A DNA stretch of 35,016 nucleotides, taken from positions 1-35,016 of the IMG/VR virus record IMGVR_UViG_3300021511_000020; one strand, written 5' to 3'. The translations under genes were made by a program, and so were the position numbers. The notes under the pieces are model-generated. The model was not told where the DNA came from. It did not search any database and saw nothing but the letters and a program-made list of their open reading frames with translations. The stretch comes from a virus. Position 1 is the first letter of the stretch, and each line of letters starts with the position of its first letter. This document shows positions 1 to 35,016 of the stretch, in pieces.

Positions 1-91
1 GTCAGGTACACAACTTTCTGGCGTTTTACAGGGTCAGCTGTCACTTTTTGTGTGATTTGGCTTACATTTTGAGAAAAATAGTTACTTTTTC

Positions 92-120
92 TTGGTTTGT
101 GAGCTGGTTTGAGCTAACCT
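92..120 (+). promoter_or_regulatory. possible weak promoter before the left-end operon
   Basis: The first 126 bases are AT-rich compared with the rest of the window and contain no convincing gene. A loose -35-like TTGGTT (92-97) and -10-like TAACCT (115-120) are separated by 17 bp. Transcription would begin almost at the ATG at 127, which has no Shine-Dalgarno sequence, so a leaderless transcript would fit. Both hexamers match the consensus poorly and could be chance in AT-rich DNA. Confidence 0.2.
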
Positions 121-126
121 TTTCTT

Positions 127-384
127 ATGGACGCGAAAACAGAACAGTTTCTGCCAAAAAACGCACTTTCATCAAGGCCCTGCCCATTTTGCGGAGGAAA
201 CCGGTGGGAAACATACGATATTGTGAGCGGTGAATGCTGTGATGTGGTGTATAACGGGTATGGGCCTCCGCTAATCGACATCGACGTTGACAATAGCTAT
301 AGCATCGTTGGATGTAAGCCAAGTGACGCCGGTGACCATATCTCCGATATTTGTATAAAATGTGGCGCAGCATGCGTATTTTAG
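127..384 (+). CDS. small Lar-like zinc-ribbon protein
   Basis: An 85-residue protein with a CPFCGG knuckle at residues 19-24 and a second CIKCG knuckle near residues 76-80. Together they form a four-cysteine zinc ribbon. The wording 'RPCPFCGG ... CxxCGA' resembles the Lar restriction-alleviation family and related phage zinc ribbons, which is a family-level resemblance only. Lar proteins modulate type I restriction, so an early anti-restriction or DNA/RNA-binding role is possible but inferred. The ATG has no visible Shine-Dalgarno. The gene overlaps the next one by 13 bases, suggesting co-translation. It opens the plus-strand accessory block. Confidence 0.6.
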   Translation: MDAKTEQFLPKNALSSRPCPFCGGNRWETYDIVSGECCDVVYNGYGPPLIDIDVDNSYSIVGCKPSDAGDHISDICIKCGAACVF

Positions 385-1028
385 TCTCTCTCCTGGCAGC
401 ATGCGCCCTGTACGCATGCTGCCCACATAAACCACTAGCACCGGCCACGTTTGAGTGGCCTGCTACACACGCTGTAGTGCCGCTGGCATACGATAGCGGG
501 GCCGTAGCCGGCAGTGCCGTAACAATACGCTGCGTAGGAAACACCTCGTTTGCCCTCACGGCCAAGCACCTCATGGCCAGCCACCTGAGGGCCTACCAGA
601 GGCTCCCAGACGGCTCCTACCCGGTCGTAACCCGGGTAGTGGACCACGCGGTCGCGGACCTGACCCTGGTCTCCTGGCCGGGGCGCTGCGCACGCTCAGT
701 GGCCATTGCGCCGACGGACCCGAGGGCTGGCGAGGACATCGTGATTGTGGGCTCGCCCGGCGGGAGGCCTGGCACCATGAGTGGGGGGACTATCAATTAT
801 GTCACATTGGACGCGGGATGGCGCAGAATTTGTGTTGATGCTACTATCATTTCTGGTAGCAGCGGTGGTGCTCTTTTCAACAAGTATGGGCATCTGATTG
901 GAATCGTGTCCTACCGCTACAATAACCCAATGCTCACAGTCGGCTGCGCAGTCCACACCTCGCATCTCAGGGAAATGTACAACGGTATGATGTCCGCAAC
1001 GGTCCCGAAGAATGCTGGAGCCAAATGA
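372..1028 (+). CDS. lipoprotein trypsin-like serine protease
   Basis: A protein of about 218 residues with a short basic start, a hydrophobic core and a lipobox-like LYAC (Cys16), so it is probably lipidated and exported. The rest looks like a trypsin/HtrA-type double beta-barrel protease. The triad is visible as His66 in TAKH, Asp96 in VADLTL and Ser164 in GSSGG. It has no PDZ domain. Translation could also begin at ATG 360, which only lengthens the positive N-region; neither start has a good Shine-Dalgarno. The stop overlaps the ligase start (ATGA). An exported phage protease could cleave envelope or incoming-phage proteins (superinfection exclusion) or aid lysis. These roles are inference. 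Confidence 0.75.
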   Translation: MRILVSLLAACALYACCPHKPLAPATFEWPATHAVVPLAYDSGAVAGSAVTIRCVGNTSFALTAKHLMASHLRAYQRLPDGSYPVVTRVVDHAVADLTLVSWPGRCARSVAIAPTDPRAGEDIVIVGSPGGRPGTMSGGTINYVTLDAGWRRICVDATIISGSSGGALFNKYGHLIGIVSYRYNNPMLTVGCAVHTSHLREMYNGMMSATVPKNAGAK

Positions 1029-1960
1029 ACAAAATCAGTGGATACGGAAAGGTTTACGCGCTCGGCCACAGAGCAGTGGCCGACATCCTGGCCGGACCTG
1101 TCGTTGTTGAAGAAAAGCTTGACGGAAGCCAATTTAGTTTTGGTTGGCGAGATGGAGAGCTTTGCTGCCGTAGCCGCAGGGTGGAAGTGTCAATCACGAC
1201 AGAGGACAAAAACTTTAGGCCCGCAATTGACTACCTCCTCTCGCCCGCAGCCTCGGCTGCGAGGAGATACGACGGATGGACGTTTCGTTGCGAAGCGATT
1301 TGTCGCCCAAAGCATAACACGCTCAAATACGACCGGACGCCAAACGGCTTTCTGGTACTGTTGAACGCAGATGCCGGCCTACACAATTACGTGAACACAG
1401 ACGAGAAATCCAGGGGCGGGATGGGGCTAGCCACCGAGTTCGGCCTTGAGCCAGTCCCGGTCTTGGGCGCTGGCAACATGCGCCACGACGACCTCGTGCG
1501 CCTGCTTGACACGGAGAGCGTTCTTGGAGGTTGCAAGGTTGAAGGTGTTGTGGTTAAGCCGCTGTTTATGGACCGATTTGACCCAGACACAGGCAAACTC
1601 AAGATGGCAAAGCTCGTGTCTGAGGGGTTCAAGGAGCGCCACAGGGCTGGCTACCGGAAGCGCAATCCCACACAGGGGGACGTCGTACTTGGCCTTGTCG
1701 ATGCACTGAGCACAGAGGCCAGGTTCACAAAGGCGGTTCAGCACCTGAGGGACGACGGCTCGCTCACCGGAGACCAAAGCGATATCGGTGCGTTGATCAA
1801 AGAGCTGCACCTCGACCTTGAGGCCGAGGAGGCAGATTTTATCAAGGACAGGTTGTATTCGCATTTCATCAAGACCATCAAACGCGGGGTTGGAAGAGGC
1901 CTACCTTCGTGGTACAAAGAGAAGTTGGCAAAGGGAGAGATCGATGGCAGTGTTTGTTGA
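1025..1960 (+). CDS. RNA ligase (Rnl2-like nucleotidyltransferase)
   Basis: A 311-residue member of the ATP-dependent covalent nucleotidyltransferase superfamily. Motif I is EKLDGS with the adenylated lysine at about Lys31. Motif III-like FRCEAIC lies at 87-93, motif IV EGVVVK at 173-178 and motif V KMAKLV at 193-198. This order and spacing match RNA ligases of the Rnl2/RNA_ligase family better than DNA ligases, because no OB-fold signature follows. It would seal 5'-phosphate/3'-hydroxyl ends, probably to repair tRNA or other RNA cut by host anticodon nucleases. No polynucleotide kinase or tRNA gene is seen in the window. The start overlaps the protease stop, and TGGAG just upstream acts as the ribosome site. 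Confidence 0.85.
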   Translation: MNKISGYGKVYALGHRAVADILAGPVVVEEKLDGSQFSFGWRDGELCCRSRRVEVSITTEDKNFRPAIDYLLSPAASAARRYDGWTFRCEAICRPKHNTLKYDRTPNGFLVLLNADAGLHNYVNTDEKSRGGMGLATEFGLEPVPVLGAGNMRHDDLVRLLDTESVLGGCKVEGVVVKPLFMDRFDPDTGKLKMAKLVSEGFKERHRAGYRKRNPTQGDVVLGLVDALSTEARFTKAVQHLRDDGSLTGDQSDIGALIKELHLDLEAEEADFIKDRLYSHFIKTIKRGVGRGLPSWYKEKLAKGEIDGSVC

Positions 1961-2162
1961 GTTGGGTGACTTTATGGAGGATATGAACAAGGCTGTAGAG
2001 AGGGCGCTGGCGGGCCTTGGGGCTCGCAGTGTGGATGACAACTGTATCAAGGATGTACTGAATGCGATGGCCAACGTTGCCGGAAATTACGCCTCCGAGG
2101 CGGCTACATCTGCCGGCGTACCTGACGAAGACTCCGATGACGAAGACTCCGATGACGAGTAG
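1944..2162 (+). CDS. small protein with acidic repeat tail
   Basis: A 72-residue hypothetical protein. The N-terminal two thirds look helical (MEDMNKAVERAL and following). The C-terminus is a run of Asp, Glu and Ser made by a tandem 15-bp repeat. I chose ATG 1944 because GGGAGAGA sits just upstream; it overlaps the end of the ligase gene by 17 bases. Acidic tails of this kind occur on DNA mimics and on protein-docking peptides such as the SSB tail, but nothing here identifies a partner. Its place in an overlapping operon with the ligase and the membrane peptide argues that it is a real gene. Confidence 0.5.
   Translation: MAVFVELGDFMEDMNKAVERALAGLGARSVDDNCIKDVLNAMANVAGNYASEAATSAGVPDEDSDDEDSDDE
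2124..2153 (+). repeat. tandem 15-bp repeat in acidic tail
   Basis: Two exact copies of GACGAAGACTCCGAT (2124-2138 and 2139-2153), followed by a partial third copy. They encode the repeated acidic DEDSD motif at the end of the preceding small protein. Confidence 0.85.
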
Positions 2163-2292
2163 TCTGGTGTTGGCATCATTTATCGTGTTGCCAATTGTGA
2201 GCGTGGTGCTATGCACCGTTGCCGTAATCATATTCTTTTTGGCGCTATTCATTGCCACAATGGCCGGCCTGGCTGCGGCGGCATTGAGGTGA
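2152..2292 (+). CDS. small hydrophobic membrane peptide
   Basis: A 46-residue peptide starting at an ATG that overlaps the stop of the acidic protein. Almost the whole of residues 4-44 is hydrophobic, with one proline near residue 14. It could form one long or two short membrane helices. No family is recognised. In phages, peptides of this size are holins, lysis inhibitors or superinfection-exclusion proteins; a link to the exported protease in the same operon is possible. Confidence is limited because the peptide is short. Confidence 0.4.
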   Translation: MTSSLVLASFIVLPIVSVVLCTVAVIIFFLALFIATMAGLAAAALR

Positions 2293-2341
2293 GGCCGTTC
2301 CGGTCATCGTCCTGATTACAGCTGGAGAGAGAGAGAGGCCC

Positions 2342-3475
2342 ATGAGCCTATGTCCAAAATGTGGAAATAATGCACTAGAGCTGTTTACCAGCATCGAGTG
2401 CAGCAACCCCGCGTGCGAATTGTACGCAGAGTTGCCATCAACCGGACCCGGGGTTACAGCGAACCCAGAAAGCTTCGGCAAGGCGCCGAAGGGGGTATAT
2501 GGGGTATATGGGGTATATGGCGTAGAGGCGCCGAGGCCGTCTTACGGCGTGTTTGCTGACACTGTCAAAAGCATCAAGTGTGAAATTGCTTTCCCACCGG
2601 CCCTGGTGGGGCTGACTCGACAGAGGTTTGTTGGTGAGCAGTACCGATTCCCGGTTGCCAACAGCTTCCCCGGTCGCAGCGCCACGTTTGCCGTCGCTCA
2701 GGCACTTGCCCGTGCGCCGGCACCAAGGTGGGTGATAGATAAGAGGAGCAAGTGCCATTCGGCGCTGGAGATCACCGGACAATTGGCTTGCGTTGTGAGT
2801 GATCGCCTGTCGAGCATCCTGCAGAGTTTCGCAAAAAGGTCCGCCCACGACCATGGCATGGCGATCCTTGATTCATTCCTTGGCGTTGGTGACTATGCGG
2901 ATGGTGTTGGCATTGACAAGTGGGTGCCGGCGAAGGCGCCCACGCCGCGTGACACCCTGTGGGGCATTGATAGGTCGGTAGACCCTCGCCGCCTCGCAGG
3001 GATTCGGGTTGATGCGAGTGCGCGTTCGTTTGATGATGACATTATCACGGCGGCCTCGCGGATTGCCCGCGAGGGCGGGTCGCCGGATACCGCTATTACT
3101 TACGGAGATCACGCGCCACGGCTTGTTACCACTGTCGCTGGCCCGGTAACTGTCCATTTTTACAAACCCGAGAAACGCTTCGACACCTTTGTGTTTGACT
3201 CGAGTTCGTGGAGCTTGTTAACGGTTGGTAGCACCCTCCGGGGCCGACGCGCAAGCGTTCCTACTGACGCATATGAGGTTATGCGCACCACGTATTGGCA
3301 GTTTGCGTGTGTCAATCCTGGCCATAGCGCCAGGATTCTGAAGAAGGCACCCGCGAAAAACTTTTTTGCGCCTGGTCGTGAGGGTGGCTACTTCAATCTC
3401 GTGGGCGGGAAGCCTGGCCATAATGCGAAGCCGTCCGGTCTTGCCGCGTGGCTTCCGAAGAGCACCCCGTGGTGA
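2342..3475 (+). CDS. zinc-ribbon protein fused to a capsid-protein paralogue
   Basis: A 377-residue protein. Residues 4-25 form a four-cysteine zinc ribbon (C4, C7, C20, C25). Residues 51-60 are a GVY repeat linker. Residues about 68-333 align with the phage's own major capsid protein (9553-10758). The best stretch, residues 205-254 against capsid 241-290, is about 25/50 identical, with shared IAREGG and GxDRxVD. A second match covers the capsid C-terminus (DAYE, NxPG). The capsid insertion domain (capsid residues about 141-225) is nearly absent. The C-terminus carries GLAAWLP, also found in the capsid at 228-234. A GA-rich ribosome site precedes ATG 2342. It could be a vertex protein like T4 gp24, a minor shell protein, or a capsid-derived factor with a new role. 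The last two options are inference. Confidence 0.75.
   Translation: MSLCPKCGNNALELFTSIECSNPACELYAELPSTGPGVTANPESFGKAPKGVYGVYGVYGVEAPRPSYGVFADTVKSIKCEIAFPPALVGLTRQRFVGEQYRFPVANSFPGRSATFAVAQALARAPAPRWVIDKRSKCHSALEITGQLACVVSDRLSSILQSFAKRSAHDHGMAILDSFLGVGDYADGVGIDKWVPAKAPTPRDTLWGIDRSVDPRRLAGIRVDASARSFDDDIITAASRIAREGGSPDTAITYGDHAPRLVTTVAGPVTVHFYKPEKRFDTFVFDSSSWSLLTVGSTLRGRRASVPTDAYEVMRTTYWQFACVNPGHSARILKKAPAKNFFAPGREGGYFNLVGGKPGHNAKPSGLAAWLPKSTPW
2492..2518 (+). repeat. three tandem 9-bp repeats
   Basis: Three exact copies of GGGGTATAT, followed by a degenerate copy. They encode GVY repeats in the linker between the zinc ribbon and the capsid-like body. Copy number could change by slippage and alter linker length in steps of three residues. 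Confidence 0.9.
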
Positions 3476-3756
3476 CCGGAGACGAGAATTGCCCAGAGAA
3501 GACGATGTGGACGTTGGACGCGTCAAAGATGTTGACTCCTTCTCCGACATGCGGCTACGACGAGACCGTGGAGCGGGCCAAGAGGGAGATGAAAGAGCTT
3601 ATGGGGAAGACCAACTTCCAGATGCTGGCGTTCGGGAAGTTGGCACTGAGGGTAACCCCAGAAGGGCGATCAGTCAGCCCTCTCCCCCCATACGGCGCAC
3701 GAGAGGAAAAGAAAGGCGAGAAGACCCCCAAAGGGAGGCTGCGAGGAAGGCGGTAG
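3472..3756 (+). CDS. hypothetical basic small protein
   Basis: A 94-residue protein starting at a GTG that overlaps the preceding stop (GTGA), a coupling arrangement typical of this block. Residues about 37-65 look helical and amphipathic. The last 25 residues are rich in Lys, Arg and Gly. It is not recognised. The 3' part is overlapped in another frame by the HNH-like gene. Either the two are separate overlapping genes, or the basic tail is joined to the HNH-like domain by a -1 frameshift. I found no canonical slippery heptamer in the overlap. Confidence 0.4.
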   Translation: MTGDENCPEKTMWTLDASKMLTPSPTCGYDETVERAKREMKELMGKTNFQMLAFGKLALRVTPEGRSVSPLPPYGAREEKKGEKTPKGRLRGRR

Positions 3757-3944
3757 CAATCGCAATTAAGAGGGGTCTGCTGACCCCATTACCGTGTCAG
3801 GCCAGAACGCTTGTGGGAAGGAATATGGTTAAGTGCGGGAAGACTCCAACACAGGCTCACCACTGGACGTACCACCCGAAGTGCTGGCTCGACGTAATTT
3901 GGCTTTGTAGGGAGCACCATGACAGGAAGCGATACGACAAATAG
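3549..3944 (+). CDS. HNH-like zinc-binding protein (start uncertain)
   Basis: The C-terminal part is a typical small phage HNH-like zinc module. A basic helix (REAARKAV) leads into AIKRGLL, a first Cys, a second Cys, QAHHW, then WLCREHH, which supply zinc ligands and the conserved histidine pair. Relatives are usually 80-120 residues and are annotated as HNH endonucleases or structural zinc proteins. The start is not settled. ATG 3549 has no Shine-Dalgarno. ATG 3825 has GGGAAGGA upstream but would remove the conserved basic helix. The gene overlaps the previous one by about 200 bases in another frame. It ends 26 bases inside the next gene. Confidence 0.55.
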   Translation: MRLRRDRGAGQEGDERAYGEDQLPDAGVREVGTEGNPRRAISQPSPPIRRTRGKERREDPQREAARKAVAIAIKRGLLTPLPCQARTLVGRNMVKCGKTPTQAHHWTYHPKCWLDVIWLCREHHDRKRYDK

Positions 3945-4233
3945 CGAGTATACAGATTTTTACCAGCGGCTTGGCTGTGACGTTGGGCGCCTGGTAGACC
4001 AGAAGCAGCTTGCATATGGAGACAGCTTTGGAAGAGTCCACAGAATTCTTGAGGTCCTCTGGCCAGACGGTGTTAGCAAAGCTAGCTACAGAAACCTTCT
4101 TTGTGTTGTGCGTATTCTTGATAAATTATTTCGCGTTGCTTCTCATAACGGGGCGGATCCAATGGGCGAATCTCCCGGACGCGATATTGCGGGCTATGGG
4201 ATTTTGATGGCTGCCATGCACGAGGGGAAGTAG
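3919..4233 (+). CDS. DUF1599-like (nucleotide-modification-associated) protein
   Basis: A 104-residue, mostly helical protein. The pattern QKQLAYGDSFG, then VRILDKLFR, then ESPGRDIAGYG matches the DUF1599 / nucleotide modification associated domain seen in many phages, where it often follows hypermodification or nucleotide-pool genes. The acidic and histidine residues would fit an all-alpha NTP-pyrophosphatase-like fold, but the reaction is not established. The ATG is preceded by AGGGAGCACC. It overlaps the HNH-like gene upstream and abuts the next start. Confidence 0.6.
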   Translation: MTGSDTTNSEYTDFYQRLGCDVGRLVDQKQLAYGDSFGRVHRILEVLWPDGVSKASYRNLLCVVRILDKLFRVASHNGADPMGESPGRDIAGYGILMAAMHEGK

Positions 4234-4629
4234 TTGCCAAAGTGCGCATTCGTAAAGCCTGACGGTTCCCCCTGCGGCGCATTCGCAGGGGCGGACTCGC
4301 CGTTTTGCTTCATGCATGACCCGGACAGGGCTAAGCAGGCAGCTAAGGCTCGCAAGAGGGGCGGCTCCAGGTATGATGCGCAGATGGGGGGCGAGATAAG
4401 GCCCCCGCAGACGCTTGAGGAGCTTGCTGACATGATTTCTCGCACAACCAAGCTGGTTTGGGACGGAAAGTGCGACACAAAGCGGGCAGAGGCCATTGTC
4501 AAGCTTTGCAAGATGCAGATGGCAGTGATTAAGCAGGCCCGTGAAGACGGGCCGCCGGAAGACGACATTGCGACAATGGGCTTTGAGGAATTAAAAACAG
4601 AGGCCAGGAGGCTTTTGGGTGAGGATTAG
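4234..4629 (+). CDS. zinc-knuckle protein, possible small terminase
   Basis: A 131-residue protein starting at a TTG directly after the previous stop. Residues 4-28 hold CAFVKPDGSPC ... FCFMH, a three-cysteine/one-histidine zinc knuckle. A basic segment (KQAAKARKRGG) and a long helical region follow, with LEELADMISR and a second pair of helices. Proteins with this CxxxxxDGxxC...FCxxH knuckle are widespread and poorly named. Its position just ahead of the GNAT and TerL genes, with a basic N-terminus and helical oligomerisation-like core, makes it the best small-terminase candidate here. No other gene in the window offers a better one. The role is inference. Confidence 0.45.
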   Translation: MPKCAFVKPDGSPCGAFAGADSPFCFMHDPDRAKQAAKARKRGGSRYDAQMGGEIRPPQTLEELADMISRTTKLVWDGKCDTKRAEAIVKLCKMQMAVIKQAREDGPPEDDIATMGFEELKTEARRLLGED

Positions 4630-5050
4630 GCCATTTAATGGGCGGGTGGACATTGCTTGCGTGTTCAACACATGGTGCAACCACATCAGGCGCTCTCCTC
4701 CGTTTGATAGAATGGACCCGGAGGAATTTAGGCGGCATAAACGCACTGTCCTTGAGGCGCTCGTCGCAAGGGACGAGACAATTGTTGCATGCCATGAGGA
4801 CCACGAAGACCAGATTTTCGGTTACCTTTGCGGATATCCGGAGAGGAACGTGGTTCACTTTGTCTTCGTCAAGGAATGGGCCAGGCGCAGAGCAATTGCA
4901 ACTGCCCTTCTGAAAAGCATGTTTCCATGGTTTGGGAAGAGGAAAATTTACTATACGCATCAGACAAAGGCATCAAAATACCTTGAGCCCAAATGGATGA
5001 TGCAGTACAATCCGTACTTGGTGAAAAAATGCGAAGAATCATTGCTATAA
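4619..5050 (+). CDS. GNAT-family acetyltransferase-like protein
   Basis: A 143-residue protein with a GTG start inside the end of the previous gene. The segment HFVFVKEWARRRAIATALL near residues 80-100 matches GNAT motif A, in which a beta strand leads into the acetyl-CoA-binding RxxxIA turn and helix. A preceding strand (IFGYLCGY) is typical of the GNAT core. Small GNAT-like proteins commonly sit next to terminase genes in phages. The substrate is unknown. The C-terminal YYTHQTKASKYLEPKWM is also typical of this phage subgroup. Confidence 0.65.
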   Translation: MRIRPFNGRVDIACVFNTWCNHIRRSPPFDRMDPEEFRRHKRTVLEALVARDETIVACHEDHEDQIFGYLCGYPERNVVHFVFVKEWARRRAIATALLKSMFPWFGKRKIYYTHQTKASKYLEPKWMMQYNPYLVKKCEESLL

Positions 5051-5307
5051 GGTTTCTTGCTGGATTTCGCGGCACGAGGGTTATCGCCGCAGACCGCCAC
5101 ACTGTAATTACGCATGAGCTGAGAAGCGTGTGCGGCATTGACACCCCCGGCATTCAGGTTGTGGATGGTGGTAATGTTTACTGGGCCCCCATTTCATCGA
5201 TTGGGTATCTGAAGGAAGAGCCATTTGCCGAGGGGGCCGACGGGGAGGAAGACCTTGAGTTTGAGCCGCTCTCGGGCGGTGCTGAGGGAGTATCGTCGGA
5301 GGAGTAG
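5029..5307 (+). CDS. hypothetical small protein before terminase
   Basis: A 92-residue protein. The first 60 residues look like a small beta-rich domain (RRIIAIRFLAG, ... VIAADRHTVITHEL, ... GNVYWAPISSIGYL). The last 30 are strongly acidic. It overlaps the GNAT gene by 22 bases and TerL by about 53 bases, so the three are probably translated as a unit. An upstream ATG at 4993 would overlap the GNAT gene more deeply and is less likely. Function is not recognised; a packaging accessory role is suggested only by position. Confidence 0.5.
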   Translation: MRRIIAIRFLAGFRGTRVIAADRHTVITHELRSVCGIDTPGIQVVDGGNVYWAPISSIGYLKEEPFAEGADGEEDLEFEPLSGGAEGVSSEE

Positions 5308-6673
5308 CTACTTCAAAGACCTGTTCGGGAAGTTTCCGCAACAGGCAACGGCAGTTCTCGACCAGGCCCCACTAAAAACCTACCGAACGCCACGGCGTGC
5401 TGGGAAGACTACAGCCGCCGTTGGCGGTGACATCATTTGGGACGCCATTCAGCACGCAGACAGGGGCCATCAATACGCCTTCGTCGCCCTGACGCGCCAC
5501 GCTGCCCGTGGCATCACCTGGAACATGATGAAGAAGCTGGACCGGGAATACGGCCTGGGTGCCAGGTTTCTCGAGGGACAGTTGCGCGTTGTGCTGCCAG
5601 GCGGCACTGAGATAACTCTGCACGGCGCCGACAAGGCAGGTTGGGCCGATAGGCTTCTTGGGCATGAGTTCAGAAAGGTTATCATTGATGAAGCAGGATT
5701 CTACTCTATTGATCTCAAAAAGTTTATTGAGGAACTTGAACCGACTGTTATCGGGACAGGCGGAAGTATTGTCATGTGCTCAACGCCTGGGCACATCCCT
5801 CGGGGCCACTATTACGACGTTACGACAGGGAAGGTCGGCGGATGGTCGAACCATCGATGGTCTTCTCTTGACAATCCATACATCCGTGCGAAAGTGCTTG
5901 CGACTATTGCAAGACACCGAAAAGAGGATCCAGACATTGAGAATAGGGCCTGGTACCGACGTAACTTCTTGGGAGAGTGGGTAACCGAGTTTGAGAACAA
6001 GGTGTATAGATTCGACCTTGACAAAAACACATGGAATCAAGACCTTCCAGGCAAAAGTGAATACATGTTCGTGCTTGGCGTTGACCTCGGCTGGCACGAC
6101 GCCACGGCATTTTGTGTCATTGGTTGGCACCCTCACCGCCCAGAGCTTGTTGTGTTTGAGTCGCATCGCCAGCAAGAGATGCTGATCAGCGATGTCGCCA
6201 AAACTGTCAAGATGTACGAGGACTTCTATCCGGGGCTGATTATGGTTGGTGATCCTGCCCACAGGCAGGCGTTTGAGGAACTCAGGCGCAGGTGGAAACT
6301 GCCAATCAGGGAGGCAGAGAAGACATCTAAGGACGACTGGCAGGCGCTCATTAACACCGACCTTTCCAATGAGATCATCAAGGTCGTAGACCCCGATTCC
6401 AGCGTGCTTGCAGAAGAGTGGATGGAGCTGGCCTGGTACCAGCGACCAGACGGCACCCTGGTAGAGGCACCACGGCAGCCCAACGACGTAGCCGACGCCT
6501 TCCTGTACGCGTACCACATCGCGTACCACTACCGCCACACCGAAGCCGTGATAGAGCCCGTGCGGGCATCCAAGGAGTACTACGACGCGCAAGTAGAGCG
6601 CATGCTGGAGGAAGCTGAGAGAAATTGGGAGAGGGACAACGCCCTCAACGATATGTCATGGCTCAAAAAATAG
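5255..6673 (+). CDS. terL: terminase large subunit
   Basis: A 472-residue DNA-packaging motor. The ATPase half has Walker A-like RTPRRAGKTT (44-53), Walker B VIIDEA (143-147, Glu146 catalytic) and the coupling motif CSTPG (175-179). The RNase H-like nuclease half shows Asp277 in GVDLGW, Asp333 in VGDPA and the pair in NDVADAF (411-414). It cuts concatemers and drives DNA into the prohead through the portal. I chose TTG 5255 because GGAGG lies six bases upstream. The in-frame TTG at 5225 lacks such a site. Confidence 0.95.
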   Translation: MSLSRSRAVLREYRRRSSYFKDLFGKFPQQATAVLDQAPLKTYRTPRRAGKTTAAVGGDIIWDAIQHADRGHQYAFVALTRHAARGITWNMMKKLDREYGLGARFLEGQLRVVLPGGTEITLHGADKAGWADRLLGHEFRKVIIDEAGFYSIDLKKFIEELEPTVIGTGGSIVMCSTPGHIPRGHYYDVTTGKVGGWSNHRWSSLDNPYIRAKVLATIARHRKEDPDIENRAWYRRNFLGEWVTEFENKVYRFDLDKNTWNQDLPGKSEYMFVLGVDLGWHDATAFCVIGWHPHRPELVVFESHRQQEMLISDVAKTVKMYEDFYPGLIMVGDPAHRQAFEELRRRWKLPIREAEKTSKDDWQALINTDLSNEIIKVVDPDSSVLAEEWMELAWYQRPDGTLVEAPRQPNDVADAFLYAYHIAYHYRHTEAVIEPVRASKEYYDAQVERMLEEAERNWERDNALNDMSWLKK

Positions 6674-6702
6674 TTGTCTTCTTCGTAAATTTGTAGTATA
6701 AT
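6674..6702 (+). promoter_or_regulatory. candidate sigma70-type promoter before portal gene
   Basis: TTGTCT (6674-6679) and a perfect TATAAT (6697-6702) are separated by 17 bp, in the 37-base gap between terminase and portal. The predicted start of transcription, about seven bases downstream, would fall at or just before the portal ATG at 6711. That ATG has no Shine-Dalgarno, so the transcript would be leaderless or nearly so. Confidence 0.5.
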
Positions 6703-6710
6703 GTGGCTCA

Positions 6711-8561
6711 ATGGATACGCGCGACAGATGGTGGTCAAAACGGGCGAACGGTAACAGACACGACGACATGAAGCTGTCTGTTGACGAGCTTTCCGACGAC
6801 CAAGAGAGAATCAAGACGCAGTACAGGAACTGGCTAAACCTATACACCAATAGGACTTACTCCAGCTTCAAGCCAGGCGAGGCGCAGTATGCGCTACACA
6901 TGCTTGAGGAGACCCACGGGGTGAAGCTCAACGTGGTCCAGTCCTGTATTGATACACTCGCATCCAAAATCGCCGCGTCCCGCCCCCGCCCGCAGTTTCT
7001 GTCGTCCGACGGCGACTGGAGCATGAAGCAGAAATCCAAGAAGCTTGAGAAGTTCGTAGACGGCATTTTTCATGAGTGTAAAATCTACGACGAGTCTCGT
7101 AAGGTTTTCATTGACGCAGCAGTGTTTGGCACCGGATTTCTGAAGATTTTCCGCTGTGATGACAGGGTGAAGCTTGAGCGCGTTTTTCCAGCAGAGATTC
7201 TGGTAGATGAACAGAGCGCCCTTGTCTCAGACCCAAGGACCATGTACCAAGAGAAGTTTGTATCGCTTGAGGTACTCGTTGACCTGTATCCCGGGGAGTC
7301 AAAGTCACTGATGCGGATGACAGGCGAACACACCGTGGAGGGCGGCAAGGCCATCGAGACCGACCTGGTGCGCGTCATCGAGGGATGGCACCTGAAGTCC
7401 GGCAAGAAGGCCAAGGACGGTCGGCACACTATTTGCGTTGACGGGATTACGCTTTTTGATGAGGAGTACGACCACGAGTACTTCCCGTTTGTTGAACTTA
7501 GGTGGACAAAGCAGCCGTTTGGTTGGTTGGGACAGGGGCTCTCCGAGCAGCTGGCAGGGATTCAGAAAGAAATTGACAAGCTGGTTCGGCGTATCCAAGA
7601 GGCCATGCACCTTTTTTCTGTGGCAAAGGTTGTTATTGAAAAGGATTCTATTGAGAAGTCCAAACTCAGAAACGTCATCGGGGACATCCTTGAGTATAAG
7701 CCGGGCGCCGCCCCGCCGAAGGTTGTTATGCCATCGGCAATCTCAAACGAGGTGTTCAGACACCTCTGGGAATTGTACGGAAAGGCATACGAGGTAAGCG
7801 GCATTTCTCAGATGTCTGCCGCGTCGGTGAAGCCGGCTGGAGTTGAGGCTGGCATTGCCATGCAAACGCTCCTTGACATTGAGACACAGCGGTTTGCGCT
7901 TTTGTCGAAGGATTGGGAAGAGTTGTTCTGCCAGGCAGCTAGAATTGTAGTTGACCTGGCCAAGGAAATCAACGGCGACAAGGAGTTCAAGAGCAAGTGG
8001 GTTGCCAAGAGCTACGCAGAGACCATCCCGTGGAACGAAGTGGATATGGACAAAGACAGGTACGTCTTGAAGGTTTATCCTGCCAATCTCCTTCCGCAGA
8101 CTCCGTATGGCCGTTTGGCCGCCGTAGAGAATCTGATGAGAATTGGGCTGATACAGGACCCGAAGGAAGCGATGGCGCTCCTGGATTACCCAGACCTTGA
8201 GAAGCACCAAACGCTAATGGCGGCCGATATCGATGACATCGACATGGTCATTGAGGAGATGCTGGCCAACGAGAACTACATTGAGCCACAGCCATACCAG
8301 AATCTGCAAATGGCGATGTCAAGAGTTAACAGCGCCCTGCTGAGGGCGCGACTGGACAGGGCCCCGGAAGAGCGTCTTGCGCTACTTGAGCAGTGGCTCG
8401 AGGATGCGGAACGTCTGGTCGAAGTGCAAGAGGACGAACTTGTCCAAACGCAACAGCTCATGGCTCAGCAACAGGCCATGGCAGAACAAATGCAGGCTGG
8501 TCCACCGCCAGGAGACCAGGCCGGGCCATCACCGGCAGAACAAGCTAATTTGCCGGCATAA
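6711..8561 (+). CDS. portal protein
   Basis: A 616-residue protein between TerL and the scaffold, the classic portal position and size for short-tailed phages. The N-terminal half has the portal-like helical/beta pattern, including KLNVVQSCIDTLASKIA, AVFGTGFLKI and ERVFPAEILVDE, which is a common pattern in podoviral portals. The long C-terminal segment (about residues 520-590) is helical, Gln-rich and coiled-coil-like, as expected for the crown or barrel. It forms the dodecameric ring at one vertex, through which DNA enters and leaves. No Shine-Dalgarno precedes the ATG; a TATAAT box lies eight bases upstream. Confidence 0.9.
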   Translation: MDTRDRWWSKRANGNRHDDMKLSVDELSDDQERIKTQYRNWLNLYTNRTYSSFKPGEAQYALHMLEETHGVKLNVVQSCIDTLASKIAASRPRPQFLSSDGDWSMKQKSKKLEKFVDGIFHECKIYDESRKVFIDAAVFGTGFLKIFRCDDRVKLERVFPAEILVDEQSALVSDPRTMYQEKFVSLEVLVDLYPGESKSLMRMTGEHTVEGGKAIETDLVRVIEGWHLKSGKKAKDGRHTICVDGITLFDEEYDHEYFPFVELRWTKQPFGWLGQGLSEQLAGIQKEIDKLVRRIQEAMHLFSVAKVVIEKDSIEKSKLRNVIGDILEYKPGAAPPKVVMPSAISNEVFRHLWELYGKAYEVSGISQMSAASVKPAGVEAGIAMQTLLDIETQRFALLSKDWEELFCQAARIVVDLAKEINGDKEFKSKWVAKSYAETIPWNEVDMDKDRYVLKVYPANLLPQTPYGRLAAVENLMRIGLIQDPKEAMALLDYPDLEKHQTLMAADIDDIDMVIEEMLANENYIEPQPYQNLQMAMSRVNSALLRARLDRAPEERLALLEQWLEDAERLVEVQEDELVQTQQLMAQQQAMAEQMQAGPPPGDQAGPSPAEQANLPA

Positions 8562-8569
8562 GGTGTTAG

Positions 8570-9454
8570 ATGCCAGAAAAGATTAAAGAGGTAGTCGATG
8601 ATGCGGTTCAGGCCGAGCCCTCCGATGCTGACGTGCTCGCCGTGCTCAAGTCCGGCAAGGTCCCTGAAGGTGAAGGGCAACCGGCTGACAGGGCGGGAAC
8701 GCAGGATCCGACACCGGAAGGGGATGACAAGCCTGATAGCTTCGAGGCGAACGCGAGGCTTGAGCGACAGAATCGCGAGTTGCGGGACAAGCTCAAGAAG
8801 CTTGATGAACTTCAGGAAGCCGCCAAGGAGGGCCCAATGCAGGCTCTGCAAAAACTTGGCATTGACCCCCTCGACCTTCTTGACTCGATGGATGACGCAA
8901 CGCCGTCCCCACCAGAGGAGGGGGTCCAGACCGAACTTGAAAAGCTCCGGGAGGAGCAGAACCGACTGAAGGCAGAGCTTGAGAGAAGCAAGTATGATGG
9001 CTATGTGTCAAAGCGCAAGGATGACCTGATGTCTAAGATGTCAGAGCTTAAGGAAGACCATCCGTTTGCGCATATGGCTGCTGCCTCAGACGAATCCTTT
9101 CTTGACAACGTCCTTGAGTATGCGGGGCAGTACTACAAGCAAAACAACGAGCTTATCGCAGACGCCGACCTCGTGAAGGCCGCCGATGGGTTCATCGTCG
9201 ATATGTTTTACAAGCAGCTTAACGATATTTTGAGCGTTCCCGCCGGAGTGCAGAAGGTCAAGGAGGCCATCTCGAAACTGGAGGGACATTCCTCTGACGC
9301 GCCAACGCAGAGCACGCAGCAGAAGCCAGCACCGACACTGAGTAATGATATGAACGCCGACCCGGCCAGGGGCAAGCGTGATCTCACCGACGAGGAATCA
9401 GAGGCTGAGTTCATTCGCCTCATGCAGAAGGACGGGTGGGTCGGAGACGACTAA
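8570..9454 (+). CDS. capsid scaffolding protein
   Basis: A 294-residue, acidic, highly charged protein between portal and capsid. It has coiled-coil stretches at about residues 61-84 and 119-142, a Pro/Glu/Asp-rich N-terminus and a disordered Thr/Gln-rich region before the C-terminus. Composition, length and position fit the scaffolding protein that templates prohead assembly and leaves or is degraded before packaging. No protease motif is present, so it is not an obvious protease-scaffold fusion. AAGGTG lies upstream of ATG 8570. Confidence 0.8.
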   Translation: MPEKIKEVVDDAVQAEPSDADVLAVLKSGKVPEGEGQPADRAGTQDPTPEGDDKPDSFEANARLERQNRELRDKLKKLDELQEAAKEGPMQALQKLGIDPLDLLDSMDDATPSPPEEGVQTELEKLREEQNRLKAELERSKYDGYVSKRKDDLMSKMSELKEDHPFAHMAAASDESFLDNVLEYAGQYYKQNNELIADADLVKAADGFIVDMFYKQLNDILSVPAGVQKVKEAISKLEGHSSDAPTQSTQQKPAPTLSNDMNADPARGKRDLTDEESEAEFIRLMQKDGWVGDD

Positions 9455-9552
9455 CAACTGTAGCTGGACCCGAGAAGGCTCTTAAGGCCAACCCCCCAGA
9501 TCAAGCCAGCCACTGGGACCCCTGAACGGCATAAAGCTGAAAGAGGTACATC
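9455..9552. other. 98-bp gap between scaffold and capsid genes
   Basis: The longest gene-free stretch in the head block. I see no convincing promoter, terminator hairpin or small gene in it. It ends in AAAGAGG, the ribosome site of the capsid gene. It may act only as a leader that boosts capsid translation. Confidence 0.4.
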
Positions 9553-10758
9553 GTGGCAGCTCTTAATCCTACCACCTTTGCGTATGCACTGAAGACTCTC
9601 TATAGCGAGAGGAAGCTTCAGAATCTGGTTTACAAGAACAACCCCTGGTTCGCTATGGTTAGTAAGGACACTAACTTCAAGGGGGCCAACTTTGTCGAGG
9701 CCATGATTTATGGCCACACTGGCGCTCGGTCTGAGCAGTTCTCCACTGCTTTGGCCAACAAGGCCGCCAGTAAGGGTGTGGCGTTCACCATCACGCGGTC
9801 TCACGACTACGCGCTGGCGTCCATCGATACCGAGACCATCCTTGCCTCCAAGGGCAATGAGGCCGCGTTTCTTGCAGCCGTTAAGCGGGAGATGGACAGC
9901 GCAATCCATGCCGTCACCCGATCCATCGCCAAGGGTCTCTTTGGCAATGGCTGCGGTATCCTGGGAATCCAGGATGGTGCTGCCGCCGGTCTTGTGGTCA
10001 CCCTGTTGAACTCAGATGACGTCACCAACTTCGAGGTTGGTATGAGTGTCGTGCCCGCCGCCATGACCGGCGAGCTTGCAACCGGTGCCCCTGGCACCGC
10101 AGTCACCGTTGACGCTGTTGACCGTGACGCAGGCACCATCACGCTCTCTAGCGTGACTGGGTTCGATGACGCCGACGCCATCCTAGCCGAGGGCGACTAT
10201 GCGAGTGCCGCTGACCGGAAGATGATCTTCGGCCTTGCTGCGTGGCTTCCGTACACTGCGGAGTCTAGCGGTACCTTCTTCGGCGTTGACCGAACGGTTG
10301 ACGTGTCCCGCATGCAGGGACATCGCATCGACGGCTCTGCAATCGACGTTGACCAGGCGGTGTTGAAGATGGCCGTCCGGATCGCCCGCGAGGGTGGCCA
10401 TCCAGACTTCGCGATTCTCTCGTATGAGAAGTGGGAGGAGATGGTTGATGACCTTCGTGACAGCGTGCGCTACCAGCAGCACAAGGTTGGTGAGACCGGG
10501 TTCCAGAGCCTCTTGGTTCAGGGCCCGACTGGACCGATCTCGATTGTTGCTGATCAGAACTGCCCAAGCAATCGGTGCTACGTCCTGACCAAGGACACCT
10601 GGCGCTTCAGGAGCCTTGGGCCCGCTCCACAAATTCTGAACCTTGACGGGCTTCAGATGCTGCGGGAGTACAACGCGGACGCTTACGAGCTTCGTGTTGG
10701 CTTCTTCGGTAACCTGTGCTGCAACGCGCCTGGCTACAACGGCGTTCTCAAACTGTAA
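9553..10758 (+). CDS. major capsid protein (HK97-type, with insertion domain)
   Basis: A 401-residue protein starting at a GTG with AGAGG upstream. Residues about 10-135 look like the N-arm, E-loop and spine (FKGANFVEAMIYG; then AFLAAVKREMDSAIHAV as the spine helix). Residues about 141-225 form a beta-rich insertion (MSVVPAAMTG, TAVTVDAVDRDAGTITL). Residues 225-401 resemble the A/P-domain end (GVDRTVDVSRMQG, IAREGG, ILSYEKWEEM). Position after the scaffold and before a strong terminator agrees. A shorter paralogue without the insertion is encoded at 2342-3475. Structure is inferred from pattern, not modelled. Confidence 0.9.
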   Translation: MAALNPTTFAYALKTLYSERKLQNLVYKNNPWFAMVSKDTNFKGANFVEAMIYGHTGARSEQFSTALANKAASKGVAFTITRSHDYALASIDTETILASKGNEAAFLAAVKREMDSAIHAVTRSIAKGLFGNGCGILGIQDGAAAGLVVTLLNSDDVTNFEVGMSVVPAAMTGELATGAPGTAVTVDAVDRDAGTITLSSVTGFDDADAILAEGDYASAADRKMIFGLAAWLPYTAESSGTFFGVDRTVDVSRMQGHRIDGSAIDVDQAVLKMAVRIAREGGHPDFAILSYEKWEEMVDDLRDSVRYQQHKVGETGFQSLLVQGPTGPISIVADQNCPSNRCYVLTKDTWRFRSLGPAPQILNLDGLQMLREYNADAYELRVGFFGNLCCNAPGYNGVLKL

Positions 10759-10768
10759 CCCATGTCAG

Positions 10769-10802
10769 CCCCGGGGTGCATCAGCACCCCGGGGTATTTT
10801 TG
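10769..10802 (+). terminator. intrinsic terminator after capsid gene
   Basis: A perfect 11-bp stem (10769-10779 with 10784-10794) closed by an ATCA tetraloop and followed by TATTTTTG. The stem is almost pure G/C. It lies ten bases after the capsid stop. It is the only clear Rho-independent terminator I see in the window. Partial read-through would give capsid mRNA in excess over the downstream tail genes. Confidence 0.9.
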
Positions 10803-10810
10803 AGGCAAAT

Positions 10811-11491
10811 ATGGGCAATAAGAAGGCCGAGAAAGTCAAACGAGAAGTGGGAGACCCGGCGAAGGGCCAGTCTTTCAGCGTCATTGGCAAGATTCTCGAA
10901 TACATCAACGGGATCAGCGGGATCAGCCCCACGCCCGGGTGGAGGGAGCGGCTTGGCCCAACCACAAAGGAGTGGAACGACCACCAGCAGCGGGTCGCAG
11001 AGATGCTCGCCTGGCAGCGCGGTCCACAGTCAGAACCGCTTCCTGCGGCTCCACCGCCGATGCCAACCACATCACCTCTTCCCCCAACACCGCCGCCGGG
11101 CGAAATGCAAACAGTGCCGCTTCAGACTGGACCGAAGGAGGCCCCGCCAGAGGTGAGCCCCGGCAGGGCGGACATCCTTGCGCTAATGGAGGAGGAAGAG
11201 AAGCGGAGAAAGCGTCAGGCTCAGCTGGCAAAGCTTAATCGCGAGGAAATGGAGGCCGAGATGCGCAGCCAGAGCCCCGGCCCTCCCTCTGAGGCAATGG
11301 ATTACATGCCCCGGCCAGATGCGCCGGCCGCAGGACCCCCGTCGGAGGCCTGGGCCTATATGCCGCAACGGGGGCTATCCGCAGAACAGCAGGCAGCGAT
11401 GGCACCGGGCGCAGCCGTAAGCGGAATGGGCATCCCGCCGGCAACCGCAATCGCAGAAATGATTAAGCGGCTATGGATGGCAGGTAAGTAA
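10811..11491 (+). CDS. hypothetical Pro-rich structural protein
   Basis: A 226-residue protein just after the capsid terminator. A short N-terminal domain (residues 1-75) is followed by a Pro-rich linker (about 77-118), a charged helix (about 120-155) and two copies of GPPSEAxxYMP (157-167 and 175-185). The end is Ala/Met-rich with a final helix. It is not recognised. Position between capsid and adaptor, and the disordered composition, suggest a minor head or head-completion protein. The ATG at 10811 is chosen for the GAGG just upstream; the frame is open further upstream but would overlap the capsid gene. Confidence 0.6.
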   Translation: MGNKKAEKVKREVGDPAKGQSFSVIGKILEYINGISGISPTPGWRERLGPTTKEWNDHQQRVAEMLAWQRGPQSEPLPAAPPPMPTTSPLPPTPPPGEMQTVPLQTGPKEAPPEVSPGRADILALMEEEEKRRKRQAQLAKLNREEMEAEMRSQSPGPPSEAMDYMPRPDAPAAGPPSEAWAYMPQRGLSAEQQAAMAPGAAVSGMGIPPATAIAEMIKRLWMAGK

Positions 11492-12198
11492 TGGCACGAA
11501 CGCGCAGAAGGGCTGCCCTCAGGCAGGAAATTAGGGACAGGGGCGACCTGCAGGCTCCGCGTCATGACCAGGACTACCTTGACAGGATGCTTGACCAGGG
11601 CCACGCAGAGTTTCACAGAATGATTGTTTCGGTGTGTCCCGACCAGTTCCTTGAGCTAAAGACTTATGACATTCCGGCAGACCTTATTGGTGCCGACGGC
11701 GATGAGCTTGCCCTGCCCACTTCCCCAGACGCAGAGTTCTACAAAGAGAATGGTGTTGACGTGAGCGAGGGCGGCAGGTGGTATCCGTTGCGCAGGCATC
11801 GACACTCTGAGCGCAACCAACTGCAGGACACTGGCGTCGAGAAGATGGTTACGAAGTATCGAGTTATGGGAAACGTGCTCAAGCTTCGCCCAACTCCATC
11901 CTGGACGAGCCAGGTCAGATTGTGGTATGTCCCTGCAGCAGCTCCATTCTCGGATGACGCTACCAGCTTTGACGGGATTAATGGGTACGACGAGTACCTC
12001 ATTCTGTGGTGCGTTATCAGGGGGAAAATGCGCGACAGGTATGACGCCACAGAGTTTGAGCGTCAGTTGATGGAGCTTAAGTTTCGCATTATTGAGGAGT
12101 ATTCGGACAGGGGAGAGTCGGAGCCGGACCGGGTGAGAGACGTTGACAGAGAGTTTATTAACAATGTTTTTGAGTTAGGCCTTCCGGGGGCCCCATGA
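11491..12198 (+). CDS. head-tail adaptor protein
   Basis: A 235-residue protein overlapping the previous stop (TAATG). The middle has TKYRVMGNVLKLRPTPSWTS, then VRLWYVPAAAPF, then YDEYLILWCVIRGKMRDR, a pattern shared by adaptor or neck proteins of short-tailed phages that sit below the portal ring. The flanking segments are helical (HAEFHRMIVSV; FERQLMELKFRIIEE). Order portal, scaffold, capsid, then adaptor and nozzle supports this. The strong Arg-rich start (ARTRRRAALRQ) is unusual. Confidence 0.65.
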   Translation: MARTRRRAALRQEIRDRGDLQAPRHDQDYLDRMLDQGHAEFHRMIVSVCPDQFLELKTYDIPADLIGADGDELALPTSPDAEFYKENGVDVSEGGRWYPLRRHRHSERNQLQDTGVEKMVTKYRVMGNVLKLRPTPSWTSQVRLWYVPAAAPFSDDATSFDGINGYDEYLILWCVIRGKMRDRYDATEFERQLMELKFRIIEEYSDRGESEPDRVRDVDREFINNVFELGLPGAP

Positions 12199-12581
12199 GG
12201 AAGTTGTCTAATCCTGTTGGCCTTGAGGGTCAACCAGCTCGCGAGGCGATAGATAGGGACATATCAAGGCTTGCGGAACATGTAAATGCGCCAATGGGCA
12301 CAGTTGATATTACCAGCGTTGGTATGATTGTCCGAATAGGCGCAATTGCTGTAGTGCGCAGGTCTTCAGCTTCTGGAGGCACGGTTCGCCTTCAAGCGGT
12401 AGGCGACCAAGACAAGGGCAGACGCTGTGTGGTATACAACGATTCTGGTTCACTCATTACCGTTCGGCCATCTTCTGGCGGGAGCATCAATGGGGCAGAC
12501 TCTATGGATATCAAGGCCTCCGAGGCTGACATGTTTATTTGTATCAGTGCAAATCGCTGGATCGTCATAAGAAATACGTGA
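12195..12581 (+). CDS. hypothetical beta-rich tail-associated protein
   Basis: A 128-residue protein whose ATG overlaps the adaptor stop (ATGA). Residues about 40-128 look like a small beta-barrel or beta-sandwich (VRIGAIAVV, GTVRLQAVG, RRCVVYND, ITVRPSSGG, DMFICIS, RWIVIR). The alternation of short strands with Gly/Ser turns and the final RWIVI strand are common in small virion proteins. No family is recognised. It lies between the adaptor and the nozzle gene, so it may be a neck or tail accessory protein. Confidence 0.55.
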   Translation: MRKLSNPVGLEGQPAREAIDRDISRLAEHVNAPMGTVDITSVGMIVRIGAIAVVRRSSASGGTVRLQAVGDQDKGRRCVVYNDSGSLITVRPSSGGSINGADSMDIKASEADMFICISANRWIVIRNT

Positions 12582-12582
12582 C

Positions 12583-15500
12583 ATGGCACTAAGGGACAAA
12601 ACGGTAGATATTTTTCCAATCGCCATTGAGGCGGGCGAGTCTCCAAATCTGAGTCAGGCAGCCTTAATTTTGAGGGACTGCGAGCAGGGGCCGAAGGGGG
12701 AGCTTGTGAAGCGGACCGGCCTGTCCAATTACCAGGATAGCGGAAAACTCGCTGATGGCCACATCGCATCCTTCGCCGGCATGCCGCTTACATATGGTGA
12801 GCAGATTGACATCCTTATGTCGAATGGCGATTGGAATACGCCATCTGAACTTGGACTTTGCACGCTTGACCTGAAAAAGGTGTCGGCCGAGAAGGGTGCC
12901 GACGAGCAGGCTGGGCATGTTCAGGTGATCGATGTGGGTGGCGCCTACCTAACAGTAGTTAAGAGGTTCCCGTATGCACAGCAAGACGTTCGTACGCTTG
13001 GTGGCTGGGGCCCCGTTGGAAAGGATGCGCTTCGAGTATACTCATATGAGGGCCAGCTTCTTGGCGAACTAACTAGCGTGCTTGACGGCACGCTGCGTGA
13101 TATTGACGAGATTAGGCTTGTGAAGCTTGCTACGGGGGATGCAAACATCTATGCCATTGCCAGGTCTGACAACGGCAAGATGTGGTTCACAAGCTATGCC
13201 ACACTTTTTGACACCGATCCGTGGACTCAAATTGGTACCGTATCCGACTGCAACGGTATCTATGACGCAGTTGCAGTTGACGGAACCTATGTTGCAATCG
13301 CCTATCAGGAGGATAATTCGGGTACCCCCCAGTACGCAATGATGAGGTGGCAGCCGCCCAGCGGGTTCACAATTTTCAGGCCAGGAGACTCTGGAGCGAA
13401 TGGCGAGTGGGCGGCCACCGTGTTTAGGCGTGGCGTTAACGAGGTTGTGTATGCGTTTGTTGACAGCGGTATCCCAACCTTCCTGGACGTGAAGGCTAGA
13501 GCATTCGATCTTAGCACTGGCGCATGGGTTGGCGTTCGAAGGACTGTGTTCCAGACGCTTACCGTTGCGGGTACTGGCGAACACGTAATGAGTCTTTGCG
13601 GAGTCCGCCTGGGTGGCGACGATGCCCTAATATACGTAAATACGTGGAGCGCAACTCTGCTTAGAGAATCCGAGTCATGTAATAACGTTAGAAGCTGGAA
13701 AACTACGTTCCCATATGCGTCTGGATCTGATGGCGGAACGCCATTCATTGTTGGCGCACACGTTGCCGGCAAGCCGTTTAACGAAAACGGCGACGATCAT
13801 ATGCTATCAATTGTTCGCGGTGGTTACCAGGTATATCCGGCCGCCGGGTCTCTTCCTGATAATCTGGGGATGCTGATAAAAAGCACTGGCGAGGTTCTTG
13901 CAAGGTATCTTGTCGGCGTTACATCAATTTGGAAAACGTTTGATTTCCCCGGGGTGCTGGTTGCGCCCGCTCCGCCTGACGTGTTCAGCTCATCGGACAA
14001 CGGCGGATATGTCATCCCCGCTATCTACAGAAACATATTCGATGTTAGATACCGCAACGCAGATGTCGCGTACTGGTTCCTCGGTGAGGACACCCGTGTT
14101 ACGAGCGGCGTTGCAGCAGAGCCGGTATTCCTTCGGTATACGCCAGACGCCGCCAACGTCAAGGCAGTTGAGGTAGACGGAAGGCTGCTAATTGGGGGTG
14201 CGCTTGGTTACGTTTTCGATGGCCGAGATGTATTTGAGAACGGGTTTCTTGGGTTTCCAGCCAAGCTTGAGACGAACATTGTGGCAGGTGGCGGTGTTGA
14301 CACGGGCTTGCACTACTATACGGCTTGTTGGGCCGTCAGGGATAGATACAACAATGTGTACCGGTCGCCCCCGGCGCTCCCGGTTGAGGCAATTACGACA
14401 GGTGGCAATAACAAGGTTGAGCTGCATATTCCATCTTGCACCGTTACCAGGGTTAACAATGCGGGCAGCATTGTTCTTGAGGTTTATCGCACACTGACAG
14501 ACGGGTCAACCTTCCACAAGGTGACCGAGATTGAGAACGACCGCCTACGCCGAGACGTGTTGTTTACCGACGTGAACGCTGACGACCAAATCGACACTGC
14601 GGCCATCCTGTACGTAGACGGCGGGTCTGCCGACAACGGCGGCGTGCAGCCGTATTACGTAGACTGCATCCATCAGGGCAGACATTTCACAGTGGACGGC
14701 GAGAACCCAGATACTACCATCTTTCTCAGTCAGCCAGTTATCCCCGGTCGCGGCCCTGAGTACAACAGGGCGATGTCAATCAATATTCCAGGAGATGGTG
14801 GCCCCATCACCGCCCTTGCCAGCTACCTCGACTCGCTGTTGATATTCAAAGAGAACAGGATCTACCTTGTGTCGGGCTCCGGTCCAGACCGAACCGGTTT
14901 CGGCGCAACGTACTCACCGGCTAGGCTACTCCACAGCGGTTGGGGCTGCAAGCAGCAGAGGACAATTGCTCAGGCCCCGCCCGGGCTGTTTATTGATACT
15001 GGTCGTGGCATCCATATGCTTAACAACCAGCTTCAGCTGTTTGATGTTGGTGATCCAATACAATACTTTTACGACCAAACGGAAATCGCTTCTGCTACAA
15101 TTGTACCAGACAGGCATCATGTCATATTTGTAACGGGATCTGATGACGCGCTTGTGTACAATTACAAGTACAATTCGTGGAGCTTGTTCACAAATCACAA
15201 TGCAACCGACTCTGTGCTTGTAAATGGAAAACTGCATCTTAAGGTAAATGATGCTATATTGTACGAGGCAAGGGGCTCGTTTGAAGATGACCTTGTGGGT
15301 GGCGCAGAACCAGTCCACTTGGTCATTAGAGTTGGATGGCTTAGGTTTGCTGGGTTAAATGGCGTGCAATTTGTCAGGGGTATTTGGATACGGGGACACA
15401 GCGTGGCCCCCACTGACCTTAGACTCAGGGTTGCATACAACGATCCCAAGTGGATCGACGATGACTCGTTTGATACGTCAGAGCTTGATCAGTTTTCGTA

Positions 15501-15720
15501 TGAGATGCACTATGGAACATTGCCAACCTCTGACAAAAAGTCGTTTGTGCTTAGGTACGCAAACAGCGTTCATGAGTGTGATAGAATAATGGTTGAAATC
15601 AGCGAAGATACTCAGGCGTCAGGCACCCAGGGTGTGACTATCAGTGGAATTTCGATGCAGGTGGCGCTTGAGGCTGGCCTCAAAAGGCTTGAGGATGCGA
15701 GACGCATAAGGTCTTCGTAA
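12583..15720 (+). CDS. large tail nozzle/tubular protein
   Basis: A 1045-residue beta-rich protein following the adaptor genes. Around residues 740-805 it carries the pattern typical of podoviral nozzle or DNA-stabilisation proteins: GGPITALASYLDSLLIFKE, IYLVSGSGP, GWGCKQQRTI, then GLFIDTGRGIHML. The first 500 residues look like repeated blades. This places it with the T7 gp12 / P22 gp10 functional class that forms the tail tube below the adaptor, although direct homology was not tested. It is longer than T7 gp12 (about 800 residues), so extra domains may be exposed on the tail. Two bases separate it from the previous stop. Confidence 0.75.
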   Translation: MALRDKTVDIFPIAIEAGESPNLSQAALILRDCEQGPKGELVKRTGLSNYQDSGKLADGHIASFAGMPLTYGEQIDILMSNGDWNTPSELGLCTLDLKKVSAEKGADEQAGHVQVIDVGGAYLTVVKRFPYAQQDVRTLGGWGPVGKDALRVYSYEGQLLGELTSVLDGTLRDIDEIRLVKLATGDANIYAIARSDNGKMWFTSYATLFDTDPWTQIGTVSDCNGIYDAVAVDGTYVAIAYQEDNSGTPQYAMMRWQPPSGFTIFRPGDSGANGEWAATVFRRGVNEVVYAFVDSGIPTFLDVKARAFDLSTGAWVGVRRTVFQTLTVAGTGEHVMSLCGVRLGGDDALIYVNTWSATLLRESESCNNVRSWKTTFPYASGSDGGTPFIVGAHVAGKPFNENGDDHMLSIVRGGYQVYPAAGSLPDNLGMLIKSTGEVLARYLVGVTSIWKTFDFPGVLVAPAPPDVFSSSDNGGYVIPAIYRNIFDVRYRNADVAYWFLGEDTRVTSGVAAEPVFLRYTPDAANVKAVEVDGRLLIGGALGYVFDGRDVFENGFLGFPAKLETNIVAGGGVDTGLHYYTACWAVRDRYNNVYRSPPALPVEAITTGGNNKVELHIPSCTVTRVNNAGSIVLEVYRTLTDGSTFHKVTEIENDRLRRDVLFTDVNADDQIDTAAILYVDGGSADNGGVQPYYVDCIHQGRHFTVDGENPDTTIFLSQPVIPGRGPEYNRAMSINIPGDGGPITALASYLDSLLIFKENRIYLVSGSGPDRTGFGATYSPARLLHSGWGCKQQRTIAQAPPGLFIDTGRGIHMLNNQLQLFDVGDPIQYFYDQTEIASATIVPDRHHVIFVTGSDDALVYNYKYNSWSLFTNHNATDSVLVNGKLHLKVNDAILYEARGSFEDDLVGGAEPVHLVIRVGWLRFAGLNGVQFVRGIWIRGHSVAPTDLRLRVAYNDPKWIDDDSFDTSELDQFSYEMHYGTLPTSDKKSFVLRYANSVHECDRIMVEISEDTQASGTQGVTISGISMQVALEAGLKRLEDARRIRSS

Positions 15721-15729
15721 GGAGGAGAT

Positions 15730-16569
15730 ATGAGCTGGATTTCAGACGCGTGGAACTGGACTAAGAGCCTATTTACGCCAGACAAGGTGGATCCCAAGGC
15801 TGGCGGGGCCATCCCGTCCCACCTCGCGCCGAAGGCCCACGAGAACCTGACCGCGTTTAGTGAGCCGCACGTATATGGCAAGCTGGCAGGGGCCGCAAGC
15901 GCCTGGGGAAAGAAAGGCCAGGCCCCGCGCTTCAGCAAGGAGTATGTCGATGCCCAGAGGCGCAATCAGGCCGGTGCCCGCGCGTCCCAGGAGGACGCTC
16001 TCTCGTTTATGCGCGACTACGCGACCGGGAAGAGCAGCGTGTCCAGGGCAGAGACACGGTCCGCTGTTGACCAGATGAAGCGTGCCATGATGGCGCAGGC
16101 AGCAACCAGCCCGACCTTAAACGCGGCTATTCAGAGGCAAGCCCTGTATGGCGGGGCAAGGCTGGGGGCCGACGTAGCCGGCGCCGCCGGGGCCAATGCC
16201 GCCCGGGAGCGCCAGGCCGCCGTGGGTGCGATGGCAGGACAGGCTGGGGCAATGCGCGGTCAGGATATTGGCATGTTCGGCGCAGAGGCCGGCTGGCACC
16301 AGGGCCAGGTGGCCGAGGAGATGATGCGCAAGGACATGGAGGCCAAGTATATGCAAATGGGCATGAACGCACAACAGGCGGCGCTTGAGGCACGCAGGGA
16401 GCTTGAGCGTCTCAGGGTCGGCGCATACACCGGCACGGCCCAGTCTGTGATGCAGGGTCAGGCGTTCAACGTTGGCACAAGTGAATCGTACAAGCAGATG
16501 TGGCGTGACGCAATGGCCAAGGCTGCCCAGGCCGGGGGCAAGTATGTTGCCGGAGGCGGGGGCGGATAA
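15730..16569 (+). CDS. Ala/Gln-rich internal virion protein
   Basis: A 279-residue protein with a very strong ribosome site (AAGGAGGAGAT) before ATG 15730. After a short N-terminal segment (WISDAWNWTKSLF, amphipathic) it is almost wholly helical and rich in Ala, Gln, Gly and Met. A Gly-rich end closes it. This composition and place, just after the nozzle and before two large Ala-rich proteins, match ejected internal core proteins such as T7 gp14. It would leave the capsid with the DNA and help form the channel across the envelope. The role is inferred from position and composition. Confidence 0.6.
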   Translation: MSWISDAWNWTKSLFTPDKVDPKAGGAIPSHLAPKAHENLTAFSEPHVYGKLAGAASAWGKKGQAPRFSKEYVDAQRRNQAGARASQEDALSFMRDYATGKSSVSRAETRSAVDQMKRAMMAQAATSPTLNAAIQRQALYGGARLGADVAGAAGANAARERQAAVGAMAGQAGAMRGQDIGMFGAEAGWHQGQVAEEMMRKDMEAKYMQMGMNAQQAALEARRELERLRVGAYTGTAQSVMQGQAFNVGTSESYKQMWRDAMAKAAQAGGKYVAGGGGG

Positions 16570-18572
16570 TGGGCGTTAGGGACTTCATCAAGGAGTATGC
16601 CGGAATCGATCTCGACGCCGTTGCTAGCGTCGGTGTTGGCGAGGCGCTTGGCGCAATCCCAGGCGCTTTGAAGGCCATTGGCAGGGACGCAGACAGGTGG
16701 CTTGACGCAGAGATTGAGCGCGAACGCAAGCTCCTCTCTGGGGCCCGGGCCAGGGGCGAAGGCCCGATGTGGCCAACAACGCCAATTAGTGGCCTGTCCC
16801 CGGTTGCCATCGCGGGTGAGCCAGAGTCACACGCTCCGGTGGCTGGGACGGAGGGATTGCTTGAACAGTCAGGGCCAACCTCAAGTTCAATTGAGGAGGA
16901 GGGCTACCTCGTTGGTGGCCCCGCCAAGAAGGGCGGTGGCAAGGCGAGGGCCGGTCTGTACAGTGTAAGCGGCGTGATGGACCCGTTCGGTGAGGCCGGA
17001 AGGGCGGCATCAAAGCGGTCCGGCGTAGAGTCTGGCAGGCGCTTGCAGGCCGCAGAGAATCTTCGCATTAAGTCGCTTATGGAATCAACGCAGTTTGCCA
17101 ACAAGCAGCTTGGCAAGCTGTACACCAGAGCGTTGAACCTGAAGGAGTCGGTCGGGGTAAACAGGACCAAACTCAAAAAGGCCCACGACAGAACGGCCGA
17201 GACGATGGACGAGGTTCGCGCCCTTCTCAAGAAGGGCGTTAGCTACGAGAACGCGTACAAGCGTATGGGCAAAACCCGTCAGGCGCTTATCGGTATTTCC
17301 GCAGTAATTGGCGGCTTTTTTGAGGGCATCAGTGGCGGGCGCGCGAAGAATATGGTGTATAAGACGCTCGATGCGGCAATTGCAAGAGACGTTGCGGATC
17401 AGGCTTCAACGCTCAAGTCGCACATGAAGCTCTTGGGGCTCGACGCCGCCCAAGAGGCCAAACTTAAGGGCGAGCTTGATGACAGGCTTAAACAGCATCG
17501 TGCGGCAATGGCCTCCATTGCGAAGATGGAGCTATATAAGATCGCGGCAAAGGATGGCAGCGCAAGGGCTTTTGAGGCATTGGCAAAGGCCGGTGCCGAC
17601 ATTGGTACGAAGCACATTAAGTCATACCTCAGCGCCTCACCGAGGGTTAAGGCTACGGGCCGCCTGCCAAAGCCCAAGGGGGGCGTCGTTTCGACTCCTA
17701 AGGTGGCTGGGCTTGGCGGCATTAGGGGCGCAATTGCAGCAGAGTCTGCGACACTAAAGAGCGGTGCGAGCCCGTCGGCGCAGAGGACCGCTGTCGCAAA
17801 GTACGGAGTTGGGGCTACGCCGAAGTCCAGGCTGTACTCAAAGGCAGTTGTGGAGCGCTACGCAAAATACGCTGTCGATGCCCAGAAGGATAAGTGGCTT
17901 GACCCAAGCGCAAAGGCGGCACAGTACTCCATGTACGGGCACGTTCCGTATGCTTACGCTCGTCAGGGTAAGAAACTGGTTATCACTCGGCCCGGGTGGA
18001 TCAACATCGCAGGCCAGAAATTCAAGGTTGGCCAGGCGGGATATTCCCTCGAAAAGTACAGGTCAACTGGCACTGGAGAGCGCAAGGAACTCAACAATGC
18101 AATGTCTATCGGAGCCGGAATGTTCTCCAGGGTTGAGGACATTGCCAAAAATAGGCTCAAATCGCTTGGCGCTGGCAAGGACCAGCTGTTTGACCTTGGC
18201 GACTACCTTAAGGGGATGATTCCATACTTCCCAGAGTTCTTTGACGGCGAAATTGCCAAGGGTCTTGGCGTTGCTCAGGCCGTTGAGGTTCAGGGCTCCA
18301 GGCCCGCCCGGGAAGAGCAGGCCATCTTCATCAAGTGGCAGATTAAGCCAGGAGACACCCCGAAGCAGGTCAGACGTAAGGTGATTGGGATGGTTAATCA
18401 GCTGGGCAGGCTCCTCAAGTCGCGTGCGAATACGTATAGTCCAGAGAAGTATGATAACGCAAGGTCGTTCTTGCACTACAATGCAGCACTCAACGGGTTT
18501 AGGTCAACAATGATCAAGGCAATACTTGGCGCAAAGCGCGGAAGGAAAATTAGCGATTCGTTCGTGAACTAA
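16569..18572 (+). CDS. large internal virion/ejection protein
   Basis: A 667-residue protein overlapping the previous stop (TAATG). The N-terminal 80 residues contain amphipathic and Gly-rich helices. Residues about 150-300 are highly charged and helical (coiled-coil-like). Later regions alternate short hydrophobic and basic segments. I see no lysozyme or transglycosylase signature (no clear catalytic Glu in an ES motif), unlike T7 gp16. Size, order and lack of tail-tube features make an internal core or ejection protein the best guess. Two bases separate it from the next gene. Confidence 0.5.
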   Translation: MGVRDFIKEYAGIDLDAVASVGVGEALGAIPGALKAIGRDADRWLDAEIERERKLLSGARARGEGPMWPTTPISGLSPVAIAGEPESHAPVAGTEGLLEQSGPTSSSIEEEGYLVGGPAKKGGGKARAGLYSVSGVMDPFGEAGRAASKRSGVESGRRLQAAENLRIKSLMESTQFANKQLGKLYTRALNLKESVGVNRTKLKKAHDRTAETMDEVRALLKKGVSYENAYKRMGKTRQALIGISAVIGGFFEGISGGRAKNMVYKTLDAAIARDVADQASTLKSHMKLLGLDAAQEAKLKGELDDRLKQHRAAMASIAKMELYKIAAKDGSARAFEALAKAGADIGTKHIKSYLSASPRVKATGRLPKPKGGVVSTPKVAGLGGIRGAIAAESATLKSGASPSAQRTAVAKYGVGATPKSRLYSKAVVERYAKYAVDAQKDKWLDPSAKAAQYSMYGHVPYAYARQGKKLVITRPGWINIAGQKFKVGQAGYSLEKYRSTGTGERKELNNAMSIGAGMFSRVEDIAKNRLKSLGAGKDQLFDLGDYLKGMIPYFPEFFDGEIAKGLGVAQAVEVQGSRPAREEQAIFIKWQIKPGDTPKQVRRKVIGMVNQLGRLLKSRANTYSPEKYDNARSFLHYNAALNGFRSTMIKAILGAKRGRKISDSFVN

Positions 18573-18573
18573 C

Positions 18574-20259
18574 ATGGCCGGACCAGACAAAATACACCGG
18601 GACCCCAGGAACAGGGCAGCTCTCATAACGCCCGATGGCGACGAGTTTGTTTGGGTAGACGACGCGGAGCTTGCGCACGCACTCTCTCTCAGGTACCGTC
18701 CCGCAACTCAGGCCGAAGTCACCGACTCGCTCATAAGGCAGTCCGGGAACGCTGTTGAGGCGGCGACGATGGGGTTGATGCGGACCGCCACGCTTGGCGG
18801 CTCCGACCTGTTGGCGAGCTTGGCGCCCCACGGTCGCGCCAAGCTCGCTGAACTACAAGAGGGCAGTCCTGTCTGGAATATGGTTGGCGAGGCTGCCGGA
18901 ATGATGACCACCCCAGCCGCAATTGGCAAGGGCGTGGCCTCCAAACTTGGCAGTGCGGCTGCGCCGAAACTTGCGCAAAAGATTGCCAAGGTCGCTGGGC
19001 TGGCCGCAGAAGGTGGGGCTGCCGGCCTAGGCATTGGCGCCGGGAACATAGCGATTCACGGCGAAGAGATGACCAAGGCCCAGTCGATGGAGATGCTGTT
19101 CAAGGCAATCTCGGCAGGGGCTCTGCTAAACGTAACATTTGCGCTTGCGGCCGGCGGTGTGCGTCATATTGCGAATCGCAGGGTGGCCGCCAAGGAGGCA
19201 GCGGCGGCCAGGATGGCAAAGCTTCGCGCCAGAAGGGAGGAGGCGGTGAAGGTCGTAAACGCGCTGGATACTCCGCAACACCGTGGCTCCATGGCATTGG
19301 CCGACGCAAAGAAGCGGCTTCTTTCCACCGAGAAAGCCTACCGCAAGGCCATGCGGGCCACTGGGCACAAGGCTGGACGCGTCGTCCTCAGGGACGCCGC
19401 CACCTATGCCATTGCTGGCGGCGCCGGCTCCGCCGTCGGGTACGGCCTGGCTGGCGAGCAGGGCGGTTATGCCGGAGGAGGGTTGGCGCTTGGCGGGCTT
19501 GGTGGGCGCCGGGTGCTCGGGCGGATTGGCTCAAGGCTTGGGTGGAGGCTTGCCTCAAAGCCATCCAGGGCAGCCGCTGTGGCGCCGTCCAGGGCAGCCG
19601 CTGTGGCGCCGTCCAGGGCACAGGCGGTTGGCGCAAAGCTCGCAAAAACAGCTGGCGTCCTTGGCCCCCCATCGAGGCGGGCCCTCGTGGCGCTCGGGCT
19701 GGACGAGATAGCCGAGCTTGCCGACGACATGCGCAACTTTGACGCAGGCCAGATCGTGTTCCCCGACGGGATGCCAAAGGACATGCAGGATGTTGTGCGA
19801 CAGCGTGCGCAAACCACTGCAGACTACGTGGCAAGCAAGGCCCCAAAGAACACCAGTGGGCGCCCCGGCTGGCGCCCAACCAGGCGCGAGTCAAGAAGGT
19901 TCGCTGACACGGTGTTCAGTGCAACCGAGGTGCTGTCAGTCCTCGAAATGGTTGCCGGTGGCCGTGGCACAAAGAGCCACATCGAGGCGCTCCAGTCGGT
20001 CGCCCCAGAGGTTTACTCCGAGCTGTCCGAGATGGCCCAGTCTGCGCTGGACCTTGGCGTGGTGAACACGCCAGAAGCCGCCCAGTTGGCAGCTCTGATC
20101 CTTGGTGACGTTAGCATGAACCCGCTAAGGAGAAGCGGGAACATGCTTAATCGCCTGCAGGAGCTTCGGGCTCCGCAGGAAAACAAGATTAATGACCTTC
20201 GGTCAAAGCTTGCTACGCCAACTCTTTTGCAGGGGGCGCAGGAAAGGCTTAATGAATAA
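18574..20259 (+). CDS. internal virion protein with hydrophobic segments
   Basis: A 561-residue protein. The first 50 residues form a small domain (MAGPDKIHRDPRNRAALITP, then SLRYRPATQAEV) of a kind that often opens large internal virion proteins of podoviruses. Several Gly/Ala-rich hydrophobic stretches follow (about residues 138-160, 178-195 and 265-300). They are suited to membrane insertion during DNA ejection. A run of PSRAAAVA repeats lies near residues 330-350. The C-terminal part is helical and charged. It is the third large protein after the nozzle, as expected for a core set of two or three ejection proteins. Homology was not tested. Confidence 0.55.
   Translation: MAGPDKIHRDPRNRAALITPDGDEFVWVDDAELAHALSLRYRPATQAEVTDSLIRQSGNAVEAATMGLMRTATLGGSDLLASLAPHGRAKLAELQEGSPVWNMVGEAAGMMTTPAAIGKGVASKLGSAAAPKLAQKIAKVAGLAAEGGAAGLGIGAGNIAIHGEEMTKAQSMEMLFKAISAGALLNVTFALAAGGVRHIANRRVAAKEAAAARMAKLRARREEAVKVVNALDTPQHRGSMALADAKKRLLSTEKAYRKAMRATGHKAGRVVLRDAATYAIAGGAGSAVGYGLAGEQGGYAGGGLALGGLGGRRVLGRIGSRLGWRLASKPSRAAAVAPSRAAAVAPSRAQAVGAKLAKTAGVLGPPSRRALVALGLDEIAELADDMRNFDAGQIVFPDGMPKDMQDVVRQRAQTTADYVASKAPKNTSGRPGWRPTRRESRRFADTVFSATEVLSVLEMVAGGRGTKSHIEALQSVAPEVYSELSEMAQSALDLGVVNTPEAAQLAALILGDVSMNPLRRSGNMLNRLQELRAPQENKINDLRSKLATPTLLQGAQERLNE
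19561..19632 (+). repeat. tandem 24-bp repeat in virion protein gene
   Basis: Two near-identical 24-bp units (19561-19584 and 19585-19608) and a third partial copy, each beginning CC(A/G)TCCAGGGCA. They encode PSRAAAVA repeats in a linker of the internal virion protein. The near identity at wobble positions shows a recent duplication. Confidence 0.85.
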
Positions 20260-20558
20260 TGGCTATCTATAGAGGGACTGTCGGCCTGAGAATCAGCGTA
20301 ACCGTTTCTGGCGGGCTGGACATTTCTGCGGCAAACGGTACGTTTAGTCTCGAGGCAGAAAAGCCGGACGGAACCGCCCTGTCCTGGGCCGTAACCATTG
20401 ACGACGGGCCGGCTGGCCTGTGCCACTATGACACCGTGGAGGGCGACCTGGACACGCCGGGCGAGATGCCGATCCAGGGAAAGTGGGTCCCAATCTCAAC
20501 TAGCAATGCATTCTATACGAGCATTGGGAAGCTTGATGTCAAAAACAGGGCTCAGTAA
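20259..20558 (+). CDS. small Ig-like/beta-sandwich virion protein
   Basis: A 99-residue beta-rich protein. Its layout (KPDGTALSWAVTIDDGP, YDTVEGDLDTPGEMPIQGKW, then FYTSIGKLDV) matches a common small phage domain related to the N-terminal part of baseplate or fibre-attachment proteins. The phrase GDLDTPG ... IQGKW is characteristic of that group. It starts at an ATG overlapping the previous stop and is followed by an overlapping fibre-like gene, so it probably links tail to fibres. Exact role unknown. Confidence 0.6.
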   Translation: MAIYRGTVGLRISVTVSGGLDISAANGTFSLEAEKPDGTALSWAVTIDDGPAGLCHYDTVEGDLDTPGEMPIQGKWVPISTSNAFYTSIGKLDVKNRAQ

Positions 20559-21070
20559 TGAGAACAGCTCCGGTCACAGATGGGCGATCCCACGACGCCC
20601 TATCTGGGGTGGCTGCTAGCCAGCACCATCCTGCACCAGAGTCCGTCTCGTTCAACAACACGACCCAGTCGCTCCCCCCCGGCACCACGTATGACCTGGA
20701 CACAACGCTGTCCCATGTCAATTTCAAGACGGCCAGGCTGCTAATTTATGGGCCAAGTGTGCCCCATGGCCCAGCCGCCCGATGGAAAGAGTGCGCCGAG
20801 ATAACTATAACTACTGATAGCTCTGAGAGTATTGCGTACAGCGTCAGGGGTTCTGGCACGTTCAAGAAGGTGTACGCATCAACGTACTCGAAGCAGAACG
20901 GAGCTACGAATCTGACCCACAAGATATTCGACTCCAGCACCCCGGTCGGCAACAGGAGGATCGCCCTTCTTGACGCATGGATCTCTGGCTCGACGCTCAG
21001 GCTTAGATTCAAAAACTACTTCGGGGGAAGTGCAACTCTTTGGGTGAAAGGTTCTGGTTTGGTATACTAA
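20558..21070 (+). CDS. tail-fibre-like protein, paralogue 1 of 3
   Basis: A 170-residue protein with an MRT start and the N-terminal pattern HDALSGVAASQHH. It shares HxLxxVxAxxHH with the next two genes. The middle holds strands, YSKQNGATNLTHKIF is shared with paralogue 3, and the end (LRLRFKNYFGGSATLWVKG) is a beta pair. Double-histidine N-terminal motifs of this type are common in phage fibre or spike modules that trimerise and bind ligands. The stop overlaps the next ATG. It may serve as one of several receptor-binding subunits; this is inferred. Confidence 0.6.
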   Translation: MRTAPVTDGRSHDALSGVAASQHHPAPESVSFNNTTQSLPPGTTYDLDTTLSHVNFKTARLLIYGPSVPHGPAARWKECAEITITTDSSESIAYSVRGSGTFKKVYASTYSKQNGATNLTHKIFDSSTPVGNRRIALLDAWISGSTLRLRFKNYFGGSATLWVKGSGLVY

Positions 21071-21561
21071 TGAGAACTGCTGACAACAGTATTGTTGCTG
21101 ACCATACGCTGCTACAGGACGTTGAGGCGAACGACCACCACGACCAGACCGAGACGATTCGGATTCTCGTCAACTCGCTGTCAATTGCCCCCGGCTCGTA
21201 TGATTACGAAGTGTCACTGAGCACCTCAAACCACAAGACAATCCGTGCGATACTCAGAGGCAGCAAGAACGTGGCGATGCAGGGGCATGCCGGCAACAGC
21301 GTTGTTGGCACTGATAGCTCGGCAGAGTCAACCTCGATTGGCATTCAGCCCTATGGGGCTGGCGGATATCTCACGTCATACATGGGGGCCTACTCGAGGC
21401 TACATGGGGACGCCAGGCTCAGCTACAGCTCAACGTTCGGCACGTACATCGCTCTCAGCGATGTGTTCATTGATGGGGACAAGGCCGTGTTTCGTTTCTA
21501 CAACGGACACCCGTATGTCAATCAAAATCTCAAGGTGTACGGGGTGGCGGTGGTAAAATGA
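21070..21561 (+). CDS. tail-fibre-like protein, paralogue 2 of 3
   Basis: A 163-residue protein, MRT start, with HTLLQDVEANDHH at residues 12-24. The body is beta-rich and Ser/Gly/Tyr-rich (GAGGYLTSYMGAYSRLHGD). The end (KAVFRFYNGHPYVNQNLKVYG) aligns with those of paralogues 1 and 3. It overlaps both neighbours by a few bases. It has diverged in the middle, which fits surface-exposed binding loops. ATG 21070 is chosen over GTG-type starts further upstream because it overlaps the previous stop. Confidence 0.6.
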   Translation: MRTADNSIVADHTLLQDVEANDHHDQTETIRILVNSLSIAPGSYDYEVSLSTSNHKTIRAILRGSKNVAMQGHAGNSVVGTDSSAESTSIGIQPYGAGGYLTSYMGAYSRLHGDARLSYSSTFGTYIALSDVFIDGDKAVFRFYNGHPYVNQNLKVYGVAVVK

Positions 21562-22079
21562 GAACCAAGGACTCGGTTCTGCATATGCTAAACCACACGG
21601 GGCTCACCGGGGTGGGTGCTGATCAGCACCATCTCCAGCCAGCCAACCTGGAGATATCCAACACGTCCCTGGTGGTGTACCCGCTTCCGGGTGGCCCATA
21701 CGATTGGGACATCGCGATTCCGTATGACACGGTGGCCTGCCTGTTTCAGCTCAGGTCGGCCCATGTTGTTGAGCTTGCGGGGGCCACGGCTGGCGTTGTT
21801 GGCGTTGCCACCAGGTCAAGCCTGTGGGCTGCAACTGCGTCAGTGGGCGGCGACACCAGTATTACACAAACGGCCTACGCAGCAATCTATTCAAAAGCGG
21901 CCGCAGCCATGAATCTGTCCCACAAGATATTCTCATCTGCCGGTGACGCCATTGCGCTGACCGAGGCCTACATCGTTACGACTGGCCCGAGCACCCGCAA
22001 GCTGAGGCTCACATTCACCAACTATGGAGCGTCTCTCAAGACGCTAAACTGCTGGGGGGAGGTTGCTCTTCTTTCATGA
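21558..22079 (+). CDS. tail-fibre-like protein, paralogue 3 of 3
   Basis: A 173-residue protein, MRT start, with HTGLTGVGADQHH at residues 13-25. It shares AIYSKAAAAMNLSHKIF with paralogue 1 and has the common C-terminal strand pair. The three genes form a tandem array, each overlapping the next, and arose by duplication and divergence. The last one overlaps the glycosyltransferase start (ATGA). Confidence 0.6.
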   Translation: MRTKDSVLHMLNHTGLTGVGADQHHLQPANLEISNTSLVVYPLPGGPYDWDIAIPYDTVACLFQLRSAHVVELAGATAGVVGVATRSSLWAATASVGGDTSITQTAYAAIYSKAAAAMNLSHKIFSSAGDAIALTEAYIVTTGPSTRKLRLTFTNYGASLKTLNCWGEVALLS

Positions 22080-23434
22080 TTAGGGTTCTCGCAATTTGCC
22101 ACGAAGACGTCGAGTGGATTCTTGGAGGAATGGGGAGGCATGTCCATGAGTTGTATCGCTTTATGGGATACCGTGGTGACGTCAAGATTGACCTCCTCAA
22201 CAGCGGCTCAGGTGAGGGGTCGGGGGTGTTTCGCAGCTTTCACAGGCACATGTCTGACAAGCTGGTCCCGTGGAAGCCACGGGGGGAGAGCATGGGGGCT
22301 CAAATGGTCTCTGACATCCAGCTCATTAAGACGCTGCTGAGGTTGGTCAACGAGGGCCACAGATGGGACGTAATTCACGTTCATGAGTGGCCCGCGCTCC
22401 AGGTAGCCTGGGCAGCCAGGGACGCGCTGGGCGTCCCCCTAGTGGCTACAATGCACCTCTGTATATCGACTCTAGGACAGTTTGATGGTGGTCCACAGGT
22501 TGACATAGACACAAAGAATGCCACACTTCTGAATAAGATTAGAAGTACATCAAATCTGTCCAAGGAGGAGGAGGCTACGCTCAGGTGCAAGTGGAATATG
22601 GCGTCGATCCCTGGCAGAGAACTGAGTGGGTACATCCAGAACCAGGAGGCCAGGCTAATCGTGGAGTCTGACGAAACGATTCTGTGCTCAAAGGCCTACG
22701 CAAAAATGGCGAAGGACTACTTCCTTATGGGCGTCATCGATAAACCGCTGAACATGATTCACAACGGTATCGACACGTCGGTCTGGCACCCGCTAGCTGG
22801 CCGCGCTGACCGGGCCAAGGCGAAGCACCACCTCCCGTGGGACCGCGACATCGCATTCTTCTGTGGGCGTATCGCGCACATGAAGGGTGTCGAGCCCCTC
22901 CTTGACGCCCTTGAGTCGAAGGACACCGGGTACTGTGTCGTTATGGCGGGTGCGGTAAACGCCATTACGGATGATGATGCAGAGGCATGGTCAGTCACGC
23001 AGCGGATAAGGTCATTGCAAAAGGAACACCCCGAGAGGCTGCGTTGGCTTGACTATCAGAAGGGCCAGGACCTGATTGATTTGTACGCGGCAGCAGACAT
23101 CGGCCTCATGCCGTCGGTCCATGAGCCGTTCGGCATCGTTGCCCTTGAGTTTATGGCCATGGGCGTGCCGCTCATCTCGACGGAGGTTGACGGCCTTGGC
23201 GAGATTGTCGTGTCAGGACCAAGCGAGGCCCAGGAGCACGCGGTAATCATCCCGCCAAATAGTCCAAGGGACATCCTCGTCGGTATGGATATGCTACGAG
23301 GGAAAGAGAACAGGGACGTGCTTCGTGATCGTGGGATCGCGAGGGTCGAAGATTTTACGTGGGAAGAGGCTGCGGCCAAGACGGTCGATGTCTACAGGAA
23401 GGCGATTGGAGCAAGAAATGCCGGTAACTCTTAA
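22076..23434 (+). CDS. family 4 glycosyltransferase (GT-B)
   Basis: A 452-residue cytoplasmic enzyme. The N-terminal domain has GGMGRHVHEL (17-26), typical of GT4 starch/sucrose-synthase-like enzymes, and VIHVHEWPALQVAW. The donor domain has MIHNGIDTSVWHP, FFCGRIAHMKG and the EX7E signature EPFGIVALE (350-358), then GVPLISTEVDGLGEIV. It would transfer a sugar from an NDP-sugar, with retention, to an acceptor not visible here. It is wedged between fibre genes and overlaps the previous stop, so it is transcribed with late structural genes. Possible acceptors are virion proteins or host surface glycans. Both are inference. Confidence 0.9.
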   Translation: MIRVLAICHEDVEWILGGMGRHVHELYRFMGYRGDVKIDLLNSGSGEGSGVFRSFHRHMSDKLVPWKPRGESMGAQMVSDIQLIKTLLRLVNEGHRWDVIHVHEWPALQVAWAARDALGVPLVATMHLCISTLGQFDGGPQVDIDTKNATLLNKIRSTSNLSKEEEATLRCKWNMASIPGRELSGYIQNQEARLIVESDETILCSKAYAKMAKDYFLMGVIDKPLNMIHNGIDTSVWHPLAGRADRAKAKHHLPWDRDIAFFCGRIAHMKGVEPLLDALESKDTGYCVVMAGAVNAITDDDAEAWSVTQRIRSLQKEHPERLRWLDYQKGQDLIDLYAAADIGLMPSVHEPFGIVALEFMAMGVPLISTEVDGLGEIVVSGPSEAQEHAVIIPPNSPRDILVGMDMLRGKENRDVLRDRGIARVEDFTWEEAAAKTVDVYRKAIGARNAGNS

Positions 23435-23813
23435 CAATCCTTTGGAGACGGTCACGCTTGACAAGGCCAGGATCGCCAAGTTCAGCATCGAGAACAACGC
23501 TTTCAAGGGGCAGCGGTGGGTTGAGATTTGGGTCGTTCTTGGTAGGTTTGTGGATGGCGAGTGGGAGGAGTGGTCTGACCCGCGCACTGGCCACGAGGCA
23601 ATCTACTTCAAGATTGAGAACAACAAGCACCCGCTCTCGCCGGACGCGCGGCTGGACGGGTATGACGGGTTTACCCGGCTGATGGGGTCTGTACCAGGCG
23701 GCAGCAGCTTCTCTGCCGCAATGAAGATTGCGCTGTACTCGTTTCTTTTGTCGGAGACGGTTGCTCACCCGGAGACAGGCGAGCCCACCAAGCTCCTGGA
23801 TGCAACGCCATGA
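23418..23813 (+). CDS. hypothetical tail-associated protein
   Basis: A 131-residue protein whose ATG at 23418 follows GGAGCAAGAA. The middle reads IENNAFKGQRWVEIWVVLG, then EAIYFKIENNKHPLSPD, a beta-rich arrangement. The end is helical. It overlaps the next ATG. Similar small proteins sit in fibre clusters of other phages without an assigned function. No domain is recognised. Confidence 0.5.
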   Translation: MPVTLNNPLETVTLDKARIAKFSIENNAFKGQRWVEIWVVLGRFVDGEWEEWSDPRTGHEAIYFKIENNKHPLSPDARLDGYDGFTRLMGSVPGGSSFSAAMKIALYSFLLSETVAHPETGEPTKLLDATP

Positions 23814-24760
23814 CCACGGTTCAGCAAGGTACAGTGGTACCAATCGAGTCCCTGATTCTCAGCAGCACGCTCTCGGAGCTTACTGGGAAGACAGACATCC
23901 TTGTATGGATACGGCGCAAGTCTGATGGTCTGACCTATGACTGGAACGACAGCTCGTTCAAGGCGTATGGCAGTTGCACAACTCCGCGCCAGACCATGAC
24001 TGAGGTGGACGCAACCAACTACAAGGGGCAGTACGCCCGCAACTGGACCAGCCCTGCATCCGATGAAACTTACGAGGTAACCGTTGACCAGTCTCCAGGG
24101 ACCGATGCGGCGAACGTCCCGCAGGTTGGTGAGATAGTGGTTGGGGGCTGGGTTGATGACGTTGACGCAGCCATCAGCTCCAGGGCCACCCCCGCCCAGG
24201 TGAACACGGAGTGTGACACGGCCCTTGCCGACTACGATGGACCCACCAAGGCCGAGATGGATGCGATGGAGACTGGCCTGATTGCAGAGCATGACGACAC
24301 GCAATCCGACATCGCCCTGCTTGAGAACCTCAGCCAAGCGCAGTCGCAGGCTGCTGCCACTGCGGCCCTCAATGCCTATGACCCGCCCACCAGGGCAGAG
24401 GCAACTGCAGACAAGGACGAAATCATTGCCGAGGTGGACGCGAACGAGGTGTTGCTGAACACCATCATCGGTGCCATTAGCTCACTAAACTTCTGGACCA
24501 CCGCAGAGGAGCAGCAGATTAGGTATAGGCTTGGGATGGATGGCGTAAGGTCTGCCCCGCTGACAAACGAGGGCACGCTTGAGTTAGTCCGCAAACTCCT
24601 GAACAACAACCAGACGCTATCAAGTGGAGACTCCAACAACCTGGTTACACTCGACGACGATGACGTCACGCCAATTGCAACTAGCGATGTGACAGACGTC
24701 GCCGGCAACCCGGTTGTGCTTGTCCCTGGCATGCCGGCAAGGCGAACGAGGGGTACATGA
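23810..24760 (+). CDS. tail fibre protein
   Basis: A 316-residue protein. The N-terminal 110 residues form an Ig-like domain (LTGKTDILVWIRRKSDGLTY, then YKGQYARNWT and TYEVTV). Next is a VDDVDAAISSRATPAQVNT segment and a long Ala/Asp/Glu-rich helical stalk (about residues 125-240), a pattern frequent in phage fibres that form triple coiled coils. The C-terminus is short and has a Pro/Arg-rich end. It overlaps both neighbours. It likely connects the tail to the large propeller protein downstream. Confidence 0.6.
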   Translation: MTTVQQGTVVPIESLILSSTLSELTGKTDILVWIRRKSDGLTYDWNDSSFKAYGSCTTPRQTMTEVDATNYKGQYARNWTSPASDETYEVTVDQSPGTDAANVPQVGEIVVGGWVDDVDAAISSRATPAQVNTECDTALADYDGPTKAEMDAMETGLIAEHDDTQSDIALLENLSQAQSQAAATAALNAYDPPTRAEATADKDEIIAEVDANEVLLNTIIGAISSLNFWTTAEEQQIRYRLGMDGVRSAPLTNEGTLELVRKLLNNNQTLSSGDSNNLVTLDDDDVTPIATSDVTDVAGNPVVLVPGMPARRTRGT

Positions 24761-27282
24761 GTCTACCGACAAGAGGGCTTGGATCTGGGCTTATCGTGTC
24801 CAGGGGCCTCGGGTCCCCTGGACGAGTGTATCCAGAACAGTTCTTTTGTCTCGGCCTGGAAGGCCCGGCCCTGGCCAACCAAGCTGCGCTTAGCTGGCCA
24901 AGCCCGCTGACCCCTCCCCCAAACCCTACCGTGGCCTATTGCGGCGGATTGCAGTGGTCCGGGGCCGGTTTTGTCCTTCAGTGGAAACAAGGGGTATGGA
25001 CTGTCCCGATCACCGGTCTGGACGGAGTGCCTTATTCGATCAGCGGAACCGGCGAGGATGATATTTGGATCGGGGTCAGCAACGGGTTTGCCCGACCGTT
25101 TCGGTTGTACCACTGGGATGGCTCAACACTGACCCTGCAAACGCTGCCAAACCAGGCGACAGCGATCAACTCCCGTATGGTTGTTCGGTCGTGGGATCGG
25201 AACCGTGTTTGGTGCGCTGGAACATGTAACGGACACTGGCGGCTATGGTGGACTGAAACGGCAGGCGCGACGTGGTACACCCTTGTAACAGCCCCGATCC
25301 CGCTCACTATCCTTCCAGTTAGCGATGACGAAATCTATCTGGTCGGGGGCAGCAGCTGGACTAACCCAGGTGTTTACTACTGGTCCCCTGGCACAAACCT
25401 GATCATGGAAAGCGCCAGCGCCGGATTGCCGATCTATGAATCCGGCGCTGGCGGAACACATAACTACTGTGGGTGTGCCTGGACAGGGGAGGACAAAAAC
25501 GATATCTGGGTTATCACGGCGGGCGATATCAACATTGGGATCGGCGCGTGGTTGTACCGTGGGAAAATTGGCGGACCATGGACTCGGATCCAAAGGCTAG
25601 ACACCGTCGGTGGCTACCCTGCGAATTATTCGGTGAACATCGTTGGGCGCACGATGTGGATGGATAAAAGCGGGATCCTGACAACGATTGCGTCTCAACA
25701 CTGGGTTAACCCGGATTTGTTTATGCAGGGCGATCCGCTTGCTGGCCCGCTACAGGTGGTGGACGATCCGGGAACCACCAATATGGGATCGGGAGAACAG
25801 TCCGGAGCTGGCGGACACTGGATGATGTCTGACAATGGTCGCGGAAGGCTCTACGTTCCAGCGACAGGTTGGGAAACCCCACCCCTGAGCGTACCGCCAC
25901 ACCCGTACCAGTGGTCGAACATCCACGGGGCGCTAGTGATAGCTGGCGGTGAGCCTCGGGCCCAGATAGAAGCCGTTAACCTAGTGCCAGATGTCATTGG
26001 CGGCGGGTCAATAGAAACCCAGCGGGACATGGAGCTAGACATGACGCAGACATTTGCATGTTCGGTTGATGCCCCGGACCAGACCAAGAACATCTCGCTA
26101 GCAATTGACGGTTGGGTCGATGCGCCCCCCGTTCCCATTGGCTACGTCGGCGGGCGGCAGGCGACAGGGGCCCCGTTCATCTTGCAGTACAAGGGCGGTG
26201 TCTGGTCTGCTATGACGAGGCTTAGCCCTGGAGGCTCTATCTATTCGATTGCCGCTGTCAGCGAAGACCGTATTTGGGTTGGCAGGTTCGTCGGGGCTGG
26301 CGGGGTGCCATGGGTGGACTTCTGGAACGGCACTGCGTGGTCGCAGCAGTCGCTACCTGGAGCCGTGTACAGTTCGTTCAACAACTACGTCAGCGTGTCT
26401 GCTTTCGACGAGAACACGGCGTTCTGCCTCGCCTCCATGCCAAGCACTGGCCACGAGATGGTATGGAAGACGAACGACGGCGGCGCGAGCTGGGCTCAGA
26501 TCAACAATGGGTACGCTCCTGGGTATGCGAATCTCCGTCGTGGCGACCCGAGGGGGATACTCGCAGTCGGGGCAGACGAGTGCTGGGTGTTTGGAAAACC
26601 GGCGAACACAACCTATGCCGCCATTTGGCACTACAAGTCCGGCACCTGGGCGTGCCCAAACGTGTCAAAGGGGATTCCTGCGCTGACCATGTCGCCGTTC
26701 TACTATCACAATATCACGATGGCAAAGTCCGCCGTCGTTCCGTATAACGAAAACGACATGCTCTTCATGGACGGCGGAAGCGGGCTGGGTGGGGTGGGCA
26801 TACGGATCTGGCGTGGCAATATGACGGCCGGCTTCAGCCTTGTCAACTCGATGGACGTCGCGGGCGGGTACGGCTTCGAATACGCAGCCATCGCTGGCGT
26901 TGCCAGGAACGGAGCGATGGACGAGAACGGTGTGATGGTGTTGAACGCCCGCAGGAGTGGGTCCGGCGGGCTCATTCTTCAAGGCGACCCGCTTGCCGGG
27001 CCGCTGGTCGAGGTTTCAACTGCCATGTCGTCTGTAGCAGAGTCCGAATCGTTCGGAGGCGACGGATTTTATTTCGTACAGGATAACGCCCAGGGATACT
27101 TTTTTGACGGTGCGACGTGGGCGGCTCCCCCATCGACTGCGCCGGACCAGTGGGGGAACGTCAAGGGGGCAGATGTGCTGTCTCAAGCAATGCCCGGGTA
27201 CGTGGGCATTGCCATATCTCTTGAATATGGTGGAGAATCTTTAGATATTAACATGGCGGTTGAAGACGCCGGATGCCTGTGA
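24757..27282 (+). CDS. duplicated beta-propeller receptor-binding candidate
   Basis: An 841-residue protein built of two similar halves. Half A covers about residues 56-405 and half B about 456-815. Shared landmarks in the same order are GFVLQWKQGVW / PFILQYKGGVW, DDIWIGV / DRIWVGR and QGDPLAGPL (near 325 and 743). Half B has an Asp-box-like TNDGGASW, the hairpin motif of sialidase-type propellers; half A has a degenerate copy. Each half is probably one propeller. The protein ends the fibre cluster and fits a carbohydrate-binding or degrading tip, though I see no catalytic set. The four-base overlap with the fibre gene suggests coupled translation. Confidence 0.65.
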   Translation: MSLPTRGLGSGLIVSRGLGSPGRVYPEQFFCLGLEGPALANQAALSWPSPLTPPPNPTVAYCGGLQWSGAGFVLQWKQGVWTVPITGLDGVPYSISGTGEDDIWIGVSNGFARPFRLYHWDGSTLTLQTLPNQATAINSRMVVRSWDRNRVWCAGTCNGHWRLWWTETAGATWYTLVTAPIPLTILPVSDDEIYLVGGSSWTNPGVYYWSPGTNLIMESASAGLPIYESGAGGTHNYCGCAWTGEDKNDIWVITAGDINIGIGAWLYRGKIGGPWTRIQRLDTVGGYPANYSVNIVGRTMWMDKSGILTTIASQHWVNPDLFMQGDPLAGPLQVVDDPGTTNMGSGEQSGAGGHWMMSDNGRGRLYVPATGWETPPLSVPPHPYQWSNIHGALVIAGGEPRAQIEAVNLVPDVIGGGSIETQRDMELDMTQTFACSVDAPDQTKNISLAIDGWVDAPPVPIGYVGGRQATGAPFILQYKGGVWSAMTRLSPGGSIYSIAAVSEDRIWVGRFVGAGGVPWVDFWNGTAWSQQSLPGAVYSSFNNYVSVSAFDENTAFCLASMPSTGHEMVWKTNDGGASWAQINNGYAPGYANLRRGDPRGILAVGADECWVFGKPANTTYAAIWHYKSGTWACPNVSKGIPALTMSPFYYHNITMAKSAVVPYNENDMLFMDGGSGLGGVGIRIWRGNMTAGFSLVNSMDVAGGYGFEYAAIAGVARNGAMDENGVMVLNARRSGSGGLILQGDPLAGPLVEVSTAMSSVAESESFGGDGFYFVQDNAQGYFFDGATWAAPPSTAPDQWGNVKGADVLSQAMPGYVGIAISLEYGGESLDINMAVEDAGCL

Positions 27283-27308
27283 TACCGTTATTGTAAGGAG
27301 CATTACGT

Positions 27309-27692
27309 ATGAAAAAGCTATTGGTTTGTGTTGTGTTGTCGTTTTTCATAACTAGCTGTGCCGCCTGGGTTCCAGGCACGAAGACGGAGAGCAACGTCAG
27401 AAAGACTGTTGAGCTTGTCAAAAGCCTCAGCAAAATCGGCGTGCCTGCCGCGTGCGAGTTCATCAAAATCAACAAATGCAAGTACGGCGTTGTTTGTGAC
27501 GAACTCAAAAAGTGTCACGATGTCCAGAACAAAATCATGTCTGGGGTTGAGCTTGCCGTTGTCATGGCCAACAAGTCAATCGACTTGCTCGTTGCCGGTG
27601 ACACAGCTGGCGCTGATATGTATGCCCTCGCGGCCCTCGAGGTACTGGCAGAGGTGCAGCTTTTGCTTAAGGAGCTTGGGATTAAGATATGA
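27309..27692 (+). CDS. small lipoprotein, possible spanin or exclusion protein
   Basis: A 127-residue protein with a clean lipoprotein signal: KK, hydrophobic core, then ITSC with Cys17 as the lipidated residue. The mature part is helical with two close Cys-rich stretches (CEFIKINKCKYGVVCDELKKC). A good ribosome site (AAGGAG) precedes the ATG. It opens the lysis block, where an outer-membrane spanin subunit would be expected, but it is longer than typical o-spanins and not Pro-rich. A superinfection-exclusion role is equally possible. Confidence 0.55.
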   Translation: MKKLLVCVVLSFFITSCAAWVPGTKTESNVRKTVELVKSLSKIGVPAACEFIKINKCKYGVVCDELKKCHDVQNKIMSGVELAVVMANKSIDLLVAGDTAGADMYALAALEVLAEVQLLLKELGIKI

Positions 27693-27880
27693 CAGGAGTT
27701 GCCCAAATGATTCTCGCCCTCATGGTGCAGCCACTTAGGGAGGCGCTAGAAGACGAGACAAAGGTAAGGAAAATTACGCTTGAGGATGCCATCAAGATCC
27801 AGCTCGAATTGCACAAGGCTACATCTGAGCTAGCAGACGAGATTCGGCGGACCCAGCGTGAGGACTGGGAGCAGGAATGA
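27689..27880 (+). CDS. small helical protein of lysis block
   Basis: A 63-residue, charged and probably fully helical protein (LREALEDETKVRKITLEDAI and following). Its ATG overlaps the lipoprotein stop and its stop overlaps the next ATG. No membrane segment is clear except a weak hydrophobic start (GVAQMILALMV). Function is unknown; position suggests a lysis accessory. Confidence 0.45.
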   Translation: MTGVAQMILALMVQPLREALEDETKVRKITLEDAIKIQLELHKATSELADEIRRTQREDWEQE

Positions 27881-28041
27881 ACTGGGAAGAGATGGTAAAT
27901 AGCGGACTCTTGGTCACGCTGATTGGCATGGTGGCGTGGTGCATCAAGCTGGTTGGGAACCATACGGTACACAGGCTGGATGCTATCGAAGAGAAGCTTG
28001 ACAGTCTTGACAGCAGACTGACGAAATGGATTACCAAATGA
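27877..28041 (+). CDS. 54-residue single-pass membrane protein, holin candidate
   Basis: A 54-residue protein starting at an ATG that overlaps the previous stop (ATGA). Residues 9-27 (SGLLVTLIGMVAWCIKLVG) form one membrane helix. A short amphipathic, coiled-coil-like tail follows (LDAIEEKLDSLDSRL). Small phage holins with one helix and a charged tail look like this. It precedes another small membrane protein, making a possible holin pair. Too short for homology to be judged by eye. Confidence 0.45.
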   Translation: MNWEEMVNSGLLVTLIGMVAWCIKLVGNHTVHRLDAIEEKLDSLDSRLTKWITK

Positions 28042-28232
28042 CATGGCTTTCTGAGAATTGGTGGATCTTGGTATTGGTGGCTTCAGTGGTTACTGCCGTC
28101 GCCAAGATTGTGGATGAAAAGACCAACCACTGGACGGAGTTTGATGGATGGCAAAGGTGGGCAATGGTCGCGGTAAATCTGTTAAACTTAATCAAAGTAA
28201 CTCCGAGGCCTGGCAACCACCTGAAGAAGTAA
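28038..28232 (+). CDS. small membrane protein, holin candidate
   Basis: A 64-residue protein. The ATG at 28038 overlaps the previous stop; ATG 28026 in the same frame would add four residues. Residues 8-24 (WWILVLVASVVTAVAKI) are a membrane helix. A second weaker hydrophobic stretch lies at 40-53, and the end is basic (PRPGNHLKK), a usual holin feature. With the preceding membrane protein it forms the probable pore-forming step before the endolysin. Confidence 0.5.
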   Translation: MTWLSENWWILVLVASVVTAVAKIVDEKTNHWTEFDGWQRWAMVAVNLLNLIKVTPRPGNHLKK

Positions 28233-28555
28233 TCATACTTAGCAGTCGATGGGAGACAATCCGCTCAGGCGGGCTGTCTGACGCTAAGAAGGGCGAGATG
28301 GACCCGGGTAACCGCAAAATTAGAATCCATGAGGACATGCCAGCCGACGCGGGCGCAGTTTGGTTCCACGAGCTTGGCCATGCGGTAGCTGACAGCTGCG
28401 GGTTCAGCGATGCCGTAGAGTTCGCGGCCAAGATGGCGGGGATGGACGACGATCAGGCAACCAGGATGGTTGACGGCCTTGACGAGGTTGTTCAGCAGCT
28501 CTTTATGCAGGTGCTCTATGACACGCTCCGGAGAAACAAAATTGACTTTAGCTGA
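28148..28555 (+). CDS. HExxH metallopeptidase-like protein
   Basis: A 135-residue protein with WFHELGHAV (His74, Glu75, His78), the zinc-binding HExxH helix of ImmA/IrrE-type and other gluzincin-like peptidases. A strand (RKIRIHEDM) precedes it, as in phage ImmA-like domains, and the last helix (LYDTLRRNKIDF) is common in that group. GGAG lies eight bases before the ATG. It overlaps the membrane protein upstream and the endolysin downstream. Its substrate is unknown; ImmA-like proteins cleave repressors, but no repressor gene is seen. Confidence 0.65.
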   Translation: MAKVGNGRGKSVKLNQSNSEAWQPPEEVIILSSRWETIRSGGLSDAKKGEMDPGNRKIRIHEDMPADAGAVWFHELGHAVADSCGFSDAVEFAAKMAGMDDDQATRMVDGLDEVVQQLFMQVLYDTLRRNKIDFS

Positions 28556-29126
28556 GTGGCCAGACCATCTCCCCGGGTACGCCTGGTACCCGGCAAAGTG
28601 GCACGACAGAGGGCCGCCGTTCCACGGCCCCCCGTCTTTGGTTGTTATCCATAGCGGCAGTACCTCTCCGAGAGTGGCAGAGTACATCCGTCGAATGCCT
28701 GATGGCCGAAAGGTGAGCGCCCACTTCTCCTGGCATGGCGCTAGGGGCCTGTTCGTGCAACAGGTACACTTGACCAGGGAAGCTTGGCATGTGGGCGGGT
28801 CGAGGTTTGGGCTCAGTCGGGGACGCGTGAACCCGGTTTCTTACGGGATAGAGTTGCCAGGGCCCTGGCGAGAGAATCCAAGGAGCGACCGCCAGAAGCT
28901 GTTTTTGCGTAGCCTTCTAGACCAGCTTCGATCCTTCTGCGCTGACGAGTGCTATCTAACTGCTCATTCGTGGATTGACTACCGCAAGCATGACCCTGGA
29001 CCTGGCGTAACACCGTGCTGGTTTGACGGTCTGGGCTACAAGGTGGTTTGGCAGAAGTGTAGGGGGCGGCAAGTCGATGGGCTAGTCTACGCAGATGGAG
29101 GCGGCACCAAGCCGCCCACTCCTTGA
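28518..29126 (+). CDS. endolysin, N-acetylmuramoyl-L-alanine amidase
   Basis: A 202-residue Amidase_2/AmpD-type enzyme. Visible zinc ligands are His45 in VVIHSG and His150 in TAHSWI, with RKHDPGPG (156-163) supplying the third. A conserved SAHF (67-70) and EAWHVGGS (88-95) occur as in T7 lysozyme-like amidases. NPVSYGIEL is the usual strand. It cuts the amide bond between MurNAc and L-Ala. It has no wall-binding domain and no signal peptide, so it depends on a holin. Start is ATG 28518, or TTG 28542, which has GGAG eight bases upstream. The last 314 bases are antisense to the HD-domain gene. Confidence 0.85.
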   Translation: MTRSGETKLTLAEWPDHLPGYAWYPAKWHDRGPPFHGPPSLVVIHSGSTSPRVAEYIRRMPDGRKVSAHFSWHGARGLFVQQVHLTREAWHVGGSRFGLSRGRVNPVSYGIELPGPWRENPRSDRQKLFLRSLLDQLRSFCADECYLTAHSWIDYRKHDPGPGVTPCWFDGLGYKVVWQKCRGRQVDGLVYADGGGTKPPTP

Positions 29127-29547
29127 GCCTACTAGCGTCTGACTTACAGTTCTGGAATCCCGCAACTATACATCCATTTTCCATGTAGCTACAGGCCTCG
29201 TCGTAGTACTCCAGCCACTCCCCAGTAAGCTTCACAAGGAAATTATACATCCACGCAGGCATTTCTGCCATCGCAAGCTTGTCAGCTGCCGCCAACTTGC
29301 TGGGCTCAATTCCCATCATCTTCGCGTAACTGACAGAATGGCCCGCAACCATTTCCCAATACTCACTCCCAAGCACAAGAGCAGCAAGTCTAGCGCCACC
29401 CTTCGGATGAAACTTCCCATGTTCACCATCCATATCTTTGCAGCCAAGGTACCCAAGGTCGTGAACGAAAATGCACAAGTACTCGGCCGCCGACGGCCGC
29501 TCTCCGTATAGCATTTTCCATGCCTTCGCTACATACCACGGGTGCAA
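28813..29547 (-). CDS. HD-domain protein, 3' end antisense to endolysin
   Basis: A 244-residue protein from TTG 29547. Residues 29-30 are the HD pair in FVHDLGY, followed by a metal-site-like GEHGKFHPKGG and MVAGHS. This is the pattern of a phage HD-domain (metal-dependent phosphohydrolase) family. The frame is open upstream to just after the previous stop, and those codons read YGAHQFLLHPW, which resembles the family's usual N-terminus, so translation may begin at a non-standard codon such as CTG 29571. Family similarity seems to end near residue 160. The remaining ~84 residues are basic, low in order and lie wholly opposite the endolysin gene. Convergent overlap is 314 bases. Confidence 0.65.
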   Translation of the reverse strand: MHPWYVAKAWKMLYGERPSAAEYLCIFVHDLGYLGCKDMDGEHGKFHPKGGARLAALVLGSEYWEMVAGHSVSYAKMMGIEPSKLAAADKLAMAEMPAWMYNFLVKLTGEWLEYYDEACSYMENGCIVAGFQNCKSDASRLKEWAAWCRLHLRRLAHRLAAPYTSAKPPCSPDRQTSTVLRQVQGHACGSQSTNEQLDSTRQRRRIEAGLEGYAKTASGGRSLDSLARALATLSRKKPGSRVPD

Positions 29548-29578
29548 CAGAAACTGGTGTGCCCCATACAGGAGCGAC

Positions 29579-29818
29579 TTAGTCGGTCAACCCCTTTGAG
29601 TCAAGCCACTCCTCGAGAATAAAGTTCACAAGCCCGCCAATGCCACGGCACTGCTTGCCCTCGAAGCCCGGGTGCAGGTACTCGACCAGCCCGGCATGAA
29701 TGAAGTTGGCAATCTTGACGTTCTTCATCATCATGTCCCTGTCGGTCCAGCAGTGCTTGGCTGCTCGTTCCTTAACCCAGCTCTGGTATCTCTGCACATA
29801 TTCGTCTGCTTTTCCCAT
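29579..29818 (-). CDS. hypothetical small protein of early operon
   Basis: A 79-residue helical protein with KADEYVQRYQSWVKERA and a C-terminal FILEEWLDSKG helix. ATG 29818 has a perfect AGGAGAGAGA directly before it. The longer open frame to 29947 would cross the preceding gene and lacks such a site. No domain is recognised. Confidence 0.55.
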   Translation of the reverse strand: MGKADEYVQRYQSWVKERAAKHCWTDRDMMMKNVKIANFIHAGLVEYLHPGFEGKQCRGIGGLVNFILEEWLDSKGLTD

Positions 29819-29826
29819 TCTCTCTC

Positions 29827-30036
29827 CTATTTTGCTTTCCATAGAAAGCCGGCTGGCACGAGCCAGCCGGCTTTCCCATACCTCTTTGATGAAACGAAGT
29901 GAAGCCCCCGGAGAGCGTGATAGCCTTTGTAAAAACCCCACCTCCACTCCCCAAGGAGGAACCGGACCCGTGTATTAACGGGGAAGACGTCCCTGTCGTG
30001 GTCCAACCACCTACCGGGACCCGCCCCTCTTGGCAT
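29827..30036 (-). CDS. 69-residue hypothetical protein
   Basis: ATG 30036 has AGGAG seven bases upstream. The stop at 29827 merges into the ribosome site of the next gene, a tight operon arrangement. The protein is rich in Trp, Gly, Arg and Phe (RFLLGEWRWGFYKGY) and is not recognised. Its last residues are encoded by a 14-bp perfect hairpin. It overlaps the upstream gene by 26 bases. Confidence 0.45.
   Translation of the reverse strand: MPRGAGPGRWLDHDRDVFPVNTRVRFLLGEWRWGFYKGYHALRGLHFVSSKRYGKAGWLVPAGFLWKAK
29844..29875 (-). other. perfect 14-bp hairpin
   Basis: GAAAGCCGGCTGGC (29844-29857) pairs exactly with 29862-29875 around an ACGA (plus) or TCGT (minus) loop. Neither strand has a clear U-run after it, so it is not a standard terminator. 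It lies at the 3' end of the 69-residue gene, 26 bases before the next start, and may act as an mRNA-processing or stability element. Confidence 0.6.
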
Positions 30037-30409
30037 CGTAGCGCTCCTGACATTCGTCACACCGGACCTTGGTCCACCCGCCAAACCTAATTTCTCCGGG
30101 CTTGCCGCAGGCCTCGCAAGTCCTTGCCGCCTCCCCCTCGGCTACGCCGATCAGCCTATGGGCCTCTTCCATGGCGCTCTGCCGGACCCCCTTCACATAG
30201 AACCGCAATCCGCCAAACTTCTCTTTAACCTGAACAGCCACAATCCCGGCATCGAGCTTTTCAAGCGCGGCGGACAATCTGTAAATGATATCAAACCATC
30301 CGTCGCCGGGAAATCCCCAGCACATACAAGTTTCGCTCATGGGCAGCACACGCTGCCGGTACAGATTTGGAAAATCTGCGCAAAGTTTCTTATCTAGCTC
30401 TTTTTCCAT
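30011..30409 (-). CDS. conserved phage protein with C-terminal zinc ribbon
   Basis: A 132-residue protein. A CMCWGFPGDGWFDIIY segment (28-43) and VAVQVKEKFGGLRFYV (58-72) are well-known landmarks of a widespread, uncharacterised phage family. A four-cysteine zinc ribbon follows (C98, C101, C117, C120). The ATG follows an AGGGG-type site. Its role is unknown; early-operon position suggests nucleic-acid work. Confidence 0.65.
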   Translation of the reverse strand: MEKELDKKLCADFPNLYRQRVLPMSETCMCWGFPGDGWFDIIYRLSAALEKLDAGIVAVQVKEKFGGLRFYVKGVRQSAMEEAHRLIGVAEGEAARTCEACGKPGEIRFGGWTKVRCDECQERYDAKRGGSR

Positions 30410-30648
30410 TTTGGCAGCCCCTTGTTTGAGTTATGCAGCTCTTCCAATGCTAAAAACAACAACTCCCAAAATCCATCAGACCTGCGGTGGCAAAAGGGCG
30501 AATCCGTCCGCAATCCGCCGTCAATCTCGGCCTCGTACTGCCCGTTGATTGCCGTCCCACCGCCGGTATTTGCAATGTTGAGCACCCCAAGTTTTCTCTT
30601 GTGCTTCTCGACACCGTACGGGACCATCTCTACCGTTACTCGCAACAT
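30394..30648 (-). CDS. small conserved phage protein
   Basis: An 84-residue protein. Its start, LRVTVEMVPYGVEKHKRKLG, then IANTGGGT and GQYEAEI, matches a small beta-rich family common in phages and of unknown function. AGGAGAGAGAG immediately before ATG 30648 fixes the start. The stop overlaps the next gene's ATG. Confidence 0.6.
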   Translation of the reverse strand: MLRVTVEMVPYGVEKHKRKLGVLNIANTGGGTAINGQYEAEIDGGLRTDSPFCHRRSDGFWELLFLALEELHNSNKGLPKWKKS

Positions 30649-30659
30649 CTCTCTCTCTC

Positions 30660-31427
30660 CTAAGCTCCGGACAGGGCCCTGCCCTCGTCCTCTCGTTTGC
30701 GTGACCTGCTCCAACTACCGCACGCGGAGCATCTGTACTGCCTGAACCTGGACAGCCCCTTGAAGACGAACCCACGCCGCACCATCTTCTTGGACCCGCA
30801 CCTGGGGCACACCGGGCGGTCTACGTACACACCAAGGTTCGGCATGCCGTCGGCATACGGAGCAAGTTTCGTATACACCCTCTGGAGTAGGCGCACGTCC
30901 TGCTCGCAGTACGCCACCATCATCTTCCACGCCTTTTCGCTCCCCGCAAGGCAGTCTGCCCACATCTTTATGCCGGCATGCTTTTTCTTTTGGCCAAGCC
31001 CAAGGCCCTTGCCAAGGTCGTCGAGCTTGTTCGACATGAATGCGAAGTGCCTTCTGGCGATCTTCAGTGTGTCAACAACGCGATACGGCGAAGGTGGGCA
31101 CATGCCGTGATGCAGGAAGCGAGTGTTCGCCCTCTTGATGTCGAACTTCACTGCGTTGTGCGCAACAACAATGTCAGCGGCATCGAGCAGGTCCCACAGT
31201 TTTCTCATGACAAGGGAGTCATCGGTTGGATTCTCTGCGTACAGATCCTTGAACTCCGGCAGAAGTGACTTATGCATCTTCTTTTGCCCAAGCCACTTCG
31301 CGCACCAGCACAGCACATACCAATCCTGCTCCACCTGTGACATGGAGGCGACCTCCTTCCACAGTGACCAAATGAATGCTATGCCGGGCGCTGTCTCAAT
31401 GTCCAGGAATAGAATCTTGGGATTCAA
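30660..31427 (-). CDS. DEDDy 3'-5' exonuclease with C-terminal zinc ribbon
   Basis: A 255-residue RNase H-like exonuclease. Asp9 and Glu11 lie in FLDIET. HNAVKFD supplies Asp96, and YCEQD (Tyr173, Asp177) is the DEDDy signature. A zinc ribbon (C207, C210, C233, C236) and a basic tail close the protein; this fusion recurs in phages. It resembles PolB-type proofreading domains without a polymerase. It would trim 3' ends during replication or recombination. Start is TTG 31427, with GGAGG six bases upstream. Confidence 0.8.
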   Translation of the reverse strand: MNPKILFLDIETAPGIAFIWSLWKEVASMSQVEQDWYVLCWCAKWLGQKKMHKSLLPEFKDLYAENPTDDSLVMRKLWDLLDAADIVVAHNAVKFDIKRANTRFLHHGMCPPSPYRVVDTLKIARRHFAFMSNKLDDLGKGLGLGQKKKHAGIKMWADCLAGSEKAWKMMVAYCEQDVRLLQRVYTKLAPYADGMPNLGVYVDRPVCPRCGSKKMVRRGFVFKGLSRFRQYRCSACGSWSRSRKREDEGRALSGA

Positions 31428-31593
31428 TTAGGACCTCCACGTCAAGCCCGCCATTTAAAATAAACCAAGCTTCGAGGTCCTTAAGCGGACAATCGATAAA
31501 CCTCTTTGCCAGTGGGGCGATACCGCATATGACATCACCGTCGCACAATACGTCTAAGCTAAGCTTATCGTTTTTCAGGTTAAGAAGTCTCAA
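31396..31593 (-). CDS. hypothetical small acidic protein
   Basis: A 65-residue protein from TTG 31593 (GGGA upstream), or 77 residues from TTG 31629. The longer version overlaps the preceding gene by 50 bases, so I prefer the shorter. It is beta- and acid-rich (LDVLCDGDVICGIAPL, LEAWFILNGGLDVEVLI). The end overlaps the exonuclease start by 32 bases. No family is recognised. Confidence 0.4.
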   Translation of the reverse strand: MRLLNLKNDKLSLDVLCDGDVICGIAPLAKRFIDCPLKDLEAWFILNGGLDVEVLIESQDSIPGH

Positions 31594-31945
31594 CTGCGGT
31601 CCCAAGCTCAAGCGAGATGTTTCGCCCAACGGACCGCTCGTTTACGTAGGTTCTGGCCTTGAGCTTTTCGTCAACCCTACGGATGACCCAATCCCTATCG
31701 CAGTCCAGCACGTCGCACACATGGTCAAGCGAAAGGAAACCTGGCTCTGCGTATTCGCCCTCCCCGTTCAACCACATTTTGGCATGAACACCGTGCATCT
31801 TCTTGGTTGTGCTAGGGTCTGGCGTGAATTTGTAGTCGAGGTAGTCGTTAATCATCCGCGCAAGCATGGCCGCAGCCAGGGTCGCATGCTCAATCGGGTA
31901 CTTGCTCCTGCCGTTCAGGTACAGGTCAGAGGCAGATATTTTCAT
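31580..31945 (-). CDS. hypothetical protein with HTH-like segment
   Basis: A 121-residue protein with AAGGAG before ATG 31945. The stretch LSLDHVCDVLDCDRDWVIRRV near residues 72-92 has the shape of a helix-turn-helix; the flanking segments are helical and charged. The open frame continues upstream to 32107, but those residues lie over the neighbouring gene. A regulatory role is only suggested by that motif. Confidence 0.5.
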   Translation of the reverse strand: MKISASDLYLNGRSKYPIEHATLAAAMLARMINDYLDYKFTPDPSTTKKMHGVHAKMWLNGEGEYAEPGFLSLDHVCDVLDCDRDWVIRRVDEKLKARTYVNERSVGRNISLELGTAVETS

Positions 31946-31946
31946 G

Positions 31947-32345
31947 CTAACTCCTTGGGCACATGCAGCCGCTGTTGCCACAGTGGTGGCAACACTCTGC
32001 AGTGTACAGCGACGGCCCAACGTGCTCAAGTCTGCGAATCTCTGCCGGCGTGGTAACGCCGCTCTTAAGGCCGTCCTCGATTCCCCTGTTCTTGAGACTT
32101 GACGCATGGGCCAAGTATGGGTCTGCGATTTTGTACTGCCCGGGCCTCTCGCTTAGCTCGAACGACTTCTGCCAGGCGCTCGTGTGAGATAGGCCAAAGG
32201 TGTAGGGCTTGTCCTTGCATGTTACTGTAGCCGTCTTGGCCGTTACATAAGACAGCGTGTATTCTACGGGCGGATTCAAGCGCGTATCCAAAAATTTCAT
32301 CCCACAAATAAGGTCAGCGTTGCAAATAAGTTCATGTAGCGTCAT
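31947..32345 (-). CDS. hypothetical protein with C-terminal Cys/His cluster
   Basis: A 132-residue protein. The start overlaps the nuclease stop (ATGA) and is preceded by GGGAGAGAGAG. The N-terminal half is beta-rich (YTLSYVTAKTATVTCKDKPY). The middle is helical, and the end CCHHCGNSGCMC (118-129) could bind zinc. Not recognised. Confidence 0.5.
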   Translation of the reverse strand: MTLHELICNADLICGMKFLDTRLNPPVEYTLSYVTAKTATVTCKDKPYTFGLSHTSAWQKSFELSERPGQYKIADPYLAHASSLKNRGIEDGLKSGVTTPAEIRRLEHVGPSLYTAECCHHCGNSGCMCPRS

Positions 32346-33178
32346 ACTCTCTCTCCCATTCTTTCTACTGCCTTGTAGAGATCGTTGGTCAGTCTGCGCT
32401 TACCCAGCCACGAAAGTGCCCGCTTTGCGTCATATGCCGGTGGCGCAAACTGAAGTTCAATGTTGTACAGCCCAACCAGGCTGTAGCTCACCATGAGCTT
32501 AAATTTCTCATTATCCATCTTAAGTATCATTTTGGCAATCTTCTCGTTTTCGGCCAAGTGCTCGGCAAGCTTCTGGCCACGTCCGTCCAGTACGGCCTCA
32601 ACCGCGTATGGAGCAACTTCGAGAATTTGTTTTGCCTTCACGCTACCGAGGCCACTCACCCCAGGGACATTATCCGCCGAATCACCCATTATTGCTTGAT
32701 AGGCTCTCCAATGTTGAGGGTTTATGTTAGTTGTGTTTGTCACATCCTCTGGGGTAAGCACCTCGCCGTTTCTGAATAAATGGACTTCTTCAGAGACGAG
32801 TTGAAACATATCCTTATCGATGCTGAAAATGAGATGGGGCCCGGGTAGCTCACGCACGATGGTAGCGATAATGTCGTCACCCTCCCCAGGTCCAGTTACC
32901 TGAGCGACATTAAACGATGAAAGAATTTCACGCAGCCCCCGGACTTCATCCCAAAACGTATTTGGGGCAGGGGCCCTTTGCCCCTTGTAGGAAGAAAACA
33001 TCGCCTTCCTTCCTACGTATGTAGACGGCCTGGCATCCCACGCAACATAAATTACGGCGGGCCTAAATTCAGTTTTCAACATACACAACTTGGAAATGAA
33101 TCCCTTGGCGCAAATGCCAACCTCGTACATTGACCTTGCTAGCCAGTTGCCGTCTACGGTGATTGCCCTATAGTCCAT
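32342..33178 (-). CDS. FEN-type 5'-3' exonuclease
   Basis: A 278-residue 5' nuclease like the N-terminal domain of DNA polymerase I and T5 exonuclease. Acidic metal ligands appear as Asp9, Asp48, Glu99/Asp101/Asp102, Asp121/Asp123 and Asp166/Asp169. The helical-arch YKGQRAP (64-70) and the H3TH DNA-binding motif GDSADNVPGVSGLGS (165-179) are clear. It removes RNA primers and flaps. It can also provide the 3' single strands that the adjacent Rad52-like protein anneals. It overlaps that gene by 11 bases. Confidence 0.9.
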   Translation of the reverse strand: MDYRAITVDGNWLARSMYEVGICAKGFISKLCMLKTEFRPAVIYVAWDARPSTYVGRKAMFSSYKGQRAPAPNTFWDEVRGLREILSSFNVAQVTGPGEGDDIIATIVRELPGPHLIFSIDKDMFQLVSEEVHLFRNGEVLTPEDVTNTTNINPQHWRAYQAIMGDSADNVPGVSGLGSVKAKQILEVAPYAVEAVLDGRGQKLAEHLAENEKIAKMILKMDNEKFKLMVSYSLVGLYNIELQFAPPAYDAKRALSWLGKRRLTNDLYKAVERMGERV

Positions 33179-33812
33179 AAATGCTCTTTAGTGTTTCAAT
33201 GTCGGCGTCAGTCCAGAGCGCAACTTTTTTCTGGACATGATCCTCAAGCTCTCCCTCGAAAATTCCCTTCTTTTCGAAATATGCCAAGGCGGCTTTAAGG
33301 CGGACCGCAGGACAGGCCCCGTTACCCGAACCTGGGTCGGGCTTGTCACTAGGTGGCTTGCACCTAGCCCGGCGCACAGAAATCGGGGGCGGATCCCATG
33401 CGCCAAAATCTCTCGTGTAATACTTGCCGCTTTTTTGCGCCTTAACGTAGAACTTTGGTAGGCTATACAGATATCGCCCGATGCCCCACTGTACAGCGGC
33501 TCGCTTCATGGCATCGGACAGTCCGCCCTTGACGGCTTCAATGTCAGTATGGTCTGCACCATCCCACTTGGTCACTCCGCCGATAGAGATGCCACACATC
33601 ACACCGCCACCGGGACCTTTGATAAACATGTTGGTCCAGCCAGCTGGCCCGACCACATCGTCTAACCTCTGCTGAATTGCCCTGTTTGTAACATATGGCA
33701 ACACTAAATACGTCTTGTTTTTTGTTGGTTTTCCCTGCACACGCCACTCAATATCATCATTATGGAACGGGGCCTGCAAGGCGACCCAATCAACAGTTCC
33801 GCCTGCATTCAT
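33168..33812 (-). CDS. Rad52-like single-strand annealing protein
   Basis: A 214-residue protein. The core is the Rad52/Rad22 (Sak-type) pattern: WVALQAPFHNDDIEWRVQG, YVTNRAIQQRLDDVVGPAGW, then VKGGLSDAMKRAAVQWGIGR. This group anneals complementary single strands in phage recombination. The rest (130-214) is a linker and a C-terminal helical part that may bind partner proteins. AAGGAG precedes ATG 33812. It lies between the resolvase-like nuclease and the 5' exonuclease, a coherent recombination set. Confidence 0.85.
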   Translation of the reverse strand: MNAGGTVDWVALQAPFHNDDIEWRVQGKPTKNKTYLVLPYVTNRAIQQRLDDVVGPAGWTNMFIKGPGGGVMCGISIGGVTKWDGADHTDIEAVKGGLSDAMKRAAVQWGIGRYLYSLPKFYVKAQKSGKYYTRDFGAWDPPPISVRRARCKPPSDKPDPGSGNGACPAVRLKAALAYFEKKGIFEGELEDHVQKKVALWTDADIETLKSIYGL

Positions 33813-34125
33813 CCATCATCTCCTTTACAAATTCCACAAAATCATCAAGGCAAATGGTAACGGTCGCGGGCCGTCTGTCATCTTTACAGATGGCCATAAT
33901 CGGACGACCGTCAGTCGCCTCAGCGGCTTGCCTGAGTGCGGCTGGGATACTTGTTCGCTTGCCTTTTTTACACTCAATCCAAAAGGGCGTACCTTCAACG
34001 TCCGGGGGCTGGGATTCAGCCTCACGCTGAAATCCGCGCCTGGCATTCTCCCAAATGGGTCTAAGGTTGACTGCGGTAGCCCTTTCAAAGTCATGCCCCT
34101 TTCTTCTGCTACTCTTTCCGGACAT
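33790..34125 (-). CDS. PD-(D/E)XK nuclease, resolvase-like
   Basis: A 111-residue nuclease with PDVEGTPFWIECKKGK, the PD...ExK signature (Asp, then Glu and Lys) of Hjc/VRR-type and related small nucleases. An N-terminal KGHDFERA helix matches Holliday-junction-resolvase-like phage enzymes. It would cut branched DNA before packaging. GAGG lies nine bases upstream of ATG 34125. It overlaps the Rad52-like gene by 23 bases. Confidence 0.75.
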   Translation of the reverse strand: MSGKSSRRKGHDFERATAVNLRPIWENARRGFQREAESQPPDVEGTPFWIECKKGKRTSIPAALRQAAEATDGRPIMAICKDDRRPATVTICLDDFVEFVKEMMDECRRNC

Positions 34126-34450
34126 CAAACAAAACCTCGCAACCATCCTCCACATCAGACTCCACGGCTGCCGCCCACAAGTCTGACTCAAGGCAAAAAT
34201 ATAGCTCCCTTCCGTCGCTCTTAAACACGGCGACACTCGGAGGAGGAATCACGATATCTCCTACCGCAATTTTGTGCTCATAGCGGACACCCATTACACC
34301 AGTCCAGCCATCACTTACAGCAATAACCTTTCCGTAGTATACGCTGTTTGGCTTTTTTGCATTATCCGGAAGATGAATCAGGCTCTTCTTGTCAATCCTG
34401 AACTCCTCGAAGATGATGTAGCCGTTCATGGGTTTAATTTTATACCCCAA
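34109..34450 (-). CDS. GroES-like (Cpn10) co-chaperonin homologue
   Basis: A 113-residue protein. KPMNGYIIFEEF, then LIHLPDNAKKPNSVYYGKV and IAVGDIVIPP follow the GroES order: first strand, mobile-loop-like region, GxV strand and the VGDxV strand. The segment ELYFCLESDLWA resembles the last GroES strand. Start is TTG 34450, with AGGGGGTG upstream. T4 gp31 and similar phage proteins replace GroES to fold a large capsid protein; here the gene is in the recombination operon. The role is inferred. Confidence 0.7.
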   Translation of the reverse strand: MGYKIKPMNGYIIFEEFRIDKKSLIHLPDNAKKPNSVYYGKVIAVSDGWTGVMGVRYEHKIAVGDIVIPPPSVAVFKSDGRELYFCLESDLWAAAVESDVEDGCEVLFDVRKE

Positions 34451-34460
34451 GCATCACCCC

Positions 34461-34691
34461 CTAGAAGTCAACGTTGTCGTCAGGGTTGTCGTCAGGGTCG
34501 GTGTCAGAATTGGCATCACCCAGCTTGTTGTCGTCATCATCCCTGCTAGCAATCACAAGGTTGTAGTCTGGCGAGTTTTCGCTTTTCTTGTTTTTGTTCT
34601 TGAAAATGTAAATCTTACCAAAGCCAAGGGTACCAGACAGGTAGTCCTTGTCTTCGTTCTTCCAAAGGCCAGTCAGTGAAATTAGCGCCAT
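34461..34691 (-). CDS. DUF736-like small protein with acidic tail
   Basis: A 76-residue protein. ISLTGLWKNEDKDYLSGTLG followed by KSENSPDYNLVIAS follows the DUF736 pattern of a small beta-barrel common near phage and plasmid replication genes. The last 25 residues are almost all Asp, Asn and Pro, reminiscent of the SSB tail, ending in Phe. AGGAG precedes the ATG. A role in single-strand DNA handling is possible but inferred. Confidence 0.6.
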   Translation of the reverse strand: MALISLTGLWKNEDKDYLSGTLGFGKIYIFKNKNKKSENSPDYNLVIASRDDDDNKLGDANSDTDPDDNPDDNVDF

Positions 34692-34700
34692 GTTTTTCTC

Positions 34701-35016
34701 CTAAAATCCGAAATCGTCTGTTTTCGCCACCAGAACAGGGGCATCGCTAACCAAGTTCAATTTTACCCCATCACCCCCGGTCGCTTCAAGCAAAAACTTC
34801 CTTCGGTCGGGAGGGGTCGCATCACGATGCGAAACCCCTATTGACCTTGGACAGCGGTTTTCCTCAGCCGACTCCTTGCGTATTGTGATTAGCGTATCTT
34901 CCCACCCATATATCGCACTACTGCCACGAAGGGCGTATCCGGCGGACTCGCCGTCCCGGTGCTTCCTTGTGTGGTGTACGACCAAACAGGTCAAGTCATC
35001 GTGCGCACGGCGAGTC
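34701..35016 (-). CDS. RecA/RepA-like replication ATPase (5' end outside window)
   Basis: The C-terminal 104 codons of a protein cut by the window edge. The frame is open to 35016. LTCLVVHHTRK, then YALRGSSAIYGWEDTLITIRK, is the strand-3/strand-4 pattern of RepA-type hexameric helicases and AAA_25 ATPases (HHTRK followed by RGSSA). The Walker A and B motifs would lie outside the window. It starts the minus-strand block seen here. Confidence 0.65.
   Translation of the reverse strand, partial: TRRAHDDLTCLVVHHTRKHRDGESAGYALRGSSAIYGWEDTLITIRKESAEENRCPRSIGVSHRDATPPDRRKFLLEATGGDGVKLNLVSDAPVLVAKTDDFGF

Follow-up and report, generated by a model that had tools for sequence, protein, structure and literature searches.

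A strongly diverged SU10-type capsid-protein homologue, stripped of several domains, among the accessory genes of a short-tailed phage

What is a second capsid-type gene doing among the accessory genes of a phage that has a major capsid protein (MCP) of its own? The question is raised by PAR, an open frame of 377 amino acids (positions 2342..3475, + strand) in a window of 35,016 bases, which is the whole stretch of DNA analyzed here and a linear IMG/VR virus record. The window phage is short-tailed, with a P22/SU10-type portal protein (6711..8561, +; Pfam P22_portal), an SU10-type adaptor (11491-12198; PF24175), and an MCP of the SU10/podovirus type (9553..10758, +). This resident MCP was identified by NCBIfam NF033394 (E = 5.5e-29) and PHROG phrog_9953 (major head protein), and its AlphaFold2 (AF2) model, with a pLDDT of 66, had the SU10 capsid as its best Foldseek match in the PDB (E = 5.8e-7). 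BLASTP against this protein and a profile of the C-terminal half of the capsid both recognized PAR, and we conclude that it is homologous to SU10-type MCPs, though far diverged from them and stripped of several domains.

Relatives of the phage share a block of genes in the order GNAT - TerL - portal - MCP - adaptor - g12583. The first of these, a GNAT acetyltransferase gene (4619..5050, +), was present in 41 relative loci, and the gene for the terminase large subunit (TerL; 5225..6673, +; PHROG) in 82. GNAT lies upstream of the terminase, with 28-38% identity in the relatives inspected; gene order was the same wherever we checked it, as if GNAT belonged to the head/packaging block. Scans with TerL and with the RNA ligase found no closer relatives of the window phage. 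Upstream of GNAT the window encodes a protease, an RNA ligase, two small ORFs, PAR, an HNH protein, and a TerS-like protein, none of which has a counterpart in related MCP-bearing loci; PAR therefore sits in a lineage-specific island. The distance between the PAR and MCP genes is 6.1 kb, in agreement with the first-pass annotation, which had placed the gene among accessory genes about 6 kb from the capsid gene. PAR is on the same strand as TerL, portal, and MCP, with no strong terminator in between; a strong hairpin resembling an intrinsic terminator (10768..10795, +; 12-pair stem with 10 GC, followed by a T-run) lies directly 3' of MCP. The PAR start codon is preceded by a purine-rich ribosome-binding stretch, GGAGAGAGAGAGAGGC (2324..2339, +), and the codon use of the gene (0.037; random synonymous codons score -0.105, and most of the phage's genes 0.04-0.16) resembles that of the other accessory genes of this phage.

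The neighbors of PAR have features of their own. The protease (351-1028) is trypsin/HtrA-like, with a lipoprotein-like signal (LLAACALYACC), and its protease domain also matches the PADLOC RT-Protease_XI models, over the protease part only. The gene at 1025-1960 belongs to the RNA-ligase family (PF09414, phrog_548) and has no counterpart in related MCP-bearing contigs. Between it and PAR are two tiny ORFs (1944-2292), one hydrophobic and membrane-like, the other acidic and ending in a DEDSDDEDSDDE repeat, a 15-bp tandem at 2123-2158. Near the end of PAR, an HNH-endonuclease-like ORF (3366-3944) overlaps another plausible ORF (3448-3756) in a different frame.

The homology of PAR to MCP is real. 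Relative to the resident MCP, PAR gave a BLASTP E value of 1e-16, with 28% identity over 198 residues, and in tblastn searches against the MCPs of relatives the match reached 2e-19 and ran unbroken over residues 177-332 at 31-34%. The best-conserved capsid core (residues 183-253, GDY..GIDKWVP..GIDRSVDPRRLAGIRVD..RIAREGGSPD; 2888..3100, +) contains the best ungapped block of the profile alignment, with 23 of 46 residues identical (MCP 240-285, PAR 204-249), which bears out the earlier estimate that the best 50 or so residues are about half identical. On PAR 182-253, the C-half capsid profile scored 65 bits, as compared with 5.0 for the best of 5000 shuffles. An E-loop-like segment (residues 94-125, QRFVGEQYRFPV..GRSATF; 2621..2716, +) was matched weakly by the N-half profile, at 8-10 bits against 5.2 for the highest-scoring of 5000 shuffles, and a C-terminal capsid segment (residues 267-333; 3140..3340, +), recognized by tblastn and alignment and preceded by a shortened A domain, shows moderate homology to MCP. 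When separate capsid profiles were used, neither residues 149-182, the spine-helix region, nor residues 41-93 were significant on their own. The core had earlier been aligned with MCP over residues 68-333; the homology stands, while its extent is about 94-333 rather than 68-333 throughout, with a poorly conserved middle (126-181). Curated family models (NF033394 and SU10_MCP, among Pfam, PHROGs, and NCBIfam) did not match PAR.

What PAR has lost was read from an alignment with 21 MCPs. The MCP insertion domain (about residues 136-207; 9958..10173, +) is missing, as had been noted, and an insertion-domain profile run on PAR gave no match; N-arm and spine-helix profiles likewise gave none. Also mostly missing, by the alignment and AF2 secondary structure, are about 30 residues of the A domain, namely a helix and its adjoining strands (MCP residues 286-322, approximately; 10408..10518, +) that, on the usual division of the HK97 fold, belong to the axial domain. 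PAR has no equivalent of a loop near MCP 359-369 either. PAR thus does not present the full HK97 set of N-arm, E-loop, P domain, A domain, and insertion domain, and the losses of the N-arm and A domain go beyond those in the first-pass annotation. The AF2 model of PAR was of low confidence (pLDDT 39, pTM 0.34), and so the domain losses rest on the sequence alignment. Foldseek returned the SU10 and HK97 capsids as top matches of this model, a result that is compatible with the fold but partly circular because the alignment behind the model was made of MCPs.

We asked where such a gene came from. There are 31 positions at which the resident MCP and its closest relative (L001) have residues that are rare elsewhere in the family; PAR has this private residue at 2 of them and the family consensus at 13. 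Over alignable columns, PAR is up to about 40% identical to the MCPs of other phages, but only 30.5% identical to that of its own phage. We considered a recent duplication of the resident gene and rejected it, as only 2 of the 31 lineage-private residues are shared. The description of PAR as a rebuilt capsid homologue, without the insertion domain and with a zinc-ribbon-like front, is supported, but the implied copying from the phage's own MCP does not fit these figures. Since PAR is without the resident-private residues and is nearer to other MCPs, it may derive from another lineage of the MCP family by recombination, or from an old split. In the phylogenetic tree, the terminal branch of PAR (1.96) is far longer than any other (next longest, 0.74), its placement is subject to long-branch pull to the outgroup, and a clade of PAR, the resident MCP, and L001 was not rejected by the AU test (p = 0.42).

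Despite this divergence, PAR looks constrained rather than decayed, because about two thirds of the near-invariant residues are kept: PAR agrees in 31 of the 46 columns for which conservation among other MCPs is 95% or higher. With a slightly different set of rows, 34 of 54 conserved columns were kept, versus 15 of 72 columns of 40-80% consensus (Fisher p = 2.6e-6). A pseudogene drifting freely would not favor conserved columns, and the preference argues that the fold is under constraint. This pattern points to a folded, selected protein, with the constraint read from one sequence, as no PAR ortholog was found.

Both ends of the protein are new. At the front is a zinc-ribbon-like module, CPKCG...CSNPAC (residues 4-25; 2351..2416, +), with the arrangement C4-x2-C7-x12-C20-x4-C25 and two CxxC-like knuckles. 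Pfam DUF1936, the zinc ribbon of Ta0289, matched it with an E value of 8e-4, which is below the curated cut-off, and PDB 1PVM matched weakly (E about 1); we describe it as a putative metal-binding module. A search for this zinc ribbon in phages gave chance-level matches only, of which three fell within or close to the zinc ribbons of topoisomerase III. The module is followed by a linker, GVYGVYGVYGV, encoded by a 9-bp tandem repeat (2492..2524, +; TRF, 3.7 copies, 95%). The zinc ribbon and GVY linker previously reported ahead of the core are thus both recognizable, the former through its cysteine pattern and the weak DUF1936 match.

At the other end, a tail of 44 residues (334-377; 3341..3472, +) is absent from all MCPs in the alignment. 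It includes the sequence GLAAWLP (3436..3457, +). In this form the resident MCP carries a G[LI]xxW[LVI]P motif found at the junction of the insertion and P domains of MCPs; the match between the tail and the resident MCP covers 7 of 7 residues and 20 of 22 bases (MCP 10230-10251). Since the corresponding position of PAR is already occupied by GIDKWVP, the tail motif is an additional copy. The match was noticed after the fact; none of 86 million sampled 22-mer pairs of the window genome had two or fewer mismatches, and none of 20,000 shuffles of the tail shared seven residues with MCP. These figures suggest that a short piece of the phage's MCP gene may have been copied into PAR, or that the GLAAWLP motif may have been selected.

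We examined how widely such genes occur by gathering about 140 loci with MCPs of PAR's family, some of which overlap on the same contig; 47 of 142 have at least 7.2 kb upstream of MCP. Neither these loci nor about 100 whole records searched with PAR or capsid profiles contained a second MCP-like gene, other than the pieces of a split MCP gene in one relative (L136). That gene (9347-11350) is divided between two open stretches, 9347-10270 and 11021-11350, with some 750 bases between them; Rfam returned no intron match, and an unrecognized intron, an insertion, or a programmed event are possible explanations. Relatives of PAR itself were not detected in 2.9 million IMG/VR contigs at the search sensitivity used, in GTDB genome contigs, in GenBank phages, or in 397 genomes from a single bacterial family, chosen around the sole MAG match. 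Literature searches by term found no report of a domain-stripped paralog of a phage MCP.

We tentatively favor the view that PAR is an accessory protein that binds to, or co-assembles with, capsid subunits. It has kept the core of the peripheral domain, the E-loop segment, and the C-terminal strands, and has lost the N-arm, which would clamp neighbors, and the axial tip, which would close capsomers. In SU10, an annular loop at the axial tip forms the hexamer ring and the pentamer barrel (PMC9509320). With the N-arm and the A-domain tip gone, PAR is unlikely to build capsomers alone; it might instead occur in low copy among MCP subunits, either as an assembly accessory or as a minor head protein, where the zinc-ribbon front could supply a new binding surface. 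Against this proposal, PAR lies 6 kb away from the head genes, among accessory genes that no relative shares.

The same losses could be read otherwise. Lacking the axial tip and the N-arm, a subunit would be well suited to poisoning assembly, and PAR may be an interference factor that, by mimicking capsid protein, gets into the assembly of related competing phages or satellites and poisons it. This is rather unlikely in our estimation, even though PAR is encoded in an accessory island and is nearer to the MCPs of other phages (about 40%, against 30.5% for the resident MCP in alignable columns), and although Tab provides a precedent for a phage-encoded block of a rival's virion assembly (PMC10884400). 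The tail motif is specific to the resident MCP, and self-poisoning would have to be avoided; further, nearness to other MCPs may only reflect a fast-evolving resident lineage, given the AU p of 0.42. A more particular version, which we consider doubtful, is that a captured capsid-family gene became a capsid-targeting protein that joins and blocks the capsids of competing relatives, as a phage counterpart of Fv1. Close in probability to interference in general, and a shade lower, is that PAR is a relic with no selected function, left from a capsid gene that was acquired through recombination, then trimmed and joined to neighboring sequence. That PAR is a single instance among 2.9 million IMG/VR contigs at the sensitivity used would fit this origin, as would its very long branch, the low-complexity repeat in the linker, and a tail that looks patched together, and phages can carry recombined structural paralogs, such as the dual tubeA genes of PhiGT1 (PMC10386132). 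However, all 377 codons have stayed open although the sequence has diverged so far, retention favors the conserved columns (p = 2.6e-6), and the gene has a ribosome-binding stretch and genome-like codon use.

Less probable than a relic, and only slightly better placed than the Fv1-like proposal, is a new use outside the virion, in which the HK97 core would serve for binding or as a scaffold and the zinc ribbon as the effector. The new front and tail, the loss of shell-building parts, and a position away from the head genes, where the neighbors encode an RNA ligase, a secreted-type protease, and an HNH nuclease, are all consistent with such a use, but the best-kept residues of PAR are the capsid family's own, and searches of Pfam, PHROGs, NCBIfam, and PADLOC revealed no catalytic or nucleic-acid-binding signature. 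The first-pass annotation had also raised the idea of a decoy that titrates host defenses sensing capsid protein. Such sensing is real, in that CapRel(SJ46) binds newly made MCP (PMC9712102); a decoy, however, should as a rule retain whichever surface of its own MCP is sensed, and PAR has strongly diverged from that MCP; a capsid-like protein could equally trigger the defense. We regard a CapRel-like decoy as very improbable. PADLOC reported no defense link for PAR. Just as poorly placed, and if anything lower, is the vertex (pentamer) protein like T4 gp24 that had been suggested. PAR is likewise a diverged MCP paralog, and in T4 the identity between gp23 and gp24 is only about 20% (PMC9958956), but the structure of gp24 is quite similar to that of gp23 (PMC9958956), while PAR lacks the insertion domain and part of the A domain and so does not have the complete HK97 architecture of a gp24-type paralog. 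Because the missing A-domain segment is the part that closes pentamers, a gp24-like role is disfavored; moreover, none of the relatives searched has such a second protein, and SU10 MCP alone makes both pentamers and hexamers.

If PAR is indeed so reduced, with new ends, it would show how far the HK97 fold can be cut down. More broadly, it would represent a novel class of minor head protein, or else a path by which a capsid protein becomes a regulator or a weapon; were the Fv1-like proposal true, a shell-incompetent HK97 core with a zinc-ribbon head would be akin to capsid-derived restriction factors. Second capsid-protein genes appear to be rare in short-tailed phages of this size (0 in about 140 related loci), and in T4 gp24, the most familiar case, the fold is retained in full.

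Comparison with known systems places PAR near several of them, and apart from each. Only if the interference reading is right would PAR resemble Tab (PMC10884400), in blocking a rival's virion assembly. Tab acts on tail assembly and targets the tape measure protein (PMC10884400). With the dual tubeA genes of PhiGT1 (PMC10386132), it has in common a second, highly divergent copy of a structural gene that is apparently not a recent duplication; both tubeA copies are tail-tube proteins, however, whereas PAR has lost domains of its family. T4 gp24 and PAR are each a second, strongly diverged MCP homologue in one phage. The full HK97 architecture, insertion domain included, is kept in gp24. The T4 protein is structurally close to gp23 (PMC9958956), whereas PAR is without the pentamer-closing parts. 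Encapsulins and PAR are both small HK97-fold proteins outside the ordinary capsid role, the fold being predicted in the case of PAR. PAR is set beside encapsulins by this general description, and its sequence match, in contrast, is to phage MCPs. In encapsulins the A domain is retained and can close capsomers, and genes for cargo accompany them. The nearest likeness in sequence is to the SU10-like/podovirus MCPs (NF033394, PF17236, phrog_9953), which have in common with PAR the E-loop segment, the C-terminal strands, and the P-domain block G..W.P...DRS.D..RL.G.R.D..REGG.PD; unlike those proteins, PAR is the second such gene in its genome, and carries a new front and a C-terminal tail.
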